A program made the translations under genes and the position numbers. A stretch of 30,557 nucleotides of DNA from a virus. The stretch is taken from positions 1 to 30,557 of IMG/VR virus record IMGVR_UViG_3300043431_000397, one strand, 5' to 3'. The first letter of the stretch is position 1. The number at the start of each line of letters is the position of its first letter. The notes under the pieces were generated by a model, which was not told where the DNA came from, ran no database searches, and saw only the letters and a program-made list of their open reading frames with translations. Shown here one piece after another: positions 1 through 30,557 of this stretch.

Positions 1-65
1 GCTATTAGTATTAAACGGTAATCGGCGCACCGATCGAAGCGCTGCATTTTTATAACGAGGAAAGT

Positions 66-467
66 ATGAGTATATTTCAAGATCAGGCCAAATTCATGGC
101 GCGCGGAAATCAAAATGTTGATGGCGGCGACACCAAACAGGCGGCGATGTACACCGACCTTGTTCGGGAAGAAAGCGATGAATTTAGTGAAACCCAAGAC
201 CCCTATTACGTGGGTCGGCCCTCTGACGATGTAAAAGAAGCCGTTGATGTGATCGTCGTTGCTGCTGGGTACCTGATAAGCTTACTAGGTCCTGATGGCG
301 CACAAAAAGCCTGGGACTTGGTAGTGGCGGCCAACCATAGAAAACTGGATGGGCCTATTATGAAACGCAACGATGGCAAAATCCTTCAAACGCCGGAGTA
401 TAAGGCCAAGGTCAAGGCCGAACTGGCCGAAGCTTTGGATCGTCTAGTAGCGGAAATCAACAACTAA
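66..467 (+). CDS. MazG-like all-alpha NTP pyrophosphohydrolase
   Basis: 133 residues. The protein shows the metal-binding pattern of the MazG/HisE-like all-alpha NTP pyrophosphatases: an EExxE-type helix (LVREESDEF, about residues 32-40), then ExxD (KEAVDVIVVAAGYL, about residues 57-70), then the conserved tail N..K.dG.....RNDGKILQTPEY. Family members hydrolyse (d)NTPs to (d)NMP plus pyrophosphate in the cytoplasm; phage versions are thought to tune nucleotide pools or alarmones during infection (family knowledge, not shown here). The start is supported by AACGAGG eight bases upstream, the same leader used by many - strand genes here. It is the only gene of the left 21 kb on the + strand and ends directly before a strong hairpin terminator. 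The substrate cannot be told from sequence. Confidence 0.85.
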   Translation: MSIFQDQAKFMARGNQNVDGGDTKQAAMYTDLVREESDEFSETQDPYYVGRPSDDVKEAVDVIVVAAGYLISLLGPDGAQKAWDLVVAANHRKLDGPIMKRNDGKILQTPEYKAKVKAELAEALDRLVAEINN

Positions 468-468
468 A

Positions 469-494
469 AAGAAAGCCCCGTGAGGGGCTTTCTT
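469..494. terminator. Bidirectional Rho-independent terminator between convergent genes
   Basis: A perfect 11-bp inverted repeat, AAGAAAGCCCC / GGGGCTTTCTT, with a GTGA loop lies directly after the MazG-like gene stop. It reads A-rich then T-rich on either strand, so it can end both the rightward MazG-like transcript and the long leftward transcript whose last gene stops at 503. Confidence 0.9.
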
Positions 495-502
495 GGTTGG
501 TA

Positions 503-739
503 TTAGCTTGCGCATCTTCGCGCGTTATAAAGCCGTATTTCATTCTTGCGTTCTCGCTTGGCCTGCGCGGCTTGCAACGCTTCGCGATCCGCGTCGGTCA
601 TAGCCAGTTTTCCGGTTTTCTTCAGATACCTCGTGTACGCGCCAGAAGTTCGTTGGCCGGGTTCTTTACCCAGGAAAGCGGAGCCAAAAGCGGCAGCCAG
701 CACATTAATAAAGCCTAAATCAATTCGTTTTTTAGCCAT
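503..739 (-). CDS. Small basic protein of unknown function, last gene of the leftward cluster
   Basis: 78 residues. The frame is open to 814, but the start at 739 (MAKKRIDLGF) is preferred because GGATACGAAAA precedes it, matching the leader of the gene at 2467. The N-terminal part has a small-residue hydrophobic patch (INVLAAAFGSAFLG); the C-terminal part is strongly charged and helical (DADREALQAAQAKRERKNE). No recognisable domain. It ends a few bases before the shared terminator, so it is the promoter-distal gene of the leftward transcript. Confidence 0.7.
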   Translation of the reverse strand: MAKKRIDLGFINVLAAAFGSAFLGKEPGQRTSGAYTRYLKKTGKLAMTDADREALQAAQAKRERKNEIRLYNARRCAS

Positions 740-803
740 TTTCGTATCCAGTTTAGAAAAAGTTTGTGTGGCGGCTGGAAAGTTCCAGGTACCACGCGTA
801 GAG

Positions 804-825
804 GCTAGCGGCATACACCGCTAGC
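804..825. promoter_or_regulatory. Perfect 8-bp stem-loop containing GCTAGC
   Basis: GCTAGCGG / CCGCTAGC with a six-base loop lies in the roughly 110-bp gap between the genes at 739 and 853. No T-run follows on either strand, so it does not look like an intrinsic terminator. It may be an operator, an RNA stability element or a processing hairpin. The GCTAG core recurs in the palindrome at 19851 and near 21113. Confidence 0.5.
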
Positions 826-852
826 GCTAACGCTTCTATAAACCTAAGTTTA

Positions 853-1197
853 TTAGGCGGCGGGGTCGACAACAGGGTCACCGTTAACAGCGTCAACCAA
901 ATGTGCAACTTCAGTATTTACTAAAGTAGCTTCAACCATTTTTTGGCTGTTAGCTGCGATTTCGGCCAACAATGCGTCAGCAGCGGCATTATCGCCTTGC
1001 GCCAGCAATTGACGTACTTCGGTAACCATGACGTTGATTGACTCAACAGCGGCAACGATTACGTTTTGTTGTGCGGTAGCCGCGTCGATAACGTCTTGAA
1101 TAGTAGCCATCTTTGTCTCCAAATTTGAAAGTTTTTTTAAAATACCGCTCGTATCAACGTTGTTCGTGATGTTTACGGCATGAATGATAATATCCAT
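853..1197 (-). CDS. Small helical (coiled-coil) phage protein with two possible starts
   Basis: 114 residues from the ATG at 1197, or 85 from the in-frame ATG at 1110. Both starts have good ribosome sites (AGGTG before 1197, GGAG before 1110), so two products may be made. The N-terminal extension (MDIIIHAVNITNNVDTSGIL) is beta-like; the rest is a long amphipathic alanine-rich helix (MATIQDVIDAATAQQNVIVA onwards) ending in a short acidic tail. It resembles the small 'beta strand plus coiled coil' proteins common in tailed phages, which have no agreed function. Multimerisation through the coiled coil is an inference. Confidence 0.7.
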   Translation of the reverse strand: MDIIIHAVNITNNVDTSGILKKLSNLETKMATIQDVIDAATAQQNVIVAAVESINVMVTEVRQLLAQGDNAAADALLAEIAANSQKMVEATLVNTEVAHLVDAVNGDPVVDPAA

Positions 1198-1220
1198 AGT
1201 TTCACCTATGATTTGCGCAA

Positions 1221-1595
1221 CTAACTGCTAGACTGCTCCTGTTGCGCGGTAGGAAGCAATTCATCAAGTTGGATAGCCTTAGCGGCTGCCTGGTAATCGC
1301 CCGCTGTTAACAGCTTCGGCGATATTTTAGTTTTAGGCGGTAATCTTAACACGGCTTGTATGTCAATTTTAAGTAAAAAAGGCCGAAGTGCGTCTTCAAG
1401 GTCCGCAATTCTTAACGGTAGCGCGTCCCGCTCGTCGCGCAGGTTTAACAGGGCCGCAATTTGTTTGGCCTTCCTTTGATCGAAAAAAGTGTCGTACGGC
1501 ATGCCGTCAGTCGCGTCAATGACGGCCCAATCGTTACAGCAGCAAGTTTCGGGGTGGCAATTACAATAGTTTGGCTTTACTTCATATCTCGGCAT
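1221..1595 (-). CDS. Protein with N-terminal Cys-rich CNCHPETCCC motif, function unknown
   Basis: 124 residues. The N-terminus carries YCNCHPETCCCNDW (about residues 9-22): five cysteines and one histidine within ten residues, which could bind zinc or an Fe-S cluster. After that comes a helical charged region (DQRKAKQIAALLNLRDERDAL) and an unstructured polar C-terminus ending QEQSSS. The start overlaps the end of the upstream DUF3268 gene by 14 bases, implying translational coupling. I recall similar short Cys-rich openings in other phage proteins but cannot assign a named family. Confidence 0.7.
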   Translation of the reverse strand: MPRYEVKPNYCNCHPETCCCNDWAVIDATDGMPYDTFFDQRKAKQIAALLNLRDERDALPLRIADLEDALRPFLLKIDIQAVLRLPPKTKISPKLLTAGDYQAAAKAIQLDELLPTAQQEQSSS

Positions 1596-2007
1596 ACATA
1601 TTCTCCGTTTCGGTACGGCATATATCGATAACCTGCGCGCACATATCGTAGTCCATCAAAGCCATGTGACAGGCCTCAAGTGGCAATTCCATTTTAGCCG
1701 CCAACCAAGCGTACGCTTCGGATCGTGTCCGCCCTTTGGATTTGCGGAGTGAATCGAAATGTCGGTGCGCTTGGGCACGAAGGCGGCGTACGCTATTATT
1801 CGCTAACGTACCTAATGGCCTTGCCGTACCTTGGTGGCAGCCAACATGCGCGTCGCAGGCTTCGCATCGCCAAAATATATGATCCCGTAGGGAATAGTGG
1901 AAAGGGTACAAGGTAGCGCCCCTTACCTGTGTTGCTTTTTCGCCGCAATAGTGGCACAACACCCCAATTACGCCAGCAGCACGAAGTGCATTAGCTAGTT
2001 GAGTCAT
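1582..2007 (-). CDS. DUF3268 zinc-finger-containing phage protein
   Basis: 141 residues from the ATG at 2007; the frame is open further upstream, but GAGGCGAAGGCG and the start of the recognisable domain support this start. Two CxxC knuckles are visible: CHYCG (about residues 18-22) and WRCEACDAHVGCHQGT (about 46-61), followed by PLGTLAN, R.RAQAHRHFD and a C-terminal CHMALMDYDMC block. This pattern (CxxC, C..CdAyVGcH, PLGtlA, aH..fD) matches the family I know as DUF3268, a zinc-finger-containing domain frequent in phages and of unknown function. It overlaps the preceding gene (stop at 1991) by 17 bases and the following gene by 14. Confidence 0.8.
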   Translation of the reverse strand: MTQLANALRAAGVIGVLCHYCGEKATQVRGATLYPFHYSLRDHIFWRCEACDAHVGCHQGTARPLGTLANNSVRRLRAQAHRHFDSLRKSKGRTRSEAYAWLAAKMELPLEACHMALMDYDMCAQVIDICRTETENMYAEI

Positions 2008-2467
2008 CGCCTTCGCCTCGCTCTTGATTGTACTCGTCGTTAATCGAATACTCGGGTTCGTGGACCAAATTGGGCAAGGGAGTAAGCACGATTTTGCACT
2101 TGGTCTGAATACTCGCCAACGCTGTGCGGTATTGACCAATCTCGGCCCGAAGCTGGTCGTTAATAAGCGCCAAATCGTGGTTTGCTTTGTGCAGTGTTTG
2201 CGCGCATTGTCGCGTTTCAGTTACTTCTTTTTTAGCCGCTTGAAAATTGTGGTACGACGCTTCTAAAGCGGTTTTGTTGTGGTCTAAAAGGCTCAATGCG
2301 TCAGCCGCACCTCTATCGAACTCCGTAAAGAATTCAGGGGAAATCTTGCTGCGCAAATCGCTGAGCGCTACTTGTTTGTGTAAATACTCAATGCAGACCC
2401 AGGCGAAGCCATTTTCGTACGCTTGCTTACGGCCTTGCTCGGCCCATTTTTCAAATATTTTAAACAT
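1991..2467 (-). CDS. Coiled-coil protein of unknown function
   Basis: 158 residues. The start has the canonical local leader GAGGATACGAAA. The N-terminal third is globular (MFKIFEKWAEQGRKQAYENG); residues from about 60 to 120 are heptad-like and rich in Gln, Lys, Glu and Ala, probably a coiled coil; the C-terminus is acidic (NQERGEGDDSTS). No domain recognised. It is the first gene after the promoter at about 2500-2529, so it should head a transcript that also carries the DUF3268 gene. Confidence 0.7.
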   Translation of the reverse strand: MFKIFEKWAEQGRKQAYENGFAWVCIEYLHKQVALSDLRSKISPEFFTEFDRGAADALSLLDHNKTALEASYHNFQAAKKEVTETRQCAQTLHKANHDLALINDQLRAEIGQYRTALASIQTKCKIVLTPLPNLVHEPEYSINDEYNQERGEGDDSTS

Positions 2468-2500
2468 TTTCGTATCCTCGTTTTAGTGAATTCCCGCGTA

Positions 2501-2529
2501 GCTTAGCGCAAAACACAGGTACGTGTCAA
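2501..2529 (-). promoter_or_regulatory. Putative sigma70 promoter, leftward
   Basis: On the - strand a TTGACA -35 box (2524-2529), preceded by the block TAGCAC, is followed 17-18 bases later by CTAAGC/TAAGCT, a weak -10. The same CACTTGACA block precedes the AAA+ gene and the gene at 15787, which is the main support. It would drive the genes from 2467 leftwards. Confidence 0.5.
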
Positions 2530-2537
2530 GTGCTACG

Positions 2538-2741
2538 TTATCGGTAGTCCAGTAATTTATCGGTTGCCTGGGTCAAGTACCGGACATCTTGCTTCAGTAA
2601 CGTTTCCAGCGTCCGCCGTAAGGTCGTACCCAGTTTGGCCGCGTTCTTGGCAATGCGTAACACTCGATGCGGATCGCCGCCCATATGGATAGCAATACCA
2701 ACCTCTGTCATTGTGCTGAATAAGGATTGCGGTTCGGTCAT
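2538..2741 (-). CDS. Small basic protein of unknown function
   Basis: 67 residues, mostly predicted helix (MGGDPHRVLRIAKNAAKLGT, then TLRRTLETLLKQDVRYL). The start ATG overlaps the TGA of the upstream membrane-protein gene as ATGA, indicating coupled translation. No family recognised. It is the last gene before the promoter at 2501-2529. Confidence 0.65.
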   Translation of the reverse strand: MTEPQSLFSTMTEVGIAIHMGGDPHRVLRIAKNAAKLGTTLRRTLETLLKQDVRYLTQATDKLLDYR

Positions 2742-2968
2742 TTATAATTCCGCAGATTGAATATTTTTAAACGGTTAAATACCCTACGTAAAATATAGGT
2801 GCGAATTAAACTCGCAATAGTAAATATACCGACTATTGTTGCGCTACTCGATAGCGGCAAATTAACGCCATATAAAGGCAATACGGTTACTTGCAGTATT
2901 AAAGATATTAAATACCCTACGGCTAAATTAGTGATACTTTCAAATAGGCTACCTATTTTAGTTTGCAT
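2738..2968 (-). CDS. DUF7220-like two-helix membrane protein
   Basis: 76 residues. Two hydrophobic segments are visible: about residues 12-34 (NLAVGYLISLILQVTVLPLYG) and about 40-62 (SATIVGIFTIASLIRTYIL), ending in a basic tail (RRVFNRLKIFNLRNYK), so a membrane hairpin with the charged end in the cytoplasm is likely. The pattern S..ESitN...Gy, LPL.G, iGiFT..S..R.Y.LRR.F matches a small phage membrane protein family I know as DUF7220; function unknown. Its ribosome site (GGATAG) is formed by the last codons of the upstream intein-like gene, so the two are translationally linked. Confidence 0.8.
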   Translation of the reverse strand: MQTKIGSLFESITNLAVGYLISLILQVTVLPLYGVNLPLSSSATIVGIFTIASLIRTYILRRVFNRLKIFNLRNYK

Positions 2969-2975
2969 ATTATTA

Positions 2976-3980
2976 CTATCCGTCTACGACTATGTTTTGA
3001 ACCAATAAACTACCTGACGAAGTGCGAATATCCCATAGCCTTCCGGTATAGGGTGCCACGACGACTTCTTTCACAGGCAGCAATATGTGGTAACCCATCG
3101 CGATTGAATTGCGCCGACTGCGCGCAGTCCTTTGATGACCGCCCATTAAGACGTGCGCTTCACTGGCCGGTACATTCATCGTGTAGCGTATTGATGCCTT
3201 AAGGCGTTTCACTATGCACAGAGACATAAACACCGAATATTGCGCGGCCAGGCTTTGTAATTGGAAAGCCATAGCTTCGTTCGGCGGCATAACAATTATC
3301 GTGCCCTTGCTTTTCCCATCAGCAACCGTGTGGCCGATAGCGTCGAGGTATCCCCGTAAAAACTGAAGTGCTATTTGGGGTGTGGCGTTTCGATATATGA
3401 AATCCGGTATGCGTCGGGAAGTTGTTCCTCCGAACCAAGCGTTGAAGTTATCGGCCAGCACAGACCCGCCAAAATAAATCGTTTCGGCGATGTCGTTGTA
3501 TACCACGTTGTCAAAATTGTCCTTACAGGCGCGTAGCAAAGTCGCGACGATGCTTTCGCTTTTACCGGCAACATCGATAGCGCAAAGCGTTACCGCCCGC
3601 CCGCGTGCCGCGTACCAACCTAGCATATACACAAACCCTGGAGGGGCGTGTTCGGTAAGGTCCGTCATAGGCGGCGTCTTTACTTGCTTATCCAAAAGCA
3701 CGTAATCGCCTTTGTAAAGTTCCTGCGCCTGCTTCCAGTTATATACCCCGTCGCAATACGTTAATAGCGCGTTATCTGGGTTCATTCGTAGCGGTAGGGT
3801 ACCCGAAATTTTAATTTCCGCGATGCGGGTTGCGGCGTATGAACTGACATGCGCTACCCTGACCGGTACGCCATCTTCAGACAATACCTGCGATCCTACC
3901 CGCACATCGCGGGCGCAGATAAAACCGGATTGGGTGTTTATTAAAGCGGTGTCCGGTAGGCCGCAATCCCACGCGCTCAT
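2976..3980 (-). CDS. Free-standing, degenerate intein (Hint domain plus inactive-looking LAGLIDADG endonuclease)
   Basis: 334 residues with almost no extein: MSAWD, then the intein N-terminal splicing block starting at Cys6 (CGLPDTALINTQSG) and DVRVGSQVLSEDG. The Hint fold continues through GTLPLRMNPDNALLT and ELYKGDYVLL. Residues about 117-127 (VYMLGWYAARG) and 207-216 (FLRGYLDAIG), with WFGG...RRIPDFI between them, form a DOD-type LAGLIDADG endonuclease. The C-terminal block is GRLWDIRTSSGSLLVQNIVV, followed by DG and a stop. Key residues are changed: the TxxH of block B reads NPDN, both LAGLIDADG acidic residues are replaced (ARG, AIG), the terminal HN is DG, and no Cys/Ser/Thr follows. 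It therefore should not splice in the normal way or cut DNA. Strong own ribosome site (GGAGG); ATGA overlap with the preceding gene. Possibly domesticated as a regulator, or a relic. Confidence 0.85.
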   Translation of the reverse strand: MSAWDCGLPDTALINTQSGFICARDVRVGSQVLSEDGVPVRVAHVSSYAATRIAEIKISGTLPLRMNPDNALLTYCDGVYNWKQAQELYKGDYVLLDKQVKTPPMTDLTEHAPPGFVYMLGWYAARGRAVTLCAIDVAGKSESIVATLLRACKDNFDNVVYNDIAETIYFGGSVLADNFNAWFGGTTSRRIPDFIYRNATPQIALQFLRGYLDAIGHTVADGKSKGTIIVMPPNEAMAFQLQSLAAQYSVFMSLCIVKRLKASIRYTMNVPASEAHVLMGGHQRTARSRRNSIAMGYHILLPVKEVVVAPYTGRLWDIRTSSGSLLVQNIVVDG

Positions 3981-4219
3981 TGTCGCCTCCGGATTTTGTT
4001 TTCATCGGTGCCGATAAAACCAAGGTTCTTGCCGCAGCCTTTGCATATCGCGGCACAAGACCTCGTTTCGTTAACACCAGCGGTGTGTTTGCAGCGTCGT
4101 TGTTTAAGCAGCTCTTTTAGATTTAGGTACGTAACTGCTCCGAAAACGATTAGCATTACCAAAACCGCAAGGGCGGCCACAAATAGTTTCAGCCCGAAAT
4201 AGAGGTTTACAAAGAACAT
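3977..4219 (-). CDS. Small single-pass membrane protein with C-terminal Cys pairs
   Basis: 80 residues from the ATG at 4219; the frame also allows a start at 4282 (101 residues), but no ribosome site precedes that one and it would overlap the upstream gene by 76 bases. One long hydrophobic helix (LKLFVAALAVLVMLIVFGAV, about residues 10-31) is followed by a basic region and a cytoplasmic-type tail with C..C pairs (SCAAICKGCGKNLGF), which may bind zinc. Start choice is uncertain. It overlaps the next gene by ATGA. Confidence 0.6.
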   Translation of the reverse strand: MFFVNLYFGLKLFVAALAVLVMLIVFGAVTYLNLKELLKQRRCKHTAGVNETRSCAAICKGCGKNLGFIGTDENKIRRRQ

Positions 4220-4398
4220 GTTCGTGTACCCATAAAATATTTTGTGCGTGATATTTGCTGTTTGTGTCCGAGTTTCGGCCATCCGTAACTTGGGCGAAGG
4301 TGATACGGTCGCGCTTTGTATTCGCGCTTCAAGCGTTTTACAGGTATCTGGCTTACTACCGCTGCCAGGCGGATTCGTTTTGCTGCTTTACCGTTCAT
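4207..4398 (-). CDS. Small, very basic protein of unknown function
   Basis: 63 residues, rich in Lys and Arg (AAKRIRLAA, VKRLKREYKARPYHLRPS), possibly nucleic-acid binding. The start is well supported by AACGAGGAAAAAAT, the standard local leader. It is the first gene downstream of the left 37-bp repeat array, whose end lies only about 15 bases upstream of the start codon. No family recognised. Confidence 0.65.
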   Translation of the reverse strand: MNGKAAKRIRLAAVVSQIPVKRLKREYKARPYHLRPSYGWPKLGHKQQISRTKYFMGTRTCSL

Positions 4399-4412
4399 AT
4401 TTTTTCCTCGTT

Positions 4413-4776
4413 GGGTCGCTCTTGGTCAATGGTTGTGTTCTTGCGCAGTGGCTCGCTTCTGGTAGATGTGTCAGGTATGTTTTAAAGGCGCGCGTTATAC
4501 CCTCCTGGGTTTGTTTAGGTTCAAAGGCTCACTTTCTTTTATCGGGTCCGGTAAATATTATTGGTTCGCATTTCTCACATGGGTCTGTTAGTTTGTCATG
4601 GCGCGATAAGGGCTTACGTTACTGCTTGAGTTACATGGCGCACTCGTATCGGGCGGGTCGGTTTCATATTTCGGGTTCACTATTTTTCTCAGTGTCTGTT
4701 TTCATAGGGCGGCGCGCTAGTATCAATGCGGGTCTGGCTGTTCCAATCGGCGCGATAATTCAATTTGGGTCTGTTA
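4413..4776. repeat. Left array: 10 degenerate direct repeats with 37-bp period
   Basis: The otherwise gene-free 384 bp after the IS110-domain gene is built of units starting at 4413, 4450, 4487, 4526, 4563, 4600, 4638, 4674, 4711 and 4749 (steps 36-39, mostly 37). On the + strand each unit reads roughly GGYKCRCT, ten variable bases, GGGTCTGTTA, then about nine variable bases. Box 1 examples are GGCTCACT, GGTTCACT, GGCGCGCT; box 2 examples are GGGTCTGTTA (4581, 4767), GTGTCTGTTT (4692). Unit 4600 is the weakest. The spacing of the two boxes (18 then 19 bp) means a GG-led box recurs about every 18.5 bp. The + strand is G/T-rich, so the leftward RNA would be C/A-rich and weakly structured. A long open frame on the + strand crosses it, but its product looks non-biological and the 37-bp period is not a codon multiple. 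Confidence 0.85.
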
Positions 4777-4782
4777 ATGGTC

Positions 4783-5670
4783 TTAGCCGTACGGGGCCGG
4801 ATGACTATGCACCAGGCCGAGTTTTTCTTCAGCGTATGAAGGTCGGACTTCTAGGCCTTCCAACCGGCGCCAGAAAGTCCAAAGGTCGGCCAAAAGCATC
4901 TTAATCATATAGCGCTTGGCCATTGCGTTGCGGTGCCCCTTGCTTTTGTCCTTATGTTTCGGGTGGTTCTCCAAGCGGTTTTTGTAATCGGTATAGGTGT
5001 CCTTGTACGGGCCGCCCAATTTGATAATCACGTCGGCCAAAACACCCACCATTTTGGTTTTCAGGAACGGGTTGTACGTGATCCCCACGGTGTCGACGAC
5101 TTCGCCGGCACGGTTGGTGTATTGTTTCGGTACCAGGTGGGCTTTACGCATGCTGCGGCCTTCGCCCACTATATCGCCGTTGTCGTCTCGGGTAACGACA
5201 TCTAACCCAACGTATTTCCACAATGCTGATATGGAATTACACTTGTGGATGTCAATTTCGGAAAGCATAACGCCGGCCATCAGAGGTCCAACGCCACGCA
5301 CGTTGACCAGGTATTCGGTCCATATCGGTTCGCGTGTGAGTTCGTCCGCAATGGCTTTTTCGTGTACGGCCTCGGCTTCCAGTTGCCGCTCGTACGATTC
5401 GATCAACGCCAGTTCGGCTCGGGTGGTCAATAACTTGCTGTCGGATTTAAAGTCTTTGGTAATGCGCTTTACCCCGTCGGTGACGCGTTTGAATTCTTTG
5501 CGCAAGTCGTCGAGTATTTCGGCGGCTTCTTTCACCTCTTCTTCGGCTTGCGAAGAGTGGAGCCCCAGCTTCACACGGAAGGCAGCAGCGATACGGTTGC
5601 CGTTCTGAATCCGCAATTGTTGCAGATCGTAGAAAGAGCGGATGCTTGCACGGATCATTGGGTTTGACAT
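4783..5670 (-). CDS. Protein with IS110/IS116/IS902-type C-terminal transposase domain but no DEDD domain
   Basis: 295 residues. Residues 1-115 are a charged helical region with coiled-coil character (EEEVKEAAEILDDLRKEFK, RQLEAEAVHEKAIADEL). From about residue 122 comes VRGVGPLMAGVMLSEI, the helix-hairpin-helix opening of the Transposase_20 (IS110 C-terminal) domain, then SALWKYVGLDV, GEGRSMRKAHL and YNPFLKTKMVGVLADVIIK, ending with MAKRYMIKMLLADLWTFWR. The N-terminal RuvC-like DEDD domain of IS110 recombinases is absent, so it is not a complete IS110 transposase. Ser173 in GEGRS might correspond to the IS110 catalytic serine, but I cannot verify this alignment. Good ribosome site (GAGGAACTAAAA). 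Both sides of the gene are occupied by 37-bp-period repeat arrays, and the gene upstream is a ClpX-like AAA+ ATPase. Phages carry related stand-alone proteins annotated as transposases; their role is unknown. Confidence 0.75.
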   Translation of the reverse strand: MSNPMIRASIRSFYDLQQLRIQNGNRIAAAFRVKLGLHSSQAEEEVKEAAEILDDLRKEFKRVTDGVKRITKDFKSDSKLLTTRAELALIESYERQLEAEAVHEKAIADELTREPIWTEYLVNVRGVGPLMAGVMLSEIDIHKCNSISALWKYVGLDVVTRDDNGDIVGEGRSMRKAHLVPKQYTNRAGEVVDTVGITYNPFLKTKMVGVLADVIIKLGGPYKDTYTDYKNRLENHPKHKDKSKGHRNAMAKRYMIKMLLADLWTFWRRLEGLEVRPSYAEEKLGLVHSHPAPYG

Positions 5671-5686
5671 TTTTAGTTCCTCGTTT

Positions 5687-5982
5687 GGTTAGCTTTAATA
5701 TCATGGGTACGTTGGGTACGTTGGGTTCTTTTGGCGCGCTATATTGATTTGATTCTGTTTTGTTCGAGAGGCGCGCTAATATCGGGTGGTTTTGTCTTCG
5801 TTAATTGGCTCACTATTCCTGAAAGGGTCTATTACAATCACTTGGTTCACTTTTTGATAAAGGGGCTACTACTTGGTCCTGGTTCACTATTTCTCATTGG
5901 TTCTACTTGCGGAGCTCGGTTCGCTTACTTCTCATGGGTCAGTTTGTCTTACACGGCGCACTTGTTGGGAGTGGGTCTCTTA
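5687..5982. repeat. Right array: 8 degenerate direct repeats with 37-bp period
   Basis: The 331-bp gap between the AAA+ gene and the IS110-domain gene holds units starting at 5687, 5733, 5770, 5807, 5844, 5881, 5918 and 5955. Apart from the first step (46 = 37 + 9, caused by a tandem duplication of GGGTACGTT), every step is exactly 37 bp. Units have the same two boxes as the left array: for example GGTTCACT (5844, 5881), GGCGCGCT (5733, 5770), then ten bases, then GGGTCTATTA (5825) or GGGTCTCTTA (5973). The first unit ends about 15 bp upstream of the start codon of the IS110-domain gene and overlaps its leader. Confidence 0.88.
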
Positions 5983-6001
5983 ATGGGACTTGGTGCTTTT
6001 C

Positions 6002-6877
6002 TTACCCCAAATCGTCCAAATCAGAGCCGAAACTCAGCTTCGATTGGAACGTCGAATGGGATACTTCCTCAACGGATAACTTGCCGTCATTTATAAAGTA
6101 AGCGTGGATCAGCGTCGTGATGATCCGGGCGCCGATGGTGTTATTTTCGTAGTTGGTTTCAATATGGCGGCTGATTTCACCTACCACTTTCTCCCGTGCT
6201 ACTTCGGGGAATAACTTCAGGTACGAAGACAGCAGACAGCTTTCCCGCAAGATCGATACCAGTTCATCCAAAGACAGTTTTTTCAGGTTGAAAATAAGGC
6301 CCACACGGCCCAGGAATTCGGTTTTAACGCCGAAGTCGCGCATACGGTCCAAGGTAACGTTTTCCTCGCCGTTGAACGCGCCAGCAAAGACAAACAACAC
6401 CTTGTCGACCGGCACGTTAACGTACTTGCCGTAGTCACCGTAGACCGACGCGTGGTTCGATTCCAGCACTTTCAGGAATTCATTCTGTACGCCCAAGGTC
6501 GTTTCATGCGCGATCGAACTATTGTTATTGCCTGAGATAAACAGCTTGTCAAATTCGTCGACGAAGCAGAGGATTTGCTTGCCGGTTTTGTTGATGATCG
6601 GCGACAGCGCTTTGCTCAAGCTGTTGCCGCTGGTGCCCTCTTTGGTCAATTGGGCAGCATTGACCTCCATGTATTCCATATCAAGCATTTCGCACAACGT
6701 ACGCAGCGTGTGGGTCTTGCCAGAGCCGGATGGTCCGACCACCGTAAAGTGTGGTCGGATAGCCGACTTTGATGCTTTGAAAATTTCCAGTACCCGGCGG
6801 ATTTTATCCAACTCGGACTTTGGGGCTTTGTTAATCGTGGGTACGACTTTTGGTTTGGCGGCGGTTGCAGAGGCCAT
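6002..6877 (-). CDS. ClpX-like AAA+ ATPase with atypical pore loop
   Basis: 291 residues. Walker A GPSGSGKT (48-55), Walker B ILCFVDEFD (102-110), sensor-1-like VFAGAFNG (163-170), the EFLGR arginine-finger block (187-191) and sensor-2 GARIITTLI (249-257) follow the ClpX/HslU order. It lacks the N-terminal zinc domain of ClpX. Where ClpX has the pore-1 motif GYVG after LTEA, this protein has LTKEGTSG (77-84): the substrate-gripping aromatic residue is missing, so classical unfolding/threading is doubtful and a remodelling or loader role is as likely. Start is supported by GGAG and by the promoter just upstream. The next gene downstream, beyond the right repeat array, is the IS110-domain protein; AAA+ partners of transposases exist (MuB, IstB, TnsC), but those belong to another AAA+ clade. 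Confidence 0.85.
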   Translation of the reverse strand: MASATAAKPKVVPTINKAPKSELDKIRRVLEIFKASKSAIRPHFTVVGPSGSGKTHTLRTLCEMLDMEYMEVNAAQLTKEGTSGNSLSKALSPIINKTGKQILCFVDEFDKLFISGNNNSSIAHETTLGVQNEFLKVLESNHASVYGDYGKYVNVPVDKVLFVFAGAFNGEENVTLDRMRDFGVKTEFLGRVGLIFNLKKLSLDELVSILRESCLLSSYLKLFPEVAREKVVGEISRHIETNYENNTIGARIITTLIHAYFINDGKLSVEEVSHSTFQSKLSFGSDLDDLG

Positions 6878-6917
6878 AGTTTTTGCTCCAGTTGAGGTTA
6901 AATTTAAAGTACGGCTA

Positions 6918-6947
6918 ATTGTGGCATGTGCTAGATACTATGTCAAG
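6918..6947 (-). promoter_or_regulatory. Putative sigma70 promoter for the AAA+ gene
   Basis: On the - strand TAGCACTTGACA is followed by about 17 bases and CACAAT (4 of 6 matches to TATAAT). It lies 40-70 bases upstream of the AAA+ start and shares the CACTTGACA block with the promoters near 2525 and 15850. Confidence 0.6.
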
Positions 6948-6953
6948 TGCTAT

Positions 6954-7232
6954 TTACCACTTAACCGTATCACCTTTTACCGGTTGGGCTTCGATTACTG
7001 TACGTAACCGCTTCGCAAACTCGGGATGGCAAACAAGCGAATTGTGGAATACGAAACATTCATCGCTGGGCGCATCGTACGCTTCGGTTCGTGTCGCTAC
7101 CCAGGGTCTCCAAGGGCGGGTAAATAGTCGCTGTTTCCAAGTGCGCTTCACAGTGCGTATTTCTTTTTTAGTTAGATTAACGTTAGTACGTACTGTTAAG
7201 CCCGTAAAGGGGTTGTAGTTAGGTGTGGCCAT
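6954..7232 (-). CDS. Small basic protein of unknown function
   Basis: 92 residues, rich in Arg, Lys and Trp in its middle (TVKRTWKQRLFTRPWRPWVA), with FVFHNSLVCHPEFAKRLRTV and a final VKGDTVKW. A weak purine-rich ribosome site (AGAAGAA) precedes the start. No domain recognised. It ends where the CACTTGACA promoter of the AAA+ gene begins. Confidence 0.6.
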   Translation of the reverse strand: MATPNYNPFTGLTVRTNVNLTKKEIRTVKRTWKQRLFTRPWRPWVATRTEAYDAPSDECFVFHNSLVCHPEFAKRLRTVIEAQPVKGDTVKW

Positions 7233-7264
7233 TGCTGTTCTTCTTCTAAGTTAGCTGATGTTTA

Positions 7265-7480
7265 CTAGCGGTTTGCGATAACGCTATTTATTTTTTCCCG
7301 TGCCTCAATGCACACCTCGGCGTTGCATTCTTCAAGAGCGGCTTCGGCTATTTCAGATGCCTCAAACAGGTCGTATACCGCCATAGCCGTAACCTTTCCG
7401 CCGTTAATCTCGCTGCCAATTGTTACACCTCCGGGCGCCGCTCCATCCTCAAAATAAATCGCAATAGTTATGGCTTTCAT
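7265..7480 (-). CDS. Small acidic protein of unknown function
   Basis: 71 residues: a beta-like N-terminal half (MKAITIAIYFEDGAAPGGVT) and an acidic helical C-terminal half (LFEASEIAEAALEECNAEV). AGGAG sits at good distance before the start, overlapping the end of the upstream gene (stop at 7483). No family recognised. Confidence 0.7.
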   Translation of the reverse strand: MKAITIAIYFEDGAAPGGVTIGSEINGGKVTAMAVYDLFEASEIAEAALEECNAEVCIEAREKINSVIANR

Positions 7481-7482
7481 TG

Positions 7483-7761
7483 TTATTCTCCTGTTGGGTA
7501 AATTAGTTCGCTTGCGTTACAGTGGGGTGCGGTAATCCAAATTACGCGCTTGTGTACGTCCACATGGACCATTTGACCTTTAAGCACCGTAAGATCGGGG
7601 TTAGCTATGTAAATAACGTCGCCACAATCGGTTTCGTTTTTACGTAAGCGAAGCGTAAACCAGTTACGTGCGGTATCACCTAATTCTGCTATCGCATACG
7701 CTTGTAGCGCATTCGATAGCTCTCTCGCATTACCATTAAAGAGTACCGATATAATAGCCAT
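7483..7761 (-). CDS. Small protein of unknown function
   Basis: 92 residues from the ATG at 7761. The frame is open to 8001, but that part overlaps the preceding gene and looks non-coding. The chosen start lies two bases after the stop of the upstream gene, with CGAG as a weak ribosome site. Alternating helix (NARELSNALQAYAIAELGD) and strands (GDVIYIANPDLTVLKGQMVH) suggest a small alpha/beta fold. No family recognised. Confidence 0.65.
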   Translation of the reverse strand: MAIISVLFNGNARELSNALQAYAIAELGDTARNWFTLRLRKNETDCGDVIYIANPDLTVLKGQMVHVDVHKRVIWITAPHCNASELIYPTGE

Positions 7762-7762
7762 G

Positions 7763-8086
7763 CTAGTCTCGTATGGTTGCAGCCCGGTACTCGACCCATA
7801 GCTCAGGTAACGGGCGGTTGAAGTCAACGTTCTCCGTACTTCGCGCGGCGAAGGTACTCGTTGTTTGCAACAACAAGGATAACAGGGGGTCGCGATTACA
7901 AAACACGATAGGCCCCATGGCTCTCTCGTACCCGTCCCATACGCGAGCGGAAAAAGAGCCCTTGCCAAGCAAGTCTTCGGTGGTCGGTATGGTGGTCGCA
8001 TTTACGATCCGTAACGCAAACAGCTTAGCCGTAAGTTCGTAGCCGTACTCCGCCACCATTTCGTTAAATTGTTCTTCGGTAAACAT
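7763..8086 (-). CDS. Small protein of unknown function
   Basis: 107 residues from MFTEEQFNEMVAEYGYEL; the longer frame to 8122 lacks support, while AACGAGGAAATACC before 8086 is the same leader as the 666-residue gene at 11196. Helical N-terminus, then KLFALRIVNATTIPTTEDLL and VWDGYERAMGP. No domain recognised. Its leader contains the GGCCAGGGACGGCC hairpin also found before the lipoprotein gene. Confidence 0.7.
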   Translation of the reverse strand: MFTEEQFNEMVAEYGYELTAKLFALRIVNATTIPTTEDLLGKGSFSARVWDGYERAMGPIVFCNRDPLLSLLLQTTSTFAARSTENVDFNRPLPELWVEYRAATIRD

Positions 8087-8101
8087 GGTATTTCCTCGTT
8101 T

Positions 8102-8121
8102 AAGGCGGCCGTCCCTGGCCA
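8102..8121 (-). repeat. Leader hairpin repeat, copy 1
   Basis: On the - strand TGGCCAGGGACGGCCGCCTT; nearly identical to 8780-8799 (18-19 of 20 bases). TGGCC/GGCCA-like arms can pair around AGGGAC. Both copies sit in the leader directly upstream of a ribosome site. Confidence 0.6.
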
Positions 8122-8131
8122 ATGTAAAGTA

Positions 8132-8752
8132 TCAACGGCGGCCGCTACTCGATAGCCGGCCCATATTCATCGCGCTTGATTTTGGGGCCGATGGGCGCGC
8201 GCCGTAACTGCTCAGTTTTGACGTATCCATGTAGTTGGGTTTTGGGGCCGGCGCGGTGACCGGTTTAGGCGTAACCGGCGCGGGGGCTTGTCTAACGATT
8301 GTCGTGTTTCGCTCGATAACTCGGCTTGGTTGGGCGTAATACTGAGGGCTTCCGCCACCAGTGTTGTTGCCCGACGATCCGATGGCATGTCCGATCAGCC
8401 CGCCCAATAGCATATCTTGCATACCGCTACTTTGTTGCGCGGGTTGCTGCACGATTACCGGAGCCTGCCCTGTTTGCGGTGCGTACTGTTGTTGAGGTGC
8501 TGGTTCCGCGTATTGTTGCGGTGCGTACTGCTGCAATGGCTGCTGCTGCGGTGCCTGTGCAACGGATCGGTATTCGGGTAATAGGTTTAAGCAGAACTCG
8601 GTAGGTTGTTGACCGGCCTTGATCTGCTCTTTGCAGGTTTTGATCTGCGCTTTGTGGATTTTTTCCTGCTCAGAGTCGCAACCGAAGGTGCCGATAAGCA
8701 GCACGATAATAAAAAATAGGGTTTTGCTAAGGTCTGTTTTATAAAGTTTCAT
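8132..8752 (-). CDS. Probable Q/P-rich lipoprotein
   Basis: 206 residues. The N-terminus is a signal peptide: KTDLSK, hydrophobic core (LFFIIVLLIGTF), then Gly-Cys at residues 24-25. The lipobox is not ideal (TFGC) but lipidation of Cys25 is plausible. The mature part contains a helical Cys-bearing segment (IKTCKEQIKAGQQPTEFCLN), then a low-complexity Gln/Pro/Tyr/Ala region (about residues 65-110) and a Gly/Ser/Pro-rich tail. A short hydrophobic glycine patch (MLLGGLIGHAIGSSG) lies in the middle. It would be anchored in the envelope of an infected cell. Roles such as superinfection exclusion are known for phage lipoproteins but are not shown here. Good ribosome site GAGGAAACC. Confidence 0.75.
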   Translation of the reverse strand: MKLYKTDLSKTLFFIIVLLIGTFGCDSEQEKIHKAQIKTCKEQIKAGQQPTEFCLNLLPEYRSVAQAPQQQPLQQYAPQQYAEPAPQQQYAPQTGQAPVIVQQPAQQSSGMQDMLLGGLIGHAIGSSGNNTGGGSPQYYAQPSRVIERNTTIVRQAPAPVTPKPVTAPAPKPNYMDTSKLSSYGARPSAPKSSAMNMGRLSSSGRR

Positions 8753-8779
8753 GGTTTCCTCACGGAATAGTTTAGTTAA

Positions 8780-8799
8780 AAGGTGGCCGTCCCTGGCCA
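8780..8799 (-). repeat. Leader hairpin repeat, copy 2
   Basis: On the - strand TGGCCAGGGACGGCCACCTT, in the leader of the lipoprotein gene; the near-identical copy is at 8102-8121. Here the TGGCC/GGCCA arms are perfectly complementary. Confidence 0.6.
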
Positions 8800-8805
8800 G
8801 GGTTG

Positions 8806-9180
8806 TTACGCGTCGAGTTCAGTCAACGCTTTCAGGAGGTCGTCTTTGCTCATGTTGGACAATTCGGCATCTTCCTTGTCGGCCAGAGCTTCCAGCAATT
8901 TTTGACGTTGCTTAGCTTTTTCGACTTTGACCTTCCGGGCTTCCTGTTCGTCCAATTTGTACTTGATGACGTGCTTAACGATGTCCAGTTTCAGCGCGGT
9001 TTTTGCATTGGCCGGCGTTACGTCACGGATAAACGACTTGCCTTGATCCTGCAATTCTTTATCCAGACCGATGGCGATGCTGTCCAACGATGGTAGGGTT
9101 AACTGCCACAAGTCTTCGGTGGTCAGGGTACCTTGGTCGACTTTGAAACGGAAACGTTCTCTGAGTGCTTGTTCAAACAT
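8806..9180 (-). CDS. Conserved-looking small helical phage protein, partner of the next gene
   Basis: 124 residues, almost entirely helical and charged: MFEQALRERFRFK, GTLTTEDLWQLTLPSLDSIA, then a Lys/Glu-rich region (DEQEARKVKVEKAKQRQKLL) and an acidic end (MSKDDLLKALTELDA). AGGAG precedes the start. It follows the 666-residue DUF2135-like gene with a 15-base gap, and the two are probably co-expressed. I have an impression of this pair recurring in other phages but cannot name a family. Confidence 0.75.
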   Translation of the reverse strand: MFEQALRERFRFKVDQGTLTTEDLWQLTLPSLDSIAIGLDKELQDQGKSFIRDVTPANAKTALKLDIVKHVIKYKLDEQEARKVKVEKAKQRQKLLEALADKEDAELSNMSKDDLLKALTELDA

Positions 9181-9195
9181 GTTGTATTGCTCCTA

Positions 9196-11196
9196 TTAAA
9201 ATTTAACTTTGATAACCCGAGTGAAGCTGTCCGTTACCCGGCAGTACACTTCGGCGCGTTGCGTTGATGAAAAACCCAATCCCGCTAACTGCGGACCTTC
9301 GGGCGCCACTTTTACTTTTGATCCAAGCAACTCAAACACCTTCCGGTGGTCGCGTAAGCCCGGTGTCAAAAACTCGTTGAAAAAACCGCGCGTATCGTCT
9401 TCGGTACGGGCATCCGGCAGGATGAAGAAGGTGTGCCGGTTGCCGGTGGCGCTATCGCCCCAATAGTTGGGTGATGGTGCAATCAGCGTTACCGGATACC
9501 AGTTTTTGGTCATCAATCCGTACAACTCCTGTTCGGCAGATACGCCCTGTACCATGCCTTCGTGCCATTCTACGGCTACCGATTTGTCATTATCGACATG
9601 GATAGTAGCCGCCTCAACAGCGCGCTTGTCGGCCAGTGGTTTTGGGTAGCTGTATTGCAATACGTGGCCGTCCCATTCCATTTCCAGAGTAAAACCCACG
9701 TCAACCGATTCGCGTTTTGCGTAGTTGTGGACGCGAACGTGGTATTTGCCAGGGGCCATTTTAGCGGCGGTTGGATAGACTACGTTCTCAACCGGTTCGC
9801 GTGTCTTTCCGCCACCTGCGTTCATGTCAACATCAAGGTTGCCGCCAGTTCCTCGGGATACTTTGTCGCTAAAATATATTTCGCGTCCGCTCGGTTCGAA
9901 CACATGTAAATCCAGGTCGTCGTAGTTCGACCAGGCTAACGAAATGCGCAAAAAGCCGTCTACTGATCCGCCTGCGTTTTTCACGCGCTCCCGCACGTAG
10001 TCAGCGCCGCCGTCTTTGTATGTCCAGGCAATACCGTTCGGCCAGCTAAACAGCGTAGGGGCTTCCGGATCGGCCGGCGCGGTCAGGTTAACCAAGTTGC
10101 CGGCATGTTTACTTTCGAACAGTACGTCGATGTGTGTGGCTGTCGGTACGACCTCGGCAAAAAAGCGTTCTGCGCTCACCTCTTCGACTTTGCTAAGCGA
10201 TTTCATATCGACGGCGGCCAGCACCAAGGGTGATTGGAAAATCGAGCTAGCGGTGGTTTCTGGTGCCTTCGTTTGGCGATTCACAAACAGCACTTCCGTA
10301 ACCGGGATGTCGTCAACAGTGGCATGGCGACGGATCAGCGATTCGGTCATGTTCAACTCGGCCAATTCAGCTTCGGCTTTCTTCAGCATAGCCGGTGTCA
10401 CCAAAGCTGTTGGTCGGCGGTAGTTGGCCGGCGCTACTTTCTGCTCGTAGGAGGCCACTGCCGCGTCAAGTGGTCGGCCCTCAGACAAGTCGACCAACAA
10501 CGAACCAATCACCGTGTTGCGGATGCGCGGGGCTTTCTTAGCGTGCTCCCAGGCGTAGTTTGATATTTCGCTAGGCAAAGACAACACCACCGTTTTTTGG
10601 TGTTTCAAAAAGGCTTCCAATACCGCTTTGTGTTCTTCGCCACGGTACAAACTGTTTTGGGCGATCAGGTCCAAAACCGTTTCTGTGGACTCGATAGTCA
10701 ACTCGCGAAGTGAGCGCTCGAATACCTGTTGGTTTGTACGGAAGTCGCCTTTTACGGTATCGACGGATACCGCGCTTCGTAAGCGTTTTTCTTCCAGTAA
10801 CTGCGCATAAAAGTGCGTCCACCGTATCGTTTTGCCGTCTTTCAGTTGCACGTTGAAATCGGTGCCCAGGTGTTTTTCGGTGGTCACAAAGTAATCGCAG
10901 ATTGCGGCTTCGCTAACCAACTTGTGCAAGGCGGCCGGCACGTTGTTGTAGGGGTATTCGACTTCAAAATCCCACAACGTCAGTACGCGGCCATCCTTAA
11001 GCGCCACCACGTTCCCGTAGTTGTTCAAAAACGATCTGCAACAATTGCAGGTATGCTCTTGGCGCAATTCCTCCGGTAGCGCGGCCAGATAGGCGTCGTT
11101 CAGCGCACCTTTTGGAAGATCGACTTCGAATAGATCGTCTTGCGCTTGCAGTATCGTAAAGCGCGCACGTACTTGGTTTTTTATATGTTCAAACAT
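9196..11196 (-). CDS. Large protein with a YfaP/DUF2135-like beta domain
   Basis: 666 residues from MFEHIKNQVRARF; the leader AACGAGGAAATACC decides this start over the upstream in-frame codons. Residues about 50-53 hold a C-x-C-C cluster (HTCNCCRSFL). The middle (130-300) is helical. About residues 414-495 match the YfaP/DUF2135 pattern: LRISLAWSNYDDLDLHVFEP, GREIYF, GTGGNLDVDMNAGGG, PVENVVYP, APGKYHVRVHNY. This is a beta-sandwich-type domain of unknown role. The C-terminal 120 residues include NRHTFFILPDAR and end in a strand, SFTRVIKVKF. No membrane segment or signal peptide. It is the longest gene of the leftward cluster; whether it is a virion component or a cytoplasmic factor is unclear. 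Confidence 0.8.
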   Translation of the reverse strand: MFEHIKNQVRARFTILQAQDDLFEVDLPKGALNDAYLAALPEELRQEHTCNCCRSFLNNYGNVVALKDGRVLTLWDFEVEYPYNNVPAALHKLVSEAAICDYFVTTEKHLGTDFNVQLKDGKTIRWTHFYAQLLEEKRLRSAVSVDTVKGDFRTNQQVFERSLRELTIESTETVLDLIAQNSLYRGEEHKAVLEAFLKHQKTVVLSLPSEISNYAWEHAKKAPRIRNTVIGSLLVDLSEGRPLDAAVASYEQKVAPANYRRPTALVTPAMLKKAEAELAELNMTESLIRRHATVDDIPVTEVLFVNRQTKAPETTASSIFQSPLVLAAVDMKSLSKVEEVSAERFFAEVVPTATHIDVLFESKHAGNLVNLTAPADPEAPTLFSWPNGIAWTYKDGGADYVRERVKNAGGSVDGFLRISLAWSNYDDLDLHVFEPSGREIYFSDKVSRGTGGNLDVDMNAGGGKTREPVENVVYPTAAKMAPGKYHVRVHNYAKRESVDVGFTLEMEWDGHVLQYSYPKPLADKRAVEAATIHVDNDKSVAVEWHEGMVQGVSAEQELYGLMTKNWYPVTLIAPSPNYWGDSATGNRHTFFILPDARTEDDTRGFFNEFLTPGLRDHRKVFELLGSKVKVAPEGPQLAGLGFSSTQRAEVYCRVTDSFTRVIKVKF

Positions 11197-11238
11197 GGTA
11201 TTTCCTCGTTTCAATGGTTGGTTTGGGTGGTCTGTCTG

Positions 11239-11637
11239 CTATTCGTTATAGCCTCTGTTGGTCGGTTGGCCGTACCACAGCTTGCGTGGTCGGACTTTGG
11301 CGCTGCCGGGCAACTGATCCGCAAACCAGTTAGCCTCGTCTTCGTCAGCCATGACGGCCATCACGCGGCCAGGTGCGTTCTCGGTATCTTCCACCAGATA
11401 CACTTTCAGGCCGCAGCCTAGCGGGTTAGCCGGCTTCCTTACCTTTTTTGTAGGCTCCGTGCATGCGGCACGTACGGCTTCTAACGTCGCGTTAGCGGCG
11501 TCCAGTTCAGTAGCCAAACCTCGAATCATTCTTGCGGCTTGCGTAAGCACAAACGTCGGCGGCGTTGTGGTATCGGTGCCTGCCGCTATTTCAGCGCAGA
11601 CCGTAAGCATTTCGGTTATGTGTTCGCTGGAGACCAT
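11239..11637 (-). CDS. Small protein of unknown function
   Basis: 132 residues: a helical N-terminal half (EHITEMLTVCAEIAAG, ATELDAANATLEAVRAAC) and a C-terminal half with GCGLKVYLVEDTENAPGRVM and MADEDEANWFADQL. The pattern 'VYLVEDTENAPGRVMAV..DEdeA' resembles small phage proteins that present a beta-hairpin and an acidic helix, but no family is recognised. The start has GGAG nine bases upstream, overlapping the end of the next small gene. Confidence 0.7.
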   Translation of the reverse strand: MVSSEHITEMLTVCAEIAAGTDTTTPPTFVLTQAARMIRGLATELDAANATLEAVRAACTEPTKKVRKPANPLGCGLKVYLVEDTENAPGRVMAVMADEDEANWFADQLPGSAKVRPRKLWYGQPTNRGYNE

Positions 11638-11640
11638 AAA

Positions 11641-11802
11641 TTAAAACTCCGTGTGAGGGCATTCGGTTTGCGAAGCGGCGCGGTATTCTGCACGCACTTC
11701 GTAGTAAGACCGAATTGCAAATTTACAAATGGCGGGTGTAATCGCTAAGGCTATCAGTGCAGACATAAGCACGACTAGCAGTGTGTTTGTTGTATCGCGC
11801 AT
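11641..11802 (-). CDS. 53-residue single-pass membrane protein
   Basis: The frame starts MRDTTNTLLVVLMSALIALA, has one hydrophobic helix (about residues 7-26), then CKFAIRSYYEVRAEYRAASQ and ends TECPHTEF. A strong ribosome site (AAGGAG) precedes the start at 11802. It fills the gap between its neighbours exactly: the gene at 11637 begins four bases after its stop. Function unknown; short membrane proteins of this type are common among phage early genes. Confidence 0.7.
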   Translation of the reverse strand: MRDTTNTLLVVLMSALIALAITPAICKFAIRSYYEVRAEYRAASQTECPHTEF

Positions 11803-11816
11803 AAACTTAAAGCTCC

Positions 11817-11960
11817 TTATGCCGTTATAGTGTGGATTTTAAATACCATCACTGCTGCTACCACAAGCAAGGCGGCCACCAATACTGCCGCTACCACAAT
11901 CAATGGTTTTGCCACCCAGCGGTCTAATAGCGCGCATTCTTTTTTCGTAAAATAAACCAT
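11817..11960 (-). CDS. 47-residue single-pass membrane protein
   Basis: The start at 11960 (MVYFTKKECALLDRWVAKPL) is preferred over the longer frame because GGAGTTTTAATC precedes it, the same leader as the gene at 11637. A polar N-terminus of about 18 residues is followed by a long Val/Ala-rich helix (LIVVAAVLVAALLVVAAVMV) and a short tail KIHTITA, so an N-in/C-out anchor is likely. It sits directly upstream of another single-pass membrane protein (11641-11802). Confidence 0.7.
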   Translation of the reverse strand: MVYFTKKECALLDRWVAKPLIVVAAVLVAALLVVAAVMVFKIHTITA

Positions 11961-11962
11961 GA

Positions 11963-12370
11963 TTAAAACTCCATGATTCGGGTTAATGGTTGGCCGGCGG
12001 CAATTGCGATTGCCTCCATAGCCGTTTTTATTTCGCATTCGTGATAGCTGCGGTCCTTGGTGATTTCGATCCCTGCACTACGAAATGCGTCGAATGCTGC
12101 CGCGTGGTGCTTATCGTAGCCCCAACCGCTCGCTTGCCCTGATCCCGTGAGGTGCGAAACGCCATTTTTAGGCCATACCCACACGTTGGCATAAACGCGG
12201 GTAGCATTCGGCGCACCAGACATGTAAAGCACGATTCGCATACCTTCGCTGATGTCGCCGTTTTCCGTGATGTAAAGCCCGGTGTATGTTTTGACGGTAT
12301 ACTTTGAACGCATTATCTCTGTGTTCAGTTTGCTTACTGGCTGTGTTGGTAATGTTGCAATAACGGTCAT
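11963..12370 (-). CDS. Small protein of unknown function
   Basis: 135 residues. Beta-rich core (YTVKTYTGLYITENGDISEG, RVYANVWVWPKNGVSHLTGS) followed by GWGYDKHHAAAFDAFRSAGI and a helical C-terminus. The end overlaps the ribosome site of the next gene. The start follows AGAGGTAAAACCC, the junction-type leader that follows the 13-bp box at 12391. No family recognised. Confidence 0.7.
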   Translation of the reverse strand: MTVIATLPTQPVSKLNTEIMRSKYTVKTYTGLYITENGDISEGMRIVLYMSGAPNATRVYANVWVWPKNGVSHLTGSGQASGWGYDKHHAAAFDAFRSAGIEITKDRSYHECEIKTAMEAIAIAAGQPLTRIMEF

Positions 12371-12390
12371 GGGTTTTACCTCTTCGGTTG

Positions 12391-12403
12391 GGTTGTCTGT
12401 TTA
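12391..12403 (-). repeat. 13-bp gene-junction box (TAAACAGACAACC)
   Basis: Exact copy. On the - strand its first three bases are the TAA stop of the gene at 12401-12724, and the ribosome site of the next gene follows. Part of a set of seven exact copies. Confidence 0.75.
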
Positions 12404-12724
12404 CAGGTTTTCGTTAATGAGCGCGCGGGCGTCGGCTAACGTCAAGCAATACTTAAACCTTGTTGTCTGGTCTTGGTTCACTGACGTTCTACCGTCCCCA
12501 AAAACTAAAAAGCTTTCAGGCGCGGACTCTTCGCGGTATCCGGCATAAAACCTAATGTGGCTTTTATCGTTGCACTTATATAGCCCGCTTAGGTTATCCG
12601 CGCATATTACCGGGGTGTCTATGGGTAAGTTAACCCAGTCCGTGGCCAACATAGCGCCTATGACAAGGGTTGCGCGGTTAGCCTCTTGGTTTATTTTTTT
12701 CAGGTCGCTTAGTAAATGTTCCAT
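12401..12724 (-). CDS. Small protein of unknown function
   Basis: 107 residues from the ATG at 12724 (MEHLLSDLKKINQEANRATL). An in-frame TTG at 12733 is possible but lies too close to the GAGG ribosome site, which suits the ATG. Helical N-terminus, then VNLPIDTPVICADNLSGLYK, a Tyr/Arg stretch (RFYAGYREES) and an acidic/helical end (LTLADARALINENL). Ends in a junction box. No family recognised. Confidence 0.65.
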   Translation of the reverse strand: MEHLLSDLKKINQEANRATLVIGAMLATDWVNLPIDTPVICADNLSGLYKCNDKSHIRFYAGYREESAPESFLVFGDGRTSVNQDQTTRFKYCLTLADARALINENL

Positions 12725-12745
12725 GGTCTTCAATCCTCGTTGTCG

Positions 12746-12758
12746 GGTTGTCTGTTTA
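12746..12758 (-). repeat. 13-bp gene-junction box (TAAACAGACAACC)
   Basis: Exact copy; contains the TAA stop of the gene at 12756-13226 and precedes the leader of the gene at 12724. Confidence 0.75.
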
Positions 12759-13226
12759 GATCAAAAATTTGCAGATGCCTTCTAGCGCTGCTAAAACGGC
12801 AAAGTCATCCGGTTGGCGGTGTTCAATCCATTCGTCTTGGGCGGCTACAGCGTCAGCTTGGGCGGCCTCAATGGCTGTTTGCAAGTCGGTTGCATGGCCG
12901 GACCAGCTATAGGTTTCCGTGCCGCTTTCGTTCATGTAGTCGGGGTACAACAGCACGACAGTAAAGGGGAATTCTTCATATGCGTCGGGTTCGTCAAGGT
13001 AATTATCGAACCCGCAACGTTCGTCGTGTACATGTTGTTTAGCTAGGTCTACGGCCTCGTAAAAATTCACGTCGTTTTTGTCGCACGCGTGGCGCAAATC
13101 GGATAAGAAGCCGGCTACCACTTCGCGCGTAAATTCTGTCGCTGTTTCAGTATCGCCTAAATTCAATTGGTATTGTGCTAGTGCTTTCTCGGCGCGTATA
13201 GCGCGAGCGGTGTTGGTTTTGTTCAT
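12756..13226 (-). CDS. Acidic protein of unknown function
   Basis: 156 residues, strongly acidic (ERCGFDNYLDEPDAYEEFPF, AAQADAVAAQDEWIEHRQPD). N-terminal helix (NTARAIRAEKALAQYQLNLG), then VNFYEAVDLAKQHVHD and FTVVLLYPDYM. The leader AAGAGGTAACGACC follows a junction box. No domain recognised; the charge would suit a DNA-mimic or inhibitor role, but that is speculation. Confidence 0.7.
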   Translation of the reverse strand: MNKTNTARAIRAEKALAQYQLNLGDTETATEFTREVVAGFLSDLRHACDKNDVNFYEAVDLAKQHVHDERCGFDNYLDEPDAYEEFPFTVVLLYPDYMNESGTETYSWSGHATDLQTAIEAAQADAVAAQDEWIEHRQPDDFAVLAALEGICKFLI

Positions 13227-13246
13227 GGTCGTTACCTCTTCGGTTG

Positions 13247-13259
13247 GGTTGTCTGTTTA
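13247..13259 (-). repeat. 13-bp gene-junction box (TAAACAGACAACC)
   Basis: Exact copy; contains the TAA stop of the gene at 13257-13577. It continues into CCAACCGAAGAGGTAA, also shared with the junctions at 12391 and 13598. Confidence 0.75.
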
Positions 13260-13577
13260 CGCTTCTAAAAACATTCTAATTTGGTTAAGGCTTTCGGGTA
13301 TTTCTGGCGGGTTTATCTCGGCCCAGTACGCTACTTCCTGCCCGTCGAGGTGGTTTAGTTCAGTTTCCCAGCCATACGGTTTTTCGTTACTGCCGCACTG
13401 GTCCCACGGTACTACGCTAGGCGGCGCGTCTTCCAATTCCTCGGCGGTCTTACCCATTCTGAAAATCGCTCCCGCTACGTAGTACGGGGCTTCGCCTGTC
13501 CACACTAAAACGGTTTGGCCGTGGTGTGGTAGGTTTGTCGCGTTGTCGTCAGCGGGTTGTATCCATTGTATGGTCAT
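13257..13577 (-). CDS. DUF551-like small protein
   Basis: 106 residues from the second ATG at 13577; the first ATG at 13583 is only two bases from the GAGG ribosome site, whereas 13577 has the same spacing as the sister genes. The pattern WIQPADDNATNLPHHGQTVL, VAGAIFR, and near the end EVAYWAEINPPE resembles the DUF551 type seen in many phages (W...lP..g..VLv ... aYW..i..P). Function unknown. The stop lies inside a junction box. Confidence 0.7.
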   Translation of the reverse strand: MTIQWIQPADDNATNLPHHGQTVLVWTGEAPYYVAGAIFRMGKTAEELEDAPPSVVPWDQCGSNEKPYGWETELNHLDGQEVAYWAEINPPEIPESLNQIRMFLEA

Positions 13578-13597
13578 GGTCATTACCTCTTCGGTTG

Positions 13598-13610
13598 GGT
13601 TGTCTGTTTA
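13598..13610 (-). repeat. 13-bp gene-junction box (TAAACAGACAACC)
   Basis: Exact copy; contains the stop of the gene at 13608-13859 and leads into the CCAACCGAAGAGG leader of the DUF551-like gene. Confidence 0.75.
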
Positions 13611-13859
13611 GTTGACGCGGTTTTTAACGATCACCTTTGCGCGTGCGATTAAGTTATCGAGTGCGTCACTGTGCGCGGTCGGCATTTCGGCAATGCCCGC
13701 CACGAATTCAAGTAAATCAAGATAGGCGTTTGACTGTTCCACCAGCTTTTCGAAGCGCTTTTGATTGCTTATGCGGTCGGTCGTGCGCGCAATGAAAATA
13801 CCGTCGCTGTCAACGACAAAGGGCGGTTCTAGTTCTTTGGATTTTAGTTCAGTTCTCAT
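13608..13859 (-). CDS. Small protein of unknown function
   Basis: 83 residues: MRTELKSKELEPPFVVDSDG, FIARTTDRISNQKRFEKLVE, then a helix rich in Leu, Ala and Glu and a basic end (ARAKVIVKNRVN). The start overlaps the stop of the upstream gene as ATGA and has GAGGATCGACC as ribosome site. No family recognised. Confidence 0.7.
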   Translation of the reverse strand: MRTELKSKELEPPFVVDSDGIFIARTTDRISNQKRFEKLVEQSNAYLDLLEFVAGIAEMPTAHSDALDNLIARAKVIVKNRVN

Positions 13860-14185
13860 GGTCGATCCTCGTTGTTGTGGTTGTCGGTTTGGTTGGCCAA
13901 CAGTGCGGCCAGTTCTTCGGGTTTCATTGTAGCCAGTTTACGCAATGCCGCTGTGGGCAAACCTGATACGACATTCCGCGCCGCACTCTTTGGCGAAACC
14001 ATGTTTTTAGCCCGTTGGATAACGGCGGCGCTAAGCGAAGCATTTACCTTAAGCTCTTCTACCATGGCCTCAATGATTCGACGGCCTTTTATGCGGTGCT
14101 CCGCGCCAAGGGTGTTCACATAGTCGAAGTCGTCCGCGTTTATGCGAAGCGTTTTACTTGTTTCGGCATCAAGGGTTAGCGACAT
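13856..14185 (-). CDS. Small helical basic protein, possibly DNA-binding
   Basis: 109 residues. MSLTLDAETSKTLRINADDF is followed by HRIKGRRIIEAMVEELKVNA and a series of short helices (PTAALRKLATMKPEELAALL), ending in Asn/Asp-rich residues. The N-terminal arrangement (strand, then basic helix pair) is loosely like ribbon-helix-helix proteins, but I cannot confirm it. The GAGG ribosome site and ATGA coupling with the next gene are clear. Confidence 0.65.
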   Translation of the reverse strand: MSLTLDAETSKTLRINADDFDYVNTLGAEHRIKGRRIIEAMVEELKVNASLSAAVIQRAKNMVSPKSAARNVVSGLPTAALRKLATMKPEELAALLANQTDNHNNEDRP

Positions 14186-14207
14186 TGGCGATCCTCGTTG
14201 TTGTTGT

Positions 14208-14220
14208 GGTTGTCTGTTTA
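14208..14220 (-). repeat. 13-bp gene-junction box (TAAACAGACAACC)
   Basis: Exact copy; contains the stop of the gene at 14218-14421 and precedes the ACAACAACGAGG leader of the gene at 14185. Confidence 0.75.
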
Positions 14221-14421
14221 CAGGCTTTCTAGGTGTTGTTGCACCAACATAATCGCGTGGTTTTGTTCTGCTATCATTTCCTGTTGCACCTCGTTGTCGT
14301 CGGCGTCGTTGGGAAAGCTAAAAGCCGTTTTGCTGGCTAGCGCGCCTTGCTCGGCCAGTTCTAAGACGGTCGCCAGGGCTTGCTTTAACCAGTATTTTTC
14401 ATGTTCTTCAACTGTGGCCAT
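14218..14421 (-). CDS. Small acidic helical protein of unknown function
   Basis: 67 residues, mostly helical (EEHEKYWLKQALATVLELAE, then DDNEVQQEMIAEQNHAIMLV). GGAG is nine bases upstream of the start, inside the end of the tiny gene at 14427. No family recognised. Confidence 0.65.
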   Translation of the reverse strand: MATVEEHEKYWLKQALATVLELAEQGALASKTAFSFPNDADDNEVQQEMIAEQNHAIMLVQQHLESL

Positions 14422-14426
14422 GTGGG

Positions 14427-14522
14427 CTATCTCCAGGGTTGGTACGCGCGGCGCGGGGTTATCCGGTAGCCGTCATTAAATGCGCGGCGTATAAATTCAA
14501 TGGCTCGGGCTAAGGTTTTCAT
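14427..14522 (-). CDS. Possible 31-residue basic peptide
   Basis: A short frame, MKTLARAIEFIRRAFNDGYR then an Arg-rich end (PRRAYQPWR). Its ATG overlaps the TGA of the upstream gene (ATGA), the coupling used repeatedly in this cluster, and it ends a few bases before the start of the next gene, so it fits the gap tightly. The size makes it uncertain. Confidence 0.45.
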   Translation of the reverse strand: MKTLARAIEFIRRAFNDGYRITPRRAYQPWR

Positions 14523-14713
14523 TTGTCTTCGCCTACTATGGTGTAGTTAAGCTTGGCGCAGAGGTCGCGCGCTTCGCGTTTGGAGGTTGTCCAGGGTTGA
14601 ACGCGGTCCCGGTCGCGGTTGCCGTCTTCGACTATGCGCCAGGCGTTAACATACCAGCTATGCTTTAGGGTGTATCGTTCTTGCCGGTCCTTTCTTAAAT
14701 ATACGTCAGTCAT
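14519..14713 (-). CDS. Small basic protein of unknown function
   Basis: 64 residues: MTDVYLRKDRQERYTLKHSW, NAWRIVEDGNRDRDRVQPWT, then SKREARDLCAKLNY. The start has GGAG nine bases upstream, formed by the end of the upstream gene. Compact alpha/beta pattern (strands then helix) like other small proteins of this cluster (16271, 17072). No family recognised. Confidence 0.65.
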   Translation of the reverse strand: MTDVYLRKDRQERYTLKHSWYVNAWRIVEDGNRDRDRVQPWTTSKREARDLCAKLNYTIVGEDK

Positions 14714-14719
14714 AGCAGC

Positions 14720-15487
14720 TTACTCCGTAATCAACCAGAAATTAGCTTGCAGCGCGGCGATACGCTCGAACTTTTCGCGCCTTTGTTCGACAACACTTTC
14801 AATGTGGTCCCGTATCAAGTCGCAAACCGTAGCCGGAAAAATACTAGCCTGTTGCTTCACTTCTTTAATGAGTGCCAGGGTTTCTTTATTCAGCCGGTGG
14901 ATGTCGGCGCGGTGGTCTTCTATATCCCGTTCCGCTTGGTCCTTGGCTTGGAATTCCCGTTCTTTCTCGGCGGCGCGTTCGGCTAAGCGGTCCGCGCCAT
15001 ACGCGGCGGCGCGTGCTGTTTCATAAAAATAAGAATAGTCAATCGTTGCTCCGTCGGCGTCGGTTTCGTAGTACGCGGCCAGGTACACTTTATGCGTTTG
15101 GTTGCCGGTGTTGTCGTCTTCACCGTACAGCCGGCCAGGGTTACGAAAAGACATAACCGCGCCTTTTACTAGGTTGTCGCAATAGTGGTCTGTGTACCAG
15201 CCGGTATGACCAATTTTAGCCAAGTCGCCGGCGTCACCTTCGAAGATAAACGGGCAGTCTTTCAGGTCGTCAACAAAAATAGTTTGGCGGTCTTGGCTCC
15301 AGTTTGCCGAATGCTTGCCGGATTCCAGTGCCAGGGGCTTTGCCCAGCTTCTATAATAGCGCCAGTCTGAGGCTTGCCCGTGCTTGGCGTCGTAATGCTC
15401 AACCAGGGCTTTATAGTAAGCCAAACGCGCGGCCAGGTTCACACGGGTATAGCTTGATTTTTTAGGGGCTTGTGTATAGGTTTTCAT
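14720..15487 (-). CDS. Protein of unknown function with C-terminal coiled coil
   Basis: 255 residues. N-terminal region: basic start (KKSSYTRVNLAARLAYYKAL), then aromatic-rich segments (YYRSWAKPL, TGWYTDHYCDN, KVYLAAYYETDADG). From about residue 165 a long charged helix begins (YGADRLAERAAEKEREFQAK), continuing through EDHRADIHRLNKETLALIKE to the end, likely a coiled coil. Ribosome site GGAGCTAACCGCC. No domain recognised. One of the three larger proteins in this cluster of small genes. Confidence 0.7.
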   Translation of the reverse strand: MKTYTQAPKKSSYTRVNLAARLAYYKALVEHYDAKHGQASDWRYYRSWAKPLALESGKHSANWSQDRQTIFVDDLKDCPFIFEGDAGDLAKIGHTGWYTDHYCDNLVKGAVMSFRNPGRLYGEDDNTGNQTHKVYLAAYYETDADGATIDYSYFYETARAAAYGADRLAERAAEKEREFQAKDQAERDIEDHRADIHRLNKETLALIKEVKQQASIFPATVCDLIRDHIESVVEQRREKFERIAALQANFWLITE

Positions 15488-15514
15488 GGCGGTTAGCTCC
15501 GGTCTGGTAATGGG

Positions 15515-15787
15515 TTAAGCGTTTTTTGCGGCGAAGTCTTCAGCGACTTCAGCCCAATTTACTTGCGGATGTTTGGTCTTGTCGTATTCGCAAGCCCAAC
15601 TATCGACGCGCAAGCCGTGACGGATAAAAATGTTTTTAGCATCGTCGGCTTTGATGGTTCCGTCGGCTTGCCGCGCTTTACGCAAATCGGTATACGCTCC
15701 AAAATCATTGGCAAGGTAAAGCGCGGCTAGGTATGTGGCGGCGTTTGTGTACCCTTGATATTTTTGTTTGGCGGCTTGTGGGTTCAT
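15515..15787 (-). CDS. Small protein of unknown function (first gene after a promoter)
   Basis: 90 residues from MNPQAAKQKYQGYTNAATYL; the longer frame to 15856 runs into the promoter and lacks a ribosome site, while ACCGGAGCGAAAAGCC supports 15787. The sequence YTNAATYLAALYLAND followed by a DUF-like 'W..v..dF' ending (VNWAEVAEDF) resembles small phage proteins beginning 'GYsN.aTw.v.l...Nd', a recurrent phage type that I cannot name with certainty. Confidence 0.7.
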   Translation of the reverse strand: MNPQAAKQKYQGYTNAATYLAALYLANDFGAYTDLRKARQADGTIKADDAKNIFIRHGLRVDSWACEYDKTKHPQVNWAEVAEDFAAKNA

Positions 15788-15808
15788 GGCTTTTCGCTCC
15801 GGTTGTCT

Positions 15809-15856
15809 ATTTAAAAATGTTTGCGGTACTGTGTCAGGTGTTACGGCTTGTGTCAA
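15809..15856 (-). promoter_or_regulatory. Putative tandem sigma70 promoters, leftward
   Basis: On the - strand ACACTTGACA (-35 at 15851-15856) with CACAGT 17 bases on, then CTGACA (15832-15837) with TTAAAT 17 bases on (15809-15814). The first shares its CACTTGACA block with the promoters near 2525 and 6944. It lies 20-60 bases upstream of the gene at 15787. Confidence 0.5.
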
Positions 15857-15867
15857 GTGTTATTTTT

Positions 15868-16248
15868 TCAATCGTCCTTCATTACGTCACGTACTAAGCA
15901 CTGTTCCCGCGCTTGCAATATCAAAACAAAATCCCAACGGCTTAGCAGGCCTTGACGCACCTTAATACAGATAGCCGGCCATTGTTCCCAGTCAAACAGC
16001 GGTAAAAAATCGCTGTCCGGTTGTCGAATTGCGTCGAATAGTTGCGGGTAGGTTTGCGCGGTATCGCTACAAACAGCAAACAAAAAATAAAAATTGTAAA
16101 AGGGGTTATCCATAGCGGCGGACCTATAAAATTCTAATTGCCGGTTTTTTCCGTCTTCCGGTAATCGTGCGGCCTTGTCGTCATAAACAAAAATAGTGCC
16201 GGCGGGTATTTCGTCGGCAATGCCGAAGGGGTTTTTTACGATTTGCAT
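15868..16248 (-). CDS. Protein of unknown function
   Basis: 126 residues from MQIVKNPFGIADEIPAGTIF; the start at 16248 is supported by ACCGGAGCCGCAATT, while the longer frame to 16284 overlaps the upstream gene. Aromatic-rich middle (NPFYNFYFLFAVC), then DFLPLFDWEQWPAICIKVRQ and a C-terminal helix. The last gene before the tandem promoters at 15809-15856. No family recognised. Confidence 0.7.
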   Translation of the reverse strand: MQIVKNPFGIADEIPAGTIFVYDDKAARLPEDGKNRQLEFYRSAAMDNPFYNFYFLFAVCSDTAQTYPQLFDAIRQPDSDFLPLFDWEQWPAICIKVRQGLLSRWDFVLILQAREQCLVRDVMKDD

Positions 16249-16260
16249 AATTGCGGCTCC

Positions 16261-16273
16261 GGTTGTCGGTTTA
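16261..16273 (-). repeat. Gene-junction box, one-base variant
   Basis: TAAACCGACAACC on the - strand, one mismatch to the 13-bp box; contains the TAA stop of the gene at 16271-16465 and runs into GGAGC. Confidence 0.65.
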
Positions 16274-16465
16274 GTATTCAGCACGCGCCATGCCCCAATG
16301 ATTAAAATCCTTCAACTCGGGGTTGGCGTTCAACTCTTTCGCGTGTTGTTTGGCGGCCTCAAGGGTTGGCCAGGTTTTAACGATGTCGCCGCGCTTTCTG
16401 TGCTTGTCATATCGAACATGGCGGCGGACCGTTACAAAAACGTTCCCGTTTAATAAATCAAACAT
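16271..16465 (-). CDS. Small basic protein of unknown function
   Basis: 64 residues: MFDLLNGNVFVTVRRHVRYD, then a WPTLEAAKQHAKELNANPEL segment. The layout (beta strands with a basic loop, then 'W.tLEaAk..A.el' helix) is the same small alpha/beta pattern as in 14519 and 17072. Ribosome site ACCGGAGCCGCTAAC. Function unknown. Confidence 0.7.
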   Translation of the reverse strand: MFDLLNGNVFVTVRRHVRYDKHRKRGDIVKTWPTLEAAKQHAKELNANPELKDFNHWGMARAEY

Positions 16466-16477
16466 GTTAGCGGCTCC

Positions 16478-16490
16478 GGTTGTCTGTTTA
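16478..16490 (-). repeat. 13-bp gene-junction box (TAAACAGACAACC)
   Basis: Exact copy; includes the stop of the gene at 16488-16775, then GGAGCCGCTAAC and the next start. Confidence 0.75.
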
Positions 16491-16775
16491 TTGCGGTAGG
16501 TTTAATTCGACCATCAGGGCGCGTAAGGCGGTGTCTAGGTGGTCGTCTTTGTAATCCCATTGAACCACGGGAAAACCTACGCCAATATGCGCGCGGTGCG
16601 TGTTTTGAGCGCACCAAAAACAATCCCAGCGAAAACGGCGCGCGCAATCCTTTGGCTTGGGGTTCGATGTCGGCAGCGCGCGCCAATGATCCTCGAAGGT
16701 TTTGGGGCCTTTCTCTTCAATCGCTAGCGTTAAATATTGTTTAATCAGGTTGTAATGGTCTTTTTTAACTTTCAT
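16488..16775 (-). CDS. Small protein of unknown function
   Basis: 95 residues. Helical N-terminus (YNLIKQYLTLAIEEKGPKTF), then WRALPTSNPKPKDCARRFRW and DCFWCAQNTHRAHIGVGF, ending in a helix with DTALRALMVELNLPQ. The C-x2-C with neighbouring His residues could bind metal. Leader ACCGGAGCGAATAGCC. Function unknown. Confidence 0.7.
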   Translation of the reverse strand: MKVKKDHYNLIKQYLTLAIEEKGPKTFEDHWRALPTSNPKPKDCARRFRWDCFWCAQNTHRAHIGVGFPVVQWDYKDDHLDTALRALMVELNLPQ

Positions 16776-16788
16776 GGCTATTCGCTCC

Positions 16789-16801
16789 GGTTGTCTGTTT
16801 A
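16789..16801 (-). repeat. 13-bp gene-junction box (TAAACAGACAACC)
   Basis: Exact copy; contains the TAA stop of the gene at 16799-17056, then GGAGCGAATAGCC and the next start. Confidence 0.75.
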
Positions 16802-17056
16802 TGGTAGCTGCTCAAAATCAGGGCGCGCGGCCGGCGCGGTGGATTGTCGCGCGATCCCTTGCGCGATGTCCGCCAACATCACAAAAGTTTTGTGGCGTTG
16901 ATCCCGGTAAAATTCCAATTCTTGCCAGGTGAGCGAACCGCGCGGCGGCTCTTTCTTTTCCCGTTTTTCGACTTCAGCATCAAAACGGTTATAGGTGTCG
17001 GCCATGGTTTGTGACCATGGCGAACCACGATAATCGGTAAAGGGTAAGGTTATCAT
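16799..17056 (-). CDS. Small protein of unknown function
   Basis: 85 residues with a charged helical centre (YNRFDAEVEKREKKEPPRGS, LTWQELEFYRDQRHKTFVML). The leader is ACCGGAGCCGCCAAAA. An internal ATG (MADTYNRF) is possible but has no better ribosome site. No family recognised. Confidence 0.65.
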   Translation of the reverse strand: MITLPFTDYRGSPWSQTMADTYNRFDAEVEKREKKEPPRGSLTWQELEFYRDQRHKTFVMLADIAQGIARQSTAPAARPDFEQLP

Positions 17057-17071
17057 TTTTGGCGGCTCCGG

Positions 17072-17209
17072 TTAGTCGTCAGCATAAAGCGGGGGATAGA
17101 TTGCGAAGCCGTATAAATACGCTTCCGCCCGTGCATCTTCGCGGCTTGCGAAATACCGATAAACCCCGCTTGAGTATTTCACGGTCCATTTAGTTTTATG
17201 GCGTGCCAT
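17072..17209 (-). CDS. 45-residue basic protein of unknown function
   Basis: MARHKTKWTVKYSSGVYRYF, then ASREDARAEAYLYGFAIYP. The start is supported by ACGGAGCCGCTAAC; an upstream in-frame start would overlap the previous gene. Strand-strand-helix pattern (W.VkYssGvyr.fasreDArAeA) as in 14519 and 16271. Confidence 0.6.
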   Translation of the reverse strand: MARHKTKWTVKYSSGVYRYFASREDARAEAYLYGFAIYPPLYADD

Positions 17210-17210
17210 G

Positions 17211-17447
17211 TTAGCGGCTCCGTTTTGGTTGACGTGGTGAGAGGTGCGCGCGTTGTGCAAGGCTGTCGCTTATTTGACCATCACGGGCCATAGAATCGAC
17301 AAAATCGACAAACGCGCACCGTGTAGTAGCTTTAAACATTTTCCCGCCTTGCCCGTCGTCTATCGGCGAATAATCAAGGTTTTCGTGTTGTGCTTTGAAC
17401 GCTGCGACTAGCGCGGCGTTTGTTGTGATGTTAGGTTTTGTTCCCAT
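17211..17447 (-). CDS. Small protein of unknown function
   Basis: 78 residues from MGTKPNITTNAALVAAFKAQ; leader ACCGGAGCGAATAGCC, identical to that of 16775. It continues HENLDYSPIDDGQGGKMFKA, TTRCAFVDFVDSMARDGQIS and ends basic (RQPKRSR). No family recognised. Confidence 0.65.
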   Translation of the reverse strand: MGTKPNITTNAALVAAFKAQHENLDYSPIDDGQGGKMFKATTRCAFVDFVDSMARDGQISDSLAQRAHLSPRQPKRSR

Positions 17448-17460
17448 GGCTATTCGCTCC

Positions 17461-17473
17461 GGTTGTCTGTTTG
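17461..17473 (-). repeat. Gene-junction box, one-base variant
   Basis: CAAACAGACAACC on the - strand; one mismatch at the first base, because here the stop codon of the upstream gene lies one codon earlier (17474). It leads into the same GGAGCGAATAGCC leader. Confidence 0.6.
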
Positions 17474-17671
17474 TTAGTTGAGGCGGTTCGACGGCCAAAC
17501 CCCGGCCGCGCTTTCGAGAGTCACCCACAAAAACGGCTCAGGTAATAGCGGGTGCGTTTGTTCGTCGGTGGCGATGTGTCGCACTGTACCAACGCTGGCA
17601 GGGTTGCGACGGTCCGCCGGGTATCGTACAGAATCGCCGGGTTTTAGTTGTTTTGCTTTTTCGAGTTTCAT
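17474..17671 (-). CDS. Small beta-rich protein of unknown function
   Basis: 65 residues: MKLEKAKQLKPGDSVRYPAD, ASVGTVRHIATDEQTH, PFLWVTLESAAGVWPSNRLN. The pattern 'lkpGdsVryp...g..gtVr.I......Wv.le...gvwPs..L' is that of a small SH3-like beta barrel often found in phage proteins; this assignment is by eye only. Ribosome site AAGG; the start lies just after the previous stop. Confidence 0.7.
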   Translation of the reverse strand: MKLEKAKQLKPGDSVRYPADRRNPASVGTVRHIATDEQTHPLLPEPFLWVTLESAAGVWPSNRLN

Positions 17672-17672
17672 C

Positions 17673-17828
17673 TTAGCCGCCTTTATTTTTAAATAGTGTT
17701 ATGGCGATTTTAGCGCCGCGCAGGGTTTTAAATTTCCGCGTGCCGTACCCATGGCAGAATGAGACGCGGCAGTTATCGCGGTCGGTGTAGCCGTGTATGT
17801 AACAACCTTTATAGTATTCGGTCCACAT
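17673..17828 (-). CDS. 51-residue basic protein
   Basis: The frame MWTEYYKGCYIHGYTDRDNC, RVSFCHGYGTRKFKTLRGAK, then IAITLFKNKGG is preceded by GGGAGCGATTGATT. It starts directly after the stop of the upstream gene and its stop overlaps the leader of the next start at 17671. Tyr-, Cys- and Lys-rich with three cysteines; the pattern (Y.kg..i.g....d.crv....g...kf.tlr.Ak..I) matches the strand-strand-helix type of its neighbours. Function unknown. Confidence 0.65.
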   Translation of the reverse strand: MWTEYYKGCYIHGYTDRDNCRVSFCHGYGTRKFKTLRGAKIAITLFKNKGG

Positions 17829-17830
17829 AA

Positions 17831-18148
17831 TCAATCGCTCCCGTTGATAATTTCGCCATGGTCGGCGGTGGTGTACTCTTCAGCATCAATCCAATTTATA
17901 AAGGCGCAAACGCAAGCGCCGTTTATGTCAATGCGCGCGCTGTCGCTGTCCTGGTAGCTTAGGCGGTGGTGTGGTAAGGGCGCATTGTAGCGGTGCTGTT
18001 TTGCGCGGGTAATCGCTTGTTTTATGTTGGGCGCCCAAACTGCGAACGCTTGACGCATACAATAATTTGCATCCCCGCCGAAAGTGTCCGTGAATTCAAC
18101 CGCGTACAATTGAAGCGGGTTTTCCTGTTTTAGCTGTAAGGTTGCCAT
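17831..18148 (-). CDS. Small protein of unknown function
   Basis: 105 residues: LQLYAVEFTDTFGGDANYCM, RQAFAVWAPNIKQAITRAKQ, RLSYQDSDSARIDINGACVC, then an acidic end. The arrangement (strand, helix 'ikqAitrAkqh', strand) suggests a small alpha/beta fold. Ribosome site GAGGGGG. No family recognised. Confidence 0.7.
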   Translation of the reverse strand: MATLQLKQENPLQLYAVEFTDTFGGDANYCMRQAFAVWAPNIKQAITRAKQHRYNAPLPHHRLSYQDSDSARIDINGACVCAFINWIDAEEYTTADHGEIINGSD

Positions 18149-18150
18149 AA

Positions 18151-18450
18151 CTAAAAATCCCCCTCGTTAATATCGCAACACGCAACCCAGACAAGGCGCG
18201 AATTATTCTCTGTGCGGCCTTGCTCGGTTTGTTCGTTTTCGTCTACGTCATCCCACGCGCCAAACTCTTTTAGGTAGGCGACCACGGCGGCGCGGTCCAG
18301 CTCGGCGAGTTGTGCGGCTATCGGTTTTGCTTGCATCAGCTCGGCGACAAAGGGCGCGGCGTCGGTCCCGCGTGGTGTGGTGTGGTACGCCTGTTCTTTT
18401 GTAATTCTGAGCCGGATATATTCGCCGGCCGCGTTTTGTTCCCATAACAT
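18151..18450 (-). CDS. Acidic protein of unknown function
   Basis: 99 residues from the ATG at 18450; a TTG 15 bases upstream is in frame but lies within the ribosome site (GAGGG). MLWEQNAAGEYIRLRITKEQ, then AAQLAELDRAAVVAYLKEFG and an acidic stretch (WDDVDENEQTEQGRTEN). The start lies just inside the spacer after the 269-residue gene (stop 18455). No family recognised. Confidence 0.65.
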   Translation of the reverse strand: MLWEQNAAGEYIRLRITKEQAYHTTPRGTDAAPFVAELMQAKPIAAQLAELDRAAVVAYLKEFGAWDDVDENEQTEQGRTENNSRLVWVACCDINEGDF

Positions 18451-18454
18451 AGCC

Positions 18455-19264
18455 TCAGCCCTCAATTATCAGTTTGCGCAACGTTGCCAACTCGCTTGGG
18501 TAATCTTGCCCCGCGCAGTAGCTCACCGTCGGAAAAATCGTCAACCGGTCAAAAATCCCGTAGTTTTTAAGGCTGTCGGGATTCCTAAGCCGGCGGTCAA
18601 GCTTTGCGCGTGTTTCATGCCGGCAGCGTGGCGCAAGGGTGGCGATTATCGCGGCGCGGGTGTCCGCGTCGATTGTTACGCGGTCTGGGTATGCTATAGC
18701 GTGGCTAAGGGTGCGTTCTGGGTTTGGCTTTTGCTCGCTTGCGGCTTTGTGTAGCTCGCGGCCTTCAAACCAGCTTAAGGCGGCTTTATCAAAATAATAG
18801 TTCCGCAGGGCATAATCAACCGCCGATTTAATCCCGCCCTCAATTTGCGTACTATCCAGCGCGGCGGCCGCTTGCAACGAATGGCCGAAGGCTTGACGCT
18901 GGGCGAAATGTACCGCGAATATTAGCCGGCCTGGTTCCACTTGCTCGGCGGCGTATTGGTTGCCGTCGGCATCTTGCCAAACTGTAAAAATTTCGGGAAT
19001 TTTGCGCGCGGTCACTGGTACTGTAACGGCGGCAAAAATAGCATTTTCGTTCGGGTGCCAATAGCCGGTTGGATAGCGAACTGTTATAGAGTGGCTTTCT
19101 TTATCGTAGCTATCAGCCGCGAATATATCGCCAGGACTAAACCGCGCGGCTAGTCCGTCAGGGTTTGCCAGTAAGGCAACGTCGCGCACTATTGCGCGGC
19201 GGGTGTTAGTTTCTACGCTTAGAAATTGCGCGCCGGTGGTGATAATGACTAGTTCTTTTTTCAT
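18455..19264 (-). CDS. Protein of unknown function, 269 residues
   Basis: The N-terminal 130 residues are beta-rich (MKKELVIITTGAQFLSVETN, HSITVRYPTGYWHP, IFAAVTVPVTARKIPEIFTV); the middle is helical (SLQAAAALDSTQIEGGIKSA, VDYALRNYYFDKAALSWFEG), and the C-terminal part is basic with CRHETRAKLDRRLRN. Leader ACGGAGCGAATAGCC. No signal peptide, membrane segment or known motif. The second gene of the transcript that starts at the operator region 19809-19872. Confidence 0.7.
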   Translation of the reverse strand: MKKELVIITTGAQFLSVETNTRRAIVRDVALLANPDGLAARFSPGDIFAADSYDKESHSITVRYPTGYWHPNENAIFAAVTVPVTARKIPEIFTVWQDADGNQYAAEQVEPGRLIFAVHFAQRQAFGHSLQAAAALDSTQIEGGIKSAVDYALRNYYFDKAALSWFEGRELHKAASEQKPNPERTLSHAIAYPDRVTIDADTRAAIIATLAPRCRHETRAKLDRRLRNPDSLKNYGIFDRLTIFPTVSYCAGQDYPSELATLRKLIIEG

Positions 19265-19298
19265 GGCTATTCGCTCCGTGGGTTTTGTTGGGTTGAGA

Positions 19299-19757
19299 TT
19301 AAATCGCCAGGGCGGCGGCTTTCAATTCGTTCATGGCGTCGTCATGGTCGAAGCCCTCCCAAACATATTCGGTTCTGTCGTAAGCATCGAGCACGGCATT
19401 TTTAAACAGGCGTGCGTTAACTTCGGCGGCGTAGATTATATTAGCGGCCACGGCTTCAGGAAACAGGCCTTTAATGCCTCGATCAACGTCCACGAACAAC
19501 ACAACGTTACCGACAATGCGCGCGGCGATCCGTTGCCCGGCTTCCGTATATTGGCGGCCGGTGTTGAATACTGTTTGAATTTTGGCGGCGGCTTGGGTAG
19601 CTACAAAGCTTTCGGCGGCGGCTTGTGTATCAAAAGCGCCTGCTAGTCTAAAATTGCCGGCGCGATTTTCCCAAACGTGGAAAACTACGCGGCCGAATAA
19701 CTCGCGGCGGTCTATGGTGATATTTTGCGCGGTTTGCGCGGTGGCTTGGTTGTTCAT
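19299..19757 (-). CDS. Protein of unknown function, first gene after the operator region
   Basis: 152 residues. MNNQATAQTAQNITIDRREL, RVVFHVWENRAGNFRLAGAF, then DTQAAAESFVATQAAAKIQT and ARIVGNVVLFVDVDRGIKGL. Pattern of strands followed by an Ala-rich helix, like several neighbours. The start is preceded by ACGGAGCGAAAAGCC. Its promoter TATAAT box (19809-19814) and two palindromes lie 50-115 bases upstream, so it should be the first and best-regulated gene of the leftward accessory transcript. Confidence 0.7.
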   Translation of the reverse strand: MNNQATAQTAQNITIDRRELFGRVVFHVWENRAGNFRLAGAFDTQAAAESFVATQAAAKIQTVFNTGRQYTEAGQRIAARIVGNVVLFVDVDRGIKGLFPEAVAANIIYAAEVNARLFKNAVLDAYDRTEYVWEGFDHDDAMNELKAAALAI

Positions 19758-19808
19758 GGCTTTTCGCTCCGTTTGGGTTGTTTTCGTTTATCTGTAAATC
19801 TAGGCTTA

Positions 19809-19814
19809 ATTATA
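19809..19814 (-). promoter_or_regulatory. Consensus -10 box of a leftward promoter
   Basis: TATAAT on the - strand, about 50 bases upstream of the gene at 19757. No good -35 is seen at normal spacing; the palindrome at 19832-19853 occupies that position, which suggests control by an activator or repressor. Confidence 0.6.
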
Positions 19815-19831
19815 GCGGCTTTCTGATTTTG

Positions 19832-19853
19832 TTTTGTGAACCAGTTCACAAAA
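19832..19853. promoter_or_regulatory. 22-bp palindromic operator candidate
   Basis: Perfect arms TTTTGTGAAC / GTTCACAAAA around a two-base centre, overlapping the -35 position of the promoter at 19809. This is a typical site for a dimeric regulator. Confidence 0.7.
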
Positions 19854-19872
19854 TCTAGCAATTGCTAGATTT
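19851..19872. promoter_or_regulatory. Second 22-bp perfect palindrome (CTAG type)
   Basis: AAATCTAGCAA and its exact reverse complement with no spacer, overlapping the previous palindrome by three bases. The GCTAG core recurs near 21113-21139, 21679 and 22682-22735. Confidence 0.7.
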
Positions 19873-19901
19873 GATTTTGTGCGGTGGCGGGGCTTGCTTT
19901 T

Positions 19902-20708
19902 TTAGCATATGTCAGAATGCCGGCCATCGTTGCCAGGCGCGGCCGCCAGGCGTGCCGCTTCCAGCTTTGCCCGCCTTGCGTTATGTTGCGCCCTTCGCCA
20001 GGATTGCAGCCTATACGCGGCAGCGTCGAAGGTTTCCTCGAATTCTTCGCCGCCGTCAACGTCTAAAAAAACTAAGTGTATGTGGTAGCGTTCCCCCGCT
20101 TGGCTTTCTATTCTGGTTATATGCTCAAAATCAGTCTTAAATGCTTTCTCGCCGCGTTTGGGTTTGTACGGCCTCAACTGTACGGCCTGCAAAACTTCAG
20201 CCGGTAGCAATGACGGCGCGCGCCCTGGTTTGGCTTTTTGGCCTTTGCTTTGCTCGGGGCTTGGCTCTTTTACGTACCAGCGGCGCGCGGCTTTCATTTC
20301 CGCCAACTTTGCGCGCTGTTGGTTTATCTCGTACTGCAACCGGCCTATAGTGGATTCTAGTTTGCTGATTTGCGGCGTATCCTGCTGGTAGCCATTCCCC
20401 GCCAGTATATCAGCGGCTACCGCTTCAGCCGCTTTAAACGTGGCAAACGTGCCCGCGTTTCGGCGCACACCTTTGTAGTATGGCCGGCAGCGATAAAACA
20501 CGCGCCCGCCTTTGGTTAACACTCTAAAAATGTGGCGGTTGCTGGTTGGCTCGCCGTATTCGTCGGGGAACGGTAAAACCTCCCCGCGCGAATCTGCCAG
20601 GGCATTTTTAAAGGCTTTGCGCTCTTTTATGTTCTTTGCAAGCTTATCCAGGCGACGCAAATCAGCCTTACTTGGCTTGGCTTCCAAGTCTCTAAAATCG
20701 TCTACCAT
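19902..20708 (-). CDS. Candidate AP2-like DNA-binding protein with coiled coil
   Basis: 268 residues. About residues 58-102 (HIFRVLTKGGRVFYRCRPYY, then GVRRNAGTFATFKAAEAVAA) read as a three-strand sheet plus helix of the AP2/ERF type, known from phage and mobile-element DNA-binding proteins. The same motif (GRV.YR.RP...GVR...GTF.TF.AA) occurs in the adjacent upstream gene, so the two look like paralogues. After it comes a heptad region (ISKLESTIGRLQYEINQQRA), a basic Pro/Lys linker, and a C-terminal strand/helix unit (YHIHLVFLDVDGGEEFEETF) that may be a second copy of the fold. The start overlaps the upstream gene by seven bases; ribosome site GAGGTGG. Function unknown; control of the nearby operators is an inference. 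Confidence 0.65.
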   Translation of the reverse strand: MVDDFRDLEAKPSKADLRRLDKLAKNIKERKAFKNALADSRGEVLPFPDEYGEPTSNRHIFRVLTKGGRVFYRCRPYYKGVRRNAGTFATFKAAEAVAADILAGNGYQQDTPQISKLESTIGRLQYEINQQRAKLAEMKAARRWYVKEPSPEQSKGQKAKPGRAPSLLPAEVLQAVQLRPYKPKRGEKAFKTDFEHITRIESQAGERYHIHLVFLDVDGGEEFEETFDAAAYRLQSWRRAQHNARRAKLEAARLAAAPGNDGRHSDIC

Positions 20709-21079
20709 AATTCCACCTCATCGGTTACAACTTCGACGGACGCGGGCGAGGCTTTGCGCGCGGCTATTTCGTCAACGGTTGCTTTTAATTGCGCTTCCAA
20801 GCGTTCAACCGCCAGGCGCGCGGCGGTTAGCTTGCGGCGCTTTAATATAAGCGCGTTCTCTAACGCTGTTTTTTTGGCCTCGATCACGGCCAAGGGTTGC
20901 ACGGCGGCGGCGGCGTATTCTTCCGCGCGATCCTGGGCAGCTTCGAAGGTTTCGAACGTTCCAAGCACTACGCGTACACCATGCAAAAACGGGCGTGCAC
21001 GATAGGCCACGCGGCCGGATGTATACTCTATACGCGTTACGCCTGGGTGCCTTGTTTTTGTTTCCCTTATAGTAGCCAT
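20702..21079 (-). CDS. Candidate small AP2-like DNA-binding protein
   Basis: 125 residues. About residues 10-56 (RHPGVTRIEYTSGRVAYRAR, GVRVVLGTFETFEAAQDRAE) fit the AP2/integrase-arm type: GV, aromatic-basic strands, 'lGtFeT.EeAa..a.' helix. The rest is a long charged helix (KKTALENALILKRRKLTAAR, VERLEAQLKATVDEIAARKA), probably a coiled coil for dimerisation, ending acidic. It is the first gene of the leftward cluster, starts after GAGGTTATTTT, and its upstream region carries CTAGC-rich inverted repeats, compatible with autoregulation. Paralogous to the next gene. Confidence 0.7.
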   Translation of the reverse strand: MATIRETKTRHPGVTRIEYTSGRVAYRARPFLHGVRVVLGTFETFEAAQDRAEEYAAAAVQPLAVIEAKKTALENALILKRRKLTAARLAVERLEAQLKATVDEIAARKASPASVEVVTDEVELW

Positions 21080-21397
21080 AAAATAACCTCGATGGTGTTT
21101 AAAGCGTCAGCCTAGCATAAAAAAGCTAGGGTTGCTAGTTTTTCGATACCTTTAAGCGGTGCGGGTTGATTGTTTTTTGCGCCTTCGAAGGGTAGAAGCT
21201 CAAAAAAGGGCATTTAAAAAACTAAACCTAGTTACAACCCGTTTTAGGCATTTTTCTACTACATAATCCAACCCACGCCATTTTTGGCCTTGTCTGTGTA
21301 AAAGGGGAGAAAACCGCGCAGTAACACGCGGAAAACAGCGAGCGCTTTTTGTAAAGCCCCTAAGCAAATAGGGGGTTCGGTAGCGCTACGGGATAAA
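21080..21397. promoter_or_regulatory. Intergenic turnaround region upstream of the leftward genes
   Basis: No convincing gene. It contains an inverted repeat CCTAGC / GCTAGG around ATAAAAAA at 21113-21132 followed by another GCTAG, a CCGCG / CGCGG hairpin near 21313-21330 and CCCCTA / TAGGGG near 21357-21375. The leftward promoter for the AP2-like genes should lie here, but I cannot pick one with confidence. Confidence 0.5.
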
Positions 21398-21673
21398 ATG
21401 CGTGTAGTTTCTACCCTTCTTAACGTTTTACTCTGTGGCTTTTCTCTTTTCTCTTTTATTTTCTCTTTTACTTTTAACTACTCTATATTTAATAGGATAG
21501 TAGGAAAAAGAGAAAGAAAAAGGAACAAAATCAAAGGCTTAACACCGGACGCCAACCTCAAGGGCGGGCTTGGTTTATATGTACTACCCTTCAAAATTTC
21601 AAAACAGCGGCGCGCGGCTTCCAGGCAGCGCGCAACCGTCGGGGAAATTCGCGGGTTTGTGGTTGAGTATTGA
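21398..21673 (+). CDS. Doubtful frame over a pyrimidine/purine tract
   Basis: A 91-residue frame whose N-terminus is hydrophobic (LLNVLLCGFSLFSFIFSFTF) and is followed by a basic stretch (VGKRERKRNKIKG). Both features follow directly from the T-rich and A/G-rich tracts of the DNA, and only a weak GGGATAAA precedes the start. It may be a chance frame; a small membrane protein cannot be excluded. Confidence 0.2.
   Translation: MRVVSTLLNVLLCGFSLFSFIFSFTFNYSIFNRIVGKRERKRNKIKGLTPDANLKGGLGLYVLPFKISKQRRAASRQRATVGEIRGFVVEY
21439..21530. repeat. Polypyrimidine / polypurine imperfect inverted repeat
   Basis: A run of TTTTCTC-type pyrimidines (21439-21475) is followed by the near-palindrome CTACTCTATATTTAATAGGA (21477-21496) and a purine tract GGAAAAAGAGAAAG onward (21503-21525). 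The arms are partly complementary, giving an AT-rich cruciform or strand-asymmetric unwinding element between divergent gene blocks. A replication-origin or regulatory role is possible. Confidence 0.5.
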
Positions 21674-21689
21674 TAAAAGCTAGTATAAA
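21663..21689 (+). promoter_or_regulatory. Putative rightward promoter
   Basis: TTGAGT (21663-21668), then 15 bases, then TATAAA (21684-21689); GCTAG abuts the -10. It would start RNA about 25 bases before the first gene of the rightward direction (21721). The short spacer lowers confidence. Confidence 0.4.
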
Positions 21690-21720
21690 ATCAGGGAATA
21701 ATCGAGGAAACCTAATTGAT

Positions 21721-22254
21721 ATGGCCTTACTATGCTTGCCCGTGAAGCCGGGGAACAATATCGAATCGCTTTTAGACCAGTGCGCAGAATGGAACAATGC
21801 GGTAAGGAATAGCGTTAATCGTTCCAAAAATGGAACAATAGCGAGTGTCGAAAGCCAGAAAACAGGGTTTGCACCTTGCGAATTGCGCGGATATAGCTTC
21901 GATTTGGGCGAATCAGGCTCGATTGAGGCCTCAACATTACCAATCCATGCAGTTTTTGTGCCAAAAAACGAAAAAATCAACTTCGGCCCCTACTTACACG
22001 TTATTCTTAAAACTAACCTGAGCTTTCAGCCGTTACCGGCTTACACAGTCACCCTTATAATAGCCACACCAACACATCTAAAGAGCTTGCTTAAGCACCT
22101 CAACGCAAGCAGACCAAAGCCGGACGGACGAACCACGGCGCAAAAGCTCAGAAAGCAACGCCAACCCGAGGAGACCAAGCCAACCAAGCCGCAGCCCAAT
22201 GGACGCAGCCGGCTAGCCGCAATGCGCAAGCAATTGAAAGCCGGCGCGGCGTGA
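21721..22254 (+). CDS. Protein of unknown function, 177 residues
   Basis: The start at 21721 (MALLCLPVKPGNNIESLLDQ) is the first ATG after the putative promoter and a GAGGAAACC site, though the spacing is long. The body (CELRGYSFDLGESGSIEAST, LPIHAVFVPKNEKINFGPYL, then AYTVTLIIATPTHLKSLLKH) looks globular; the C-terminal 45 residues are basic and low in complexity (RTTAQKLRKQRQPEETKPTK, then SRLAAMRKQLKAGAA). No family recognised. It stands alone between the leftward cluster and the late operon, directly before a 7-bp tandem array; a regulatory or DNA-binding role is a guess. Confidence 0.6.
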   Translation: MALLCLPVKPGNNIESLLDQCAEWNNAVRNSVNRSKNGTIASVESQKTGFAPCELRGYSFDLGESGSIEASTLPIHAVFVPKNEKINFGPYLHVILKTNLSFQPLPAYTVTLIIATPTHLKSLLKHLNASRPKPDGRTTAQKLRKQRQPEETKPTKPQPNGRSRLAAMRKQLKAGAA

Positions 22255-22263
22255 TGGCCTTCC

Positions 22264-22392
22264 GGTCTGCGGTCTGCGGTCTGCGGTCTGCGGTCTGCGG
22301 TCTGCGGTCTGCGGTCTGCGGTCTGCGGTCTGCGGTCTGCGGTCTGCGGTCTGCGGTCTGCGGTCTGCGGTCTGCGGTCTGCGGTCTGCGGT
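22264..22392. repeat. Tandem array of the 7-bp unit GGTCTGC (about 18.4 copies)
   Basis: 129 bp of perfect 7-bp repeats begin ten bases after the stop of the gene at 21721. As 7 is not a multiple of three, all frames stay open on both strands and create spurious frames with a seven-residue period. The copy number should be prone to slippage. On the other strand the unit reads GCAGACC. Confidence 0.95.
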
Positions 22393-22445
22393 GGATAGGG
22401 CAGGGCAGCCAAAAAATCGCGACGTCGCGCTGGCGCGCTCCATGA

Positions 22446-22549
22446 TGAATCGCTTCGCTCAGTTATTTGATTTTTTAAAACCGCTCGCTTCGCTCGCATA
22501 ATGAATCGCTTCGCTCAGCTATTAGATGATTGGTAATGAATCGCTTCGC
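22446..22549 (+). repeat. Three copies of TGAATCGCTTCGCTCAG
   Basis: Copies at 22446-22462 and 22502-22518 are identical over 17 bases; the third (22537-22549) keeps the first 13. CGCTTCGC is also found in between (22485-22497). Confidence 0.8.
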
Positions 22550-22560
22550 GATGGTTTTTT
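22540..22560 (+). terminator. Putative Rho-independent terminator
   Basis: ATCGC / GCGAT with a TTC loop, then GG and six T residues. The stem is short (5 bp), but the T-run and position (after the gene at 21721) fit. It uses the third copy of the TGAATCGCTTCGC repeat. Confidence 0.45.
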
Positions 22561-22604
22561 CTGATAGAGGGTAGGGGGGAGGTGGCACCTACCAGGGAAC
22601 TCAG

Positions 22605-22748
22605 CCCGGTGCTTTATATGTTCTACCCCTGGCCTGGCTAATAGAAATTTCCAACCATTTTTCAGAAACCATCTAACATATGCTAGATATGCCTAACCCG
22701 TAGCCGAAGATTCGAAAATTCGAACCCGGTGCTAGATATGCCTAACCT
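22605..22748. repeat. Three related copies of CCCGGTGCT(W)(R)ATATG..CTA.CC
   Basis: At 22605 CCCGGTGCTTTATATGTTCT, at 22679 TATGCTAGATATGCCTAACC, at 22725 CCCGGTGCTAGATATGCCTA. The cores TGCTAGATATG (twice) and TGCTTTATATG resemble extended -10 elements (TGn plus an AT-rich hexamer), so they may be late promoters or operators upstream of the structural genes. The region 22255-23081 holds no convincing gene. Confidence 0.6.
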
Positions 22749-22876
22749 AAAATTCTAAAAAATTACCCTCTATAAAAGACGAAAATCTCGCCTAACACAC
22801 GTTCCAATACGCAATCCGCAATCCACCACCCCACCTAAGCAGAAAAAACTAAACCCGATACCGCACCAAAAAAATT

Positions 22877-22905
22877 TTGACAAAAAAGACGAAAACACCC
22901 ACTAT
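22877..22905 (+). promoter_or_regulatory. Putative promoter of the structural operon
   Basis: TTGACA (22877-22882), preceded by an A/T-rich tract, with CACTAT 17 bases downstream. It would give a leader of about 170 bases before the first late gene. The -10 is weak. Confidence 0.35.
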
Positions 22906-23081
22906 GCCCCCGTGGCATTTATCCTCGTTTATGCTGCACGCGGTACGGCGTGTTCCAGTCACGTCGTGCCGCAACCCCACAACTCAAACCGCAATTCAAA
23001 GCCAACAGTTGACGTACCTTTCGTCGACGACTACCATCTGCACGTACCAAAATTTTTTAAGCCGCGGTTAACGAGGACCCT

Positions 23082-23456
23082 ATGGCCACCAACATAATTG
23101 ATTTTTCAAAAGGGACGCTCCGCAATCCCACGCCGAATCCCAATCCCAATCCCAATCCCAATCCCAATCCCAATCCCAATCCCACGCCCGCGCCCAATCC
23201 CACACCCAATCCCACACCCACGCCCGTAAACGAGGGGTTACTACTCATTCTCGAAGATTTACTGCGACGCACAAAGACAGGCGAGTTGCGGACGTTAGTG
23301 GTGCTAGGACTTTGCGATGATAAGGGGATTATTGATGGGTGGTGCTTAGACCCGTATTCGCCAGACAATAGCTATCCGTACGTACATATCGGAGGATTGG
23401 CGGCGCTGCAACGGGATTTTATGAACGCTACAATACCGCATCGCGAACAGGACTAA
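23082..23456 (+). CDS. Small protein with an Asn-Pro repeat, first gene of the late operon
   Basis: 124 residues. After MATNIIDFSKGTLRNP comes a low-complexity Asn-Pro/Thr-Pro stretch (about residues 15-49), encoded by tandem hexamers AATCCC, acting as a rigid extended linker. The C-terminal domain (LLLILEDLLRRTKTGELRTL, VVLGLCDDKGIIDGWCL, YVHIGGLAALQRDFM) looks like a compact alpha/beta unit; 'r.GEl..lvvlg..ddG....w......y.higgl..l..d' is a pattern I have seen in small phage proteins of unknown role. The start is well supported by AACGAGGACCCT. It precedes the membrane peptide and TerS. Confidence 0.7.
   Translation: MATNIIDFSKGTLRNPTPNPNPNPNPNPNPNPNPTPAPNPTPNPTPTPVNEGLLLILEDLLRRTKTGELRTLVVLGLCDDKGIIDGWCLDPYSPDNSYPYVHIGGLAALQRDFMNATIPHREQD
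23134..23182 (+). repeat. Hexanucleotide tandem repeat AATCCC inside a gene
   Basis: About eight near-perfect copies encode alternating Asn-Pro. Length changes by slippage would add or remove Asn-Pro pairs without breaking the frame. Confidence 0.85.
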
Positions 23457-23463
23457 TTTAATT

Positions 23464-23598
23464 ATGCGCCCAGAATTTAAAACGTTATTTAAGGATATTA
23501 TTGTGTACGCCATCGCCGCCGCACTACTCGCAGGCGCCGTCGCAGCGATTTGGCTTTTATCAACACCAGAACAGGCTTTTTCATCGGTGCCTTTATGA
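23464..23598 (+). CDS. 44-residue membrane peptide
   Basis: MRPEFKTLFKDIIVYAIAAA, then LLAGAVAAIWLLSTPEQAFS and SVPL. One hydrophobic helix (about residues 12-33) with a basic N-terminus. Its TGA overlaps the ATG of TerS as ATGA, so it is probably translated and coupled to TerS; its own ribosome site (AGGAC) is distant. Position before TerS could suit a lysis- or pinholin-like role, but nothing more supports that. Confidence 0.6.
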   Translation: MRPEFKTLFKDIIVYAIAAALLAGAVAAIWLLSTPEQAFSSVPL

Positions 23599-24395
23599 GC
23601 GAAGCTGAACACCAAAAAGCGCGACCCAAGTTGCCGGATTACCTGGCGAAGTATCAGCAGAGCCCGGAAGAAATTTTGGGCGGGCGTTTGATACCGCCGG
23701 CCCGTCCGAAGGGCGTAGAGAATCAGGTGTTTAAGCGGCATCCCAATACCCTGGATTTGACGCAGTTGGCGTACGTCGACCCCAACACCCACGCGGGCAT
23801 AGCGCCGCCGGTTATGCCCACGCCCCGTACGGTAAGGCAGGTAAAGTACACGTCGCCGGAAGCATTGCAGTACGCCATTGATTTGTATTTCGACAAAGCG
23901 GAAGCGACTCGCGGGATGCCGGAATTTGAAGAGCCGACAGTACCCGGATTGGCGTACGCCTTGGGATTTGCCACGCGGCAAGCGTTTGTCGAGTATCGGA
24001 AAGACGACGCGGACGACGGGTATCAGTTCGTGGTTAAGCGCGCGCTGACATTGCTCGAGTCATTTAGTAATCAGAAGATTTTGAAAGGTGGACCGGCGAC
24101 GCCGGGAACTATTTTTAATTTGAAAAACCAACACGGCTGGTCAGATAAGATGGAGCAGACCACAACGCATAAGGTGGGCGGGACATTGGAGGCAATGCTC
24201 GAGGCAATGCAGGGGCGGGTGCTGCGGCCTATGATGCCGACGCTGCCGACACCGGACATTATCGACGCGGAAGTGATTGCGCCAACCGCAACCACCGAGC
24301 ACACTCAGACCATTGCGCCAACACTTGAACAGCAAAAGTACACGACGCTCAAACCAACCAGCACAACCGATCAAGACGACGAGGAATTATGGTAG
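23595..24395 (+). CDS. terS: Terminase small subunit (gp3-like)
   Basis: 266 residues from the ATG at 23595, coupled to the upstream peptide. Residues about 84-187 match the DNA-packaging gp3-like small terminases: KYTSPEALQYAIDLYFDKAE, PTVPGLAYALGFATRQAFVE, then ALTLLES, ATPGTIFNLKNQHGWSDK. This domain carries a helix-turn-helix-like unit that binds the packaging site and recruits the large subunit. The first 80 residues are a Pro-rich arm and the C-terminus is Thr/Gln-rich and acidic (TDQDDEELW), probably the contact to TerL. The order TerS, one orphan gene, then TerL supports the call. Confidence 0.85.
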   Translation: MSEAEHQKARPKLPDYLAKYQQSPEEILGGRLIPPARPKGVENQVFKRHPNTLDLTQLAYVDPNTHAGIAPPVMPTPRTVRQVKYTSPEALQYAIDLYFDKAEATRGMPEFEEPTVPGLAYALGFATRQAFVEYRKDDADDGYQFVVKRALTLLESFSNQKILKGGPATPGTIFNLKNQHGWSDKMEQTTTHKVGGTLEAMLEAMQGRVLRPMMPTLPTPDIIDAEVIAPTATTEHTQTIAPTLEQQKYTTLKPTSTTDQDDEELW

Positions 24396-24769
24396 CCAAC
24401 AGCAATCCCGCCGCGGCAGTAGATGATTATCACGTTACGATCACACCGATTGTGTCGACGCTTAGGGTGTACACCAGTAAGGATGGGTACGAACACCGCG
24501 AGCCGTTTTTGTTGGTGGGTACGCAATTGCACACCAGCGATTCGGAAGTAATGATTCAGGGCATAAAGGGGACCATAAGTCGCGCGTCGCTTTTGGCTAT
24601 TTGTCAGAAAGTACATGACGACGGGAACAATACGGCGCAAGTGAAAAGGCCAGCGGGAAAACAAATGCCGTTCGGCGAATTGATACACGAAGGAAAGTAC
24701 GAAGACACGTACTTCGTAGACCTGCGGCAACTAGCCGCCGACGGATTGATTACGCCGAGAGCACAATGA
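24389..24769 (+). CDS. Small protein between TerS and TerL, function unknown
   Basis: 126 residues. VDDYHVTITPIVSTLRVYTS, KDGYEHREPFLLVGTQLHTS and GTISRASLLAICQKVHDDGN suggest a beta-rich N-terminal half and a small helix, then a Lys/Pro stretch and YEDTYFVDLRQLAADGLITP. The start overlaps the end of TerS and uses GAGGAATT within that gene; the stop overlaps the TerL start. Strict coupling implies co-production with the packaging enzyme, but no role can be assigned. Confidence 0.75.
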   Translation: MVANSNPAAAVDDYHVTITPIVSTLRVYTSKDGYEHREPFLLVGTQLHTSDSEVMIQGIKGTISRASLLAICQKVHDDGNNTAQVKRPAGKQMPFGELIHEGKYEDTYFVDLRQLAADGLITPRAQ

Positions 24770-26409
24770 CCACCACACATCGCACGACATCCAACATTCA
24801 CAACCCGGCGAAGGTATTGGCGTTCCCGCCAAAGCGCACGGACAAGTTCGCGTTCGACTTTACGGAAGCGGATTTGGAAGCAGGCCTCGGCGACCCACGG
24901 TGGCGCTTGGCGAATTTGTATACGATCGTCAACGCGAAGAAAGAGGTTGTTGTGTTCAGGCCTAACATCGCGCAGATACAGCTACTCGACGCTATGTGGT
25001 ACCGGAACGTGGTGCTGAAAGCACGGAAGATGGGCTTTTCGACACTGATTCAGTTGTTGGGTTTGGATACCGCGCTGTTTGCGCCAAACGAGAGGATGAA
25101 AGTAATCGCGCAAGACGTGGCGTTGGCGGAAGGGATTTTTCGCGACGTACTGAAGTTTGCATACGACAACATGCCGGAGCCCTTCAAGATAGCGGCACCC
25201 GTCGTAGGAGAAGCATCAAAGAGCAAAATTGAATTTCGTAACAACTCGATTGTTGAAGTCACAACATCTGCTAGAGGCAGTACCCCGACGTTCCTGCACT
25301 GCTCAGAGCTTGGGAAAATAGCAGCCAAAGACCCAGGCAAAGCCAGAGAGATTCAAACCGGTACCATTACCGCAGCGGCGGAAGACGCAATCGTCTTTGT
25401 GGAGTCAACAGCCGAAGGCCAGACGGGCGTGTTTTTTGACATGGTAGAGACTGCGCGAAAAACCAAAGAAGCTGGAACCCCTTTGTGGAAGCTCGACTTC
25501 AAATTGTTTTTCTTTGCCTGGTGGATGGACCCGAAATACGTGGCACCGGCCAACACGGTACCGATTTCAGATAAGGATCACCGGTACTTCAACAAGGTTG
25601 AGCAAGACGCAAAAACCACACTGACGCCAGAACAACGGGCGTGGTACGTGAAGTTCCGCGAGGTGACCTACGCTGGCGATCAGACAATGATGTACCAGGA
25701 AATGCCGTCGACAGTCGAGGAACCGTTTAAGGTCAGTATGGAAGGCGCGTACTTCACGGAGCAGTTCACCAGCATCCGGAAACAAAATAGAATTGGCACC
25801 GTACCGTACGACCAACACTATCCGGTGTCACTGTTCTTCGACATCGGCGGGAACGATGAAACCGCGATTTGGTTTATCCAGCCCTGTCGTACGCATTACG
25901 CAGTCATAGATTTTTACGAGGCAACCGGCGAACCGTACCAACATTTCGTCGACGAAGTGGACAGCCGCGGCTACGTGCTGGACTATGTGTACCTGCCGCA
26001 TGACGCGAACCACCGCCGGCAAGGGGAGCAACGAAATTTGACACCGGAAGAAATGCTACAAAGCGTGGCGCCGCACTGGCGTTTCTGGTTGGTGCCGCGT
26101 ACGCCCGATAAGCAGATGGCGATCCAACAGGCACGTAACTTTTTGCCGATGTGCGTATTCGACGAGAGTAAGTGCAAAGACGGGATCAAACATTTAGAAT
26201 CGTACCGCAAAACCTGGGACCCGCGCTTACAGACCTGGCGACCAACGCCACGCCACGACGCTTCTTCAAATGCTGCCGACGCGTTCCTTCAAGCTGCGCA
26301 AGCAAAAGCCGGCGGGTATTTCGCAGTCGTCGGCGGAGCCGGAGGCGCCGGCTTTGGAAACGATCAATTCGGCGGATGGTATGATGCGCCACCCTTACTG
26401 GATTACTAA
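24766..26409 (+). CDS. terL: Terminase large subunit
   Basis: 547 residues. ATPase domain: the deviant Walker A VLKARKMGFSTLI (about residues 83-95) and the Walker B/catalytic region FLHCSELGKIA (177-187), followed by a motif III-like VFVESTAEG. Nuclease domain: LFFDIGGNDETAI with Asp359, YLPHDANH with Asp413, and RHDASSNAADAF with acidic residues near 498-505, the RNase-H-like metal ligands. The enzyme cuts the concatemer and pumps DNA into the prohead through the portal. The C-terminal 40 residues are Gly-rich and flexible. The length is normal. The start overlaps the upstream stop by ATGA. Confidence 0.95.
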   Translation: MTTTHRTTSNIHNPAKVLAFPPKRTDKFAFDFTEADLEAGLGDPRWRLANLYTIVNAKKEVVVFRPNIAQIQLLDAMWYRNVVLKARKMGFSTLIQLLGLDTALFAPNERMKVIAQDVALAEGIFRDVLKFAYDNMPEPFKIAAPVVGEASKSKIEFRNNSIVEVTTSARGSTPTFLHCSELGKIAAKDPGKAREIQTGTITAAAEDAIVFVESTAEGQTGVFFDMVETARKTKEAGTPLWKLDFKLFFFAWWMDPKYVAPANTVPISDKDHRYFNKVEQDAKTTLTPEQRAWYVKFREVTYAGDQTMMYQEMPSTVEEPFKVSMEGAYFTEQFTSIRKQNRIGTVPYDQHYPVSLFFDIGGNDETAIWFIQPCRTHYAVIDFYEATGEPYQHFVDEVDSRGYVLDYVYLPHDANHRRQGEQRNLTPEEMLQSVAPHWRFWLVPRTPDKQMAIQQARNFLPMCVFDESKCKDGIKHLESYRKTWDPRLQTWRPTPRHDASSNAADAFLQAAQAKAGGYFAVVGGAGGAGFGNDQFGGWYDAPPLLDY

Positions 26410-26435
26410 TAGCGCACACTTAACAGGAGCCGCTA

Positions 26436-26687
26436 ATGGCCACTAAAGCAGACATACCCTTTGCCCCACTTAACCAAGTCACCTCTACTGAGATTGACTA
26501 CCTAACGCTGTATACTACCGCTGAGCAAGGTCCGGAGCCGCCATACCCGATGTATGAATTTGCCGAAGGGCGAAAACGGTTTATGTCGAACATGCAAGGC
26601 GAAGGCGTGTACGGTAAGCCGGTACAGATGGTCGGCGACGAAACGATTCACTTGCCGGACCCCGATTTAAACCCAACCCAAAACTAA
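26436..26687 (+). CDS. Small protein of the packaging/head module, function unknown
   Basis: 83 residues, Pro-rich and acidic: MATKADIPFAPLNQVTSTEI, YTTAEQGPEPPYPMYEFAEG, KRFMSNMQGEGVYGKPVQMV, ending in DPDLNPTQN. Ribosome site AGGAGCCGCTA is strong. It has little predicted secondary structure. It may be a minor head or portal-associated factor given its place between TerL and the portal; no family recognised. Confidence 0.7.
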   Translation: MATKADIPFAPLNQVTSTEIDYLTLYTTAEQGPEPPYPMYEFAEGRKRFMSNMQGEGVYGKPVQMVGDETIHLPDPDLNPTQN

Positions 26688-26698
26688 CTGGAATAAGC

Positions 26699-27169
26699 AT
26701 GGAACTAACCCCAAACGAGTTACGCGCAGTATCAAAAATACCCCGCAGCGAGAAAGACCCTATCACCGAATCGATGCCGAGCGATTGGTTGCCCGAGCAA
26801 AAGATTATTGCCAAGGACGCCATGGCGAAGCTGCGCCTTCACTACCCGTCGTATAAATGGGGGATTGAGTGGCGGCCAAACGTTGGCAACGAAATGGGCC
26901 CCATGATCGTGCGCTTATGCGACGTACCGACGGAAACAGTTTACGTGTTGAAGTACGAAGACATCGACCGCGATCGGATGCACTGTGTAGTAGTTGCCGG
27001 CGGTATGATGCTGGAAGCACACGGCCTTTCTAGGACACGCGGACGAGGGGATGAAGTACGAGGCTTGAAACGAACACCTGGAGGGTTGATAATCCCGGCC
27101 TATGCCGCAGTTCCTGAAACAAACCCAGGGTATGAGAAAATAAAAGCTCAAACCGACACTTTAAGGTAG
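26699..27169 (+). CDS. Protein of unknown function upstream of the portal
   Basis: 156 residues. SDWLPEQKIIAKDAMAKLRL, then HYPSYKWGIEWRPNVGNEMG, MIVRLCDVPTETVYVLKYED and MHCVVVAGGMMLEAHGLSRT. The middle has the look of a small alpha/beta domain; the C-terminus is Arg/Gly-rich then Lys-rich. Weak ribosome site (TGGAA). It ends four bases before the portal start. Possibly a head-associated protein; no family recognised. Confidence 0.7.
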   Translation: MELTPNELRAVSKIPRSEKDPITESMPSDWLPEQKIIAKDAMAKLRLHYPSYKWGIEWRPNVGNEMGPMIVRLCDVPTETVYVLKYEDIDRDRMHCVVVAGGMMLEAHGLSRTRGRGDEVRGLKRTPGGLIIPAYAAVPETNPGYEKIKAQTDTLR

Positions 27170-27173
27170 CACT

Positions 27174-29600
27174 ATGACCAACATCACACCGCTAGACCCG
27201 CAGGCGTCACTTGAGGGCGGACAGTACAAGCCTAATCAGTACATGGCGGCGCCTACCGTCAATGCGGTGGATTCAGTTGGAATGGACGCAACAACCACAC
27301 CAGGAAAAGCCCTCCGGTCTGCAACAGGTATTGGGGGCGCGCATGTCGACTGGCTAGGGATGGCGCGGCAAGCGTATCAAGCTAGCGAATCGTGGTTACA
27401 GGTGAACATGCGACAACAGTGGGCGCGATCCTTTGCCCATTACCGCTCAGAGCATTCCCCTGACTCGCCCCTACTGGCCGAAGCCAATAAGTACCGGGCG
27501 AAATATTTCTGGCCGAAGACGCGTACCCTGGTGCGCGATATTCAGGCCGCCGCTGCAGCCGCGTACTTCACCAGTTCGGACGTGGTGGCCATCGAGGCGC
27601 AAGACGACAGCAACCCGTTGCAAGTACAAGCGGCGTTGTTCATTAAGGAACTCACAAACTACCGGCTAACGCATTCGGTACCGTGGTATCAAATCGTACT
27701 GGGCGGAATCCAAGAAGCGGCGGTAATGGGTACGGTGGCATCGCACCAATCCTGGTCGTACAAAGAAGTCGAAATGAGCCGCGTAGTTGGCGAAGACGTC
27801 GAGGGCCAACCGATCTATGAATACTACACGCAGGTCGTTGAAGACGAATTGAAGGTCCGTATCGTACCTGTCGAAAACATCCGCATATCCCCCGCTGCCG
27901 ATTGGCTAGACCCGGCCAACAGTTCCCCGTATTTTATCGAACTTATCCCGATGTACATCGGGGACGTTATGGATCGTATTCGCCAAGGGGGCTCTGAAAA
28001 AACGGGCGAACCTACCTGGCGAAACATTGGCGAAGGCGCGTTACTCGGATCGGGTAGCCGCGACAACATTGATCCTACCCGCAGGGCGCGTGCTGGTAAC
28101 CGACGGTTGGACCCAAAAGCCAACATGATGGAAACCATAAACGATTTTAGGATCGTTTGGATTCATCGAAATATTGTGCGACACGACGGTATTGACTGGC
28201 TGTACTACACAGCGGGCGTGAACACCCTGTTATCCGATCCTGTTCCGCTACAACAAGTAATCCCATGGGCCGGCGGCAAACGCGATTACGTGTTGGGCAA
28301 GATGGAGATTGAAACCGATCGGCCTTACCCAAGCGGACCGGTTGAGCTTGCCAGCGGCATGCAGAAAGCGATCAACGAACTGAAGAACCAACGGTACGAC
28401 AACGTGCGCCAAGTTCTGAACCGTCGTTATTTGTACCGCGCAGGCAACCAAGTCGACGCCCGGGCCTTGTCTCGCAACATCCCGGGTGGTCTGATAAGCG
28501 TAGCCGCACCAGGCCCGCTCGATAGTCACGTCACACCACTACCCGTACAAGACGTCACATCGTCAGCGTACCAGGAAGAAGATCGGTTGTCGTTGGCAAT
28601 GGACGATTTGACCGGATCGACTACAGGATCGACAGTCAATTCCAATCGCAGGCTGCACGAAACAGCCACCGGCATGAACTTAATGGCCGAGGCCGGTAAT
28701 AAAGTACGCGAAATGGAGTTACGTACGTTTACCGAAACGTGGATGGAGCCCGTCTTGCGTCAAATCGTGCAATTGGAAGCGATGTACGAGACCGACGAAA
28801 TTGCGATGACGGTTGCGGCTGGAAAATTGCAATTACTGAGTATTTTGCCCGAGTTTTTCAACCAAACATTCGCCGTATCGGTCAATGTGGGGATGGGCGC
28901 CGTCAGTCCGCAACAACGTTTGCAAAAAATTCAGACAGCCGTGGCAACTGTTACGCAATTGGTACCCGATGCGGCCATGGCGATCAACGGCGCCGAGGTT
29001 GCCAAAGAGGTATTTGGTGCGGCGGGCTTCGATAATGGTACGCGGTTCTTCGATTTTGCTAAAGTTGAGCAAATGAAAGCCAATCCGCAGCCTGATCCGG
29101 CGCAACAATTGGCCCAACAACAGGCCCAACAAAAATTTGAGATAGACCAAGGCAAATTGCAGCTTGAACAAGGCAAATTGCAGCTTGAACAAGCCAAAGC
29201 AGAGGCCGCAAAAGAGCTTCAAGACGCCAAAATTGCTGAAATTATGACCAAAATGGACCTAATTTTGTCGCAAACCGACCATACAAAGTCGCAAACCGAC
29301 CTTACGAAAGCTAAAGCAACCACCGAAAAGGTCACGTCTATCTACGAAGCGTCCCAAACCGCTGGCGTCGTCGTCCAAAATCCCGCTGTGGCCGCTATTA
29401 CGGATGAAATATTGGGTTCGGCAGGCTTTGTGGACAGCAACGAGGGTCCTATTGTGCCAGAACCGGAAGTGCCAGTGGACGCACCTATTCTTTTACCCGA
29501 GCCGGTACAAACGAGCCCGGCTTTACCCGCTCCGCCAGCACCCGCAAACCGCGGAATTCTACGGGGCATCGAAACCACTCAACTGGAGAGTAACACATGA
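27174..29600 (+). CDS. Portal protein (P22-like)
   Basis: 808 residues. N-terminal region after a flexible start: WLQVNMRQQWARSFAHYRSE, YFWPKTRTLVRDIQAAAAAA, YFTSSDVVAIEAQDD, then WYQIVLGGIQEAAVMGTVAS and the conserved-looking stem/clip region (RIVPVENIRISPAADWLDPA). The C-terminal third has helices (SLAMDDLTGSTTGS, METIND) and, from about residue 640, a Gln-rich coiled coil with tandem LEQGKLQ heptads and two QTD.TKS units. It forms the dodecameric ring through which DNA enters and leaves the head. Length and order after TerL support a P22-type portal; the extended C-terminal coil would be a barrel-like extension. Ribosome site AAGGTAGCACT. Confidence 0.85.
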   Translation: MTNITPLDPQASLEGGQYKPNQYMAAPTVNAVDSVGMDATTTPGKALRSATGIGGAHVDWLGMARQAYQASESWLQVNMRQQWARSFAHYRSEHSPDSPLLAEANKYRAKYFWPKTRTLVRDIQAAAAAAYFTSSDVVAIEAQDDSNPLQVQAALFIKELTNYRLTHSVPWYQIVLGGIQEAAVMGTVASHQSWSYKEVEMSRVVGEDVEGQPIYEYYTQVVEDELKVRIVPVENIRISPAADWLDPANSSPYFIELIPMYIGDVMDRIRQGGSEKTGEPTWRNIGEGALLGSGSRDNIDPTRRARAGNRRLDPKANMMETINDFRIVWIHRNIVRHDGIDWLYYTAGVNTLLSDPVPLQQVIPWAGGKRDYVLGKMEIETDRPYPSGPVELASGMQKAINELKNQRYDNVRQVLNRRYLYRAGNQVDARALSRNIPGGLISVAAPGPLDSHVTPLPVQDVTSSAYQEEDRLSLAMDDLTGSTTGSTVNSNRRLHETATGMNLMAEAGNKVREMELRTFTETWMEPVLRQIVQLEAMYETDEIAMTVAAGKLQLLSILPEFFNQTFAVSVNVGMGAVSPQQRLQKIQTAVATVTQLVPDAAMAINGAEVAKEVFGAAGFDNGTRFFDFAKVEQMKANPQPDPAQQLAQQQAQQKFEIDQGKLQLEQGKLQLEQAKAEAAKELQDAKIAEIMTKMDLILSQTDHTKSQTDLTKAKATTEKVTSIYEASQTAGVVVQNPAVAAITDEILGSAGFVDSNEGPIVPEPEVPVDAPILLPEPVQTSPALPAPPAPANRGILRGIETTQLESNT
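29148..29189 (+). repeat. 21-bp tandem repeat within the portal gene
   Basis: Two perfect copies of CAAGGCAAATTGCAGCTTGA plus one base, encoding two identical heptads QGKLQLE of the C-terminal coil. The duplication keeps the heptad register. Confidence 0.9.
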
Positions 29601-29911
29601 CAGATTTAGCAGCTAAATATCAGAACGACCCGCTGATGCGGGCCGTGGTTCTGAGCACGGACGTAGAACATTTCATAAATCACAACAAAGTGGGTATGTA
29701 TTTGATGGCGCGAGCGGTCGAAAGCCGTGCAGACGCCTTAGAAAAGTTTGCGCATGTCGATCCTTTTCAAGCCAAAGCAGTGCTTGCGCTGCAATGGGAG
29801 CAAAAAATACCTGATCTGTTCATCCAATGGCTTGAGGAAGCCTTAGCCGCAGGAAGAGAAGCCGAAGAACAGATTCGGATAGAGGACGAGGCCACTACTA
29901 ACTATCGGTGA
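29597..29911 (+). CDS. Small helical protein of the head module, function unknown
   Basis: 104 residues, almost all helix and acidic at the end: MTDLAAKYQNDPLMRAVVLS, DVEHFINHNKVGMYLMARAV, DALEKFAHVDPFQAKAVLAL, then EEALAAGREAEEQIRIEDEA. Coupled to the portal by ATGA with ribosome site GGAGAGTAACAC. It could be a head-assembly factor; no family recognised. Confidence 0.75.
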   Translation: MTDLAAKYQNDPLMRAVVLSTDVEHFINHNKVGMYLMARAVESRADALEKFAHVDPFQAKAVLALQWEQKIPDLFIQWLEEALAAGREAEEQIRIEDEATTNYR

Positions 29912-29914
29912 CAT

Positions 29915-30310
29915 ATGGCATGGAAACCAACTAGAGCACACTGCCGTGTAGCTGCGTACAACAGGATGGCGGCGGCTAAATTGGAATCTTGGACTCTTGC
30001 ACCGGTAGCACGAAAAAAGGCGATAGTTGAACGGATGATGGCGCTTACCGGAGAGTCAAAAGGCGCGTGTTCAATGCACTACGATGCGGTAATGGCCGCA
30101 ATTGAGTATGAGTTGATACAAGGAAACCAAGTCGCGATGCCTGGAATTGGAAAGTTTCAACTAAAGGACAAACCAGCACAGCTTCGTAAGGATTCAGCAA
30201 CAGGTGATTATTACCGTGTAAACCCACGTAGGTATGTGAAATTCACGTTTAATCAAGCGTTTAAGCTGCGAATCCGGTACGCGGCGCAAAAGCAAGTAAC
30301 ACCCCAATAA
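29915..30310 (+). CDS. HU/IHF-like DNA-binding protein
   Basis: 131 residues. After a 30-residue basic N-terminal arm, residues about 32-122 follow the HU/IHF pattern: ARKKAIVERMMALTGESKGA, DAVMAAIEYELIQGNQVAMP, GIGKFQLKDKPAQLRKDSAT, then a second basic strand region and VKFTFNQAFKLRIR (k.vkF.pgk.Lk..i). HU-family proteins bend DNA by inserting the beta arms into the minor groove. Here the protein lies inside the head operon, so it may condense or shape packaged DNA, or act at the packaging site. The arm residues differ from host HU, so binding properties are open. Confidence 0.8.
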   Translation: MAWKPTRAHCRVAAYNRMAAAKLESWTLAPVARKKAIVERMMALTGESKGACSMHYDAVMAAIEYELIQGNQVAMPGIGKFQLKDKPAQLRKDSATGDYYRVNPRRYVKFTFNQAFKLRIRYAAQKQVTPQ

Positions 30311-30313
30311 TGT

Positions 30314-30341
30314 TTGACTTTTTGCGAATACACATGATATT
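30314..30341 (+). promoter_or_regulatory. Putative promoter before the last gene
   Basis: TTGACT (30314-30319) and GATATT (30336-30341, 4 of 6 matches) with 16 bases between, in the 88-bp gap after the HU-like gene. It would give an extra transcript for the gene at 30399. Confidence 0.35.
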
Positions 30342-30398
30342 GAAAACGTATCCTCTAAAAGTCGGGATTTTTTAACCTTCTCGAAACCAGGAATAAAA

Positions 30399-30557
30399 AT
30401 GGCTACCGAAGAAAATTTAAACACAGACGAAAGCGCGGCTTCCGAATCGGCCCCGCCAAAGCGGGATTATACGAAAGACGCAAACGTTAAAAAACGTTTG
30501 AACGCGGGCAAAAGAAGCTCCGCTCGTAACGCCGGTAAAGAAATAAACGACGTCGTT
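30399..30557 (+). CDS. Start of a gene cut by the window edge
   Basis: The first 53 residues are visible: MATEENLNTDESAASESAPP, KRDYTKDANVKKRLNAGKRS, SARNAGKEINDVV. The N-terminus is acidic and disordered, followed by a basic Lys/Arg-rich region. The start has AGGAATAAAA as ribosome site. From its place after the portal and HU-like genes it could be a scaffold, decoration or head-associated protein, but there is no sequence evidence for any of these. Confidence 0.7.
   Translation, partial: MATEENLNTDESAASESAPPKRDYTKDANVKKRLNAGKRSSARNAGKEINDVV

Follow-up and report, generated by a model that had tools for sequence, protein, structure and literature searches.

In the genome of a tailed phage, a former LAGLIDADG intein, one of the self-splicing, DNA-cutting selfish proteins, is now an independent gene that lies outside any host gene and has no hidden exteins. 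The product consists of the five residues MSAWD followed by a full Hint and LAGLIDADG intein, which runs from Cys6 (Cys1 of the intein) to the final residue (Table 1), and it is almost certainly of intein origin with both activities lost. The window, i.e. the whole stretch of DNA analysed here, is an IMG/VR virus record of 30,557 bases, the large terminase of which is ~44% identical to those of Burkholderia phages (DC1, BcepIL02). The coordinates, strand, 334 codons and GGAGG site given for the gene by the original prediction are all correct when checked against the sequence. Codon adaptation of the gene is weak and its codon bias uninformative, promoter scans of the region gave no score above shuffles, and none of the PADLOC defence families was matched.

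Table 1. Features of the intein gene and its immediate neighbours in the window
Feature	Positions	Strand	Remarks
Degenerate intein gene, stand-alone, 334 aa	2976..3980	(-)	ATG 3978-3980, TAG 2976-2978
GGAGG ribosome-binding site	3986..3990	(-)	5 nt 5' of the intein-gene ATG; from sequence
MSAWD, five-residue N-terminal extension preceding Cys1 (N-extein position)	3966..3980	(-)	Alignments begin at Cys6
Block A, residues 6-26	3903..3965	(-)	Cys1 (C6) retained
Block B, TxxH replaced by N67-P-D-N70	3771..3782	(-)	From alignments
LAGLIDADG motif 1, YMLGWYAARG	3600..3629	(-)	Acidic residue replaced by R126
R189 in place of conserved endonuclease Lys	3414..3416	(-)	From alignments
LAGLIDADG motif 2, FLRGYLDAIG	3333..3362	(-)	Acidic residue replaced by I215
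Blocks F/G, YTGRLWDIRTSSGSLLVQNIVVDG	2979..3050	(-)	Block F His replaced by G323; His-Asn replaced by D333-G334
Upstream gene, small membrane / zinc-ribbon-like protein, phrog_14388	3977..4282	(-)	5' end uncertain
Downstream gene, complete DUF7220 protein	2738..2968	(-)	Begins 7 nt past the TAG; not a C-extein

Intein identity of the 334-aa protein

The gene shows sequence homology to inteins over its whole length from Cys1 onwards. The 334-aa protein scores 68 bits against a profile for which 15 phage inteins, but not the query, were used, whereas none of 2,000 shuffled versions of it exceeds 3.4 bits, and hhalign against a profile of seven inteins aligns residues 6-332 with a probability of 99% (E 5e-18); by this homology, Hint blocks A, B, F and G flank a LAGLIDADG domain. 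No significant match to the protein was obtained with tblastn among phages and plasmids, the best match in 2.3 Gb of phage records (E 0.2) being the TerL intein of the crAss-like cr118_1, which covers exactly residues 6-332. The weak matches to Intein_splicing in Pfam (E 0.009) and to the Pho RadA intein in the PDB (E 0.17) are consistent with intein identity. With the crAss-like terminase inteins (cr118_1, cr131_1, cr7_1 and L136) the protein shares the Hint and LAGLIDADG layout and aligns end to end at ~20-25% identity, whereas those inteins reside with exteins inside the terminase gene and have all nine catalytic residues.

The presence of two LAGLIDADG helices in a single-chain fold is indicated by the sequence profile and by a model of low confidence that matches inteins and I-DmoI with Z values of up to 10.7. 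This AlphaFold model, computed with four locus sequences, has a mean pLDDT of only 49.6, best in the endonuclease domain, and over residues 101-289 retrieves the PI-SceI and TliVMA inteins, I-DmoI and WhiA with Z ~8-11; because its alignment contains intein and LAGLIDADG relatives, we use it as supporting evidence only. A single-sequence model (pLDDT 35) was set aside.

Replacement of the catalytic residues

Comparison of nine catalytic columns across 17 inteins reveals that eight are replaced in the phage gene (T67N, H70N, D126R, K189R, D215I, H323G, H333D and N334G), leaving only Cys1. All 17 compared inteins have Asp, Glu or Asn at both acid positions and Lys at the third endonuclease position, and the eight lost codons require at least 14 nucleotide substitutions. 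Of the residues used for splicing (Cys1, TxxH, His-Asn and the +1 nucleophile), Cys1 is the sole survivor; no C-extein exists to supply a +1 nucleophile. R126 and I215 stand in place of the two catalytic acidic residues of an active LAGLIDADG homing endonuclease. As judged from these residues and from established intein and LAGLIDADG chemistry, both splicing and cleavage are very unlikely.

The block assignments are identical in three accurate MAFFT modes, and HMMER and hhalign agree with them for the blocks covered; we disregarded a fast MAFFT mode, in which blocks A and B were misplaced. Thus, the assignments made in the original prediction are upheld by alignment with phage inteins, and the losses that it listed (block B TxxH, the terminal His-Asn, the +1 nucleophile and both LAGLIDADG acids) are borne out by alignment with the 17 inteins, catalytic residues being restored in none of the accurate alignments. 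Two further losses that it had not listed are those of the His in block F and of the conserved endonuclease Lys.

Neighbouring genes

The TGA of the upstream gene overlaps the ATG of the intein gene as ATGA, and two TAA codons come after the intein gene's TAG, so that both flanks lack exteins, with the DUF7220 gene lying directly downstream. A frameshift joining the gene to real exteins, which would have overturned its stand-alone status, is not seen, the flanking frames being unrelated genes. Together with the eight replaced catalytic positions, these unrelated flanks support the proposal of a stand-alone intein that has lost both sets of residues. The phage's own terminase contains no intein.

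Other features of the window were also recorded. A degenerate array of 37-nt period, at about 4400-4790 (-), follows a PF02371/IS110-like gene at 4783-5670 (-), and homologues of this gene in four further stretches (L044, L045, L046 and L048) are followed by clean arrays of 36-nt period that consist of 9-nt boxes and 9-nt variable spacers; 24 A-boxes are present in stretch L048. With tblastn, the PF02371/IS110-like gene of the window matches Salicola phage CGphi29, which has been named as a TasH (TIGR-Tas) locus (PMC12045711), and a TIGR-Tas system probably adjoins the intein gene. A perfect tandem repeat of the 7-base unit CGGTCTG (18.6 copies) is located at 22263-22392 between the two gene clusters, and an imperfect repeat with 6- and 18-base units at 23123-23225, in or near the ORF 23082-23456, encodes an Asn-Pro run.

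Distribution of the gene

The gene has been seen in a single metagenomic record, and searches of viral, phage, plasmid and prokaryote collections, some of them with short exact patterns that diverged relatives may escape, returned no orthologue. Pattern searches of IMG/VR and of GTDB genomes likewise gave none; an alignment-guided search returned only the crAss-like terminase inteins and one other intein. The phages nearest by TerL have no match to the gene, which is therefore accessory. A profile survey of 398 genomes from one bacterial phylum revealed no stand-alone degenerate intein, the three short frames obtained being a Hint domain in a larger protein, the intein of a split polymerase-like gene and a short Hint protein.

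The parental insertion site was not found, either in the phage's own intein-free terminase or by an R-x-W-D pattern search of viral contigs. The idea that MSAWD is an N-extein left by the terminase nuclease motif (R-x-W-D) was rejected, as all three pattern-search matches were due to chance, and so was SAWD in related phages as a former insertion site, where the frames that contain it are unrelated, two belonging to a DNA-polymerase-like protein. Separately, one phage record (G044; stretches L050 and L055) was observed to carry two inteins, namely an endonuclease-bearing one, hosted by a glycosyltransferase-like protein, and a mini-intein, hosted by a portal/head-morphogenesis-like protein.

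Probable constraint on the fold

The phage gene retains 12 of 14 conserved non-catalytic columns but only one of nine catalytic ones (Fisher p 0.0007), a contrast that draws on 17 inteins, some of which are related to one another, and on 23 columns. With a looser column threshold, 12 of 16 structural positions are kept (Fisher p 0.0036), and the contrast holds in all three accurate MAFFT modes. Each of the 17 inteins used for comparison retains six to nine of the nine catalytic residues, with a structural share similar to that of the phage gene. When three real intein genes were mutated randomly until only one catalytic residue was left, stop codons arose in every run (0/1,200 stop-free, both thresholds counted); 75% of the structural residues were kept in 7/600 runs at the matching threshold and 85% in 1/600 at the 0.75 threshold. 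The simulations and the structural retention thus argue, indirectly, that selection acted on the fold while the catalytic residues were being lost or afterwards. Since the fold-determining positions are kept and the catalytic ones are not, and since the frame is intact and operon-packed, we infer that selection has probably preserved the fold beyond the loss of both activities.

A dead relic, that is, an intein without exteins or activities that drifts neutrally and is still open by chance, would be in keeping with the single occurrence and accessory position of the gene, its weak codon adaptation, the lack of orthologues found and the absence of an obvious use for the surviving Cys1. We consider it unlikely, however, as structural residues are retained as in active inteins despite eight catalytic losses, neutral simulations reaching an equal catalytic loss always had stops, and the operon packing is intact, with the start overlapping. 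Thus, the interpretation in the original prediction holds in part: a stand-alone, doubly inactivated intein is supported, and so is the view that it is not simply decaying, given the selective catalytic loss, the structural retention and the intact, tightly packed frame. The DNA-binding role that it also proposed is a tentative possibility.

Possible roles of the protein

Most likely, the former LAGLIDADG intein has become an independent phage gene for a non-catalytic binding protein. Without cutting or splicing, the endonuclease domain would bind a DNA site, or the Hint/endonuclease pair would bind a protein partner, and such binding may regulate phage or host genes or shield a site. A binding role, to DNA or to protein, appears simplest once splicing and cleavage are gone, and as an explanation of the whole we lean towards an ex-intein kept as a fold-maintained, non-catalytic binding protein. 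The net charge of the product is not unusual and thus uninformative; DNA binding is therefore indicated by the fold alone. The scaffold alone is no proof of DNA binding, because in WhiA the HTH binds DNA and the dead LAGLIDADG domain has an altered DNA-binding surface (PMC3781837). More narrowly, a free-standing regulatory or immunity protein, with splicing and homing disabled and the whole fold binding a specific DNA site, is somewhat doubtful.

Recruitment for a protein-protein role, as an adaptor or inhibitor rather than for DNA binding, would fit the retention of the entire Hint part in the phage protein and the observation that the dead LAGLIDADG domain of WhiA alone gives no DNA footprint and may use protein contacts (PMC3781837); we regard such a role as rather unlikely. 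The protein might instead act in immunity or as a decoy: by binding the empty site that a related homing intein targets, such as one within a terminase gene, it would block cleavage there. This would account for the lost cleavage with a DNA-binding scaffold retained, phage terminase genes being favoured intein targets (PMC5050341), and MSAWD, by our own comparison, loosely resembles the terminase nuclease motif. With the phage's own terminase free of an intein, no parental insertion site found and only chance matches in the search of viral contigs for inteins after R-x-W-D, we regard a decoy as improbable. The remaining alternative is a free-standing homing element of the HO/WHO type whose altered active site would still allow DNA cutting. 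In its favour, HO and WHO, which lack exteins and motif G, are nucleases that derive from inteins and stand alone as genes (PMC7282813), and the fold is shared; yet Arg and Ile occupy the positions of the two LAGLIDADG acids, and Arg that of the conserved Lys, where 17 of 17 compared inteins keep Asp, Glu or Asn and Lys, making continued cutting highly improbable.

The non-catalytic binding protein that we favour can be set beside several known systems. Yeast HO and WHO are likewise stand-alone intein-derived genes with no exteins and no splicing, but are eukaryotic endonucleases with a C-terminal zinc finger (PMC7282813). The phage gene is equally free of exteins on both flanks, whereas its protein stops at the last residue of the intein, without a zinc finger, and the outline of motif G, absent in HO and WHO, is present with its residues replaced; the residue loss argues against an endonuclease activity like theirs. 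WhiA (DUF199) also has a LAGLIDADG domain without catalytic residues (fold match Z 9.3), but has no Hint domain, carries a DNA-binding HTH and is encoded by a cellular gene of Gram-positive bacteria (PMC3781837). No such C-terminal HTH is evident in the phage protein, in which the C-terminus aligns with intein blocks F/G and matches no Pfam HTH family. Inteins with an endonuclease domain that is present and inactive are described as inteins, i.e. inside a host protein (PMC8966425), whereas the phage gene also lacks splicing residues and exteins. In laboratory tests, terminase inteins of mycobacteriophages spliced, and target cutting was seen for both of those in which it was assayed (PMC5050341). 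A search of the open literature found no description of such a phage gene, which is not proof of absence.

The closest known kinds are yeast HO/WHO, as stand-alone intein-derived nucleases, and WhiA, as a dead LAGLIDADG regulator; among such domesticated kin, HO has kept its nuclease. What appears new here is a whole free-standing intein in which, as judged by residues, both activities are lost while the positions that hold its fold are retained, a combination suggesting that the phage reuses the dead intein protein for something else. A full intein that survives as a gene despite this double loss would add a new end point to the domestication of selfish elements, here in a phage gene amenable to direct expression and testing.

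What the first reader, a model, noticed from the sequence alone, without database searches (positions are those of the whole stretch)
4413..5982. Two arrays of degenerate direct repeats with a 37-bp period on both sides of one gene
The gene at 4783-5670 is flanked by 10 units (4413-4776) and 8 units (5687-5982) of the same two-box repeat: GGYKCRCT, ten variable bases, GGGTCTGTTA, nine variable bases. In the right array all steps after the first are exactly 37 bp; in the left array they are 36-39. Boxes are conserved while the 10- and 9-base segments vary, so spacing and boxes are under selection rather than recent copying. 37 bp is about 3.5 helical turns and the boxes recur every 18-19 bp, consistent with a filament-forming DNA-binding protein; at the RNA level the leftward transcript would be a C/A-rich repeat RNA. 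It is neither a CRISPR array (repeats not identical) nor a coding repeat (37 is not a multiple of 3).
Basis: seen in the sequence. Interest (0 to 1): 0.88.

Follow-up and report, generated by a model that had tools for sequence, protein, structure and literature searches.

The report
Phage TIGR-TasA guide-RNA locus
The repeats on both sides of this phage gene are two arrays of short dual-spacer guide RNAs of the TIGR-Tas type, and the gene between them encodes the guide-binding protein TasA; this is a new example of an RNA-guided DNA-binding system described in 2025, and its irregular repeats show from sequence alone how each guide RNA closes on itself.

Summary
Period 37 is the strongest autocorrelation in both intergenic regions (z 5.7 and 8.5, with harmonics). 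The interpretation changes. Read on the minus strand, the strand of the gene, both regions are TIGR arrays: edge repeat (9 nt), spacer A (9), loop repeat (10), spacer B (9), 18 guide units in all. The gene between them is a Tas protein: curated NCBIfam model TIGR_Tas_endo (126.6 bits, cut-off 100), the only Foldseek matches below 0.001 are solved TasR and TasH structures, and no HNH or RuvC domain was found, so it is TasA.

Of 88 loci (window plus 87 homologues), about 79 carry such arrays beside tas. Period is 36 in all except the window and its closest relative (37).

The repeat degeneracy is compensatory. Base 6 of one edge repeat pairs with base 3 of the next (16 of 17 Watson-Crick, one G-U; permutation p < 5e-5), not with the same repeat. 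The same holds in 1005 homologous units. That is the signature of guide units cut inside the edge and closed by their two ends. Across homologues, the last bases of spacers A and B also covary, unexplained. Natural targets were sought and not found. New member of a known kind.

The parts
5687..6000 (-). Upstream TIGR array (R): truncated edge at 6000-5992, then 8 guide units, last edge AAGCTAACC at 5695-5687, directly before the ribosome-binding site of tasA. Spacer pairs A/B: AAGTCCCAT/ACTCCCAAC, GTGTAAGAC/ATGAGAAGT, GAGCTCCGC/AATGAGAAA, AGGACCAAG/TTTATCAAA, AAGTGATTG/TTTCAGGAA, AATTAACGA/ACCCGATAT, TCTCGAACA/AAATCAATA, AAAAGAACC/ATGATATTA
   Evidence: period 37, z 8.5. The frame of the spacers is uncertain by one base (after CC, or after CCA as in homologues).
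5704..5726 (-). 9-bp tandem duplication of the loop repeat core in the last unit of array R, making that unit 46 nt long
4783..5670 (-). tasA, 295 aa: TIGR-associated protein (Nop-domain and coiled-coil fold) without a detected nuclease domain
   Evidence: NCBIfam NF052498 TIGR_Tas_endo 126.6 bits, cut-off 100; PDB TasR 9mty E 1.3e-23 and TasH 21kl E 3.7e-18 with profile A1; Foldseek matches below 0.001 are TasH and TasR chains only; no HNH or RuvC family in Pfam
4413..4776 (-). Downstream TIGR array (L): 10 loop repeats and 10 edge repeats, about 10 guide units, the first with a weak truncated edge that overlaps the tasA stop codon; last edge GAGCGACCC at 4421-4413, directly before the ribosome-binding site of the next gene
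   Evidence: period 37, z 5.7
4207..4398 (-). 63-aa ORF of unknown function whose start codon follows array L; same operon direction
   Evidence: no family match
6002..6877 (-). AAA+ ATPase (ClpX-like region, phrog_5534) directly upstream of array R; likely the upstream operon partner, no evidence that it acts with TasA
   Evidence: 75% DNA identity of a 300-bp part to Vibrio phages that did not match at tasA

Best explanation
This is a phage TIGR-TasA locus. The leftward operon transcript carries two arrays of dual-spacer guide RNAs, one in front of and one behind tasA. In the presence of TasA the transcript is cut inside each edge repeat, giving about 18 guide RNAs of 37 nt. The 3' half of one edge and the 5' half of the next then pair and close each guide, with the loop repeat as the second anchor. 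A TasA dimer binds one guide and uses it to open a matching DNA site, spacer A pairing with one strand and spacer B with the other. Having no nuclease domain, TasA should bind and bend the DNA without cutting it, so the most likely effect is blocking transcription or replication of rival mobile elements or of host genes. Shown here: the arrays, the family and fold of the protein, association with arrays in homologues, and covariation that matches the closed guide unit. Inferred from the published family: processing, DNA binding and strand geometry. Inferred by me: absence of cutting and the biological role.
For: Curated family hit TIGR_Tas_endo above cut-off. TasR and TasH of the PDB by sequence and, alone below E 0.001, by fold (AF2 pLDDT 79). 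Unit anatomy of the window equals the published one: alternating 8-12 nt repeats, 9-nt spacers, arrays upstream and/or downstream of tas, array starting with a truncated edge (PMC12045711). About 79 of 88 loci have such arrays next to tas, with edge AGCGAGCCA and loop AGAAACCCA types. Covariation of edge base 6 with base 3 of the NEXT edge: window 16 of 17 Watson-Crick plus one G-U, 0 of 20000 permutations, against 10 of 19 within the same edge; homologues AT 210, GC 201, AC 9, GT 12 at lag 1 against 172, 176, 61, 69 at lag 0; 1005 unique units, z 22.5. Second pair, edge base 7 with base 2: CG 406, TA 274, TG 304, CA 5.
Against: The repeats are more degenerate than in most homologues (edge mean pairwise identity 0.72-0.76 against a median of 0.88), and the unit is 37 nt rather than 36. 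No terminator was confirmed behind the arrays; each ends at the ribosome-binding site of the next gene. No target was found. No expression data. The published DNA-targeting data concern TasR and TasH; for TasA only guide binding was shown.
Confidence: 0.93

Rival explanations
1. The boxes are double-stranded binding sites for a filament-forming or partition-type DNA-binding protein.
For: Regular spacing near 3.5 helical turns with half steps of 18-19 bp.
Against: Covariation between base 6 of one box and base 3 of the next box, 34 bases on, in Watson-Crick and G-U form, has no reason in a DNA site array; the neighbouring protein is a Tas protein; homologous arrays run at 36, not 37; the arrays have the orientation of tas.
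Confidence: 0.02
2. A domesticated IS110-type transposase with bridge-RNA-like repeats, i.e. a transposition or inversion system.
For: PHROG 4285 calls the family 'transposase', Pfam Transposase_20 matches weakly (E 0.0043, below cut-off), and IS621 and ISCro4 recombinases are distant fold matches.
Against: NCBIfam IS110 model 28 bits against a cut-off of 140, while TIGR_Tas_endo passes. No DEDD domain was found: residues 1-112 are modelled as long helices. No bridge RNA in Rfam scan; tandem arrays of about 18 units are not IS110 anatomy.
Confidence: 0.02
3. A decaying TIGR locus: the arrays are degenerate because the system is no longer used.
For: Weakest periodicity among the better arrays (0.46-0.57), a loop repeat duplication in one unit, two spacers of 10 and 11 nt.
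Against: tasA is an intact ORF with conserved columns; the edge variants are compensatory in 17 of 17 units, which decay would not preserve; other arrays are as divergent or more so.
Confidence: 0.05

Closest known systems
TIGR-TasA systems (Faure et al. 2025, PMC12045711)
   Same: Solo Nop-domain Tas protein; dual-repeat arrays with 9-nt spacers upstream and downstream of tas; phage location; arrays on the tas strand starting with a truncated edge
   Different: 37-nt instead of 36-nt unit (loop repeat 10 nt); strongly degenerate but compensating edges; arrays end at the ribosome-binding site of the following gene rather than at a recognised terminator; no TasParB gene recognised in the neighbourhood that was scanned
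SpTasH of Salicola phage CGphi29 (27.5% identity) and TasH of PDB 21kl/9vzx/9w04
   Same: Nop-like C-terminal region and overall fold
   Different: TasH has an N-terminal HNH nuclease; the window protein has none detected
TasR (PDB 9mty)
   Same: Fold and C-terminal motif; box C = CCA in the guide repeats
   Different: No RuvC domain detected here; box D reads AG instead of UG
IS110 transposases with bridge RNA; archaeal box C/D snoRNP Nop5
   Same: Distant fold similarity (8wt9, 9t56, 3pla), two-part guide logic according to PMC12045711
   Different: No transposase domain, no transposon ends, guides in tandem arrays

Membership tests
TIGR-Tas | Nop-domain Tas protein encoded beside the array | tested here: met
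   NCBIfam NF052498 126.6 bits, cut-off 100; PDB TasR/TasH by profile and by fold
TIGR-Tas | Two different alternating 8-12 nt repeats separated by 9-nt spacers | tested here: met
   Edge 9, loop 10; 9-nt spacers with two exceptions of 10 and 11, plus the duplicated last unit of array R
TIGR-Tas | Array upstream and/or downstream of tas, beginning with a truncated edge and ending in an edge | tested here: met
   Both sides; truncated edge at 6000-5992; last edges at 5695-5687 and 4421-4413. The truncated first edge of array L is weak.
TIGR-Tas | Rho-independent terminator after the array | tested here: not met
   No terminator-like site on the minus strand directly after either array. Described as typical and predicted in the paper, not as defining; here each array leads into the next gene.
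TIGR-Tas | Base pairs between the two edge halves of one tigRNA | tested here: met
   Inter-edge covariation
TIGR-Tas | Processing to 36-nt RNAs bound by Tas | not testable with these tools
   Needs small-RNA sequencing
TIGR-Tas | Guide-dependent DNA binding, A on one strand and B on the other | not testable with these tools
   Needs biochemistry; target searches negative
TasA subtype | No HNH or RuvC nuclease domain | tested here: met
   No such Pfam family up to E 10; residues 1-112 modelled as long helices; the TasH match starts at query residue 113
TIGR TasParB operon | ParB-like gene in operon with tasA | tested here: inconclusive
   None of the neighbouring genes scanned matched a ParB family (Pfam; PHROGs), but several had no match at all
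IS110 transposon | DEDD transposase passing the family model | tested here: not met
   28.2 bits against 140
CRISPR array | Near-identical 25-36 nt repeats with spacers of similar size | tested here: not met
   Repeats of 9 and 10 nt, 63-76% pairwise identity

The most novel reading that the evidence does not exclude
In TasA systems the two spacers of a guide are not independent: their last bases (a9 and b9) tend to be complementary (360 of 1005 units against 236 expected, z 10.2, alone among 81 position pairs; above expectation in 56 of 62 arrays). This would mean that part of the natural targets are read with a one-base-pair overlap at the centre, or that the two spacers pair with each other at the crossing point of the guide. 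The 2025 paper reported no obvious covariation between the spacers.
Probability: 0.4. Interest if true: 0.6.

Novelty: new member of a known kind. Interest (0 to 1): 0.5.

Why it matters
TIGR-Tas systems were described only in 2025, their natural targets and the origin of their spacers are open questions, and nuclease-free TasA is the least understood type. This locus adds a compact phage TasA with two arrays. Because its repeats are degenerate, one can see that each guide unit carries its own closing base pair, formed by two neighbouring edge repeats. That is sequence-only support for the cut-in-the-edge model, gives a way to tell live arrays from decaying ones, and fits the whole-unit sharing and loss seen between related phages. 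The covariation of the last spacer bases is a constraint that any model of TasA targeting will have to explain.

Tried and rejected
Self-targets in the window in three strand geometries: nothing above re-paired controls. Targets of the form A + 0-2 bases + rc(B) for 1325 spacer pairs in 1.19 Mb of phage loci: 7 at 17 of 18 against 14 in the control geometry. One-base overlap geometry: no excess, 7 at 16 of 17 against 8 and 4 in controls. Whole IMG/VR scans with two guides, exact 9+9: no hit. Two guides with 8+8 cores: 28 and 87 scattered contigs, none close to the window phage, judged chance. Rfam: no known RNA family. PADLOC 2023: no model for the protein; it predates TIGR-Tas. I considered whether ordinary genomic dinucleotide bias at a contiguous target centre explains the a9/b9 signal: it is too strong and correlates poorly (0.24) with the bias inside spacers. 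A single-nucleotide frame ambiguity of the window spacers (after CC or after CCA) could not be resolved.

Full report
Observation. In both regions lag 37 is the strongest autocorrelation, with harmonics and half steps, well above dinucleotide shuffles. The gene and the neighbouring ORFs lie on the minus strand. Read on that strand, both regions parse as alternating repeats: edge WAGYGMRCC (9 nt) and loop about TAACAGACCC (10 nt), separated by 9-nt variable segments. There are 18 loop repeats and about 18 guide units, 8 upstream and 10 downstream of the gene. The exceptions are spacers of 10 and 11 nt in the left array and a 9-bp duplication in the last right unit.

The protein. The 295-aa product was flagged as 'transposase' by PHROGs and weakly by Pfam Transposase_20. 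Against the PDB its sequence matches TasH (E 7.7e-14) and 9mty, listed there as an IS116/IS110/IS902 protein and titled TIGR-TasR in the fold search. A profile of eight homologues raises this to 1.3e-23 and 3.7e-18. The AF2 model (pLDDT 79) finds TasH and TasR chains as its only Foldseek matches below 0.001; IS110-type recombinases and archaeal Nop5 follow at insignificant E-values. NCBIfam's curated TIGR_Tas_endo model passes its cut-off, the IS110 model does not. No nuclease domain was detected: residues 1-112 are modelled as long helices and no HNH or RuvC family is found. Despite the NCBIfam name 'endonuclease' the protein is therefore TasA in the terms of PMC12045711.

Comparison with the described system. 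The paper (PMC12045711) describes 8-12 nt edge and loop repeats, 9-nt spacers, arrays upstream and/or downstream of tas that begin with a truncated edge and end with a truncated edge and a terminator, 36-nt tigRNAs cut in the middle of the edge, and spacers that pair with opposite strands. The window meets the anatomy. It differs by a 37-nt unit, by degenerate repeats and by arrays that lead into the ribosome-binding site of the next gene without a terminator.

Homologues. Scans of IMG/VR and GTDB contigs gave 87 further loci. A periodicity scan and unit parser found arrays beside tas in about 79 of the 88 loci; I discount some periodic stretches that are not TIGR arrays, for example at L054, L009 downstream and L046 downstream. 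Period is 36 throughout except in the window and L002, its closest relative at 64% protein identity, which has 37. Several loci without arrays are cut by contig ends, but L003 and L007 have sequence on both sides and no adjacent array.

Covariation. In a mature tigRNA the 5' end carries the second half of one edge repeat and the 3' end the first half of the next. In the window, edge base 6 (A or G) and base 3 (T or C) of the NEXT edge form 16 Watson-Crick pairs and one G-U in 17 comparisons, although within one and the same edge only 10 of 19 are Watson-Crick and 5 are mismatched. Shuffling edges within arrays never reached this in 20000 trials. It is the strongest column pair of an exhaustive edge-by-edge table. 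The homologues agree: at lag 1 AT 210, GC 201, AC 9, GT 12, at lag 0 172, 176, 61, 69. In 1005 unique units from 73 arrays, within-array permutation gives z 22.5 for this pair, by far the top of all 630 column pairs. A second pair, base 7 with base 2, shows CG, TA and TG but almost no CA. The paper describes these pairs from the structure and from covariation between loci; the within-array, inter-edge form was not found in its text.

A second signal. Of 81 combinations of spacer A and spacer B positions only the last-last pair (a9, b9) shows an excess of complementarity (360 observed, 236 expected, z 10.2), in 56 of 62 arrays with six or more units. The window has 11 of 18 (null mean 7.2, p 0.048). 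It exceeds ordinary dinucleotide bias. A one-base overlap of the two half-targets, a pairing of the two bases within the guide, or a preference for the central step of the target could each cause it. The paper states no obvious covariation of spacers. Related loci contribute related units, so the z value overstates the number of independent events. I regard the signal as likely real and its cause as open.

Array dynamics. Related phages share whole units in the same order with others gained or lost, for example L056 and L057, identical but for one unit. So the guide unit is what is kept or lost, consistent with the closing pair being a property of the unit.

Targets. No target was found for the window guides in its own genome, nor for 1325 spacer pairs in 1.19 Mb of phage loci, for contiguous, gapped or overlapping geometry, nor for four guides in the whole of IMG/VR. 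The target geometry A + rc(B) is my deduction from the 8-nt 3' overhangs reported and the IS110 parallel. Absence of self-targets fits a role against other elements or the host but does not prove it.

Mechanism and verdict. The best reading is a phage TIGR-TasA system: guides made from the operon transcript, TasA dimers that bind and open DNA without cutting, and an effect by obstruction. The family and anatomy are shown; processing and DNA binding are inferred from relatives; the biological role is a guess. It is a new member of a known kind, with two sequence signals that go beyond what I found in the paper.

Noticed in passing
window 22263-22392: Perfect 7-bp tandem repeat (CGGTCTG) x 18.6, at a place where the neighbouring genes switch from leftward to rightward.
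   Followed up: no
window 23123-23225: Hexamer-based repeat CAATCC/CCCACG, 15 copies, inside an ORF at 23082-23456 (+), so a coding repeat (Pro/Asn-rich) is possible.
   Followed up: no
73 homologous arrays; window units: Last base of spacer A and last base of spacer B tend to be complementary (z 10.2), cause unknown.
   Followed up: partly
window 5687-5671 and 4413-4399; L002 2959-2977: The last edge repeat lies directly before the ribosome-binding site of the next gene (tasA itself in the window and L002), so cutting or binding at that edge could regulate tasA translation.
   Followed up: no
L003 6001-6870 and L007 6001-6846: TasA homologues with flanking sequence on both sides but no adjacent TIGR array; guides may lie elsewhere or be absent.
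   Followed up: partly
L056, L057, L058, L059; L040-L045: Related phages whose TIGR arrays share whole units in order with single units gained or lost, useful for studying how arrays change.
   Followed up: partly
L100, L101, L104, L105, L106, L110: Contigs of 225-315 kb with longer matches to Tas (about 380-400 codons, with insertions) and long arrays of 25-58 units upstream, edge AGTGTATCA.
   Followed up: no
L033 1489-3302: Contig binned as Candidatus Micrarchaeum with a tas gene and an array of about 51 degenerate units.
   Followed up: no
window 28711-30557 and L011: L011 is a 97% identical stretch of the portal end of this phage from another sample; it does not reach the tas locus.
   Followed up: yes
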